DNA from: Clostridia bacterium
GTDB lineage: Bacteria > Bacillota > Clostridia > UBA1212
Direction: 5' to 3'
Assembly: GCA_017848335.1 (NCBI GenBank)
Contig: JAGDAX010000071.1
Span: 1 to 43,404, forward strand
DNA: 43,404 bases
Below are positions 1 through 43,404 of this stretch, in pieces. The notes below the pieces were generated by a model, which had not been told where the DNA came from, ran no database searches, and was given only the letters and a program-made list of their open reading frames with translations. Every line of letters begins with the position of its first letter. Position 1 is the first letter of the stretch. The position numbers and the translations under genes were made by a program.

Positions 1-719
1 GGCGTCAGAATGATCACCACAAAGAATTCGATCAAAAAGTTTATGCCCACGAGGCCCGTGAGGGAGTAGAGCAAAATGTTGCTGCCGCCGGACCACGCGC
101 TGAGGACGTCCTTGAACCAGAGGAGCATGAGCACCACGAAGGTCCCGGTGTTGAAAATCGGGGCAAGCACCGCCGCGTTGTAGTACGCGGCATTTTCATT
201 GGTGAGCAGCTTGCTCATACCGAAAAGAAGTCCGCCCGCCGCAAGAGCCGCCAGCACCATTATCAAAAGCTGCAGCCAGACGTTGACGCCGCGGAGCTGC
301 TTCGAAACGGCAAAGGCCGCCCCGAAAATGAAAACGCCCGTGATCGTGTAGGTGATGCTGAGGGAGTGCTTCTTGAACCTCGTGAAGAGCTTGCAGGCCA
401 GCGCAGGCATGAGCCCTGCAAGGGCGCCCTTAAGAACGCACATTACCCAGCCCAAAACAGGGTTGGCCTGGAAGACCATAAAGCCGCCGGGATCCTTGCC
501 GGTAAGCGAAAGAATCGACACGATAATGCCGAAAATGACGCCCAGCGCCAGCCCGGGAACAGGCCCCAGCACGACTGCGCCGACAACTATCGGAAAAAGT
601 GTGAGAGTGATGGAAAAAGGCCCCACCGGGATGCCGCCCACCAACTGGAGGACAACCACGAGAGCGGCGAGAATTGCTGTGAAAACCAGCGCGATTACTT
701 TTTTGTCTGTATTGAACAT
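1..719 (-). CDS. ECF-type transporter S component (3' end outside window)
   Basis: Integral membrane substrate-binding (S) subunit of an energy-coupling-factor vitamin transporter. It would work with a shared EcfA/EcfA'/EcfT module that is not in this window. The start is ATG at 719-717, preceded by an AAGGAG ribosome site. The readable 239 residues open MFNTDKKVIALVFTAILAAL and are almost all hydrophobic segments. They include the S-component pattern of a polar loop (GGIPVGPFSITLTLFPIVVG) followed by a Gly-rich helix. The gene runs off the left edge, so its length is unknown. The neighbour on the same strand is coaX, the pantothenate kinase gene, so pantothenate is the simplest substrate guess. 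The leader RNA may instead point to folate (see findings). Family assignment is fairly sure; the substrate is inference. Confidence 0.75.
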   Translation of the reverse strand, partial: MFNTDKKVIALVFTAILAALVVVLQLVGGIPVGPFSITLTLFPIVVGAVVLGPVPGLALGVIFGIIVSILSLTGKDPGGFMVFQANPVLGWVMCVLKGALAGLMPALACKLFTRFKKHSLSITYTITGVFIFGAAFAVSKQLRGVNVWLQLLIMVLAALAAGGLLFGMSKLLTNENAAYYNAAVLAPIFNTGTFVVLMLLWFKDVLSAWSGGSNILLYSLTGLVGINFLIEFFVVIILT

Positions 720-844
720 ATTCAAACTCCTTACTCATGCTCCCACTGACCGGGATGCAACGTAAAAATCACCGAAGACTGCGGGATGAGCGCTCAAAGT
801 CCTGCTCCGCTGAAAGCTGGAACGGACGGCCTTCCTTCGTCTCC
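720..844 (-). promoter_or_regulatory. structured 5' leader of the ECF transporter gene
   Basis: Transcription from the promoter at 851-879 would start near 844-843, giving a leader of about 120 nt before the ATG at 719. The leader can form several helices, for example a CGAAG/CTTCG pair, a GAGCGCTC self-complement and a CCGG/CCGG closing stem at its ends. Its length and position suit a riboswitch aptamer in front of a vitamin transporter gene. I could not assign a class with confidence. Confidence 0.35.
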
Positions 845-850
845 GGTGGA

Positions 851-879
851 ATTGTAATTGATTTAGCTTAAAATATCAA
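851..879 (-). promoter_or_regulatory. sigma-A promoter of the ECF transporter gene
   Basis: Read on the minus strand, a -35 TTGATA (879-874) and a -10 TACAAT (856-851) are separated by exactly 17 bp. The promoter sits at the 3' edge of the AAA ATPase remnant and fires into the transporter leader. Confidence 0.7.
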
Positions 880-1095
880 TAAAGATCTCTTCCCTGATCC
901 CGCCAGGCAGGAACGGGGCGCAATATTGAGGCGCCGAAGGTCGTAAACTATTACGTATTTATAATATTCGCGTGCGGATTTTCCGACAATACAGCTCTTT
1001 CCGATCTGGCGCAGTCCTTCGACTATTATCGGTTTATGATTTTCATTGTTCTTCCGCGCCGGGAGCTTGTCATATGCTTTTCTCTGTATCTCCAC
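868..1095 (-). pseudogene. remnant of an AAA (DUF4143-type) ATPase
   Basis: A 75-codon frame starting GTG (1095), with a GGAGG ribosome site 7 nt upstream, matches the N-terminus of the AAA_14/DUF4143 ATPases that are common in gut Clostridia. It reads MEIQRKAYDKL, then IVEGLRQIGKS, which is the Walker A region, then VIVYDLRR. Family members are normally about 400 residues with a Walker B, sensor motifs and a DUF4143 domain; all of that is missing here. After about residue 52 the frame loses resemblance. A +1 shift reads a more protein-like stretch (FLPGGIREEIFIDILS) before a stop, which suggests a deletion plus a frameshift. The transporter promoter overlaps its end. I regard it as a decayed gene rather than a working small protein. 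Confidence 0.6.
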
Positions 1096-1140
1096 AGCAT
1101 CACCTCCGGTCCGCAGAGATCATAAAACGAAGATCTGCAT

Positions 1141-1169
1141 AAAAAATGTGTTTCGGAAACGAAACACAT
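1141..1169 (-). terminator. rho-independent terminator of coaX
   Basis: A perfect 10-bp inverted repeat, ATGTGTTTCG (1146-1155) and CGAAACACAT (1160-1169), has a 4-nt loop. On the minus strand it is followed by a run of T (1141-1146 as A on the plus strand). It lies 44 bp after the coaX stop. Confidence 0.85.
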
Positions 1170-1212
1170 CGGGCAGACCGGGCTTTCCGGTTATTTTGAA
1201 AAACGGGAAAAA

Positions 1213-1986
1213 TCACGCTTTGCGGACGTTCTTCTTGTAGATGATGTACAGGCCCTCGATAAGGAGATTCGGGTTGTGAACCACCTTCTTGCGGGTGTGC
1301 TTGCTGATCTCGCCGGAAAGGCCGCCCGTTGCCACCACGAAGGCTTCGCAGCCAAGCTCCTCCTCGAACCGTTCGATCATACCGTCAAGCATTGCCGCGG
1401 TGCCGAACACGATGCCTGACTGCATGGAGTCGTTGGTGTTGGTGGAGATCGCGTGCTTCGGTGCCTCGATGGCGATCTGCGGAAGCTGCGCCGTGCGTTC
1501 GATAAGCGCGTTAAGACCTGTCATGACGCCGGGCATTATCGCGCCGCCGATGAAATTGTTGTCCTTGTCGACAGCGCTTACGGTGGTGGCCGTACCCAGA
1601 TCCAGAACGATAACAGGCTTTGGGTAAAGATTTGAGGCCGCGACGCAGTCCGTCAGCATATCGGAGCCGAGCTGGGAAGGATTGTCGATCTTGACGTTAA
1701 GGCCCGTCTTGATGCCGGGCGCCACGAGAAGAGGCTTCCTGCCGGTGATCGTCTCGATGGCCGACTCCATGGGCTGCAGAAGTGAAGGAACCACGGTCGA
1801 GAGAATGGAATCGACAATGTCCGCAGGGGCGACGCCCTTGAGCGAAAGAACCTGGCAGATCATTGCCGCCAGCTCGTCGGAGGTCTTGCGGAAGTCCGTG
1901 GAAAGCCGCGAAACAAAAGAGAGCTTGTCGTCTTTGAAGATGCCAAGCACGATGTTGCTGTTGCCGATGTCGATAGCTAAAATCAT
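1213..1986 (-). CDS. coaX: type III pantothenate kinase
   Basis: Phosphorylates pantothenate to 4'-phosphopantothenate, the first step of coenzyme A synthesis, in the cytoplasm. The 257-residue length is typical of type III enzymes. The ASKHA-fold phosphate-1 motif is visible near the N-terminus (DIGNSNIVLGIF). It is followed by GSDMLTDCVAAS, the conserved Asp motif LDLGTATTVSAV and GGAIMPG. The start is ATG at 1986 with an AGGAGAA ribosome site. It is probably co-transcribed with the phosphatase and SGNH hydrolase genes upstream. A strong terminator follows, so the remnant and transporter downstream are separate units. The nearby transporter may supply its substrate (inference). Confidence 0.95.
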   Translation of the reverse strand: MILAIDIGNSNIVLGIFKDDKLSFVSRLSTDFRKTSDELAAMICQVLSLKGVAPADIVDSILSTVVPSLLQPMESAIETITGRKPLLVAPGIKTGLNVKIDNPSQLGSDMLTDCVAASNLYPKPVIVLDLGTATTVSAVDKDNNFIGGAIMPGVMTGLNALIERTAQLPQIAIEAPKHAISTNTNDSMQSGIVFGTAAMLDGMIERFEEELGCEAFVVATGGLSGEISKHTRKKVVHNPNLLIEGLYIIYKKNVRKA

Positions 1987-2131
1987 GGTGTTCTCCTTTA
2001 TTGAAAGAGGCCGGGCCCGGTGCCGGAGGCGGCCGAAGACGCGATGCCGGAGGCGGCCGAGGTTCGCATGCCAAAGAGCGAAGGCCGGGGGCCCGGGTCC
2101 CGATATCAGGCACCGGAAGCTCCAAAAGCGT

Positions 2132-2935
2132 TTACCTCACCAGCGCCGCCTCCTTCAGCGACTCAATAGTCTCCGGGCTGATGCCCAGCGCGTCCGTGAT
2201 AAACCCGTCGATCGAGCCGAAATCACGGCTTGCCGCGGCGATGAAGGAATCAAGATAGCGCTTGCGTGCCTTCAGGACCTCCTTGAGCTTGCGGGCGCAG
2301 CGGATCGAGCCGGTGGCAATGAAGATCAGCGGGCAGTACTTGATGATGTCCGCTCTTGCTCCCGAATTCGAAAGCATGTATTCGTTCACGATCGTATCGT
2401 AATCCACGTCCAGCATATGCAGCAGTAGCATGGAGACGATGCCCGTGCGGTCCTTGCCGGCGGTGCAATGGTAAAGCGTTGCCTTGCCGCTTCTGGCGTT
2501 GCTGATGATTATGTCCAGAGCCTCGCGGAGCCCGTCTATCGCTTCGCGCGAGGTCGCCATGACAGGGTACACGTTTTCCAGATCGGGGATGGCTTCCAAA
2601 AGGGCCGCCTTGGTGTGGCCGCCGGTGGCAATCGTCTTGAGGGACTGGCCCTTGGCGTGGCTGAGACCCGCGGTTTCCTCGCTGAAAAGGGGCACGTGCA
2701 CGTATGCGGCGCCGGGAATGGTCTTGTCGGGCCTCTCGGTATGCTCCGCGTCCGTGCGAAGGTCCACCACCGTGGCGGGCTTCACGAGCTTTGAGATTTT
2801 GCCGGCGCTGCGGCCGGAAATTTTGCTTAGCTGCGACCCGCGAATGAAAAGGTGCTCCCTGACGGTCTCGCCGTAGCTGTTACGAAGGCCGCCCAGGTCC
2901 CTCAGGTTGCGGGTTCCTCTTATTTTGATCTGCAT
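2132..2935 (-). CDS. tyrosine-protein phosphatase (IphP/Y_phosphatase3 family)
   Basis: Cysteine-based phosphatase of the family that holds Listeria LipA and Nostoc IphP. Members dephosphorylate phosphotyrosine, phosphoserine or phosphoinositides. The P-loop HCTAGKDRTG is intact, with catalytic Cys about residue 157 and Arg about 163. The upstream VDLRTDAE segment matches the conserved N-terminal motif. No signal peptide is seen, so a cytoplasmic place is likely. I chose ATG at 2935 rather than the adjacent upstream TTG because the AGGAG site is 5 nt from the ATG. The 267-residue length is normal. About 145 bp of GC-rich spacer separates it from coaX; that spacer holds a duplicated GATGCCGGAGGCGGCCGA-like element. 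The physiological substrate is unknown. Confidence 0.85.
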   Translation of the reverse strand: MQIKIRGTRNLRDLGGLRNSYGETVREHLFIRGSQLSKISGRSAGKISKLVKPATVVDLRTDAEHTERPDKTIPGAAYVHVPLFSEETAGLSHAKGQSLKTIATGGHTKAALLEAIPDLENVYPVMATSREAIDGLREALDIIISNARSGKATLYHCTAGKDRTGIVSMLLLHMLDVDYDTIVNEYMLSNSGARADIIKYCPLIFIATGSIRCARKLKEVLKARKRYLDSFIAAASRDFGSIDGFITDALGISPETIESLKEAALVR

Positions 2936-3105
2936 CAATACTCCTTCGCAAAAATGCCGCCGCAGATCCGCGGAACGGCACGTTGCTGCAAGTTAAATCA
3001 GTTTGACGATCCGCCTAAGGCAGTCGAAGGCGCGCGGAACCGCTCCGTTTAGGCGAGCCGGAGGATCAGTACTTCGGTGAGCCGGAGATTCCTGCGCCGC
3101 GGGCG

Positions 3106-3756
3106 TCAAAGCTTCTCGAGGAAGCTGATGATCCTTTGAGCCAGCCGCTCGTTGCCGAGGTCGTTGGGGTGAAGTCCGTCCGGCGCGTATCTCTCCATGA
3201 GGATCGGCTCCGCCGGCTGAATGCCTGACACAGACCAGAGGTCCAGCAGCGGGATCCCGTAGTACTCCGCGTATTTCCTTTCGGCCTCGACGTACTCGGG
3301 AAGCGGCCTGACCGGCTTGCCGTAGTCGTTGGAGGTGCTGAGCTCGTTGGACCTGTGAATGGGGGTCATTATCACGATCTCGGCGGAAGGGTATGCGGTG
3401 ATGAGGTTCTTGATGAGGGCATTCATGGCGCCCATGAAGGTGTACTCGTCGTTGCTGAGAAATTCGCCGAACGCCGCGTCGCCGTGGCCGAAATCATTGG
3501 TGCCGCCGAAGACCATTACCACGTCCGCGTCCCTGTCCATCTCAAGCGCCCTGTCAACGTAGCAAAGGTCGAAAAGCGGATTGGGGGAGGGCTCCTTCTG
3601 CCTGGCGATGCGCGTGCCGCCGATGCCGTAGTTGCGCACGATTGCGCCGGTTCTGGCCGCGATAATGTCGCAGAATCTCTTGTCGGGAGCGGTGGTGCCG
3701 CAGCCCTCGGTGATGCTGTCGCCGAGAATGTTGATCTTCAGGTTTTTAAGTTCCAT
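3106..3756 (-). CDS. SGNH/GDSL-type hydrolase
   Basis: Esterase/lipase-like hydrolase of the SGNH fold, 216 residues. Block I GDSITEG (catalytic Ser), block II Gly in RNYGIGGTR, block III GGTND (Asn) and block V DGLHPN (Asp and His) are all present and in order, so the enzyme should be active. There is no signal peptide, so it is probably cytoplasmic. The GH39-like glycosidase gene lies 126 bp upstream on the same strand, which makes deacylation of an imported sugar a reasonable guess, not a demonstrated role. The ATG at 3756 has an AAAGGAG site about 11 nt upstream. Confidence 0.88.
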   Translation of the reverse strand: MELKNLKINILGDSITEGCGTTAPDKRFCDIIAARTGAIVRNYGIGGTRIARQKEPSPNPLFDLCYVDRALEMDRDADVVMVFGGTNDFGHGDAAFGEFLSNDEYTFMGAMNALIKNLITAYPSAEIVIMTPIHRSNELSTSNDYGKPVRPLPEYVEAERKYAEYYGIPLLDLWSVSGIQPAEPILMERYAPDGLHPNDLGNERLAQRIISFLEKL

Positions 3757-3881
3757 AAAACTTGCACTCCTTTACGTGTCAATAGAACACAAAAATGTCA
3801 AAGCATATATGCCGATAAGCCGCACGGACTCAATAATTTACTTTGCTGCCTCAGGCCGCGCCGAAGCCGGAATATTTGTCG

Positions 3882-5324
3882 TCAGCCGCGCCGAAGCCGG
3901 AATATCGAGACCCCGAAGGGCTGCACGCACCAAGGCTCCGCCGACGGCACCATGCGTCCCTCGCTGTTCTCGCATATGATATCAGTTTTTTCGGTCACCG
4001 ACAAGAGGCCGTCTGAGGATCTTACCTCAACAGGCACGCTGCTTCCGGTGGTATTCGCGACTACCAGCACCATATCGTCGGGCGGGCCGCCCGCGGCGGC
4101 ATATATTCCTGCGACCGGCTCAGGGCCTGCCGGTGATTCCCCTGACTCGGAACCTGAACAGGGGCCGGAACCGGACTCGGAGCCTGAACCGGAGCCATAG
4201 CCTGAACCGGAGCCGCAGCCTGAACCGGAACCGCCGGCCGTCACGGTGACCTTGTACAGCGTCTTCCGCTTATAGAGCTCGTTGTACGCCACGAATGCGT
4301 AGTAGGCCGGGAAGGGCTTGGCGGTGAGGGGATTGAAGAGCCCCGCATAGGTCGAAATCCCGTAGCCTGCGTCGTAAAACATTGCCCCGTCAAGAGGCGC
4401 TTCCGTAAAAGCCAGCATCATACCGGCCACGGCGGATGCGTGCCGCATGGTGCCTTTTTGGTCAAGCTCCAGATTCCATTCGTCGCAGAAGATCTCGACG
4501 TCTCCGCAGCCTGCGCCGGTCAGCCGCCTTTTCGCGTAATCCGCGTAGATCAGGTTGTGCGCGATCCCGTCGTAGGAATGCCACGAGAAGAAATCGAAGG
4601 GCGAGCCGGTTCTCTTCACGTGCTCCAAAAAGCCGTCAAAAAACTCCACGAAGTAGCTCAGCCGCGATCCGACGTTGGCCTCGGTGGGCGCGTCCGTGTT
4701 GAGAACGGCATAGAACCCGCAGCTGGCGTATCCGCCTATTTTAAGGTGAGGAAAGCACTTCTTGAGGTGCTTGGAGGCCGTCTCGTAGAGGTCGTAAAAC
4801 TGCTCCTTCGTGCCCTGCCACATGGGATTGGCCTCGGGCTCCCTCTCGTTGTCCGCCTCGTTCCAGATTTCCCAGTACCGTATGTTAAAGCGGTAGCCGT
4901 TGTTCCAGCCCTCCGTGTAGTGCCGCACCACCATCTCGCAGACGCGGGCCCACTTGTCGAAATCAGCCGGCGGGAAAATGTGAAAAGCCTTCACCGCGTG
5001 GAAATTCTCGATAGTCACGCCAAGTCTGAAGAAGGGCTCCACGTCATTTTCCACCAGCGCTTCAATGAATTTGTCCGTGAATCCGAAGGAATACGCCGTC
5101 GGGTCGTACGGATCCCGGCTGAAGTCCGGGAAAATCGCAGGAATGTCCGCAAAAACGCTTCCCCCGTAATACCAGGCCACGTCGTGAAGGCGCGAGAACG
5201 GGATCCCGGCGTCCTTGAGGTACTTGACCATGCGGAAGTTAAGGCCCGAAAACGGCGCCTGCCCGACCCCGTGAAGGGGCTTCGCCGCGCGTGTGGAATC
5301 AGTGTCAACAGTAATTAAAGCCAA
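3882..5324 (-). CDS. GH39-like glycoside hydrolase (beta-xylosidase type)
   Basis: A 480-residue (beta/alpha)8-barrel glycosidase of clan GH-A, closest by eye to family GH39 beta-xylosidases. The acid/base Glu lies in YWEIWNEADN and the candidate nucleophile Glu in IFCDEWNLE. PFRLGVTIE-like and SWHSYD segments also fit. No signal peptide is seen, so it acts on imported oligosaccharides. The start is TTG at 5324, 9 nt after AGGAGG; an ATG inside that spacer (about 5332) is in another frame and ends within a few codons. Between the barrel and the C-terminal beta-sandwich sits an inserted Gly/Ser/Cys-rich stretch of about 43 residues, encoded by an 18-bp repeat (4130-4240). Exact substrate unknown. 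Confidence 0.82.
   Translation of the reverse strand: MALITVDTDSTRAAKPLHGVGQAPFSGLNFRMVKYLKDAGIPFSRLHDVAWYYGGSVFADIPAIFPDFSRDPYDPTAYSFGFTDKFIEALVENDVEPFFRLGVTIENFHAVKAFHIFPPADFDKWARVCEMVVRHYTEGWNNGYRFNIRYWEIWNEADNEREPEANPMWQGTKEQFYDLYETASKHLKKCFPHLKIGGYASCGFYAVLNTDAPTEANVGSRLSYFVEFFDGFLEHVKRTGSPFDFFSWHSYDGIAHNLIYADYAKRRLTGAGCGDVEIFCDEWNLELDQKGTMRHASAVAGMMLAFTEAPLDGAMFYDAGYGISTYAGLFNPLTAKPFPAYYAFVAYNELYKRKTLYKVTVTAGGSGSGCGSGSGYGSGSGSESGSGPCSGSESGESPAGPEPVAGIYAAAGGPPDDMVLVVANTTGSSVPVEVRSSDGLLSVTEKTDIICENSEGRMVPSAEPWCVQPFGVSIFRLRRG
4130..4240 (-). repeat. 18-bp coding repeat giving a Gly/Ser-rich insert
   Basis: On the plus strand the word CCTGAACCGGA recurs at 4183, 4201 and 4219 (period 18), with more degenerate copies to the left. 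In the GH39-like gene this reads as GSGSG-type residues. Confidence 0.75.
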
Positions 5325-5352
5325 AGGTCATACCCTCCTTTTCATCGGGGAT

Positions 5353-5381
5353 ATTGTAGCATTTTCGGGCGGGCGAGACAA
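5353..5381 (-). promoter_or_regulatory. sigma-A promoter of the GH39-like gene
   Basis: Minus strand -35 TTGTCT (5381-5376), 17-bp spacer, -10 TACAAT (5358-5353). The predicted start lies about 20 nt before the TTG start codon, with the AGGAGG site between. Confidence 0.65.
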
Positions 5382-5435
5382 GGCGGTTCAGGGAGGCGTG
5401 AGGCGCGGGGAGGTTCTGCATGGCCCGGACGCTCT

Positions 5436-5481
5436 TTTTACGCCGAAAGCGCATCCCGATAGATGCGCTTTCGGCGTAAAA
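5436..5481. other. perfect 20-bp inverted repeat
   Basis: The left arm (5436-5455) starts TTTTACGCCG and the right arm (5462-5481) ends CGGCGTAAAA. The arms are fully complementary around a 6-nt loop. It lies between the CBM9-like gene and the GH39-like promoter. The T stretch is on the 5' side and the A stretch on the 3' side of both strands, so it lacks the U tail of a classical terminator. Confidence 0.85.
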
Positions 5482-5523
5482 CGGTGCAGCCGTTTGAAGC
5501 TCCAATGCGGCTGCGCCATATAA

Positions 5524-5583
5524 GCAAGACTAAGCAGGCCTGAACAAGACGGAACAGCCCTGTGCAAGACTAAGCAGGTCTGA
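5524..5583. repeat. 20-bp tandem repeat, three copies
   Basis: The word GCAAGACTAAGCAGG starts at 5524 and again at 5564, with a degenerate copy (ACAAGACGGAACAGCCCTGT) between them, giving a period of 20. It lies just downstream of the CBM9-like gene. Confidence 0.75.
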
Positions 5584-5618
5584 AATCCGGTAAGGCTCCG
5601 TCAGGCCCTGCCGCGGCT

Positions 5619-6779
5619 TCAGTCTTTCTTTTTGAAGAGCGCAGCCGCAGCGGCAGCGGCCAAAACTATCGCGGCAGCGCCGCCCGCAGCTGAGCCGCAG
5701 CTTTTCCCGACCTTGGGGGTCTCGGTTTCGCCGGAAGGCTTTTCGGTTGCGGCAGCCTTGCCGGTCTCCTCCGCCGGTTCCGCAGTCGCGGCAGGTTCGT
5801 CTGTGTCCGTGCTGCCGTTCGTATTGTCGGGCTCGTCTGTCCCGGCGTCTCCGCCATCGGTCTCGCCGGGCTTGTCGCCAGGGGCCCCGGTGGCTTCTTC
5901 GGCAGGATCCTCTGTCCCGGCCTCATTCCCGGGCTCTGTTGCTTCTTCGGTCGGCGCCTCGGTGGGAGCCTCGGTGGGCGCCTCAGTGGGAGCTTCGGTG
6001 GGTTCTTCGGTGGCCTGCGGAACAATGCCGGACGCGCCAAGAGTCACGTACGGGTAAGCGTCCACCTGCCAGCTGTCAGCGCCGCTGCCGGTCTTGGCGG
6101 AAAGCTCGGTGGCCCAGTTAAGGTTGCCCTCGTCGTCCTTGACGTCGTTGATCTGGAAGTGGATCCCTATCTCGGAGCTTGTGCCGGAGAGAACGTTCTT
6201 GCCGGCGGTTTTAAGCGGGATCTTGAACTCGGCGACGTACCCGCTGCCGGTGCGTCCGGCGGCGTATTCAAATGCTTTGCCTACCTTGTCCGCGCCGTAA
6301 TTGGCGGTGCCTGTCCTGGTGTAAACGCAGGGCCAGCCGGTGCAGTCGATGCGGTACTGTACAATGTCATTCTCGGCGGCGCTGTTCTTCTCGTTAATGA
6401 ACACCTCGCAGGACTCTGTCTGCCAGGGCGAGCTTGTCTGGAACTGTGCGTTGGGCTCGAAGATCTGCGCCTGATCCGTCACCTCAAAAAGAACGTACAC
6501 GAAGCCGTCCGTGCAAAGCAGCGTGGCAAAGCCCGTGGCGCCGACGGACTGCTCCTCGGACTTCTGGTATCTGATCTCCACGCGAAGACCCTGCCCGTAA
6601 ATATCATCCTTCACGCCGTCGATCGCGATCGCTGCGGCAGTGGCCGGAACGTCCCCGAGAAGCCCTCCGTCCTTGTGGGCCGTGGCATTGATCTGCGCCG
6701 CAGAAAGCACCAATGCCAGACAAAGAACGAGCATTGCCGGCACTGTCACAAAAAAACGTGAAATACTACCATGTTTCAT
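5619..6779 (-). CDS. secreted CBM9-like protein with Cys-Gly-Ser C-terminal membrane tail
   Basis: A 386-residue exported protein. Residues 1-35 are a signal peptide (basic start, then a Leu/Val-rich core). Residues about 45-245 resemble a family 9 carbohydrate-binding / DOMON-like beta-sandwich: IAIDGVKDDIYG at the start, ESCEVFINEKN, VAEFKIPL and HFQINDVKDDEG follow the family pattern. Residues about 250-355 are a Thr/Pro/Glu linker with PTEA repeats. The last 26 residues begin Cys-Gly-Ser after a Lys-Ser pair, continue with an Ala-rich hydrophobic stretch and end KKKD. There is no LPXTG motif. A strong promoter lies 40 bp upstream and the ribosome site is GAGGAG. It probably displays a glycan-binding domain at the cell surface. 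No catalytic domain is seen. Confidence 0.8.
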   Translation of the reverse strand: MKHGSISRFFVTVPAMLVLCLALVLSAAQINATAHKDGGLLGDVPATAAAIAIDGVKDDIYGQGLRVEIRYQKSEEQSVGATGFATLLCTDGFVYVLFEVTDQAQIFEPNAQFQTSSPWQTESCEVFINEKNSAAENDIVQYRIDCTGWPCVYTRTGTANYGADKVGKAFEYAAGRTGSGYVAEFKIPLKTAGKNVLSGTSSEIGIHFQINDVKDDEGNLNWATELSAKTGSGADSWQVDAYPYVTLGASGIVPQATEEPTEAPTEAPTEAPTEAPTEEATEPGNEAGTEDPAEEATGAPGDKPGETDGGDAGTDEPDNTNGSTDTDEPAATAEPAEETGKAAATEKPSGETETPKVGKSCGSAAGGAAAIVLAAAAAAALFKKKD

Positions 6780-6817
6780 TGAATATCAACTCCTCAAAGC
6801 GATTTTGCCTCGCTTGA

Positions 6818-6846
6818 ATTATACTGCACGGACGCGGGAGTTGCAA
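6818..6846 (-). promoter_or_regulatory. sigma-A promoter of the CBM9-like gene
   Basis: Minus strand -35 TTGCAA (6846-6841), 17-bp spacer, -10 TATAAT (6823-6818). The ATG is about 38 bp downstream of the -10. Confidence 0.75.
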
Positions 6847-6882
6847 GGGATTTGAATTGGAATTTAGTGCCAAGTGTCAAGT

Positions 6883-7095
6883 GCCGGGTGCCGGGTGCCG
6901 GGTGCGCTGCGCGCTGCTACGGGATGCGAGCTGTGGGATGCGGTTGTGGGATTGGAGTCGGGAGTATGCGGGCCACGCGTCAACCGTTCGTGTCTCAAAA
7001 CGCAGACGCGGACTCGTCGTCAATGGCCGGCTGATTCGTAACTCGCGTCCCATAGCGATCATCTCACGGGCCGTAGCTCGCGCGGAACGTGCGGA
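6883..7095. repeat. dispersed intergenic repeat, copy A
   Basis: Contains GTGCCGGGTGCCGGGTG, an AACCGTTCGTGTCTCAAAA element followed by GCAGACGCGG, and TAGCTCGCGCGGAACGTGCG (7074-7093). The last 20-mer is identical in the copy near 9000, and the second element recurs near 39905. Confidence 0.7.
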
Positions 7096-7273
7096 GGGCA
7101 CTCGCCAGGTTCTTGAACTTCCTGCCCGAAAATGTTATCATAAATGCGTGCGCGCATTATAAGCCGCCTGCCTGTTTTCGCCGGATCCGCCTTTCGGGAT
7201 TATTGACAGATCCGCCTCGCGGGATTGCCGCAAAATCTGCCCGGCCGGATCATCGCGGAATTTCCGGAGCGCT

Positions 7274-7398
7274 GCATTCACGGGTGCCTCAAAAGGTTTG
7301 CTTCGCAGGTGCTTCAAAGAGTTCGCCTTCACGGGCGGCTCGAAGATATGCATTCACGGGCAGCTCGAAGATATGTATTCACGGGCATCCCAAAAACG
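7274..7398. repeat. 25-bp tandem repeat, five copies
   Basis: Units start at 7274, 7300, 7325, 7350 and 7375. The best conserved begin GCATTCACGGGC and continue GCTCGAAGATAT. No reading frame through it looks like a protein. Confidence 0.8.
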
Positions 7399-7616
7399 AT
7401 TCAGAGGAAGCTTCCGCGGAAAAACCGGCGAAGGCTTCGGGCGGGATTTAAGGATTTATTAAACAGCGGCTGTTAAAATTTGCGTCTAAATAAGCGCTGA
7501 ACAAATGCCCCCTGCGGGCGGGAAATTGACGCGGCGTATTGCCGCGCCGGCGGTCAGCGTGATCTCAAAGAAAAAACGCGGCGGGTCCGCACATTAACGG
7601 GAACGGTGAGCTTTTC

Positions 7617-8813
7617 ATGAAGATAAAGAAAAAAATCGTGATTCTGTCTGTCATAGCGCTGGCGGTGGTTGTATTTGCGACGGCATATTTCAACCTGATT
7701 CTGCCTGTCCTGAACGTGCTGTATAACCCCATCAAGGGCAACGAAGGGAACCGGCAGACCGACACCGTCATAAGGCACGATATGGACGTGGTCATCGACC
7801 CCAACGACCCGTACCATTTGGGCAACATGACTGATTTTCCGGGGTTTGACGACCCCGAGGCCACGGTGGACCCCGAGAATCCCGGGGGCAATGAGGATCC
7901 GTATGACCCGGACGACCCCGATAAGCCTGACGAGCCTTCCATAGCCGAGGGCGAGTTTGATATTGACGCGGCGGTGCGCATCAAGGCCTCCCAGATCACC
8001 TTCGAGCCCGGCACGCGCAATCTGCTGCTGGTGGGCTTCAACCCGGACGAGCAGCTGGCGGACAGTATTTTCATCGTGAACATCGACGAAGGCCGCAAGC
8101 TCATCAAGCTGATTTCCGTGCCCAGGGACACCTACGTGCCTCATTCCAAGGCCACCCAGGACGCCATGAAGGCGGCGCGCTACTACTACGCGGCGGGCTC
8201 CCATAAGATCAACGCCACTTATTTCATCGGCAGCAATATCATCAAATACGTGGGCGGCAAGTTCAACAACTCAGGTATCGACTTTATGTGCGCGATCCTG
8301 TCGGCCATGCTTCCGGGATGCGAGATCGACGACTACGTGTACGTGGACTTCTTCGGCTTCATGGATATTATCGACGTGGCCGGCGGCATATACGTTACCT
8401 CGCCCGAGAATATGTACACCCTCGAGGGCGAGCTCGCCATCCGCAAGGGCCGCTACAAGCTGACCGCCCGCGAAGCGCTCTTCTACGTCCGCAACAGAAG
8501 CCGGCTCAAGCCCAACGGCGAGAACACCTTCACAGGCGGCGACAACTACCGCAAGATGAACCAGGCGAACTTCATCACCGAGGCGGCCACACAGCTCCTG
8601 ACCAAGGAGAACATGACGATGAACAAGATCCTGAACTATATGGACGTGCTCAAGAAGAGCGTCTTCCACAGCGTCACGGCGAGCAAGCTTTCGTACTACC
8701 TGCCCGTGGGCGCGGACTTCGCCAACAAGGAGTACAAGGTCGTGTCCTACGTCATCGCCGGCAAGGAGATCGACCCCTTCGGCGACCACTCGTCTTACGT
8801 GCAGCTTGACTGA
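7617..8813 (+). CDS. LytR-CpsA-Psr (LCP) family protein
   Basis: Membrane-anchored enzyme of the family that transfers teichoic acid-like or other anionic polymers from lipid carriers to peptidoglycan. There is a single N-terminal membrane helix at about residues 7-28. An acidic Asp/Pro-rich linker follows at about 55-115. The LCP domain starts at about residue 130: LLLVGFNPDEQLADSIFIVN, the Arg motif LISVPRDTYV, HKINATYFIG, IDVAGGIYV and the REALFYVRNR motif near residue 290. These are the lipid-phosphate binding positions of the family, so activity is likely. Length 398 residues. The ribosome site (GGTGAG) is weak. It stands alone between repeat-rich spacers, so operon partners give no clue to the polymer. 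Confidence 0.9.
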   Translation: MKIKKKIVILSVIALAVVVFATAYFNLILPVLNVLYNPIKGNEGNRQTDTVIRHDMDVVIDPNDPYHLGNMTDFPGFDDPEATVDPENPGGNEDPYDPDDPDKPDEPSIAEGEFDIDAAVRIKASQITFEPGTRNLLLVGFNPDEQLADSIFIVNIDEGRKLIKLISVPRDTYVPHSKATQDAMKAARYYYAAGSHKINATYFIGSNIIKYVGGKFNNSGIDFMCAILSAMLPGCEIDDYVYVDFFGFMDIIDVAGGIYVTSPENMYTLEGELAIRKGRYKLTAREALFYVRNRSRLKPNGENTFTGGDNYRKMNQANFITEAATQLLTKENMTMNKILNYMDVLKKSVFHSVTASKLSYYLPVGADFANKEYKVVSYVIAGKEIDPFGDHSSYVQLD

Positions 8814-8829
8814 GGAAAACCGGGGCATT

Positions 8830-9050
8830 GCGGGCGCCGCGCGGAACGCGCGCCGATGAGTGCCCGGCGCCAGGTGCCGAGTTCCGGAAAAAGGCCAAAG
8901 GCACCCGGCGCACAGCCCCTGTCACAAGGATGCAGACGCGTAATCAAGCCTGCAGCTCGAGTTCCATAGCCTGCAGCCCGCATCTCATAGCTCGCGCGGA
9001 ACGTGCGCCGGCCTCCGGCCTCCAGTCTCCGGCCTCCGGCCTTTCTTGGC
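8830..9050. repeat. dispersed intergenic repeat, copy B
   Basis: Includes ATGCAGACGCG, CATAGCCTGCAGCCCGCATC and the 20-mer TAGCTCGCGCGGAACGTGCG (8988-9007) shared exactly with copy A. It ends in a run of CCGGCCTC repeats just before the ABC operon ribosome site. Confidence 0.7.
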
Positions 9051-9088
9051 ACTTATCACTCAATTACAAACCACTTCAGGAGGAAAAA

Positions 9089-10042
9089 ATGATCCGTATC
9101 GAAAACCTTGTTAAAACGTACGGCAAGGTCGTGGCTCTCGACGACGTCTCCTTCGACGTCAACAAGGGCGAAATACTGGGCTTCCTGGGGCCGAACGGCG
9201 CCGGCAAAAGCACAGCCATGAATATTATTACCGGGTATCTCGCGCCCACGTCCGGCACCGTGCTGGTGGACGGCGTGGACATTGCGGACAAGACCATGGA
9301 GATCCGAAGGATGATCGGATACCTTCCGGAGCTGCCGCCTCTTTACGGGGATATGACCGTAAACGAATACCTCAATTTCATCTGCGACCTGAAGTCGGTG
9401 TCCGCCAAGGCCCGCAAGAGCATGCTGGACGACATCACGTACATTGTCAAAATCGGCGACGTGCGCAAGCGGCTTGTCAAGAACCTCTCCAAGGGCTACC
9501 GCCAGAGAGTCGGGTTCGCGCAGGCATTGGTGGGCGATCCGCCGATCCTCATTCTCGATGAGCCCACGGTGGGTCTGGACCCGAGGCAGGTGCTGGAATT
9601 CAGGCGCATCATAAGCACGCTCGGCCGCAATCACACGATCATTCTCAGCACGCATATTCTGCAGGAGGTGACGGCGGTTTGCAGCGACGTGGTTATCATC
9701 AATAACGGCAAGGTCGCGAGGCAGGGCGCCATTTCCGAGTTTACCTCCGCGGGAGGCAGCGAGAAGCGGATGGTGGTGACCTTCGATGGCAGGAAGCCGG
9801 ACTGCGAAGAGCTCCTGAAGAGCATTCCGGAGATCTCCTCGTTTAACTTCTCGCGCATCGACAGGAACGCCGCGGTGTTCAGGATCGTCACGTCGGGAAG
9901 CACGGACGCCGCCAGAAGCATTTTCCGCGCGGCAGTTGAGAAAAACATACCTATTCTCGAGATGAAGTCCGTCGAGAAGAGTCTCGAGGAGGAGTTCGTC
10001 AATATCATTTCAAAGGATACTTCCGAGGGAGGTGAGGACTGA
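9089..10042 (+). CDS. ABC transporter ATP-binding protein, GldA-like
   Basis: ATPase of a four-gene ABC-2 system. The start is ATG 9089, directly after AGGAGG. The open frame extends to 8828, but that part lies in intergenic repeat. Walker A GPNGAGKS is near residue 38, the signature LSKGYRQRVG near 133, Walker B LILDEPT near 156, and the switch His in LSTHIL. The roughly 90 residues after the nucleotide domain form the C-terminal extension common in GldA-type ATPases. Length 317 residues. The stop codon overlaps the start of the permease gene (TGATG). Related operons are described in Bacteroidetes gliding and widely in Firmicutes with unknown cargo. No gliding genes are present here, so cargo is unknown. 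Confidence 0.92.
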   Translation: MIRIENLVKTYGKVVALDDVSFDVNKGEILGFLGPNGAGKSTAMNIITGYLAPTSGTVLVDGVDIADKTMEIRRMIGYLPELPPLYGDMTVNEYLNFICDLKSVSAKARKSMLDDITYIVKIGDVRKRLVKNLSKGYRQRVGFAQALVGDPPILILDEPTVGLDPRQVLEFRRIISTLGRNHTIILSTHILQEVTAVCSDVVIINNGKVARQGAISEFTSAGGSEKRMVVTFDGRKPDCEELLKSIPEISSFNFSRIDRNAAVFRIVTSGSTDAARSIFRAAVEKNIPILEMKSVEKSLEEEFVNIISKDTSEGGED

Positions 10043-10755
10043 TGGAGGCTGTTTTCAAAAGAGAGCTTCAAAGCTATTTTAAATCGCCGGTGGCGTACTT
10101 TGTGATCGCGTTCTTCGGCGCACTCACGGGGCTGTATTTCTGGAACATCAACCTCTACAACGGCAGCATCGAGTTTACGATGACGCTGGCGTCGCTCACC
10201 ACGTTCCTCATCTTCTTCATTCCGGTCATTACCATGAAGCTTTTTGCGGACGACAAGAAAAACGGCACCGAGGTGCTGCTGCGTACCGCGCCTGTTCCCA
10301 CGTGGAAGATCGTGCTGGGCAAGTATCTTGCCTCGGTGGTGGTGTTCGGGTGCATGTGCCTTGAGACCATGATCTGCCCCATCATTATGACGTTCTTCGT
10401 GAATGACAGCGGCGTGTTCCCGCTGGCGATGACCGTCGGCGGTTATGCCGGATTCTTTATGCTGGGGCTTGCCTATCTGGCGGTGGGAACCTTCGCGTCC
10501 TCGGTCACGGACAGCCAGCCCATTGCCGCGGTGCTCGGCGTCATTATACTCATAGCCATCACCTTCGTGCAGACAATAGGAGAGACGATCAAAGGCTGGC
10601 TGGGAAGGGTACTCATCTGGATATCGCTGTCGTCCAGATATGACGACTTCGCGTCGGGTATTTTCAGCGTGTCCTCGGTGTTCTTCTATCTGACCTTTAC
10701 GCTGCTGGTGCTTTTCTTCACCTCGGTCAATATTGAGAGAAAGAGGTGGAACTGA
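10042..10755 (+). CDS. ABC-2 type permease, GldF-like
   Basis: Membrane partner of the ATPase encoded just upstream; the two overlap by 1 nt at TGATG. The 237 residues hold six hydrophobic segments. It starts MEAVFKRELQSYFKSPVAYF, the usual opening of GldF/NosY-like permeases, and has the ADDKKNGTEVLLRTAP cytoplasmic loop that contacts the ATPase. The next gene overlaps its stop in the same way, so the four genes are certainly one transcript. Confidence 0.9.
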   Translation: MEAVFKRELQSYFKSPVAYFVIAFFGALTGLYFWNINLYNGSIEFTMTLASLTTFLIFFIPVITMKLFADDKKNGTEVLLRTAPVPTWKIVLGKYLASVVVFGCMCLETMICPIIMTFFVNDSGVFPLAMTVGGYAGFFMLGLAYLAVGTFASSVTDSQPIAAVLGVIILIAITFVQTIGETIKGWLGRVLIWISLSSRYDDFASGIFSVSSVFFYLTFTLLVLFFTSVNIERKRWN

Positions 10756-12359
10756 TGGCCGGTAAATTCAAGGACAAGCTTAAAGATAAATTCAAGGACA
10801 ACGCTGCCGGCAAAGCCGCCGATTCCTCCGTGAAGAATGCTCCAGGCGCCGCCCCCGGCAGGAACGCCCCGGACGGCAAGCCCCGCAAGGGCGTCAAAAA
10901 TCTCGTCTCAGGCAGAAGATTTGCCAAAAATACAAACCTTATCGTGCTGGTGGTGGTCTTCGTGGCGGTGTTCGTGCTGCTGAACCTTCTGGCGGAGCTT
11001 ATTCCGGGCATCGACAATACCACCGGCAAGCTGTTCACCCTCACCGACATTTCCCGCGAAGTGCTGGGAAATCTCAAAGAGGACGTCACTATTTACGCGC
11101 TCTACGACAGAGTTGAGGGCGAAGCGGAGACGGGCCCCGGCAAGAGAGCCGAGCAGGTCAAGATTCTGGACCTTTACGACGCCTACCCGAGAGTCACGGT
11201 GAGATACGTTGACCTCGACCGCAACCCCTCCTTCCTGGCGAGCACGGTGGGCGAAACCGCGCAGTCGGGCTACAGCAAGGGCGACTTTATCGTGAAGTGC
11301 GGCAGCAGGATACGCCACGTCACCTCCAAGGACATTTACGCCACCACGACGCAGACGTACAGCTACTTTTATCAGTACGAGGTGACCACGGGCATACAGG
11401 CGGAGACCAAATTCACGTCCGCGATCCTCAAGGTGCTGGGCGACACGCCGGTCATGTGCTATTCCGTGGGCTTCGGCGAGAGCTCGCAGGCCAACTATTC
11501 GGCCATACTGGACTACGTGAGCGACAGCGGCTACGACGTCGTTTCGGTGGATCTCCGGACTGACGATATTCCCGAGAATGCCGCGGGCATGATGTTCTTC
11601 GGCCCCACGGAGGATCTCACGGTGGCCGCCATGGACACCCTTAAAAGATGGCTCGGCAAGGGCCACAGCGCCTACTTCTTTATGGACGTCAAAAAGGTGT
11701 CCGACGACGGCGTGATATACGAGAGGTTCGACCGCTTCAATGAGGTCTTCAAGGATTACGGGATCGCGCTGGAGAGGAATATTGTCGAGGAAACAGGCGA
11801 AAACGCCATGCAGTCAACAGGCTCCGACAGAATATTCAAGGCCCGCACGAGCATGGCCGGCGCCCTTGAGAATCTTCCCAGGACTGAGATACATATCGCC
11901 AACACCAGGGGCCTCGAGATCGAGAATACAGGCTCCACGTACGAGGCGGAGGCCTTCGTCTCGACAAGCAGCGACGCCAAGTCCATCTCCATCGACAATG
12001 AGACAGTAAGGACCGGCGTCTCCGTGGTGGCCGCCAGCGGCAAAAGCTACGTAGGCACGGCAGTCTCGAAAATATGCGTCTTCGGCTCGTCGCAGACATT
12101 TACGGATATGATACTGCAGTTCTACGGCTCCGCGTCGAAGCAGCAGATGATTTCCGCCAGCATGAAGTGGATGGATCTGGAATCCCAGTCCAACGTGGCG
12201 GATTCCATCGAGGCCAAGGAGTACAATAACGGCGTCAAGAGCGCCGTGATCGTTACGGAAACACAGATGCGCGCAATCGTAATTGTGACGATGATAGTTG
12301 TGCCGGCGTTGATTCTTGTCGCGGGCTTCATTGTCTGGATCAGAAGGAGGCACCTGTGA
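10755..12359 (+). CDS. GldG-like ABC accessory protein
   Basis: A 534-residue membrane protein of the GldG / DUF4350-type family (ABC_transp_aux), which accompanies GldA/GldF-type ABC systems. About 45 Lys-rich cytoplasmic residues come first, then one membrane helix (about 55-80). A large extracytoplasmic domain carries the TLTDISREVL and FFGPTEDLT-type segments. A second helix (about 508-530) and a basic end (WIRRRHL) close it. I chose ATG 10755, which overlaps the preceding stop and has GAGGTGG upstream; a GTG at 10746 is possible. Its role in transport is not established in any member I know. Confidence 0.82.
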   Translation: MAGKFKDKLKDKFKDNAAGKAADSSVKNAPGAAPGRNAPDGKPRKGVKNLVSGRRFAKNTNLIVLVVVFVAVFVLLNLLAELIPGIDNTTGKLFTLTDISREVLGNLKEDVTIYALYDRVEGEAETGPGKRAEQVKILDLYDAYPRVTVRYVDLDRNPSFLASTVGETAQSGYSKGDFIVKCGSRIRHVTSKDIYATTTQTYSYFYQYEVTTGIQAETKFTSAILKVLGDTPVMCYSVGFGESSQANYSAILDYVSDSGYDVVSVDLRTDDIPENAAGMMFFGPTEDLTVAAMDTLKRWLGKGHSAYFFMDVKKVSDDGVIYERFDRFNEVFKDYGIALERNIVEETGENAMQSTGSDRIFKARTSMAGALENLPRTEIHIANTRGLEIENTGSTYEAEAFVSTSSDAKSISIDNETVRTGVSVVAASGKSYVGTAVSKICVFGSSQTFTDMILQFYGSASKQQMISASMKWMDLESQSNVADSIEAKEYNNGVKSAVIVTETQMRAIVIVTMIVVPALILVAGFIVWIRRRHL

Positions 12360-13984
12360 AAAAATATCTCACAACGATTATCGCGCTGGCGGTGCTGGCG
12401 GTGGTGGCCTCGGTGGCGGTCGTCATTCTCACGCTCAACAGCAGGAAGGACGGCCCCGGCAGCGACCCCGGAGAGACGCCCGGCACCGAATACGTGAGGC
12501 TCTTCAATTACAATCTCGACAGCGTCGCAAAGGCCGAGTCGTCCTACGACGGCAGCACCTACGTTGTGGAGAGGTCAAAGGATGAGGAGGGCAACACCGT
12601 CTGGATCTGCACGTCGGATCCCTCCATTGAGACGTATTCAAGCTCGATTTCGTCGCTGATCTCCACCATCGTTTCGTCCTCCTCCGCGACTCCCATCAGA
12701 GACGTGGAAAATCTCAAGGAGTACGGCTTCACGGAGGACCGCAAGAGCAGCATGTTTATAAGGCTCACCACGCTGGAGGGCCTCTCCGATACGATCTATA
12801 TCGGCAATTTTGATTTTACACGCAACAGCCGCTACGTTTATCTGGACGACGGCTCGGACACGGTCTATAAGCTGAACGCCCGCTCGGCCGAGAGGATGCT
12901 CATAAGGAAGCAGGATCTCATTCAGATGAAGGCGTTCACGTACCTTTCCACGGACGTACCCGAGCATTTTACGGTGTACAGCAAGGGAGAAAAGCTGCTT
13001 GAGCTGTCCTGCACGGGAGTCGACGAGGAGACGGGCGCCGCCTGGACCGTGAAGCACCCCATCGAGCGCGACAGCGAAAACAGCGCCGTCAACGATATCA
13101 TCTCGACACTCAAGGACATCCCGCTGTTTGAGATCTCCGGGGAGCTTGTCGCGGAGGAGGAGCTGGTCAATTACGGCCTTGCCCCGGCTGATATCGAGTA
13201 TTATCTGTACATGAAGGACACCGACGGCAACGTCAGGCGTTACTCCATCAAGGTGGGCTTCAAGAGCGAGGACGGCAACTATTATTACTGCACCGTGGAC
13301 GACGGCATTGACGGGTTTTACGACGTTTACACCGTCGACGTGCGCTACATCAGCAAGAGCATCGACCCTCTCGCATACGTCGACACCTTCCTGTACGTAA
13401 AGGACTCCGACCTGCTCGGCAAGGTGCTTATCGAGTACGGCGGAGAAACGCAGACGATGGAATACGAGTACGAGACCGTCAAGACCACCAACCCCAAGGG
13501 CGAGGAGGTCGAGGAGCTCAAGGTCACGCGCTTTTTCAACGGCCGTGAAGCCGTGGACGACGACAACTACTGCATAGTCATAAACGACAACCGCTTCACG
13601 CCTCCCACGGAGGAGGATCTGGCCAAAAACCGCGACAACGACGTCTCCAACGACACCAACACCGCCAACCCGTACGAGGCCTTCAACCACCTGCTGTTCA
13701 GCCTCTACTCCAACCTGATCCTTTCGGACATTTCGCTGGAAGAGCCCGCGGCCGACGCGCTCGGCGAGCGGGTCATTGCGGTCACATACACGGAGAGGGA
13801 CGGCAGCGTGTACAAGATCGAGCTTTTTGAGCGCGACAATACCACGGCCTACGCATACATAAACGGCCACTATGCCGGCGGATACTGCCGCACCACGGGC
13901 CTTCGCGGCAACGACTACAGGAACGGGGACTACCCGGCCTCGCTGAAGGCGCTGAACATCGTGATGGCGATGATCGCGGCGTGA
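12356..13984 (+). CDS. DUF4340 domain-containing membrane protein
   Basis: Fourth gene of the ABC operon. The GTG start at 12356 overlaps the preceding stop by 4 nt, with AGGAGG just upstream. A single N-terminal membrane helix (about 5-25) anchors an extracytoplasmic region of over 500 residues. It follows the repeated DUF4340 pattern: a strand-rich module with YVRLFNYNLDSV, LKEYGFTED, TIYIGNFDF and VYKLN, then a second one around residue 210-330. DUF4340 proteins are regular companions of GldG-like proteins. Function unknown, presumably part of the same envelope complex. Confidence 0.82.
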   Translation: MKKYLTTIIALAVLAVVASVAVVILTLNSRKDGPGSDPGETPGTEYVRLFNYNLDSVAKAESSYDGSTYVVERSKDEEGNTVWICTSDPSIETYSSSISSLISTIVSSSSATPIRDVENLKEYGFTEDRKSSMFIRLTTLEGLSDTIYIGNFDFTRNSRYVYLDDGSDTVYKLNARSAERMLIRKQDLIQMKAFTYLSTDVPEHFTVYSKGEKLLELSCTGVDEETGAAWTVKHPIERDSENSAVNDIISTLKDIPLFEISGELVAEEELVNYGLAPADIEYYLYMKDTDGNVRRYSIKVGFKSEDGNYYYCTVDDGIDGFYDVYTVDVRYISKSIDPLAYVDTFLYVKDSDLLGKVLIEYGGETQTMEYEYETVKTTNPKGEEVEELKVTRFFNGREAVDDDNYCIVINDNRFTPPTEEDLAKNRDNDVSNDTNTANPYEAFNHLLFSLYSNLILSDISLEEPAADALGERVIAVTYTERDGSVYKIELFERDNTTAYAYINGHYAGGYCRTTGLRGNDYRNGDYPASLKALNIVMAMIAA

Positions 13985-13994
13985 TGGTTTTGTG

Positions 13995-14245
13995 CGGACA
14001 GAGGCACGAGACAAGAGGCCGGAGGCCGGAGAATTCGGCAGCCGGTGAACGAATCGGGTTCCGCGTCTGCATTCTGTGGCGAGCGCTTAGTGCCGGGTGC
14101 CGGCCGCGCGAGTTATGGCCTGTGAGCTATGGCCTGTGAGTTATGGGACTGAAGCGCCGGATGACGCCGCGCGCGGAACGCGCCTTTGGCCTTTGGCCTC
14201 TAGACTCTGGCCTCTAGCCTCTGGGCTTTTGGCTCTTGCCCCAAG
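13995..14245. repeat. dispersed intergenic repeat, copy C
   Basis: Contains GGCCGGAGGCCGGAGA, then TCGGCAGC and GTGAACGAATCGG (close to copy D). It also has CCGCGTCTGCAT, which is the reverse complement of the ATGCAGACGCGG element of copy E. GTGCCGGGTGCCGG and repeated (A/G)GTTATGGCCTGTGAG follow. It fills nearly all of the 297-bp gap before lgt. Confidence 0.65.
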
Positions 14246-14281
14246 CCTGTAATTTTACCAAAAACATTAAAGGAGTTTTTT

Positions 14282-15475
14282 ATGAATCCGGGAGCGTTAC
14301 TTGCCATGGACGTCGAAAAGTATTTCATTTCTTTTCCGAAGCTTGGCATCAATCTGGAAAACATCAACCCCGTGGCGTTCAGGATCGGCAGCTTTGCGAT
14401 CCGCTGGTACGGTATTATCATATGCCTGGGATTGCTGCTCTGCGTCATATTGGGCATGAGAAAGTGCAAAAAGTACGCCATCAAGGCCGATGACCTGCTG
14501 GATTATATTATTATAGGGATCCCTGCCGCCATCATAGGCGCAAGAATATACTACGTGGCGTTCAGCTGGAAGGATTTCTCCGGAAACCTGAAGGAGATAT
14601 TCGCCATCTGGAAAGGCGGCCTCGCCATCTACGGCGCTGTTATCGCGATTGCCATTACTGCGTTCATTATCTGCAGGGTCAAAAAAATCAGATTCCTGCA
14701 CATTCTGGACTTTGCGCTGCCCTACGTGATGCTGGGGCAGGCTATCGGACGCTGGGGCAATTTCTTCAACCAGGAAGCCTTCGGCGGGCCGACGAATTTC
14801 GCTTTGGGAATGACCGGCAATCTGATTGCCCGAAAGATGGGAGAAGGCGTCACGGTGCACCCCACGTTCCTCTATGAGTCGCTGTGGTGCTTCGCGGGCT
14901 TTGCGTTCATCGCGATCTACAGGCAGAAGCTGCAGAAGAACATCGGCGAGGTTTCGGCACTGTATATGATCGTATACGGCGCGGAGCGTGCGCTGGTGGA
15001 GGGGCTCAGGACGGACAGCCTGATGCTCAATATCGGAAGCTTCGGCATAAGGGTTTCGCAGTGGCTTTCGGTGGCGCTGGTGATCGTCGGTATTGCGCTG
15101 TTCATTGACTCGCGCATCAGGGGCAAGAGCCTGGCGGAGCTTCGCGAGGAGTTTGCGCAGAAGCTTGCCGGGAATGATCCGGGAAGCAAAACCGGCGCGG
15201 AGACGGCCGGTGAGACGGCGGGCGAGCCTGAGGAGGCGACAGGGCTTGCGGCCATCGCCAGGAAGCTTTCGGAGGCGGAGCTTTTGAGCGAAGCCGGGGA
15301 GAATTCCGGAGAGACCGCCGAGGGGGCTGCCGGAGAAATTACCGGAGAGACCGCCGAAGGGGCGGCAGGAGAAATTACCGGGGAGACAGCCGAAGAGGCG
15401 GCCGGAGAAATTACCGGGGAGACCGCCGAAAAGGCTGCCGGATCTGAAGCTTCCGGCGAGGTTAAGGACTTCTGA
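14282..15475 (+). CDS. lgt: prolipoprotein diacylglyceryl transferase with long acidic C-terminal tail
   Basis: Transfers diacylglycerol from phosphatidylglycerol to the lipobox Cys of pre-lipoproteins, in the cytoplasmic membrane. Seven hydrophobic segments are readable. The family motifs are GGLAIYGAV, GRWGNFFNQEAFGG (catalytic Arg and the conserved NxE) and YGAERALVEGLRTDSL (second key Arg). The normal enzyme ends near residue 285. Here about 110 more residues follow, rich in Glu, Ala, Gly and Thr, including three exact-length copies of a 12-residue AEGAAGEITGET unit. The start is ATG with AAGGAG upstream. rodA follows 85 bp later on the same strand. Confidence 0.93.
   Translation: MNPGALLAMDVEKYFISFPKLGINLENINPVAFRIGSFAIRWYGIIICLGLLLCVILGMRKCKKYAIKADDLLDYIIIGIPAAIIGARIYYVAFSWKDFSGNLKEIFAIWKGGLAIYGAVIAIAITAFIICRVKKIRFLHILDFALPYVMLGQAIGRWGNFFNQEAFGGPTNFALGMTGNLIARKMGEGVTVHPTFLYESLWCFAGFAFIAIYRQKLQKNIGEVSALYMIVYGAERALVEGLRTDSLMLNIGSFGIRVSQWLSVALVIVGIALFIDSRIRGKSLAELREEFAQKLAGNDPGSKTGAETAGETAGEPEEATGLAAIARKLSEAELLSEAGENSGETAEGAAGEITGETAEGAAGEITGETAEEAAGEITGETAEKAAGSEASGEVKDF
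15317..15441 (+). repeat. 36-bp coding tandem repeat in the lgt tail
   Basis: Units start at 15317, 15353, 15389 and (partial) 15425, each encoding AE(G/E)AAGEITGET. The period is a multiple of three, so copy-number change would keep the frame. Confidence 0.9.
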
Positions 15476-15560
15476 GCTTCCGCAGACGTTTCGAACAGAG
15501 TCTTGAACTGCGTTTTGAATGATCGGGAAGTTTGAATGATCAGGAAGGAGGCGAAAAGCA

Positions 15561-16715
15561 TTGGGCGAAAGTCTCGGCAACGTATCCATTGGCGCGGGCA
15601 AGCGGGTCGATTATTTCAAGAAATTTGACTACCTGCTGCTGGCCGCCGTGCTTGCGGTCACGGCAATAGGGCTCGTGTATCTCAGCAGCGCGCAGTACGA
15701 TAAATATCTGGATCACGGTCAGAGACAGATGATCGTTCAGCTTATCGGGCTGTTCATAGGCATTTCCCTCTGCATCGTCTTCACGTTTTTTGATTATCGG
15801 ACCTTCAAAAAAATCTATATTCCGTTTTACGTGATCAACTCCATACTGATGCTGGCGGTGTTCGTGCCGGGAATCGGTATCGACAGCGGCGGCAGCAGGA
15901 GCTGGCTCAACCTCGGCGTCACCACCTACCAGCCTTCGGAGCTCATGAAGCTGGCCATGGTCATATACGAGGGCGTGCAGCTGGAGCGGGCCAAAAAAGA
16001 GGGGATGACCTTTAAGAACGGGCTGAGGATCCTTCTCGGGTTCCTGTGGCCGCTGTTCCTCGTGTTTGCCCAAAAAGACCTGGGCATGGCCATTACGTAC
16101 ATTATCACGTTCCTGGTGCTCATTTACGTCGGAGAGGTGAAGCTGCGATACCTTGCGGGGGCGTTTGCTCTTGGCGCGGTAAGTCTGCCCTTCCTGTGGA
16201 AGTTCTACATGAACGGAACGAGGCGGGTGCGCTTTTTGGGCTTCCTGGATCCCGACAATGAGCTCTACTACGACTACACGCTGCAGCTGAGAAGGTCGCT
16301 CACGGCAATAGGCTCCGGCGGGCTCTACGGAAAGGGTCTCGGAGAGGGGCCCATGAATCGCGGCAATAAAATACTTGTAAAACTTACGGATATGATATAT
16401 TCTGTAGTCGCCGAGGAGGGCGGCTTCATCATGGCCGCGGCGGTGATAATCCTTTTCACCGTGATCCTGCTGAGGATTCTGTCCATTTCCTCGCGTTCGC
16501 AGGACTATTTCGGGCGGTGCGTCGCCAGCGGCATTTTCGCCGGGTTTTTCGTGGTCATCTTCCAGAATATTGCCATGAATCTGGGACTGATGCCCATCAC
16601 GGGGCTGGCTCTGCCGTTTATCAGTCAGGGGGGCAGCGCCATGCTGGCAAATTATATTTCGATCGGTATGGTTATGAGCATATCGATGCGGCGGGAGGAC
16701 GGGTTCTTTAAGTAA
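15561..16715 (+). CDS. rodA: SEDS-family peptidoglycan polymerase RodA
   Basis: Glycosyltransferase of the elongation machinery (SEDS family), working with a class B penicillin-binding protein that is not in this window. The 384 residues contain about ten membrane helices. Family motifs are DSGGSRSWLNLGVTTYQPSELMK, the AQKDLGMA segment holding the catalytic-type Asp, GSGGLYGKGLGEG, and LPITG-like LMPITGLALPFISQGGSAM near the end. RodA rather than FtsW is preferred because of the RSWLNLG and QKDLGMA patterns and the absence of division genes such as murG next to it. The start is TTG at 15561, 9 nt after AGGAGG. Confidence 0.9.
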   Translation: MGESLGNVSIGAGKRVDYFKKFDYLLLAAVLAVTAIGLVYLSSAQYDKYLDHGQRQMIVQLIGLFIGISLCIVFTFFDYRTFKKIYIPFYVINSILMLAVFVPGIGIDSGGSRSWLNLGVTTYQPSELMKLAMVIYEGVQLERAKKEGMTFKNGLRILLGFLWPLFLVFAQKDLGMAITYIITFLVLIYVGEVKLRYLAGAFALGAVSLPFLWKFYMNGTRRVRFLGFLDPDNELYYDYTLQLRRSLTAIGSGGLYGKGLGEGPMNRGNKILVKLTDMIYSVVAEEGGFIMAAAVIILFTVILLRILSISSRSQDYFGRCVASGIFAGFFVVIFQNIAMNLGLMPITGLALPFISQGGSAMLANYISIGMVMSISMRREDGFFK

Positions 16716-16868
16716 GCGCTGCTTTAATGCTCTTTACGCAAGCGACGGTGTTGTCACGATCAAAGGATGAGGATCACGGAAGATGCCCTGCGGCTCGCAT
16801 TTTGCATCCGGCAGGATGAAGCGCCGGACAGCCCTGACAGGTTACAAAAGACAAAACGGAGTATTGAC

Positions 16869-18743
16869 ATGGACGACAGATTTGACGATCTCAACATAGA
16901 TGAGCAGAACGTGCCGGATTATATTCGCATGATCTACGGCAACGATCCTGCGCGTATCCGTGAATATCTCAAGGAGCAGAACCGCGAGGCGATGGAACGC
17001 CGCGCGCGTTTTGCCATGGAAGAAAAAGCCAGGAGCGGCATGCAGACCGGTGAGAAGCTTTACGGGGAGAATTCCCCGGGAACCTCCGGCGCAGGCACGG
17101 GAGGCAGGGCTTCGGGCTCTGCGGACGGCTCGAGGACCGGCGGCAGGGCGGCTTCGAGGGCCCCGGGGTATCCGGGCGCGGACGGGACTGCTTCGTTTGA
17201 TTTCGACGAGCAGGACGTCGGCGCAGAGGACGAAGGCGAATATGACGATGACGACAGGCCGTACTTTGAGGACGAAGAGGACGAGGAGCCCGTGAAGCCT
17301 TCACGGAGGCCTGTGATCTACGGCAGGGGCAGCGAAGAAACGGATGGCGGCGCCGCCGGGACAAAGGACGGAAAAGGCAAGAGCGGCGCCGGCTCAAAGG
17401 CCGGCAAGGGCAGGGCCGGGAGCAGGGATAAGAAGTCCGCAGCCAATTCGAAGGGCAAGAGGATCGCCATTCTCGTGGTGGTGGGACTTATCGCGATCGC
17501 GACGGCGCTTGTTATCGGGAATTCGATCATAAAGAATCTGGATTTCGGCACCTATTCGCTGGGCTACGTCACCTACGGAGAGGTGGCCGGCACGGGGGAG
17601 GGCACGGCATATTTTGCCCGAAGCTCGGACGCGCTGTTCAGCCCCGCGGACGGTATTTTCATAAGCGCCAGGGATGAAGGCGAGCACGTGGAGGCCGGCG
17701 GCACTGTGGGCTATATTTCCACCGAGGAGCACAAGGGCGTGGTGGCGAGGCTTGACCAGATAAACGCTACGATTCTTGCGCTCAGCGGTCTCGGCGACGG
17801 CTCGGCGGTCAGCAACCCGGAGCTTGAGGGGCTTAGTGCGGAGCTTGAAGGGCTCAAGCGGCAGCTGTCGGATGCCGGGACGAACGGCAGGCTTTCGGAG
17901 GTCGGCGATATTACGCGGCGCATCAATGAAATTATCGAAAAGCGCAACGAGATCCTGACCGGCGAGGCGGAGGACAACGACAACATCATGTCCCTCAAGC
18001 GCGAGAAGCAGGAGCTGGAGGCGGTCATCCGTGAAAAGCTGGTGCCCGTGAATACCACCAAGGCCGGCGTTGTGAGCTACTATATCAGCGACACCGACAA
18101 TATCGAGAATGAGTTCTACGAGAAGCTGTCCGTGGCGGATCTGAGCGCGAGCGTCAGGTCTGCCTCGCTTCTCGACAATGCCGGCGTGGCCTCAAAGCTT
18201 AACGAGGCCGTGGTGACCGGCGATAAGATATGCAGGATCATTTCGAATCAGGACTATTACGTGATACTCGCCCTCAGGAATCCCGTCGAGGATCCGGGAA
18301 ATATTATTACGCTTCGGAGCGACGACCTGGTCTACCAGTCCTCGGGCACGCTGCAGGAGCTGGATTTCGGCCCTGACTACCTGATCATCAATACCATGAG
18401 GGGCCTTAAGAGCAGTCTCAGGACCAAGAACGTGCCGGTGAGCTTCGATATCAACCGGACTACGGGGCTTTGCGTGCCCATGTCCGCGCTTACGGATATC
18501 GACAAGAACCACGCCACGGCGAGGCTGGCGCTCGTGAAGGCGGGCTACGTGCAGTTCGTGTACGTGGGCATCGTGGCTTACGATGACGAAAAGGCGATAA
18601 TAAGCGCCTCCCCCTTCAACGATTCGGAGATCGTTTACAACGGCGACGAGCCGGCGGGAGAGACCGGGGAGCTTGTGATAACCGCCGGGGACTGCTACGT
18701 GGTGGAGGCCCGCAGGGTGAGGAACGGGCAGCAGATAGGCTGA
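16869..18743 (+). CDS. HlyD-like single-pass membrane protein upstream of yggS-sepF
   Basis: A 624-residue protein. Residues 1-195 are cytoplasmic, acidic and low in complexity, opening MDDRFDDLNIDEQNVPDYIR. Residues about 198-217 are one membrane helix. The rest is outside: a lipoyl/HlyD-type half motif (LFSPADGIFISARDEGEHVEAGGTVG), a coiled coil about residues 300-385, then a beta-rich region with a second lipoyl-like half (TTKAGVVSYYISD). No ABC or other pump gene is adjacent. I chose ATG 16869 (CGGAG upstream) over an earlier in-frame start at 16767. Genes of this type sit just before yggS and sepF in many Clostridia, from general knowledge, which hints at a division or envelope role. Function unproven. 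Confidence 0.75.
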   Translation: MDDRFDDLNIDEQNVPDYIRMIYGNDPARIREYLKEQNREAMERRARFAMEEKARSGMQTGEKLYGENSPGTSGAGTGGRASGSADGSRTGGRAASRAPGYPGADGTASFDFDEQDVGAEDEGEYDDDDRPYFEDEEDEEPVKPSRRPVIYGRGSEETDGGAAGTKDGKGKSGAGSKAGKGRAGSRDKKSAANSKGKRIAILVVVGLIAIATALVIGNSIIKNLDFGTYSLGYVTYGEVAGTGEGTAYFARSSDALFSPADGIFISARDEGEHVEAGGTVGYISTEEHKGVVARLDQINATILALSGLGDGSAVSNPELEGLSAELEGLKRQLSDAGTNGRLSEVGDITRRINEIIEKRNEILTGEAEDNDNIMSLKREKQELEAVIREKLVPVNTTKAGVVSYYISDTDNIENEFYEKLSVADLSASVRSASLLDNAGVASKLNEAVVTGDKICRIISNQDYYVILALRNPVEDPGNIITLRSDDLVYQSSGTLQELDFGPDYLIINTMRGLKSSLRTKNVPVSFDINRTTGLCVPMSALTDIDKNHATARLALVKAGYVQFVYVGIVAYDDEKAIISASPFNDSEIVYNGDEPAGETGELVITAGDCYVVEARRVRNGQQIG

Positions 18744-18885
18744 GGCCAAAGACCGGGAAGGGCCTGCAGGGAGGCCTGGTTCTAAGTCCGGGCAGTGCCC
18801 AAAGACGGGCCGGAAAATGATTGGCGCGTGATCTGCGGAGCCCCGCGATCATCAGACTTTTCACAGGAAAGAACGTGACCTTAAA

Positions 18886-19581
18886 TTGAGAACCGTAAGA
18901 GACAATCTTCTTAGAATAAACGAAAACATCGCAGAAGCCGCTATCCGGTCGGGCAGAGAGCCGCAGGACGTGAAGCTCATTTGCGTCTCCAAGACCGTGG
19001 GCGAGGCGGAGGTGCGCGAAGCCATTGCCGCGGGGCAGCGGGATTTTGCGGAAAACCGCGTGCAGAAGCTTGTGGAAAAGCAGACGCTTCTCGCGGACGT
19101 GTCGGATATTGTGAGCTGGCACCTTATCGGGCAGCTTCAGACCAACAAGATCAAGTACTGCGCAGGAAGGGTGGCGCTCATCCATTCGATTGACAGGCTT
19201 GGGCTGCTGGAGGAGCTGAACCGTTACGCGGCCCGGAAGGATATTGCGGTGGAGGGGCTGCTGGAGCTGAATCTGTCCGGCGAGGAGAACAAGACAGGCA
19301 TGCGCGCGGATGCGCTGGAGAGCTTCCTGGAGGCGCTGCCTGACAATCCGCGGGTGACTGTAAGGGGCCTTATGACGATGGCCCCCGAAGGCGCTGAGGA
19401 GAAGGTTTTAAGGGACGTTTTTGGGCGGTGCGCGGAGCTTGCCGCGAGAATAAAGGACATGAAGATTCCCAACGCGCCGATGGGCGAGCTCTCTATGGGT
19501 ATGAGCGGCGATTACGAGGCTGCGGTCCTTGAGGGCGCGACAATGGTGCGGATAGGGACAGCGGTCTTCAGGACGGAATGA
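18886..19581 (+). CDS. yggS: YggS/YlmE family pyridoxal phosphate homeostasis protein
   Basis: PLP-binding protein of the COG0325 family that keeps vitamin B6 and amino-acid pools in balance; no enzymatic turnover is known. The PLP lysine is Lys36 in LICVSKTV. FAENRVQKL, WHLIGQLQTNK, GLMTMAP, LSMGMSGDYEAAVLEGATMVRIG are the standard family blocks. Length 231 residues, normal. The only in-frame start is TTG 18886; an AGGAAAG site is rather far (about 16 nt), so translation may be weak. It lies directly before sepF, the order seen in many Gram-positives. Confidence 0.93.
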   Translation: MRTVRDNLLRINENIAEAAIRSGREPQDVKLICVSKTVGEAEVREAIAAGQRDFAENRVQKLVEKQTLLADVSDIVSWHLIGQLQTNKIKYCAGRVALIHSIDRLGLLEELNRYAARKDIAVEGLLELNLSGEENKTGMRADALESFLEALPDNPRVTVRGLMTMAPEGAEEKVLRDVFGRCAELAARIKDMKIPNAPMGELSMGMSGDYEAAVLEGATMVRIGTAVFRTE

Positions 19582-19949
19582 ACGGCGGGTCGGCTGTGAG
19601 GTGCGGCAGTGACTCCGCAGTGAGGCGGCCGTGACAGACCGGAATTATCGCGCAGTATTGCTGCGGACAAGACGATCTTTTCAGGCAGACACGGAGGAAT
19701 ATTGCCGCGGATACGGCAAAATTGACGGATTTCCTCAAAAATCGGGCAAAAAACCGCAAAAAAACGCCAACAGGCACTTGAAAAAAATATTCAAATATTT
19801 TATCATATACGGGAAGTCCCGAAGAGAGATTGTATCTTTGTGCATTTTTGGTGCATGTTGATGCGCGGGTATTGTTCCGTTTAAGCACTTGACGTGCTCT
19901 TACTTAAGAAAAAACTATTGAAGTTACTGATGATGAGGGGGAATATTTG
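19582..19949 (+). other. 368-bp spacer with A-tracts and the sepF promoter
   Basis: No gene. About 19715-19775 holds A-tracts at roughly 10-11-bp steps, then the promoter at 19778-19806. The leader has a CGGGA-AG-TCCCG hairpin close to the start site, an AGCAC/GTGCT hairpin near 19880, and a GAGGGGG ribosome site. Confidence 0.6.
19778..19806 (+). promoter_or_regulatory. sigma-A promoter of sepF
   Basis: -35 TTGAAA (19778-19783), 17-bp spacer, -10 TATCAT (19801-19806), with A-tracts immediately upstream. sepF thus has its own promoter despite following yggS. Confidence 0.75.
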
Positions 19950-21023
19950 ATGGCTTTATCCATTAAGGACGGTATCAGAAACGGACTGGATAAGATCCAG
20001 AGACTTTGGTCCGATGACGTTTCCATAGAGGAGGACGTGGAGGTTATCGGCGGAAATTCCGAGGTCGTGAAATCCGAAGAGATCAAAGATACCATAACCA
20101 TGGAACCTGCTGACAAGACGGCTCCTGCCACAAGAGATACGCTTGTCTTCAAAGGCAAATCCCATAAGAGCGAAGAAATATCTGCTGATTCCAGAGGGAC
20201 CGAGCAGTCTATTTATGCACATGAGAACGATTACACAGGAGACAGGGGTTATGAAGATAATTCCCACGTCTCTTTTTCTGTATCCCGAAATACCGGCTTC
20301 AAGGTCAAGCCCGCCAGAACGATGCCTGCCGCAGCTGTTTCGACCGTCACCGTATCCGATACGCGCAGGGATACGCAGCCTGTGAAGGATTATTCCTACA
20401 GCGCCGCCAACGAGTCGTCCGCCTTCGGCATTCGCCCCTCCGTGAGCTTTGACGCAGCCATACCGACCCCGCTGAAGCCCGAGAAGTCCATTACCGACAA
20501 TGACGCAGGGCGCGTCCGCGCAAAGGCAGCCGTTGGCTTCAATACCACGGCGGCGATGTCCTCGCAGCAGAGTACGTCCTTCAGCGGCACCACAAGAGCT
20601 AATTCAACAATAGGAGGCAAAGCCATGGATACCAAAACAACTGTTCAGATTTTAAAGCCCGCCAATATAAGCGAAGCCAGCGAGGCCAGCGCGCTTCTCA
20701 AGAAGGGAGTTATCGTCGTGGCTGTGCTTTCCGGGATCAGCGACAAGAACGCCCGCGTCAGATACAGTGATTTCCTTTGCGGCTGCTGCAAGGGCTGTGA
20801 CGCGGATTTCTGCGAGATCGTGCCCGTGGACGCCGCCGACGCAGTGCTGATGGCGATCCCCGGCAACGTAACGCTCGTGCAGCCCGTCAAGGAGCAGGAG
20901 AAGAAGGCCGAGGAGCCCGTGACCTCCGACCTCAAGATGGACACCCAGATCAACAATATGTTTATGGGCGTTGACATCACCGGCGAGAGACCGACCACCA
21001 ACTGGTACAATTCGAGATTCTGA
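19950..21023 (+). CDS. sepF: SepF-like cell division protein with a cysteine cluster
   Basis: Membrane-binding FtsZ anchor of Gram-positive septation. Residues 1-22 (MALSIKDGIRNGLDKIQRLW) form the amphipathic membrane-targeting helix. Residues about 25-225 are a long polar linker, much longer than in Bacillus SepF (about 150 residues in total). Residues about 228-320 are the SepF core: TVQILKPANISEASEASALL, GVIVVAVL, RYSDFLCG, AVLMAIPGNVTLV. In the core, Cys277, 279, 280, 283 and 288 occupy the stretch that normally reads as a hydrophobic beta strand and turn. ATG 19950 is preferred over the adjacent TTG 19947. The neighbours (HlyD-like gene, yggS) support the call. Confidence 0.85.
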   Translation: MALSIKDGIRNGLDKIQRLWSDDVSIEEDVEVIGGNSEVVKSEEIKDTITMEPADKTAPATRDTLVFKGKSHKSEEISADSRGTEQSIYAHENDYTGDRGYEDNSHVSFSVSRNTGFKVKPARTMPAAAVSTVTVSDTRRDTQPVKDYSYSAANESSAFGIRPSVSFDAAIPTPLKPEKSITDNDAGRVRAKAAVGFNTTAAMSSQQSTSFSGTTRANSTIGGKAMDTKTTVQILKPANISEASEASALLKKGVIVVAVLSGISDKNARVRYSDFLCGCCKGCDADFCEIVPVDAADAVLMAIPGNVTLVQPVKEQEKKAEEPVTSDLKMDTQINNMFMGVDITGERPTTNWYNSRF

Positions 21024-21120
21024 TAAGGCCTGAGGCGGAGCCCCGGGGCACGTCTGCCCGGCGCGCACCTGTTTGGCGCCGGCTTCACGAAGCCTTACGG
21101 ATCGGATTTAAATATTGAGA

Positions 21121-21155
21121 GAACAGCCGCAGTGCCGGGAGCCCTGCGGCTGTTC
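21121..21155 (+). terminator. hairpin after sepF
   Basis: A perfect 12-bp stem, GAACAGCCGCAG (21121-21132) and CTGCGGCTGTTC (21144-21155), is followed only by TT. It is likely a terminator or attenuator about 100 bp after sepF; the short T run lowers confidence. Confidence 0.6.
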
Positions 21156-21208
21156 TTAAAAGGCCCGGGGATAAGGGGCTTAGGGATAGCGACAACGGAG
21201 AACGAGCT

Positions 21209-21556
21209 TTGAACGAGGAATCGAAGAAGACTTTAATAAGGGTAATTATCGGGTTTGTTTGCGCGGCGATTGTGACCGCGGCAATATGCCTTGCCGGGTA
21301 TATTTTCGTGAAGCGGAACATACTGTTTTACGGGCCGCTGGTGCTTCTGCCGGCCGCGTCCTTTGTTATCTGCGGCATTGTCGGAGTCTCGAAAAACATT
21401 TCGCCCAGGGCGCTTTTTGTGTGCGGCGCGGTGATCGTGATCGCGCATATTATTATTGTCGGGTTTGTGCCCGCAAAGCTGCTTTTCCTGCTGCTGTACG
21501 TCGCCGCGGGGGCGCTTGGATATTTCTTCGGGAAGCTCACGGGAAGGCTTGCTTAG
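21209..21556 (+). CDS. small membrane protein, unknown function
   Basis: 115 residues with four hydrophobic segments and almost no polar loops. Basic residues sit near the N-terminus (EESKKTLIRV) and after the first helix (FVKRN). The start is TTG 21209 with GGAG 10 nt upstream. I recognise no domain. The codon pattern (GC-rich third positions, strong hydrophobic runs) supports a real gene. It follows sepF after a hairpin; small membrane proteins are common next to division genes, but no role can be assigned. Confidence 0.6.
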   Translation: MNEESKKTLIRVIIGFVCAAIVTAAICLAGYIFVKRNILFYGPLVLLPAASFVICGIVGVSKNISPRALFVCGAVIVIAHIIIVGFVPAKLLFLLLYVAAGALGYFFGKLTGRLA

Positions 21557-21559
21557 GGT

Positions 21560-21664
21560 GCGGTTTGCCGCCGCAGGTGAAGGCCTGTTTGGAAAGCGGT
21601 TTGCCGCCACTGGGAAGGTCCGATTGGAAAGCAGCTTGCAGCCGCAGAGGAAGGCCTCGCGGGT
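21560..21664. repeat. 35/36-bp tandem repeat, three copies
   Basis: Units start at 21560, 21596 and 21631. They share GC(G/A)G(T/C)TTGC(C/A)GCC and a (T/A)GGAA core. Confidence 0.75.
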
Positions 21665-21834
21665 ACCGTTTAAACCTTCGGGAGCCGCGAAAAACCGCCC
21701 CGGAATGCCTTCAAAAAGGGCAATGCTCATCCCTGATCTGAACAGCCCGAAAACACCCGGATAAATACTCGAAAAAACAATCGGAAAAAGCTCGAAAATC
21801 CGGCAAAAAATACCTTAAAAAAGGAATAAAATTG

Positions 21835-21863
21835 TCGACAAAAAAAGCAAAAAATGGTATAAT
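21835..21863 (+). promoter_or_regulatory. sigma-A promoter of gyrA
   Basis: -35 TCGACA (21835-21840), 17-bp A-rich spacer, -10 TATAAT (21858-21863), with a TGG extended -10. A-tracts precede it. Confidence 0.8.
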
Positions 21864-22215
21864 AAAAGCGGTGTCGCGGGGATATTGACGCGCCTGTTCC
21901 GAAGGCTTCGGCGAGCACTCGGATTGCGCCGGATTCCGGGTGGATTCGTGCATTTTCGGGCCGCACCGAAACGGCTGATTTCAGGGAGACCGGCAGAGTC
22001 TGTTCGGGAGCCGATGAGGCTCATTTCAGGGCCGGCAGGGCCGGATCCGAGCAGAGCGGCGAAGCGGGTTTTTTGCCGCACCGGAACAGTGTGCAAATTA
22101 TTCCGCTTAATATGCGGATTGTCTCTTAAGACGCAGGATTTGACGGACGGTCAGCGCGGGCAGCCCCGCGTGCGGTACTTGTTACGGACCGTTTACAACA
22201 GGAGAAATCTTATTA

Positions 22216-25017
22216 ATGGACGAAATTATTACCAATGGTATTCCCGAGGGCGAAAACAAAGAGGCTCCCGGCAGGATCATGCCGATAGACGTCGAGTATG
22301 AGATGAAGCGCGCGTTCATAGAATATTCTATGAGCGTCATTGTTGACAGGGCTCTTCCTGACGTGAGGGACGGCATGAAGCCTGTTCACAGGCGCATCAT
22401 TTATTCGCTTTATGAGCAGGGATTTACACCGGACAGCGCATACAGAAAATGCGCTACCACGGTGGGTTACGTAATGGGTAAGTACCACCCCCACGGCGAC
22501 GCGGCCATTTACGATTCGCTTGTAAGGCTTGCGCAGGATTTCTCGATGAGATATACGCTGGTGGACGGCAACGGCAACTTCGGCTCCAGGGACAACGACC
22601 CGCCTGCCGCATCCCGTTACACCGAGGCGCGTATGGCCAGGATTTCCACCGAAATGGTGGCGGATATACGCAAAAATACCGTGGACTTCAGGCCCAACTT
22701 CGACGAGCACGAGTCCGAGCCGGTGGTGCTTCCTTCGCGCTTCCCGAACCTTCTCGTAAACGGTTCCTCCGGTATCGCGGTGGGTATGGCTACCGAAATT
22801 CCTCCGCACAATCTCGGCGAGGTGATCGACGGCGTCGTGGCGATGATCGATAACCCGGAGATCTCGGTGGACGAGCTTCTGCGCTACATCAAGGGGCCGG
22901 ATTTTCCGACAGCTGCCAATATTATCGGCAGACAGGGCATCCGCGAGGCCTATATGACGGGCAGGGGTCGTATTGTCGTGCGCGCCGAGGCTCATATCGA
23001 GGACATGGCGGGCGGCAGACAGCGCATCGTCATCACGGAGCTTCCGTACAAGGTCAACAACGCCATGCTCGTGAAGCGCATCGCGGACCTTCACAAGGAA
23101 AAGAAGATCGAGGGCATTTCGGACCTTCGCGACGAATACAGTAAAAAAGGCATACGCATCGTTATCGAGCTCAAAAAGGACGCCAACGCCAACGTGCTCC
23201 TTAACCGCCTCTATGCCAACACTCCGCTGCAGGACGCCTTCTGCGTCAATATGCTGGCGGTGGTGCCCGGGGCCCACGGCAAATACGAGCCTAAGCTGCT
23301 CAACCTCAAGCAGATACTCGAGTATTATATCGAGCACCAAAAGAACGTTGTCACCAGGCGCACACAGTTCGACCTGGACAAGGCTTCGGACAGGGCGCAC
23401 CTTCTCGAGGGCACTCTCAAGGCTATAGACAATATCGAAGAGGTCATCGCCATCATCAGGGGCTCGCGTCTCGAATCTGAAGCCAAGCAAAAGCTCATGG
23501 AACGCTTCGACTTCTCGGAGCGCCAGGCACAATATATCGTGGATCTGCGGCTCGGCCGTCTGGTCGGTCTCGAGCGCGACAAGATCCTTGAGGAATACAA
23601 CGAGCGGCTGGCGGACATTGCGTACTTCTCGAGCCTTCTGGCGGACGAGACCAAGCTTTTCGGCGTCATAAAGGACGAGCTTATCGCCATCAAGGAAAAG
23701 TACGGCGACGAAAGGCGCACGCGGCTGCTGGAGGCCGAGGGTGAGATCGATCTTGAGGACCTGATCGAGGAGAAGGACATCGCCATCACCGTCACGGAGC
23801 ACGGGTACGTGAAGCGCACCTCGTCGGACACCTATAAGGCGCAGAACCGCGGCGGCAAGGGCGTGCTCGGCCTCACCACCAAGGAAGAGGATTTCGTGAA
23901 GCACATTCTCGTGACTTCATCGCACAATATGGTGATGTTCATCACAAATATGGGCCAGATGTACGGCGTCAAGGGCTACGAAATTCCGGACGCCGGCCGC
24001 ACCGCCAAGGGCACGCCGATAGTCAACCTCATACCGGTCGAAAAGGGCGAGACCATACAGGCCATCATCCCCATCAGAACGTTTGAGGACGCCAAGTATC
24101 TCATTATGTGCACCAAGTCGGGCATCATCAAAAAGACCCGTCTGGAGCTTTACAGGAATCTCCGCAAGGCCGGTCTCAGGGCCACGCTTCTCCGCGAAGG
24201 CGACGAGCTGGTCAACGCCATGCTTGCCAACGACGGCGACAGCTTTGTGGTGGCTACGCGAAGCGGTCTGGCTTTAAGGTTTGACGGCAACGACGTGAGA
24301 GACGTGGGAAGGGCTTCCTTCGGCGTCATCGGTATCAGGCCGCGGGGCGACGATTACGTGGTGGGCTTTGACGTCTGCCGCGGCGAGGACGAGAAGCTGC
24401 TGTTCATATCCGAATACGGCTACGGCAAGCGCACGTCCGCTGACGAATTCCGCCAGCACGGCAGGGGCGGCAAGGGTATGACCGCATACAAGGTCACCGA
24501 AAAGACCGGCAAGCTCTGCGGCATGATGACCGCGGACGACGACAAGGACGTGATGGTCATCAACCTCGCCGGCACGGTCATCAGAATTCGCGTGGCCGAC
24601 ATAAGCGTTCTGGGGCGCAGTACCTCCGGCGTAAGGCTCATGAAGGCATCCGGGGACAACCCGGTGATCGGCTTCACGACCGTTGCACACGCAAGGGACG
24701 AGGCAGAGGCAGAGGGCGAAGGCATCACGGACGAATCGGGCAATGGCGGCGAAATCGGCGAAGCCTCCGGCGACGGAGCAGGGGCCGGCAGCGCAGACGA
24801 CGGCTTCGAAGGCGCGGACGGTGTTTTTGACAGCGCGGACGAGGATCTTGAAGGCGCGGACGGTGATTTTGACGATGCGGACGAAGCCGAAGAGTCCGAC
24901 GAAGCCGGTTCCTCCGAGATCTCCGATGATTTCGACGGAGACGATGAGCTTTTCGGCGAGATAGTCGACGACCTGTACGGGGAAAACGACGGCAGGGACG
25001 ATTCCTCTGACGAATGA
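22216..25017 (+). CDS. gyrA: DNA gyrase subunit A with long acidic tail
   Basis: Breaks and rejoins DNA for negative supercoiling, together with GyrB (not in the window). The catalytic Tyr is Tyr135 in AASRYTEARM. The quinolone region reads KYHPHGDAAIYDSLV: the position of E. coli Ser83 is Ala96 and that of Asp87 is Asp100. The C-terminal domain has the GyrA box QNRGGKG at about residue 543, which argues for gyrase rather than topoisomerase IV. From about residue 827 to 933 the protein is an acidic Asp/Glu/Gly tail with internal repeats (EGADGxFDxADE). Length 933, longer than usual because of the tail. It is a single gene with its own promoter and a leader of about 345 nt. The start ATG follows CAGGAG. 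Confidence 0.96.
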   Translation: MDEIITNGIPEGENKEAPGRIMPIDVEYEMKRAFIEYSMSVIVDRALPDVRDGMKPVHRRIIYSLYEQGFTPDSAYRKCATTVGYVMGKYHPHGDAAIYDSLVRLAQDFSMRYTLVDGNGNFGSRDNDPPAASRYTEARMARISTEMVADIRKNTVDFRPNFDEHESEPVVLPSRFPNLLVNGSSGIAVGMATEIPPHNLGEVIDGVVAMIDNPEISVDELLRYIKGPDFPTAANIIGRQGIREAYMTGRGRIVVRAEAHIEDMAGGRQRIVITELPYKVNNAMLVKRIADLHKEKKIEGISDLRDEYSKKGIRIVIELKKDANANVLLNRLYANTPLQDAFCVNMLAVVPGAHGKYEPKLLNLKQILEYYIEHQKNVVTRRTQFDLDKASDRAHLLEGTLKAIDNIEEVIAIIRGSRLESEAKQKLMERFDFSERQAQYIVDLRLGRLVGLERDKILEEYNERLADIAYFSSLLADETKLFGVIKDELIAIKEKYGDERRTRLLEAEGEIDLEDLIEEKDIAITVTEHGYVKRTSSDTYKAQNRGGKGVLGLTTKEEDFVKHILVTSSHNMVMFITNMGQMYGVKGYEIPDAGRTAKGTPIVNLIPVEKGETIQAIIPIRTFEDAKYLIMCTKSGIIKKTRLELYRNLRKAGLRATLLREGDELVNAMLANDGDSFVVATRSGLALRFDGNDVRDVGRASFGVIGIRPRGDDYVVGFDVCRGEDEKLLFISEYGYGKRTSADEFRQHGRGGKGMTAYKVTEKTGKLCGMMTADDDKDVMVINLAGTVIRIRVADISVLGRSTSGVRLMKASGDNPVIGFTTVAHARDEAEAEGEGITDESGNGGEIGEASGDGAGAGSADDGFEGADGVFDSADEDLEGADGDFDDADEAEESDEAGSSEISDDFDGDDELFGEIVDDLYGENDGRDDSSDE

Positions 25018-25360
25018 CGATCAGGCAGGTCGCAGGACGGGCGCAGCGCGATTTCCGAGGACGCGTGAAGGTTGATGGTTCTCGGGGGGCTCGAGGGTGT
25101 AAGCAGGGCGATCTCCGCGGCGCGTGACTGGCGATTTCCGAGGACGCGTGAAGTGTGGATCCCGGGGCGCAGCAGTATTCCCCGGGGCGGATTCTCGGGC
25201 GAATCCTTCGCTTCCGTGGAATGAAAAGTCCGTATTACGGAGCTCTTCCGGGGCAGTCGCCGCTGCCGTCGTCATAGTTGACTATTGGCCTTAATAGTTG
25301 TAAAATGAACCGTGACCTTTTTAAGAGGGACGTTTCCATAATCCGAAAGGAGCAAAATCC
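25018..25360. other. 343-bp spacer with short repeats and flavodoxin promoter
   Basis: No gene. A 23-mer beginning GCGATTTCCGAGGACGCG occurs exactly at 25048 and 25131, with a degenerate copy at 25108. A CCCGGGG/CCCCGGGG pair near 25160-25190 could end the gyrA transcript but has no T run. The promoter at 25278-25306 serves the next gene. Confidence 0.55.
25278..25306 (+). promoter_or_regulatory. sigma-A promoter of the flavodoxin gene
   Basis: -35 TTGACT (25278-25283), 17-bp spacer, -10 TAAAAT (25301-25306). It lies 55 bp before the ATG. Confidence 0.8.
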
Positions 25361-25909
25361 ATGAAGGTGCTTGTTTTATACACGACTGTTGACGGAAATA
25401 CCGAGGCTGTAAGCAATGCGATTGCCGAAAAACTGGACGCCGACATATCCAAGATCGTTAGAGTCAGCAAAATCCGGGGCTTTGGAATCGACAAGCTTCG
25501 CAGCTGGTTTGAGGTTAAGTTCAACCGCAGACCCGGCATTTTCCCCTTCAAGCATGACCCCCGCGATTACGACTTGATTTTCATCGGCACCCCTGTGTGG
25601 TATGATTCCTACAACCCTGTGTTCAACACACTTTTTGAGGTTATCAAGATTTACGACCGCAAAATCGCCTTGTTCTCCACAGGCGAGACCGACAGCCAGA
25701 AGGCTCTCGACAAGTTTTCCAAAAAGCTGCAGGATTCAATCATCCTCGGCAGGTATCACTGCATAGAGCCCATCTGGGAGGACAACGACGAGGATACAAA
25801 GCGTATTCTTGACGAGGCTGCCGAATGGGCAAAGGGCGTCGCCGACGAGGCCGAAAAGATGATCGAGCAAGAGGAATTCGAGCGCCGCAAGACCATTTAC
25901 AAGTTCTGA
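25361..25909 (+). CDS. flavodoxin-family protein
   Basis: FMN-binding electron carrier or small NAD(P)H-dependent reductase of the flavodoxin fold, 182 residues. The N-terminal phosphate loop is VLYTTVDGNTEAV, a close match to the TxTGNTE pattern. GTPVWYDSYNPVFNTLF supplies the flavin-contacting aromatic loop, and LFSTGET the third loop. An acidic, helical extension of about 35 residues ends the protein (AEKMIEQEEFERRK). It has its own promoter and an AAAGGAG ribosome site. The physiological partner is not indicated by the neighbours. Confidence 0.88.
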   Translation: MKVLVLYTTVDGNTEAVSNAIAEKLDADISKIVRVSKIRGFGIDKLRSWFEVKFNRRPGIFPFKHDPRDYDLIFIGTPVWYDSYNPVFNTLFEVIKIYDRKIALFSTGETDSQKALDKFSKKLQDSIILGRYHCIEPIWEDNDEDTKRILDEAAEWAKGVADEAEKMIEQEEFERRKTIYKF

Positions 25910-26342
25910 CCGAGGCCTGCCAAGGCTTTATAGCTCTGCTCAAAATGCATGCATTTTTTTCGAAGGTGCGTGCATTTTAGCATAAAGGGGCAGGCGGGAA
26001 CGGCTCGCGGATCGCGTCCGGCAGGAAAGGCCTGCTGCATAAAGGAACCGCTCGCGGCTCGCCGGTTGCGGCAGACGCTGCCGGGCGTACTTGCGCTCCT
26101 TTTCGCAAGCAGACCTCCAGGTCTCCGGCACCGACGTCCAACGCAGGTCCCCCGGTCTCCGGCACCGACGTCCGACGCAGGCCAAGCATAAAACGACTGC
26201 TCAGACTTTCAACGCCGGCTCAGACTTTCAACGCCGGCCAGGGCATAAAACGCCGGCCCGGACGTTCTGCGTCCGATATACTCCCTCCGGCTTTGCAATA
26301 CACACTCTGACTCTGTGATTGGGAATAGATTCACGTCAGCCT
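25910..26342. other. 433-bp spacer with hairpin and two tandem repeats
   Basis: No gene. A 12-bp stem with one G-U pair (25942-25953 with 25967-25978, AAAATGCA...TGCATTTT) may terminate the flavodoxin transcript. GGTCTCCGGCACCGACGTCC occurs at 26120 and 26154 (period 34). CTCAGACTTTCAACGCCGG is directly repeated at 26200 and 26219 (period 19). No promoter for the next gene stands out. Confidence 0.6.
25942..25978 (+). terminator. probable terminator of the flavodoxin gene
   Basis: The stem AAAATGCATGCA / TGCGTGCATTTT has a 13-nt loop that carries seven T, and the 3' arm ends in TTTT. It lies 33 bp after the stop. Confidence 0.5.
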
Positions 26343-27134
26343 ATGAACAACCCTCAACCCGAATCGTTTGATTATCGTGAAGACATGCGGCTCAGGCCAT
26401 ACAGGCCGGAGTTTGCCTTTTCGTACTCTCCCGGAGTTTTTCCGACCTGCGAGCTGGCGGCTAAAAGGCCCGGGAGCCTTCGTAAAATTATCATTTCGGC
26501 CTCCGCGGAGGGAAATGAGGGGATAATGCTTCTGAGGAGGATCGCGGCGAAAAACAACGTTCCTGTGGTCACAGACGACAAGGCCCTTGCGCGCATTTAC
26601 CCGAAGGAAAACGTTTACGCCGCGGGCGTGTTCGAGAAGTTTACCGCGGAGCTTTCAGCCGGGGCGGATCATATCGTGCTCGTTAATCCTATGGACAAGG
26701 GAAATCTGGGCACCATTATGAGGACTATGACTGCCTTCGGGATCACCGAGCTGGCGGTGGTCAGGCCTTGCTGCGACGTTTTTGACCCGAAGACGGTGCG
26801 GGCTTCCATGGGCGCAGTGTTTTCGCTCAATATCTCGGTTTTCGACAGCTTCGGGGATTACGAAGCGAGATTTGCGGGCAATGCGAAGTCTCCGGGAAGC
26901 GGCCGAAGGCTTTACCCCTTTATGCTGGACGGACGGCCTCTTGGCGATGTGAAGCCCGACAATACGATCCCGGCGAGTCTTATTTTCGGGAACGAGTCGG
27001 CGGGGCTTCCTGCGGAGTTCGCCGGAGTCGGAGACCCGGTGCGCATTGTGCACCTTGACACGGTGGATTCGCTCAATTTGCCTTCCGCGGCGGCCATCGG
27101 GATATTCTATTTTACCGCCGGAAGATTTGGCTGA
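26343..27134 (+). CDS. SpoU/TrmH-family RNA methyltransferase (first of a pair)
   Basis: SPOUT-fold 2'-O-ribose methyltransferase. Motif 1 is NPMDKGNLGTIMRT (about residues 119-132), motif 2 LIFGNESAGLP and motif 3 DSLNLPSAAAIGIF near the C-terminus, so the knot and SAM site are intact. The N-terminal domain resembles the RNA-binding part of TrmH-like rRNA methylases. The start is uncertain: ATG 26343 and an in-frame TTG 26319 both lack a clear ribosome site. Length 263 from the ATG. The stop codon lies inside the first unit of a 41-bp repeat. The target RNA is unknown. Confidence 0.85.
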   Translation: MNNPQPESFDYREDMRLRPYRPEFAFSYSPGVFPTCELAAKRPGSLRKIIISASAEGNEGIMLLRRIAAKNNVPVVTDDKALARIYPKENVYAAGVFEKFTAELSAGADHIVLVNPMDKGNLGTIMRTMTAFGITELAVVRPCCDVFDPKTVRASMGAVFSLNISVFDSFGDYEARFAGNAKSPGSGRRLYPFMLDGRPLGDVKPDNTIPASLIFGNESAGLPAEFAGVGDPVRIVHLDTVDSLNLPSAAAIGIFYFTAGRFG

Positions 27135-27235
27135 AGCGGCGGGATTCGGCTTTTACCGCCGAAATGATTTAACTGACGCGGCGGGATTTGCTTTTTACCG
27201 CCTGTAAGACTTGGCTGAAGCGGCGGGGTTTGCCT
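27110..27235. repeat. 41/42-bp tandem repeat, three copies, first copy overlaps a stop codon
   Basis: TTTTACCGCC starts at 27110, 27151 and 27193. Each copy continues with a (G/A)ATTTGGCTGAAGCGGCGGG-like part. The first copy is the last eight codons of the methyltransferase gene plus its stop, so the gene end appears to have been amplified into the spacer. Confidence 0.8.
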
Positions 27236-27255
27236 TCCCGGAATGAGGTGATTTT

Positions 27256-28257
27256 TTGGACAGCAAGGATTTTGACAGGACTCACGACAGGACTCGCGAC
27301 AGGACTCCCGGCACGAGCTTCGCGGGATCGACAGTCAAGACTCCCGGCAAGGATTCCGCCGGATCGCCGGGCACTGAATTCGGCAAGGATGCCGACGGAT
27401 CGCCGGGAGCGGAATTGGGCTCCTGCCTGTTTGCGGGCCCCGGCGCGTGGCAGGTGAAGCTCGCGAAGGCGCTTATGGGCGGCAAGAAGCTTCCGCCGGA
27501 ATGCGAGGTATTGCCGGACGCCGACAGGCTTTTTATTTGCGAGGGCGACTGGGCGATATCCAGGCTTATACAAAGGGAAATCGAGGTGCCCCTCTTTTTG
27601 GTATGCCCCGAAAGGGTACCGGAGGGGAGTGTCGGCGCGGTGAAAGCCATGCGGCGGTACGCGGGCGAAACCGTTGTCATTTCCGGCAAGATCTGTGATA
27701 AAATCAGTGAGCGGGACGGCAGCGACTATTGCTTCGTGGTTGGCAGGCTGCCGGTGATCAGGCTGGGCGACCTGGTGCTCAAGGAGAACATGACCGCCAT
27801 TGTGCTTGACGGGCAGGAGCAGCCCGGCAATATCGGGGCGATTCTGAGGTCTCTTGACGCGGCGGGGGGCGACTTCGCGGTGTACGTCAACAGGCGCTGC
27901 AGGATGACACATCCGAGACTCATTAGGTCAAGCCTTGGCGCGGCTTTTATGATGCCCTTCGTGGCGGCGGAATGGGACGAGCTCACCGGGTGGCTGGGCG
28001 ACAACGGATTCAAGGCGATCGTCACGGACCTTACCGCCAAGGCCTCCTACCTGGATGCGGATTACAGCGGACGTGTCGCGATAATTTGCGGCAATGAATA
28101 CAAGGGCATTTCCCCCGAATGGAAGAGCGTGCCCTTCGCGGTGCCGGTGATCATTCCGATGTTCGGAAGCGTCGAGTCCCTGAACGTGGGCTTTGCTGCC
28201 ACGCTGGTGGCGTACGAGTCGGCGCTCAGGCAGAGGGGCGTTATCAGGAGGAATTAG
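27256..28257 (+). CDS. SpoU/TrmH-family RNA methyltransferase (second of a pair)
   Basis: A second SPOUT 2'-O-methyltransferase, 333 residues. Motif 1 is QEQPGNIGAILRS, motif 2 IICGNEYKGIS and motif 3 IPMFGSVESLNVGFAATL. Residues 1-50 are low-complexity, with DRT repeats and SPGTEFGKDADGSPG-like units, and are absent from ordinary family members. The catalytic domain is not very close to the neighbour, so the pair are old paralogues rather than a fresh duplication. The start is TTG 27256 after GAGGTGATT. Target unknown. Confidence 0.85.
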   Translation: MDSKDFDRTHDRTRDRTPGTSFAGSTVKTPGKDSAGSPGTEFGKDADGSPGAELGSCLFAGPGAWQVKLAKALMGGKKLPPECEVLPDADRLFICEGDWAISRLIQREIEVPLFLVCPERVPEGSVGAVKAMRRYAGETVVISGKICDKISERDGSDYCFVVGRLPVIRLGDLVLKENMTAIVLDGQEQPGNIGAILRSLDAAGGDFAVYVNRRCRMTHPRLIRSSLGAAFMMPFVAAEWDELTGWLGDNGFKAIVTDLTAKASYLDADYSGRVAIICGNEYKGISPEWKSVPFAVPVIIPMFGSVESLNVGFAATLVAYESALRQRGVIRRN

Positions 28258-28336
28258 CAGAAGCTGCCGCGCAAATCCTGCGGAGTAAGCCGCACGGAGA
28301 AAGTGCCGGGACCGGGTAAATAATGGTGCGCCTGCG

Positions 28337-28430
28337 CGGGTGTTATTGCTCGGCGCGGCAACGTTATCCTCAGCAAGGCAGCGTTATCCTCGGCGAGGCA
28401 ACGTTATCCTCGGCGGGGCAGCGTTATCAC
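28337..28430. repeat. 20-bp tandem repeat, four to five copies
   Basis: Units GGCA(A/G)CGTTATCCTCGGCG(A/G) start at 28357, 28377, 28397 and 28417, with a degenerate unit before them. The array ends just upstream of the yhbY ribosome site. Confidence 0.9.
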
Positions 28431-28467
28431 TTACTGCGGTAAAGTAATACAAGGAACGGAGAAGTCT

Positions 28468-28746
28468 ATGCTTACAAGCAAAGAGCGGGCCGCCAAGAGA
28501 GCTGCGGCCAACAGAATGCCTGTGATCATGCAGGTTGGAAAAAACGGGATAGAGGAAAATTCCGTCATACAGGTGGACGACGCGCTGACCGCCCGGGAGC
28601 TCATAAAGCTGAGGGTGCTTGATACGTCAGAGGACAGTCCGCGTGAAGTGGCAAACGAGCTTGCCGCGAGAACAGGCGCCGACGTGGTGCAGGTCGTGGG
28701 CGGTGTAATTGTGCTTTGGCGGGAGAATCCCGAGCTTCACAAATGA
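28468..28746 (+). CDS. yhbY: YhbY-type RNA-binding (CRM domain) protein
   Basis: 92-residue single CRM-domain protein associated with pre-50S ribosomal particles in other bacteria. MLTSKERAAKRAAANRMPVIMQVGKNGI, the ARELIKLRVL segment and the VVQVVGGVIVLWREN end follow the family from start to finish. The Gly-Lys-Asn-Gly loop that touches RNA is intact. The start is ATG with AAGGAACGGAG upstream. Ribosome assembly is a shared theme with rsfS further right and the SpoU methylases just upstream. Confidence 0.92.
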   Translation: MLTSKERAAKRAAANRMPVIMQVGKNGIEENSVIQVDDALTARELIKLRVLDTSEDSPREVANELAARTGADVVQVVGGVIVLWRENPELHK

Positions 28747-28953
28747 ATTGACGGCGGGACGCAATACCGGCTGCGGTCAGATGAATTGACGGCGGGCCGA
28801 AGATTTACAACAAGCCGATGAACTGACGGCAAGCCGCAAAGCCGCAAAGCGCAAAGCGAAAAGCGAAAAGCTGTCTGCTGTCTGCGGTCTGCGGAATGCG
28901 GCCCTCGGCAGCGGATGCACGAAGGCCTCGGGGGCCGGAGGAGGGTACTCATC

Positions 28954-29634
28954 ATGATGGGTTTTTTTTACGGTTTTGACCATGAAATATTGAGCTTTTA
29001 CCACACGTTGGCGGAAAAAGGCGCGAAGTTCTTTACGCCGCTCGCAAAATTCATTACGCTCTTAGGCGAAAAGGGCATTCTGCTTCTGATTGCGGCGGTG
29101 GTGCTGATGTGCTTCGCAAAGACGCGCAAGCTCGGCGTTTGCCTTTTCGGGGCGGTCTGCTGCGGCGCGCTTATCACCAATATCATTCTGAAGGACCTTA
29201 TCGGGCGGCCGCGGCCCTTTGAGATGATGGAATCGGACTTCAGGAGCTGGTGGCTGTTTATCGGCGCGCCTCCGGAAAGCGATTTTTCCTTCCCGTCGGG
29301 TCACGCAACCGCTGCCGCCGCGGGAATGGCTGCATTGGCGCTGGCGTGGAACAAGAAGTCTCTGCTGGGCGGGGTGCCTTACGTTATTCTTATGTGCGCG
29401 TCCCGCAATTATCTCATGCACCACTACCCCACGGACGTGCTGGCAGGCTGCGGAGTCGGGCTGTTTTCCGCAATCGTGGCCTTTGGGATCACGCTTTTGA
29501 TTTTCGGGCTGCTGGAGAAATACAAGGACAAGAAGCTCGCGCGGCTGCTGCTTTATGATATTGACGCGGCGAAGTTGATAGCGAGGCTTTCGAAGAAGAA
29601 AAACGGACAGGGCACCGGCGGCACGGGAAGCTGA
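28954..29634 (+). CDS. PAP2-family membrane phosphatase
   Basis: Integral membrane phosphatase of the PAP2 group (undecaprenyl-pyrophosphate or phosphatidate phosphatases). All three motifs are present: KDLIGRPRP, FPSGHAT and SRNYLMHHYPTDVLAG. There are six hydrophobic segments. I chose ATG 28954 because a GGAGGAGGG site lies upstream; the open frame reaches 28915. Length 226. The C-terminus is a basic cytoplasmic tail (KYKDKKLARLL...SKKKNGQ). Recycling of the lipid carrier for wall synthesis fits the envelope genes nearby, but the substrate is inferred. The 207 bp before it hold three copies of a GATGAATTGACGGCGGG-like unit. Confidence 0.88.
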   Translation: MMGFFYGFDHEILSFYHTLAEKGAKFFTPLAKFITLLGEKGILLLIAAVVLMCFAKTRKLGVCLFGAVCCGALITNIILKDLIGRPRPFEMMESDFRSWWLFIGAPPESDFSFPSGHATAAAAGMAALALAWNKKSLLGGVPYVILMCASRNYLMHHYPTDVLAGCGVGLFSAIVAFGITLLIFGLLEKYKDKKLARLLLYDIDAAKLIARLSKKKNGQGTGGTGS

Positions 29635-29747
29635 CGGCAGACGCCTTCACGGAACGATACGGAACGGCGGTCGCCTTGGCGGCACCCAAAAACGCCAGGT
29701 GAAGCTTTTTGCAGGTGAAATTTCAGCAGGTGGATTAACAGCAGGTG

Positions 29748-31058
29748 ATGGATTTGATTACCGACAATGAAAAAAATGAAACAGCCGACCTTATCGGCGC
29801 GCTTGGGATCTCCCGGGAGGTGTATGCCTTCGGGGAGAGTATTCTCGCGACGCTCAGGGAGAGCTTCGAGCGCATCGACAGGATCGCGGAATACAACCAG
29901 GCCAAGGTGCTGCTGGCAATGCAGAAGAACCGGGTCAGCGCCGCTTGCTTCTCGGGAAGCACCGGATACGGCTACAACGATATCGGCAGGGATACGCTGG
30001 AGAGGGTCTACGCGGACACCTTCCACACGGAGGACGCGCTGGTGCGGCCCCAGATCACCTGCGGGACACACGCGCTTGCCATTGCGCTTTCCGCCAATCT
30101 CAGACCCGGCGACGAGCTGCTTTCCGTGAGCGGCGCGCCATACGACACGCTTCTCGAGGTGATCGGGATCAGGCCGGGCCCCTGCTCGCTTTTGGAGAAC
30201 GGGGTCACCTACAGGCAGGTCGAGCTCTTGCCGGACGGCGGATTTGACCGCGAAGGCATTGAGCGCGCGATTACCGACAAGACCGCCATGGTGGCGATCC
30301 AGCGTTCGAAGGGCTACAGTACGAGGCCCAGCTTCTCGGTGGAGCAGATAGGCGGGATCATAGGCTTCATCAAGGAGCGGCACCCTGAAATTACCGTGAT
30401 GGTGGACAACTGCTACGGCGAATTTGTGGAGGAATCGGAGCCGTCGGATTACGGCGCGGATATGATCGTCGGGTCTCTCATCAAGAATCCCGGCGGCGGA
30501 CTTGCTCCGGTAGGCGGCTACATATGCGGTACCGCGAAGTGCGTCGAACGGTGCGGCTACAGGCTTACTGCGCCGGGACTTGGCCGCGAGGTGGGTGCGG
30601 CTCCGGGCGTTATCGACAGGCTCTACCAGGGCTTTTTCCTGGCTCCGACCGTCACGGCGGCTGCCGAGAAGGGCGCGATCTTCGCCGCGGCAATTTACGA
30701 AAAGCTGGGCTTTAAGTGCATTCCCGGCGCTGCGGGCGTGAGGCACGACATTATCCAGGCGGTCGAGCTGGGCAGCGAAAAGGCCATGCTGGCGTTCTGC
30801 AAGGGCATCCAGGCGGCCGCTCCCGTGGACTCCTTCGCAACACCTGTTCCGGGCGACATGCCGGGGTACGAGGACAAGGTCGTAATGGCCGCCGGAGCAT
30901 TCGTGCAGGGCGCGTCAATAGAACTATCCGCAGACGGCCCGATAAGAGAGCCCTACGCGGTATATTTCCAGGGCGGCCTGACTTTTCCCCACGCCAAGCT
31001 GGGCATCCTCATGAGCCTCCAGAAGATGTACGAGGCAGGGCTGGTTGAGGTAAGGTAA
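29748..31058 (+). CDS. methionine gamma-lyase-like PLP enzyme (aluminium-resistance family)
   Basis: Fold-type I PLP enzyme of the family annotated as methionine gamma-lyase-like or aluminium resistance protein. The PLP lysine is about Lys246 in GSLIKNPGGG. CGTHALAIAL, VSGAPYDTLLEVIG, DNCYGEFVE and PYAVYFQGGLTFPHAKLGI are diagnostic blocks. Length 436, typical. I chose ATG 29748; the GTG directly before it is possible. AGCAGGTG appears three times just upstream. A strong bidirectional terminator follows. The in vivo reaction of this family is not well established. Confidence 0.88.
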   Translation: MDLITDNEKNETADLIGALGISREVYAFGESILATLRESFERIDRIAEYNQAKVLLAMQKNRVSAACFSGSTGYGYNDIGRDTLERVYADTFHTEDALVRPQITCGTHALAIALSANLRPGDELLSVSGAPYDTLLEVIGIRPGPCSLLENGVTYRQVELLPDGGFDREGIERAITDKTAMVAIQRSKGYSTRPSFSVEQIGGIIGFIKERHPEITVMVDNCYGEFVEESEPSDYGADMIVGSLIKNPGGGLAPVGGYICGTAKCVERCGYRLTAPGLGREVGAAPGVIDRLYQGFFLAPTVTAAAEKGAIFAAAIYEKLGFKCIPGAAGVRHDIIQAVELGSEKAMLAFCKGIQAAAPVDSFATPVPGDMPGYEDKVVMAAGAFVQGASIELSADGPIREPYAVYFQGGLTFPHAKLGILMSLQKMYEAGLVEVR

Positions 31059-31143
31059 AAGAAAAGGCTGCTGCAAGGATAGAGGCTAAAGGCCGGCGCG
31101 ATTCACCACTGACTTTGCAGGACTTTCAGAAACACAGGATAAC

Positions 31144-31194
31144 AAAAGCCGAAACAGGTGCCCCGATTTTGAGAGGCGCCTGTTTCGGCTTTTT
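31144..31194. terminator. bidirectional terminator between convergent genes
   Basis: AAAAGCCGAAACAGG (31144-31158) pairs with CCTGTTTCGGCTTTT (31180-31194), with an inner GCC/GGC extension. Both ends are A/T runs, so it can stop the methionine lyase-like gene (plus) and the secreted protein gene (minus). Confidence 0.85.
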
Positions 31195-31258
31195 CCGCGG
31201 CCTTGCGGCCGCGGGCTATCAAACTATGCTAATCGCATTCCGTGCGTACACGGGTCCG

Positions 31259-32164
31259 TCAATGCCTCTTCTTGAGAAGCAGGACTGCGCCGGCTGCCGC
31301 TGCAAGGGCAAATCCGCCTGCGATTATGCTGCCGCAGCCTTTCTTGGCGGGCTCAGCGGTGGGCTCTTCGACGGCAGGCTTGTCCGTGGGATCATTATCG
31401 GCCGGCTGGGCTGTCGACTCGTCCGCCGGCTCGGCTGTCTCATCCGCAGGCTCGTCGGTCGGCTCGTCGCCGGGCTCGGCTGTCTCATCCGCAGGCGCCT
31501 CGGTAGGCGCTTCAGTGGGAGCGGGCGTGTCGGTGGGCTCCGGAGTGGGCTCGTGAGTATAAAGAGCGACCTCGTCGTAAATGACCGTGAACTCAAAACC
31601 TTCCGTGCTTTGGGTGCTGCCCATGATGGTGCTGAGATCAAATTCGATATCGTCATCCACGGGATCGCCTTCGTTGAGAACGAAATAAGCCTGCTCATGC
31701 TTTACCAGTGTGACCTTCAGGCAGTATCTTCCGTCAAGAACCTGATCAAAGGACCATACGAAAGCCTGATTGTCGCAATCTGTGGTGAAGACCTCGCGGC
31801 GAATGGCGTCCTTGGAATCGTAATCCTCTCCCCAGTTGCCGTCGACTGCCTTGAAGATAGCAAACTCGACCTCACCGGGCTCGATGCCTGCGAAGTTGTT
31901 CGGATTTCCGGCCCAATAAGGAATCGCGATGCTGCTGAACGGCTTCGCGGCGGTAAAAGTAGCGGATGCGTACACGTCATCCACGGAGGAGACGATCCAT
32001 TCATCTCCGGACAGAGCGGGCTGTGCGAACCAGTGGCCGACACCCTTGGATTCCTCGACAGAGTGATAGACGCCTGCTCCGGTATCGGCAAAAGCTGATA
32101 CTGCGCCGAATATCCCGAGTACCATTACCGATACCATCAGCAATAAAACAATAACTTTTTTCAT
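31259..32164 (-). CDS. secreted protein with the same Cys-Gly-Ser C-terminal tail
   Basis: 301 residues. A signal peptide covers 1-26 (MKKVIVLLLMVSVMVLG... VSAFA). Residues about 27-205 form a beta-rich ectodomain that I cannot assign; segments such as FSSIAIPYWAGNP, VWSFDQVLDGRYCLKVTL and EGFEFTVIYDEVALY suggest a jelly-roll, carbohydrate-binding type fold. Residues about 210-270 are a Pro/Thr/Glu/Ala linker. The last 25 residues begin CGSIIAGG after Lys-Gly, run through a hydrophobic stretch and end LLKKRH. The CBM9-like protein at 5619-6779 has the same tail on a different ectodomain. The start is ATG with AAGGAG. Confidence 0.75.
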   Translation of the reverse strand: MKKVIVLLLMVSVMVLGIFGAVSAFADTGAGVYHSVEESKGVGHWFAQPALSGDEWIVSSVDDVYASATFTAAKPFSSIAIPYWAGNPNNFAGIEPGEVEFAIFKAVDGNWGEDYDSKDAIRREVFTTDCDNQAFVWSFDQVLDGRYCLKVTLVKHEQAYFVLNEGDPVDDDIEFDLSTIMGSTQSTEGFEFTVIYDEVALYTHEPTPEPTDTPAPTEAPTEAPADETAEPGDEPTDEPADETAEPADESTAQPADNDPTDKPAVEEPTAEPAKKGCGSIIAGGFALAAAAGAVLLLKKRH

Positions 32165-32843
32165 ATTTAACTCCTTTTAGTGAAAAATTAGAACTGTGGC
32201 GTTATGTCCGTCAATGGCTCCCGGCTTTAGCTGAACTGTTTCAAACGTGGGAGACGCGGACTTTATGCGGGAACTGAGCTGTCTCAAGAGGATTGCCCGC
32301 TCGCAGGAATTCCTGCAGGTCAATTATAACAGTTTTTTTTGCGGATTGCGACACTTTTTTTGCGGTTTCGTCCGGCCAGGGCCGGCCCTTCGTCCGGCTC
32401 CGTGCGACTCCGTCCGTCCGGCTGTCCGCGGGCGCAGGTCCCGTCCGCAGAAGCTTCGCAGTGCCTTCGCGGCTCTTTTCGCGGCAGTTTCGCGTTTTTC
32501 CGTTTTTCATTTTTCCGCATCAATTCGAGTTTTTCGGTAAATTTACACGATATTCTGCGTTTTTCAGCGGATTTCCGCTGTTTTTTAAGTGTTTTCGCTT
32601 GTTTTCGTGTTTTTTCGCGGTTTTCTGATTTATTCGACGCTTTTCGCGGAATTGTTGTGCAGGATCCGCACCTTATTCGTGACGACCGGCAAAATTCTGC
32701 CGCCGGGGGCGCGGGAAGTCTTCCTGAAAATAGGCTGAAAATTGCGTGCGAATTCATCAAAAAGGCGGCGTGAATATTGCGGAAAAAGCTTAAATATGTT
32801 ACCATTACAAGCGTATCCGATTGCATGAAAGGATTCGAACGAC
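32165..32843. other. 679-bp divergent spacer with phased T-tracts
   Basis: No credible gene. A minus-strand -10 lies at 32323-32328. About 32480-32635 is rich in T-tracts of 4-6 nt followed by C, spaced mostly near 10-11 bp or 20-21 bp. For the plus-strand gene at 32844, TTGCGG, 17 bp and TACCAT (about 32768-32796) is a possible weak promoter. Both strands have open frames here, but they are only translations of the T/A tracts. Confidence 0.55.
32323..32328 (-). promoter_or_regulatory. extended -10 promoter of the secreted-protein gene
   Basis: Minus strand TGTTATAAT: a perfect -10 TATAAT with an upstream TG. The -35 position (TCGCAA) is weak. The leader would be about 150 nt. Confidence 0.45.
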
Positions 32844-33875
32844 ATGAAAAAAAGTCAATTCATAACAATCTTTATAATGTTCATAGCCGCGTCGGTGCTT
32901 ATTTGCATCGGGTGCTTTATGAAGACGTCTGTTTCGGACACCCCCGGAGGGCCCAAGGAGACGTCGCACATTAACGTGGTTCCGACCATCAGGCCACTTG
33001 AAACAGAAACTCCTGCGAATGCAACCGGCGGAAACGAGCCCACCGGGACGGGAGACGTTGAAGCGACTCCGGAGCCCACTGAGCAGGCGCCCTCTGAGGA
33101 GCCTGCAGGCACCGAAATGCCCGCAATCAGCTTCCCGACCGTCTCAAATGCGGATTTTGACAAATATTCCAACAGCTTTGAGCATTTTTCGACCAGATGG
33201 GTCACCGGGGCCAACAATCAGAACCGCGCGGAGATACAGGACTACGTGCTGCCCGTCATAAAGGACGTGGATTACGTGTTCTATACGATCACCTCCGAGA
33301 CCGCATGGGATCACTATATGACCTTCTCGATGCATTACGAGTACGGCTACACCGCCAAGCTGCTTGACCTTCTGAAGAGGCACAACATCAAGGCCGTGTT
33401 CTTCGTTTCGGAGCTGTACATCAAGGAAAATTCTGAGCTTGTGAAGCGCATGAAGGACGAGGGGCACGTTATCGGCAACCGCGGCGTTATCGGCGACGAG
33501 GCCATCGGCAAGCTGACGCCCGAGACCTTCGCGGAGGGCCTCATGACTGTCGAGCGGGAGTACCAGAAGCTTTTCGGCGCGCAGGAGAGGATGTACCTGT
33601 TCAGGACCGATTACTTCAGCAACAGGCTGCTCAAGGTGGCGGAGGCCATGGGATACACCGTTGTCTTCAGAACGTACACCTACTACAGCGACATGGAGGA
33701 CTTCAAGAACAGGCCCGCCAAGGACCTTGCCGAGCGGTTCAACGAAAGGGCGGCTTACAACGGATCCGTTTCCGAATTTACCGCCGAGAAGGCCTGCGTG
33801 GATGCCCTTGAGATATTCATTCCCACCTGCATAGACGAGAACGTCAGCTTCAAGCTCATCCAGAGAAGGCGCTGA
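32844..33875 (+). CDS. polysaccharide-deacetylase-like protein without catalytic residues
   Basis: 343 residues. An N-terminal hydrophobic segment (7-24) ending near LICIGC could be a membrane anchor. Residues 30-100 are a Thr/Pro/Glu linker. The rest follows the NodB-fold plan of PdaA-type peptidoglycan deacetylases: GYTAKLLDLLKRHNIKAVFF, LVKRMKDEGHVIGN, a YLFRTDYFSNRLLKVAEAMGY block. The metal and catalytic motifs are replaced. The TFDxGYENGY position reads TFSMHYEYGY (160-169), the GNHTxxHP position reads GNRGVIGDEA (211-220), the FRPPxG position reads FRTDYF (253-258), and the late His motif is GSVSEF. A binding or scaffold role is more likely than catalysis. The frame is intact, with an AAAGGA site upstream. 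Confidence 0.78.
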   Translation: MKKSQFITIFIMFIAASVLICIGCFMKTSVSDTPGGPKETSHINVVPTIRPLETETPANATGGNEPTGTGDVEATPEPTEQAPSEEPAGTEMPAISFPTVSNADFDKYSNSFEHFSTRWVTGANNQNRAEIQDYVLPVIKDVDYVFYTITSETAWDHYMTFSMHYEYGYTAKLLDLLKRHNIKAVFFVSELYIKENSELVKRMKDEGHVIGNRGVIGDEAIGKLTPETFAEGLMTVEREYQKLFGAQERMYLFRTDYFSNRLLKVAEAMGYTVVFRTYTYYSDMEDFKNRPAKDLAERFNERAAYNGSVSEFTAEKACVDALEIFIPTCIDENVSFKLIQRRR

Positions 33876-34025
33876 GGAATCCTGCCTATGGCGGACAAGG
33901 CTGCTTAAACAGTTTTTGATATTTCCGGGAAGGCGGAGGCGAAACAGGCAACGTGCTTTGCGTTCCCGGGATTTTGTAATACCCGGGGTCGCGGGAGGTA
34001 CGCTTTCCCGGGATGAGGGGAAATC

Positions 34026-34085
34026 CCCGCGAACCGGGGAAAGCTCTCGCGAAACGAAGACACTTCCCGCGAACCGGAGATTCCG
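34026..34085. repeat. 20-bp tandem repeat, three copies
   Basis: Units starting C(C/T)CGCGAA(C/A)CG lie at 34026, 34046 and 34066, within the 277-bp spacer before the ACT-domain gene. CCCGGGAT occurs twice just before it. Confidence 0.8.
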
Positions 34086-34152
34086 GGGAAATTTTCGCAA
34101 AATTATGATTCGAGGAAAAACGACGATAAAAGGACAGTACAGGGACAATATT

Positions 34153-34425
34153 ATGAACAAAGCCGTTGTTTCGATTTTGGGCGCTGACAGGATAGGCATC
34201 ATTGCCGCCGTCAGCGGATATCTTGCCGACAATAACATAAACATTCTGGACATCAGCCAGACGATCATGGAGGAAATGTTCACGATGGTGACTATGGTGG
34301 ACCTTTCGGGGACGCCGAAGCCCTTCGATGAGATCTACGACGACATGAAGAAGCTGGGCGACAAGCTGGGCGTGACGATCCAGATACAGAAAACCGAGAT
34401 CTTTGACTCGATGCATAAGATCTGA
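34153..34425 (+). CDS. ACT domain protein (UPF0237 family)
   Basis: 90 residues forming a single ACT domain, an amino-acid or ligand sensing fold. MNKAVVSILGADRIGIIAAVSGYLADNNINILDISQTIM is the family signature, with the GxDRxGI loop for ligand binding. It precedes the PFL-family gene by 72 bp, a pairing that is conserved in many Firmicutes. I chose ATG 34153; the open frame further left (to 33916) is repeat-derived. Presumed regulator of, or subunit with, the PFL-like protein. Confidence 0.9.
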   Translation: MNKAVVSILGADRIGIIAAVSGYLADNNINILDISQTIMEEMFTMVTMVDLSGTPKPFDEIYDDMKKLGDKLGVTIQIQKTEIFDSMHKI

Positions 34426-34497
34426 CGCGCGGCGCAGACGCTGATTCAGCAGCTTTAACGTAGGCAGATTCAGCAGTTTTAACGAAGAAGGACAACA

Positions 34498-35859
34498 ATG
34501 TTTATTTCCGTCAATGAGATAACAGAAACAATACATATGATCCAGTCGGAGCATCTTGACATCCGCACCGTGACCATGGGCATCAGCCTTTTGGACTGCA
34601 TCAGAAGCAATCCGAGGGACACGGCGGACGCGATCTACGACAAGATAGCTTCCGAGGCAGGGCGGCTTGTGCCCGAATGCGAAAGCATCGAAAGGGAGCT
34701 GGGCATTCCTATCGTCAACAAGAGGATATCCATTACCCCGGCGGCGCTTCTTATCGGAAAGGGCACCCGCGACGACGCGGTTTATCTGGCAAAGCAGCTG
34801 GAGCGCGCTGCACAAAACGTGGGCGTCAATTTCATCGGGGGCTATTCGGCTCTTGTCCACAAAGGGTACACCGACAGCGACCGCGTGCTGATCGAGTCTG
34901 TCCCCGAAGCGCTTTATGAGACTTCAAGGGTCTGCTCCAGCGTCAACCTGGCCACCACCAAGGCCGGCATCAACATGGACGCGGTGCGAGATATGGGGCT
35001 GCTCATCAAGAGGGCTGCGGAGCTGACCGCGGCAAGCGGCGGTTCTGCCTGTGCAAGGCTCGTTGTTTTTGCCAACGCCCCGGAGGATAACCCGTTTATG
35101 GCAGGCGCCTTCCACGGCGTGGGCGAGCCCGGAACGGTTATAAACGTGGGCGTCAGCGGCCCCGGCGTAGTCAAGGCGGCCATCGAAAAGGTGCGGGGCC
35201 GCGACTTCACCGTGCTGGCCGAGGAAATCAAGCGCACCGCCTTTAAGATCACGCGAATGGGGCAGCTGGTGGCCAGCGAGGCCGCCTCAAGGCTCGGCAA
35301 GGAATTCGGAATCGTCGACCTGTCACTTGCGCCGACCCCGGCCGTGGGCGACAGCGTGGCAAGGATCCTCGAGGAAATGGGCCTTGAAATATGCGGAGCC
35401 CACGGCACCACCGCCGCCCTGGCTCTGCTCAACGACGCGGTCAAGAAGGGCGGCGTGATGGCTTCCTCACACGTGGGCGGCCTCAGCGGCGCCTTCATCC
35501 CGGTAAGCGAGGACGAGGGCATGATCAACGCGGTGAGGTGCGGCGCTCTCAGCCTTGAGAAGCTTGAAGCCATGACCTGCGTATGCTCCGTGGGTCTTGA
35601 CATGATAGTGGTGCCGGGCGACACGCCCGCGTCCACGATTTCGGCAATTATTGCGGACGAGATATCCATCGGAGTGGTCAACAATAAAACCACCGCGGTA
35701 AGGATTATTCCTGCGCCGGGCCTTGTTGAGGGGGACACCGTGAATTTCGGCGGCCTGCTGGGCGAGGGCCCTGTGATGAGGGTGAACCCGGGAAGGAGCG
35801 ACGATTTCATCGCAAGAGGCGGCAGGATTCCGGCGCCGATACACAGCCTGAGGAATTGA
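34498..35859 (+). CDS. PFL family protein (UPF0210/DUF711)
   Basis: 453 residues, a full-length UPF0210 protein, distantly related in fold to pyruvate formate-lyase but without the known glycyl-radical tail. [83 protein letters not shown] and [20 protein letters not shown] are conserved blocks. The biochemical activity of the family is unknown to me. It is co-transcribed with the ACT gene. Confidence 0.9.
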
Positions 35860-35869
35860 GCACTGAGCG

Positions 35870-35985
35870 GCAATTGCCGGGTGCCCTCCGCGCGTTCCGC
35901 GCGAGTTATGGGAGTGGAGTGCCGGGAAAGGCCGGAGGCCGGAGACCTCGGCAGCTGCTGAATGGATCGGCGGCCGCGTGATTAC
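35870..35985. repeat. dispersed intergenic repeat, copy D
   Basis: Contains GCCGGGTGCCCTCCGCGCG, GCGCGAGTTATGGGAGTGG, then GGCCGGAGGCCGGAGA and TCGGCAGCTGCTGAATGG, matching copy C in the same blocks but in a different order. Confidence 0.6.
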
Positions 35986-36002
35986 AAAACAAGGAGACCC
36001 AA

Positions 36003-37190
36003 ATGATCAAAGCCGGAATATACGGCGGCACCTTCGACCCCGTACACAAAGGGCATATCAAGTGCGCGGAAGAAGTGAAAAAAGCGCTGTCCCTTGACAA
36101 AATCATATTCGTTCCGGCAGGCAACCCGCCTCACAAATTCGCGAACCCCATATCGCTGGGGCGCGACAGGCATAACATGCTCAAGGCGGCGGTCTCCGGC
36201 CACGAGGGCTTTGAGATCTGCGACGCGGAGCTTCTGCGGACGGGGTACACCTTCACGGCGGATACGCTTCCCGAGATCGAGAAGCGCTGCCCGGGCCACG
36301 AATTTTACTATATCATGGGAAGCGACGCCGCGGCGGGATTCCTGAACTGGTACAAGGCGGAGTCGATCATTGCGCGCTGCAGGCTGGTGCTGGTTGAGCG
36401 CCCGGGGGATGCGCAGAGTGATATTGACGCGATCGAAAAGGCGCTGCGGGCGGCCGGAGCCGGGACGCTGGTGATCAAGGTGGAGGGGCTTATTGACGTG
36501 TCCTCCTCGGAGATCCGGCGCTGCGTCAGGGAGCGGGACGAAGGTCTGCTTGACCGGCTTCCTGCGGGGGTGGCTCAGTATATTGCGGCCAACGGCCTTT
36601 ACCGGGAAGGCGCCGGTGACGAGGAATTTATCAGGGCGGACCTTGAGCGCATTCTGAAGCCGGAGAGGTTCGTTCACAGTCTCGGCGTTGCGGAGGAAGC
36701 GGAGCGGCTGGCGGTCAGGTTCGGGGCCGACCCCGACAAGGCCAGGCTGGCGGGCCTTCTTCACGACTGCGCCAAGAACGTCAAGGCGGAGCAGCTTCGC
36801 TGGATCGGCATGAAGCTTGAGGACTTCGCGTTGACGGCGGGGGACGGCTTCAGGGAGAAGCTCCTTCACGGGCCTCTGGGTGCGATCGTTGCGGAGAAGC
36901 GCTACGGCATACGCGACCCCGAAATTCTCGACGCCGTCAGGAAGCACACTACAGGCGATTACGAAATGAGCCTGCTGGACGATATCATTTTCCTGGCGGA
37001 CTATACCGAGAAGAACCGCAAGGGGGCATTCTTTGAGGAGATCCGGGTCATCCTGGACGAGTGGGGGATCCGCAAGGCGGAGCTGTTTGCCGCCAATGAG
37101 CTTCTTGTGCGGTTTGCCTCGAACAACGCGCCCGTCAATATTCGCACGGTCATTATGCGGAACCGTATCATTGAGGAAATGAACGGCTGA
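36003..37190 (+). CDS. nadD: bifunctional nicotinate-nucleotide adenylyltransferase / YqeK HD phosphohydrolase
   Basis: Fusion protein of 395 residues. Residues 1-200 are NadD: GGTFDPVHKGH (ATP-binding T/HxGH motif, residues 9-19), FVPAGNPPHK and DVSSSEIRR, making nicotinate adenine dinucleotide for NAD synthesis. Residues about 212-395 are the YqeK-type HD domain, which cleaves Ap4A symmetrically in studied members: FVHSLGVAEEAERLA, LLHDCAK (the HD pair), HGPLGAIVA, HTTGDYEMSLLDDIIFLADY. The two are separate neighbouring genes in Bacillus. The start is ATG after AAGGAG. rsfS follows, the usual order nadD-yqeK-rsfS. Confidence 0.94.
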   Translation: MIKAGIYGGTFDPVHKGHIKCAEEVKKALSLDKIIFVPAGNPPHKFANPISLGRDRHNMLKAAVSGHEGFEICDAELLRTGYTFTADTLPEIEKRCPGHEFYYIMGSDAAAGFLNWYKAESIIARCRLVLVERPGDAQSDIDAIEKALRAAGAGTLVIKVEGLIDVSSSEIRRCVRERDEGLLDRLPAGVAQYIAANGLYREGAGDEEFIRADLERILKPERFVHSLGVAEEAERLAVRFGADPDKARLAGLLHDCAKNVKAEQLRWIGMKLEDFALTAGDGFREKLLHGPLGAIVAEKRYGIRDPEILDAVRKHTTGDYEMSLLDDIIFLADYTEKNRKGAFFEEIRVILDEWGIRKAELFAANELLVRFASNNAPVNIRTVIMRNRIIEEMNG

Positions 37191-37287
37191 GATCATCGCG
37201 TACCGCCGGGAAGGCTTCTTCGGGCTCGTGACTGTGCGGAAAATGCGGAAAAGGGCAGCGGAAGAACGGTCTAAATGCGGAAAAGTA

Positions 37288-37380
37288 CGCATAGAAAGAA
37301 CAATAAAGCGAAAGAACGCATAGAAAGAGCAATAACGCGAAAGAACAATGCAGAGAAAGAATATTGCAGCGAAAGGGGAA
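37288..37380. repeat. 29-bp tandem repeat running into the rsfS ribosome site
   Basis: Units start at 37288, 37317 and 37346, consensus CGCATAGAAAGA(A/G)CAATAA and GCGAAAGAA. In the third copy the last part becomes GCGAAAGGGG, which is the rsfS ribosome binding site. Confidence 0.85.
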
Positions 37381-37383
37381 ATT

Positions 37384-37752
37384 ATGTTACCTGAAAAAAT
37401 GGTGGAAATTATCAAAGAGGCAATTGACGACAGGAAGGGCCGCGACATCGAGGTCATTCCGCTTGCCGAGAAGACGATCGTGGCGGATTACTTTATCATC
37501 GCCAGCGGCAGCTCCACAACGCACCTTCGCGGTATCGCGGACGCGGTGATGGAAAAAATGGAGAAGGAGGGAGTCAACGTGGCGCACCTTGAAGGCTACG
37601 AGACCGCTTCCTGGATACTGCTCGATTATCTTGACGTGGTGGTGCACATTTTCCAGCAGTCCGAGAGGGAATTTTACAACCTCGAGAAGCTCTGGCAGGG
37701 CAGCGCCGCGGGCCGCAAGAAGTCCGAGGAAAAGAAAGAGGACGAATCCTGA
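37384..37752 (+). CDS. rsfS: ribosome silencing factor RsfS
   Basis: 122 residues. Binds uL14 of the large ribosomal subunit and blocks subunit joining in poor conditions. DIEVIPLAEKTIVADYFIIASGSSTTHLRGIAD, the VAHLEGYETASWILLDYLDVVVHIF block and FYNLEKLW are the family pattern. A Lys/Glu-rich end follows. I chose ATG 37384 because it has AAAGGGG 6 nt upstream; the longer frame from 37348 would translate repeat DNA. It follows nadD-yqeK and precedes a HAD gene by 6 bp. Confidence 0.95.
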   Translation: MLPEKMVEIIKEAIDDRKGRDIEVIPLAEKTIVADYFIIASGSSTTHLRGIADAVMEKMEKEGVNVAHLEGYETASWILLDYLDVVVHIFQQSEREFYNLEKLWQGSAAGRKKSEEKKEDES

Positions 37753-37758
37753 CAAGCT

Positions 37759-38460
37759 ATGACAAGGCTTTATATTTTTGATTTTGACGGGACACTCTCA
37801 TACACCGGCGGCGACATCGCGCTGAGCGTTCAGCTGATCCAGAGGAAGTACGGCGCTCCGGTGACTGACGAGAAGTCCATACTGGCCTTCGTGGGCTACG
37901 GCGCGCGGTATCTTATCGAGAATACCGTCACGTGCGGGCTTGGCAATGAAGCTGCGCCCGAAAAGAGCAGCGCCTCTGAGTTCGGGCCGGGCAGCGCCGG
38001 CGCTTCCTTTGAGGACATATACCGCGACTACCTGGAGGTCTATTACGAGCACGCGACGGACACGTCAAGGCTTTATCCCGGCGTTCGCGAGACGCTGGAG
38101 GCCATTATCGCGCGCGGCGACAGGACGGCGCTTTTTACCAACAAGCCCCGGAGGGTCACCGACAAGACCTTGCGGTTTCTGGGCATTGACGGGCTCTTTG
38201 AGGCCACCTTCTGCCCCGAAGACCTTGAGCGCAAGAAGCCGGACCCGGAGGGCATACTGCGGTGCTCCCGCGCAACAGGCGTGCCGCTTGAGAGGACTCT
38301 CATGGTGGGTGATTCCAGGGCTGACGTTGACGCGGGAAGGGCCGCGGGCGTGAAGACTCTGGGCCTTCTGAACGGCATGGGCGACCGCGCGAAGCTTCTC
38401 GCGGCCGGGCCGGATTTTACCGCGGAGTCCTTCGGGGAGATCCCGGGGATCGAGTTTTGA
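37759..38460 (+). CDS. HAD-family hydrolase (phosphoglycolate phosphatase-like)
   Basis: 233 residues with all HAD motifs: DFDGT (nucleophile Asp8, acid Asp10), LFTNKPRR (motif II Thr/Ser region), KKPDPEG (motif III Lys) and MVGDSRADVDAG (motif IV Asp pair). The helical cap between residues 15 and 90 includes an insertion rich in Ser/Gly/Ala (KSSASEFGPGSAGASF). Gph/PpaX-type phosphatases are the nearest group; the real substrate is not clear. The start is ATG, 6 bp after the rsfS stop, so it is probably translated from the same mRNA. Confidence 0.88.
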   Translation: MTRLYIFDFDGTLSYTGGDIALSVQLIQRKYGAPVTDEKSILAFVGYGARYLIENTVTCGLGNEAAPEKSSASEFGPGSAGASFEDIYRDYLEVYYEHATDTSRLYPGVRETLEAIIARGDRTALFTNKPRRVTDKTLRFLGIDGLFEATFCPEDLERKKPDPEGILRCSRATGVPLERTLMVGDSRADVDAGRAAGVKTLGLLNGMGDRAKLLAAGPDFTAESFGEIPGIEF

Positions 38461-38776
38461 TTCTTTCATTTCAGAGTCCCGGTTTCGGGCCGGACGGAAA
38501 AGTGAGGCGCCGGCGCGAAAGCTGCCGCAAAAAGCCCGGAAGCAAGAGCCGGGCACACCGCCGCGCAGATCCCGGCAGGAAAGGCTGAGCACAACGGCGC
38601 GCATATTGCCGCCGCGCATATTGCTGCGGAAAGTATTGCCGCGTAAGTTAGGGCTGCACATACCGGCCATGGAAGTATGACCGCGCATGATACCGCGGCA
38701 CCCCGACAAACACAATACGCAGGCATCGCGCAAAGCGATACCCGCACTATTTTTTTAACTTTAAGGAGAAAGGTTT
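38461..38776. other. 316-bp spacer with a 15-bp repeat
   Basis: No gene. GC-rich sequence with three 15-bp units ending in ATTGCC or ATTGCT (38596, 38611, 38626). The final 30 bp turn AT-rich and carry AAGGAGAAAGG, the ribosome site of the next gene. No clear promoter. Confidence 0.55.
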
Positions 38777-39730
38777 ATGAATAATGAAAAAACACGCAGG
38801 AGCAAGTTGTACAAGGCGTACAGGATGGCTGCTCATGCCAGGGACAAAGCAAATACAGCCCCCAGCATAGCAGTGCCTCCCGACAGGAAGTCCGATGAAG
38901 TAAACAGGAACGCTTCACTGGGACGCGACGAGACCGCCCAGGAACGTTCCTTTGAGATGGAAAGGAAATCTATAAACCGGTTCATCAGGGACCTCGAATC
39001 CCGCGGACGGACATATATCACCCTCCGCAAGTACAAACGGGTCCTGACCAGGATATACCATGCGCTGCCCGAAGGGAAGATGGTAAGCAAGCTCTTCGTG
39101 GAAAATTTCCTCTACGAAGAAAAAAAGCGCACCGGCTACAGCTCGTCCACCATCAACTCCGCGCTCTCGGGCATTAACGAGTACATGAAGTACATGGGCT
39201 ACGGTGACATTTTCATCGAATACCATCCCCACGAGCCCCGGGAAGTGATCTCCGTCACGACCGAGGACTATCTGAAGGTCCTGAAGGTTGCCCGCGAATC
39301 CGATAACCGCGAAGCCTACCTTCTGGTGGCCATTTTCGCGAACGTGCCCTTCGGGGTCGCCGAGATGTCCGTCCTCTCAATCGAGGCCGTCAAGGAAGGC
39401 TGCTTCGTCCCCTACGGAAGCAACGACCCCGTCTTTCTGGACAAAAAGCTGGCAGACGAGCTGCTGGCGTACGCAAGGTTCAAGAGAATAAGACGCGGCG
39501 CGATATTCAGAACAAGCAGGGGCACGCCCATGGGCAGGCAGCTCGTCGCGAAAAAGATCTCCGCCGTCGGCCGCCAGGCCGGCTTCCCCGCGAGGGTGAT
39601 CACCGCCCGCAATCTCCAGAACCTCTATCAAAGCAGAATCGCCGCTTTGCGAACCAGCTTCGAGGAAGCAGTTATCAAGGCTTACGGCGAGCAATTAAAT
39701 GAAGAATTCGCCCGGTTTGAGCCGTGGTAA
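38777..39730 (+). CDS. tyrosine recombinase-like protein lacking catalytic residues
   Basis: 317 residues. Residues about 55-150 are a SAM-like core-binding domain (INRFIRDLESRGRTYITLRKYKRVL ... FLYEEKKRTGYSSSTINSALSGINEYMKYMGY). Residues 155-290 follow the catalytic domain layout (LLVAIFANVPFGVAEMSVLSIEAV, GAIFRTSRGTPMGRQLV, VITARNLQNLYQSRIAA). The expected residues are absent: Arg I is Gly193, the HxLRH box reads RNLQN (278-282), and the protein stops before a LGH...Tyr segment. A DNA-binding role without strand exchange is likely. The first 55 residues are Lys/Arg-rich. No phage genes or att sites are adjacent, and a clear terminator follows. Confidence 0.75.
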   Translation: MNNEKTRRSKLYKAYRMAAHARDKANTAPSIAVPPDRKSDEVNRNASLGRDETAQERSFEMERKSINRFIRDLESRGRTYITLRKYKRVLTRIYHALPEGKMVSKLFVENFLYEEKKRTGYSSSTINSALSGINEYMKYMGYGDIFIEYHPHEPREVISVTTEDYLKVLKVARESDNREAYLLVAIFANVPFGVAEMSVLSIEAVKEGCFVPYGSNDPVFLDKKLADELLAYARFKRIRRGAIFRTSRGTPMGRQLVAKKISAVGRQAGFPARVITARNLQNLYQSRIAALRTSFEEAVIKAYGEQLNEEFARFEPW

Positions 39731-39785
39731 CCCGGGTCTCGCGCCCGCTGCCGCGGGATACTGAGCAGGTAATATAAAACGCATC

Positions 39786-39824
39786 AAAAGGCTTTTCCGC
39801 ACGGTTTCATGGGAAAAGCCTTTT
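39786..39824. terminator. bidirectional terminator
   Basis: AAAAGGCTTTTCC (39786-39798) pairs with GGAAAAGCCTTTT (39812-39824). T runs occur on both strands. It ends the recombinase-like gene (plus) and the TPM/zinc-ribbon operon (minus). Confidence 0.88.
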
Positions 39825-39899
39825 ACTTTACGTTTCATTGCTTTTGTGCGCAGACGCTCTCATCCGCGCGGCATAGTGTATCTGTAGCTGAGCACGCTC

Positions 39900-40070
39900 T
39901 CGCGTGAACCGTTCGTGCCTCAAAATGCAGACGCGGGATCTGATTCAATGGTCGCGCAGCGCACCCGGCACTCCGGTCACACAGCTCGCGTCCCGCAAAT
40001 CGCGTCCCACAGCTCGCGTCCCGCAAATCGCGTCTCATAGCTCGCGTCCCATAGCTGCCGCGAAGCGGCA
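39900..40070. repeat. dispersed intergenic repeat, copy E, with a 14-bp array
   Basis: AACCGTTCGTGCCTCAAAA then GCAGACGCGG matches copy A at 24 or more of 29 positions. From 39981, 14-bp units (ACAGCTCGCGTCCC alternating with GCAAATCGCGTCCC) run five and a half times to 40057. Confidence 0.75.
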
Positions 40071-40079
40071 CGCACCTTC

Positions 40080-41990
40080 TTAAAATCTGCCGCCTCCGCC
40101 GCCGTGAGACCTTCCCGATGAGCCTCCGCCGCGCGAGAATCCGCCGCCGCTGCGCGAGGATCCGCCGAACGAGCCTCCGCCGCTTGAGGACGTGGAGTGC
40201 GCCACACGGGAGGTGTCCTTGCGGATGAAGACCTCCTTTTTGTCCCTTATGTTAATGCCTTCGCTTGGGATGAACGACGCGCCGGGAGCGGGCGCAGGCG
40301 CAGACGTGCGGTCCGCTATGAATATCGCGTTGACGATGAGCGCGACAACGACCGCCGCGAGAAGGGTGAATATTATCGCGCTGAAGCTAAGCGGGTAGTG
40401 CCCGAAAATCATCAGGGACTTGACGTACGTTACGAACTTGTTGAGGGATCTCTTGAGCTCCGCGGTCTTCCGGCTGTTCAGCGTGCCCGTGCCGGGGATG
40501 GAGACCCTTATCGCGTCCTCGAGGGTTTCAAGACGGCTCCCGGTGAACTTTTCGGCGGCCTTGCCGACGGCGCTCAGGTAGTAGCCCGTATTCTCGGGGT
40601 TTGAATTGATGACCAGAATGACGCCGGAAGGATCGTCGCGATCCGGCCCGTAGCCGTAATATTTGAAATAATCCTCACCGTAGTCATAGCCGTCGTAGAC
40701 AGCGCCGTAGAGGCCGTGGTTGTTGGCGATGACCCTGTCCTTGCCGAATTCGCGCACGTCGCAGGTGTATGTGGTGACGACCACGAAGTCCATCTTGTAC
40801 CTTTTGGACAGCTTGTCGAGCTTTTTGGCAAGCTTCGGCTCAAAGGAGTCCTTAATGATCCCGGCGCCGTCAACGACTCTGTGCACGGGGTCGGTGCTTT
40901 GGGTCTGAAGGACCGGAAACATATTGTTGGTCTCCAGGTCGATGACCAGATCGTAATAGTATACGCAGGAAGCCACCATCTCGTCCGGTGTGGAGTCGTT
41001 TTTGATGTAGTCGAAGATCTCGCCGGCCTTGTTAAGAAAGCACTTGGAGGTGCTGCCGGATGCATAGCAGCCCACCTCGAGGAGCTGGTTGTGCTGCCCG
41101 ATGTAAAGGACGATGATCGCGCCGTTATCGAAGTCGCCCACGCCGTAGCCGTTGGAATTGAAGGTGTCCGCGGCATAGTCGTTCAGCGTGTATAAGCCGC
41201 CGCGTTTCTCATAGTATTCCTCCGCTTCGCTGCCGAATTCTGAAGCGCTGTAGGATCTGACCAGCTTGACAATGCAGTCCGCGTAATACCTGCTGCGGTA
41301 CGAGGCAAGGGTTTCGGCAGCGGATGCCTTCACGCCGGGCGAGAGTGCGTACGTGTCGTCGTATATATTGTCCGAAAGCCTGGACGGTACGTATCCGAAG
41401 TCATACTGCATGGTCGCGAGACGCCTTTCGGCCACCGTAGTTGCATACGTCAAAAACGCAGAAACCGCGCCCTCGTAGTCGCCGCTCGCGAGAATGGGCT
41501 GAATCTTTCGCTGAAGCCCCGGGATTTCATCCTCGAAAAGATCGATGGCGTCGCCGGTAGTGCTGATCCAGTATTCGTGGTTGTCCTCCTCCATATTGAT
41601 GCCGAGAATGATGCCGCTGAAGGAGTTTCCGATGCCGTAGCCGTTGTAATCGTAAAAATCCGACACGTAGTCGCCGAACTCATAGCCGTAGGGCGAATAC
41701 TTGAACAGGGCATCAATGTCCTGATTGAATTCAGTGCCCTTGTATCCGTCCACAGTCAGCACCACAAAATCCATCTTGTATCTGTCCGAATAGGATGAGA
41801 TACTGCTTCCGACGGAGTCCTCAAAGGACTTCGACAATATATTCGCGCGGTCAACAACTCTCGGGGCATTCGGGTCGTGGAATTCCTCGAAGCCCGATAC
41901 CGGCGATTGCTGCGGAACGAAGGAGACGGTGCCGGCCAGTATTGTCGCGATGAAAACTATGATCAGGGGAAGAAATAAGGTTTTTTTCAT
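40080..41990 (-). CDS. membrane protein with three TPM-type domains
   Basis: 636 residues. Residues 1-24 are a signal or anchor segment. Three TPM (YgcG-like) domains follow at about 42-185, 215-350 and 375-515; the first and third open with VVDRANILSKSFED and VVDGAGIIKDSFEP, and both contain YKMDFVVLT/YKMDFVVVT. A membrane helix lies at about 540-563. The C-terminus is a basic/Ser region and then a Gly-rich tail (GGGSFGGSSRSGGGFSRGGG). One TPM domain per protein is usual. TPM domains are linked to photosystem repair in plants; their role in Firmicutes is unclear. The gene follows the zinc-ribbon gene by 13 bp, so they form one operon. Confidence 0.82.
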   Translation of the reverse strand: MKKTLFLPLIIVFIATILAGTVSFVPQQSPVSGFEEFHDPNAPRVVDRANILSKSFEDSVGSSISSYSDRYKMDFVVLTVDGYKGTEFNQDIDALFKYSPYGYEFGDYVSDFYDYNGYGIGNSFSGIILGINMEEDNHEYWISTTGDAIDLFEDEIPGLQRKIQPILASGDYEGAVSAFLTYATTVAERRLATMQYDFGYVPSRLSDNIYDDTYALSPGVKASAAETLASYRSRYYADCIVKLVRSYSASEFGSEAEEYYEKRGGLYTLNDYAADTFNSNGYGVGDFDNGAIIVLYIGQHNQLLEVGCYASGSTSKCFLNKAGEIFDYIKNDSTPDEMVASCVYYYDLVIDLETNNMFPVLQTQSTDPVHRVVDGAGIIKDSFEPKLAKKLDKLSKRYKMDFVVVTTYTCDVREFGKDRVIANNHGLYGAVYDGYDYGEDYFKYYGYGPDRDDPSGVILVINSNPENTGYYLSAVGKAAEKFTGSRLETLEDAIRVSIPGTGTLNSRKTAELKRSLNKFVTYVKSLMIFGHYPLSFSAIIFTLLAAVVVALIVNAIFIADRTSAPAPAPGASFIPSEGINIRDKKEVFIRKDTSRVAHSTSSSGGGSFGGSSRSGGGFSRGGGSSGRSHGGGGGRF

Positions 41991-42003
41991 GAACGGTCCC
42001 CCC

Positions 42004-43074
42004 TCAGTTGATCAAAAAGCGCAGGATCAGCAGCACGACGGCGATGACCGCAAAGATCCTGCCGAGGTAGAGCCAGTATCTGCCCTTGGACTTCGGGAAG
42101 TCGCCGACGACCTTGCGGGTCTGCCCGTTAATGTAATAGACGTACTCCTTGTCGTGGAACTTGGCCTTCATGATGTATACCGGCAGGAGCGCGTAATTTA
42201 CGGAGGTGTTCTTGAGGTTCATATTGGTGGCGGATAGCTTGACGCTCCCGTAGCCGTTGACGCTGCTGCGGAAGGTGTCCGTGACCGTGGTTTTGATCCG
42301 CGAATCCGCCCTCGGAATGCAATCCACCGCGTTGTCGTCGTAGCGGTCCGCCAGGAAGCCGCTCAGGTAGCCGGGGGCGAAGTTTTCCATTTTTGAGTAA
42401 TCGTAAGGCTCCAGCTTGTCCATGGTGTCGTTGTTCATCTTGACGCTGGCGTCGATGGGGATCTTGCTGAAATAGACGGAGCCGTCCACCGTCACGTAGA
42501 AATACGAGACCTCGGTGTACGTGTAGCTGGCGTCGGCCCAGCGTCTGGTCTTGGTGGTCTCAAACGTAACGGTGCCGTCGGCGCAGCAATTGTAAAGCCA
42601 GAAGGGAACGTAGACGCCCTGCGTCTTTTCGATCACAACGTCCGTGATGAAATTGCGGGGCAGCTGCTTTTTCTTTTTGCACAGCTCCTTAAAAATATTT
42701 TTAATCTCCTTTTTGTCAAAGGCGAAGGGGATAATGTAATTGGGCCTCAGCGCGCCTTCGATCTTAGGCTCGATAATGACTTCGTTGTCGCAATAAGGGC
42801 AGTGCGTGGCGCTGGTGGTGGCGTCGGCGGTGATTTCCGCGGCGCAGTATTTGCACACGTACGTCACCGTGCCGGTAAGGTCCTCCGCCGGCCCCGCGGA
42901 GGCGATATGCTCTCCCCAGTCAAAGGCCTTCGCTCCCGCCGAGGTGGCATTCTCGATCTCGCTCAGCTCGTAACGGTTGGAGCAGGCGGGGCAGAGAAAC
43001 TTGCCGCTTTCGGGGTCGAAGAGCAATGAAGTGTCGCATGAAGGGCACTTAAAAGAAACAAGATTGTCAGTCAT
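42004..43074 (-). CDS. zinc-ribbon membrane protein (TFIIB-type ribbon)
   Basis: 356 residues. Two zinc ribbons are visible: Cys10/13 with Cys28/31 (CPSC...CPAC) and Cys74/77 with Cys92/95 (CKYC...CPYC). A beta-rich middle follows (RPNYIIPFAFDK, GVYVPFWLYNC, NYALLPVYIMKAKF, VYYINGQTRKVVGDFPKSK). One C-terminal membrane helix (about 331-354) anchors it, so the ribbons probably face the cytoplasm. Proteins of this kind often travel with TPM proteins in Firmicutes. The start is ATG 43074; AAGGAG lies in the partial repeat copy just upstream. Confidence 0.82.
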   Translation of the reverse strand: MTDNLVSFKCPSCDTSLLFDPESGKFLCPACSNRYELSEIENATSAGAKAFDWGEHIASAGPAEDLTGTVTYVCKYCAAEITADATTSATHCPYCDNEVIIEPKIEGALRPNYIIPFAFDKKEIKNIFKELCKKKKQLPRNFITDVVIEKTQGVYVPFWLYNCCADGTVTFETTKTRRWADASYTYTEVSYFYVTVDGSVYFSKIPIDASVKMNNDTMDKLEPYDYSKMENFAPGYLSGFLADRYDDNAVDCIPRADSRIKTTVTDTFRSSVNGYGSVKLSATNMNLKNTSVNYALLPVYIMKAKFHDKEYVYYINGQTRKVVGDFPKSKGRYWLYLGRIFAVIAVVLLILRFLIN

Positions 43075-43087
43075 CTTAAGGTTCTCC

Positions 43088-43304
43088 TTGTATCGCTAAA
43101 GGCTTTCAGCGTGCTTTGTGCCGTGTGGCTTGTGTTGCGCGGCTTGTAATCGCACAGCTTGTATCGCAAGAAGTGTTTCGCGCGCTTTGTGCCGTGTGGC
43201 TTGTGTTGCACGGCTTGTAATCGCACAGCTTGTATCGCGAGAAGTGTTTCGCGCGCTTTGTGCCGTGTGGCTTGTGTTGCGCGGTTTGTAATCGCGTGGC
43301 CCCG
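43088..43304. repeat. 71-bp tandem repeat, nearly three copies
   Basis: Full copies start at 43113 and 43184 and differ at two positions. A third partial copy starts at 43255, and the 3' end of a copy (TTGTATCGC) sits at 43089. There are no spacers, so it is not a CRISPR array. Confidence 0.92.
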
Positions 43305-43343
43305 GCGCAGGAATATCGACTCGCAACGAAAACCGCTGACTAG

Positions 43344-43372
43344 ATTATACCAAAAAATGGACGGGGGTACAA
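43344..43372 (-). promoter_or_regulatory. sigma-A promoter of the zinc-ribbon/TPM operon
   Basis: Minus strand -35 TTGTAC (43372-43367), 17-bp spacer, -10 TATAAT (43349-43344) with a TGG extended -10. Confidence 0.7.
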
Positions 43373-43404
43373 CACTTTGCCCGCGGCAGCGCGGGAAAAG
43401 GGTA

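Follow-up and report, generated by a model that had tools for sequence, protein, structure and literature searches.

A SepF protein with a cysteine cluster and altered FtsZ-docking residues in a genus of Clostridia with tandem ftsZ genes

The closest described relatives of the protein discussed below are the SepF proteins of Bacillus subtilis and Corynebacterium glutamicum. In C. glutamicum, helices α1 and α2 build a functional SepF dimer that binds FtsZ (PMC7118173, PMC8178401), and each FtsZ pocket of this dimer draws residues from both protomers (PMC7118173). The double mutation K125E/F131A abolishes FtsZ binding, and a core construct termed SepF-ΔML, which lacks the membrane helix, acts on FtsZ polymerisation in vitro like the full protein (PMC7118173). 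In B. subtilis, the G109K mutation of SepF impairs polymerisation (PMC5717166). On the side of FtsZ, a few bacteria carry two ftsZ genes, and a survey of FtsZ evolution places their extra copy outside the dcw cluster (PMC9871819).

The sepF gene described here lies in DNA from a Clostridia bacterium (GTDB lineage Bacteria; Bacillota; Clostridia; UBA1212). The window, meaning the whole stretch that was analyzed, covers 43,404 nucleotides (contig JAGDAX010000071.1 of assembly GCA_017848335.1, positions 1 to 43,404 of the forward strand). The genus consists of uncultured, largely rumen-derived bacteria, and its named public records were all assembled from metagenomes: Mageeibacillus sp. UBA1212, UBA1243, a MAG labelled Ruminococcus, and MAGs from yak and goat rumen. 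Six genomes of the genus, including that of the window, were compared. An earlier note on this DNA had proposed that a cluster of five cysteines in SepF could bind zinc or an iron-sulfur cluster and make septation respond to metal or redox state.

The sepF gene and its protein

The sepF gene occupies positions 19,950–21,023 of the plus strand. It starts with ATG, is preceded by GAGGGGG, and encodes 357 amino acid residues; the translation opens with MALSIKDGIRNGLDKIQRLW and contains SDFLCGCCKGCDADFCEI. Residues 233–307 match the SepF profile PF04472 with 30.2 bits against a cut-off of 27 in a protein search. When the contigs of the genome are searched with the same profile, the locus scores 33.8 bits and is the sole SepF above the cut-off. 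A candidate second copy on another contig (C141) was rejected, as it scores 15.7 bits, below the cut-off, and lies in a 253-residue reading frame that follows a coaD-like gene. Searches of NCBIfam, and of the PDB with the single sequence, returned no match.

The protein has three parts. Residues 1 to about 23 (19,950–20,018, plus strand) form an N-terminal amphipathic helix, the presumed membrane anchor, which has the highest hydrophobic moment in this SepF and in most of its relatives. A low-confidence full-length model, built from six sequences, places the helix at residues 2–22; the linker is too poorly modelled to be judged from it. This linker of about 200 residues (20,019–20,624, plus strand) contains, in the genus alignment, two conserved stretches at residues 89–110 (20,214–20,279) and 189–199 (20,514–20,546), which is unusual for a linker. 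They may serve another division protein as docking sites.

The core domain (PF04472; 20,646–20,873, plus strand) was modelled with AlphaFold2 from a 96-sequence alignment, at a pLDDT of about 97. The predicted β-α-β-α-β-β fold is that of SepF, with Z scores of 12.1–14.7 to all solved SepF structures and 9.9 for the next match. The closest is B. subtilis SepF (PDB 3zih; Z 14.7, rmsd 1.1 Å). The glycine of the DFxxG motif in α2 is present as G278, and this position is glycine in all 140 aligned SepFs. The assignment of the gene to SepF, made earlier from the sequence, is borne out by the profile score and the predicted fold.

Next to sepF lies a yggS-like gene, as in B. subtilis. Elsewhere in the window, an lgt-like gene has a low-complexity tail end with repeats of GEITGETAEGAA-type units (14,917–15,475), and a protein similar to the A subunit of gyrase or topoisomerase IV (22,216–25,017) has a long C-terminal tail of about 100 residues that is acidic, repeat-like, and rich in D, E, G, and S (24,683–25,017).

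The cysteines and their distribution

Translation places cysteines at exactly the residues named earlier, 277, 279, 280, 283, and 288 (codons within 20,778–20,813). All five cysteines of the protein are thus confined to 12 residues; taking the cysteine content of 1.4% in the genus, the chance of such a cluster in a protein of this kind is about 5e-5. The cluster is real and beyond chance. Alignment of the six species shows that four of the five cysteines are conserved. The motif C-G-C-C-K-G-C (20,778–20,798, plus strand), which carries Cys277, 279, 280, and 283 around Gly278, is identical in all of them. Its codons differ synonymously, and the SepF cores of the genus are only about 50–60% identical to the copy in the window. 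Cys288 (20,811–20,813, plus strand), which the earlier note had counted as a fifth member, is serine in four of the other species and arginine in one. A DNA pattern for CGCCKGC followed by D or E occurs in one of 398 genomes from the phylum, the window's own, and is absent from the others. Two matches to a CCKGC pattern in Xenorhabdus are taken as chance, one (L156) lying in a permease-like reading frame and the other (L157) antisense to an AMP-ligase-like frame.

The cluster had been assigned to a strand and turn near the dimer interface and FtsZ-binding side. The confident core model revises the first part of this: helix α2 spans residues 266–282, so that C277, C279, and C280 are helical, C283 follows just beyond the C-terminal end, and C288 lies in the next strand. 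A second, poor model from six sequences ends α2 at C277, and the two disagree on the helicity of residues 278–282; the local shape there is therefore not settled. The second part stands. Gly278 aligns with G109 of B. subtilis SepF, whose G109K form is PDB 3zii, and α2 is one of the two dimer-building helices in C. glutamicum (PMC7118173). The cluster is thus predicted from the model to sit in the helical interface that serves FtsZ binding in bacterial SepF dimers. If Gly278 faces the dimer, as we infer from G109, then C280 and C283 would face the core of the protein itself and C277 and C279 would lie on the flanks.

Cysteines in this region are not limited to the genus. The alignment comprises the six SepFs of the genus, 24 others of the order, and 110 from the rest of the class. 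Position 279 is cysteine in all 30 SepFs of the order (genus included) compared to 0 of 110 in the rest of the class, and position 280 in 29 of 30 compared to 4 of 110. The first cysteine of α1 shows a different distribution: it is found in 23 of the 24 other order members and 5 of the 110 class members, and in none of the six genus members. Most SepFs of the order have a C-x3-C pair in α1 and a cysteine at 285, three cysteines that are missing from the genus, where C277 and C283 are present instead. The other genera (G007, G009–G030) share C279 with the window's SepF, and C280 in all but one case. They mostly keep the α1 pair, C285, the aromatic residue at 300, and the basic residue at 289. 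They lack C283 and, except for G030, C277, and none of them was found to have tandem ftsZ genes. The sister genus (G006) holds a middle position, its SepF having GCCKG but neither C277 nor C283. Even where the positions move, there are about four cysteines per core on α1 and α2. The cluster is thus the form that an order-wide trait takes in this genus. A distant class member (G123, locus L148) has extra cysteines near α2 (DYICGAAEGMDC), possibly by independent gain.

What the cysteines do is a separate matter. One explanation follows the earlier note and makes C277, C279, C280, and C283, probably contributed by the two protomers, the ligands of zinc or an iron-sulfur cluster at the interface of the dimer; metal or redox state would then control SepF dimerisation and, through it, septation. 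In its favor, four invariant cysteines lie at a known dimer and FtsZ-binding interface, and SepFs across the order carry about four cysteines per core on α1 and α2. Moreover, ideal helix geometry would allow any of three pairs (C277/C280, C279/C283, C280/C283) to hold one metal. It would not allow this for all four together: on a continuous helix the sulfurs of C277 and C283 are 9.7–13.6 Å apart, and the four cysteines of one chain cannot reach one metal. With a separation of at least 9.7 Å, if the helix is right, a four-cysteine site inside a single helix is geometrically disfavored by the model, and since pairs are within reach, two protomers could form such a site between them. However, C280 and C283 occupy positions that belong to the hydrophobic core of ordinary SepF (V/A and L/I), the cluster matches no known metal motif, and nothing favors sensing over structure. 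A literature search, covering titles and the openings of abstracts, found no report of a metal or cysteine site in SepF. That the cluster binds metal of any kind is doubtful, and a role as a metal or redox switch is unlikely.

Alternatively, small or hydrophobic residues of α1 and α2 (A, S, V, L) may have drifted to cysteine across the order, in which case the motif of the genus would be one outcome of relaxed or co-evolving packing with neither metal nor redox role. Most of the replaced residues are indeed small or hydrophobic (S277, A279, V280, L283, and alanine in α1), and the lineage is somewhat cysteine-rich. FtsZ of the lineage has gained cysteines compared to FtsZ elsewhere, so that part of the enrichment in SepF may be a drift toward cysteine. 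A bias toward cysteine is by itself rejected as the cause of the excess, however, because cysteine makes up 5.8% of the SepF core in the genus and the order compared to 1.4–1.7% of other proteins of the lineage, an excess of approximately fourfold, and 0.8% of SepF in the class. In addition, the near-complete retention of C279 and C280 over the six families of the order and the fully identical motif in the genus exceed what drift would be expected to produce. We regard drift in packing as improbable.

The FtsZ-docking face, the FtsZ pair, and a predicted internal start

Three further residues of this face are altered in all six species (all on the plus strand). Lys281 (20,790–20,792) replaces a near-invariant aromatic residue, which is Tyr or Phe in 106 of the 110 class SepFs. 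Glu289 (20,814–20,816) stands at the position of C. glutamicum K125, where 23 of the 24 other order SepFs and 98 of 110 in the class have Lys or Arg. Leu300 (20,847–20,849) occupies the position of C. glutamicum F131 and B. subtilis F126, which is Tyr or Phe in 24 of 24 and 92 of 110, respectively. The canonical residues of the FtsZ-tail pocket are thus absent from the SepFs of the genus, and contact with a canonical FtsZ tail should be weak. The pocket is a functional trait that varies inside the SepF family and does not define it: 12 of the 110 class SepFs lack a basic residue at 289 and 18 lack an aromatic one at 300. The combination of all three changes is confined to this genus; in its sister genus two of these positions are altered, and a partial CCKG motif is present. 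E289 alone is found in family f41 and L300 alone in family f21, in both cases with canonical or near-canonical FtsZ tails, and so neither change is by itself proof of retargeting. A simple charge swap between E289 and the K/R of the FtsZ-A tail is kept only as a lead, given the canonical tails of family f41.

In each of the six genomes, two tandem ftsZ genes adjoin ftsA, and no other genus of the order shows such a pair; as the six genomes are related, the co-occurrence of this duplication with the changes in SepF counts as one evolutionary event. In the genome of the window (G000) the pair (loci L177 and L185) lies beside ftsA on the minus strand (C65:8179-10533), and the arrangement is the same in the other five (G001–G005). 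Among 128 genomes of the class, non-fragment second ftsZ matches occur otherwise only in G131, as a copy that is not in tandem, and in G137, where the sequence contains stops. No ftsZ was found in the sister-genus MAG, which is 76% complete. In G030, ftsZ (L182/L264, C44:6010-7273) appears broken into two overlapping frames, and undetermined bases lie close to where they meet; this is probably an assembly gap and not a real break.

Both tandem proteins contain Tubulin and FtsZ_C domains, GGGTGTG, the T7 loop, and intact GTPase motifs, and both score above the TIGR00065 cut-off. They come out provisionally as sister clades (support 100/99) in a tree with long branches. They differ at the C-terminal end. 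FtsZ-B ends canonically, with DDDIPSFLRRS in the genome of the window, while all six FtsZ-A proteins terminate in F/Y-x-W-[KR]-P-I-G-F and have no canonical tail of the D/E-x-[IV]-P-x-F-L type. FtsA is also diverged, falling under its family cut-off in all six.

Finally, the sepF coding sequence contains an internal Shine-Dalgarno sequence, AGGAGG (20,612–20,617, plus strand). Positions 20,612–20,627 read AGGAGG-CAAAGCC-ATG, in frame, and the ATG encodes M226 immediately ahead of the core. Initiation there is predicted to yield a core-only SepF of 132 residues (20,625–21,023, plus strand). All six species have GGA-GGN, two codons, and ATG at the start of the core, with GGAGG at a spacing of 7 nt. 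In each gene this is the sole perfect Shine-Dalgarno sequence of at least 5 nt among 10–19 in-frame internal ATG, GTG, or TTG codons. GGA accounts for only 14–34% of the remaining glycine codons in these genes, which gives a naive product of 2e-4 for species that are not independent. Comparable sites near the core boundary are rare elsewhere (1 of 110 in the class, 3 of 24 in the order); those of the order belong to two other families (G012 and G013, loci L019 and L031; G030, locus L040). The ftsZ-B gene of the window's genome has AGGAGGT ahead of its ATG. It is thus probable, from conservation of the site, that the genus makes a second, short SepF without the membrane helix, which by analogy would resemble SepF-ΔML. 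A literature search for SepF with an internal start gave no match.

A proposed rebuilt docking step and its relation to known systems

The remodelling extends beyond the cysteines and takes in the lost pocket residues, the duplicated ftsZ with its new tail, the diverged FtsA, and a probable second form of SepF. These changes suggest that the FtsZ-docking step has been rewired in this genus. The explanation we favor, which is plausible although still tentative, is that the cluster belongs to a SepF whose helical docking interface has been rebuilt and retargeted mainly to FtsZ-A, and which is also made in a short form.

The course of events may have been as follows. SepFs of the order would already have had extra cysteines on α1 and α2. 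In the genus, the α1 pair would have been lost and two further α2 cysteines gained, fixing C-G-C-C-K-G-C around the glycine of the dimer interface. This lineage would also have duplicated ftsZ in tandem, FtsZ-B retaining the canonical tail and FtsZ-A acquiring F-x-W-[KR]-P-I-G-F, and the two SepF residues with a demonstrated role in canonical-tail binding in other systems would have disappeared. SepF would now serve mainly FtsZ-A through the rebuilt interface, and FtsZ-B may keep its usual tail for FtsA or other partners. The cysteines would stabilize the rebuilt dimer: their thiols may be buried and simply pack, or thiolate pairs contributed by the two protomers may hold a structural metal. 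The internal start could supply a membrane-free core able to bundle FtsZ without tethering it. The most complete version, a two-FtsZ bacterial divisome in which SepF, after the tandem duplication, was retargeted to the FtsZ-A tail by a cysteine-rich dimer interface bridged by metal, with one gene yielding both tether and soluble core, is speculative and appears very unlikely as a whole.

The docking pocket of bacterial SepF and the tail of FtsZ are conserved across distant phyla, and both sides are changed in this genus. It thus offers a natural experiment on the rewiring of a core division contact and on why a bacterium keeps two FtsZs. A natural short SepF would split FtsZ bundling from membrane tethering, which the literature consulted achieved only with constructs. 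The cysteine trait spans an order of mostly uncultured anaerobes, in which finding a metal at the division ring would be novel.

Compared to B. subtilis SepF (PDB 3zih, 3zii, 8hzq), the protein of the window has the same core fold, DFLxG glycine, and N-terminal amphipathic helix. Unlike it, the protein carries C-x-C-C-x2-C on α2, a linker of about 200 residues, and an internal start, and it shows Y-to-K, R/K-to-E, and F-to-L changes at interface and FtsZ-pocket positions. The C. glutamicum SepF-FtsZ complex (PDB 6sat, 6scp; PMC7118173) has the same core fold (Z 13.4–13.7), and an α-helical dimer with two-protomer FtsZ pockets is expected here as well; the positions of K125 and F131 differ, being E and L. 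Archaea with FtsZ1, FtsZ2, and SepF (PMC8178401) and chloroplasts with FtsZ1 and FtsZ2 (PMC8142252) likewise have two FtsZ paralogues per cell or organelle, and in the archaeal system SepF is the tether (PMC8178401). In contrast to these pairs, that of the present genus is a tandem duplication within one bacterial genus, with a SepF of bacterial lineage and with FtsA also present.
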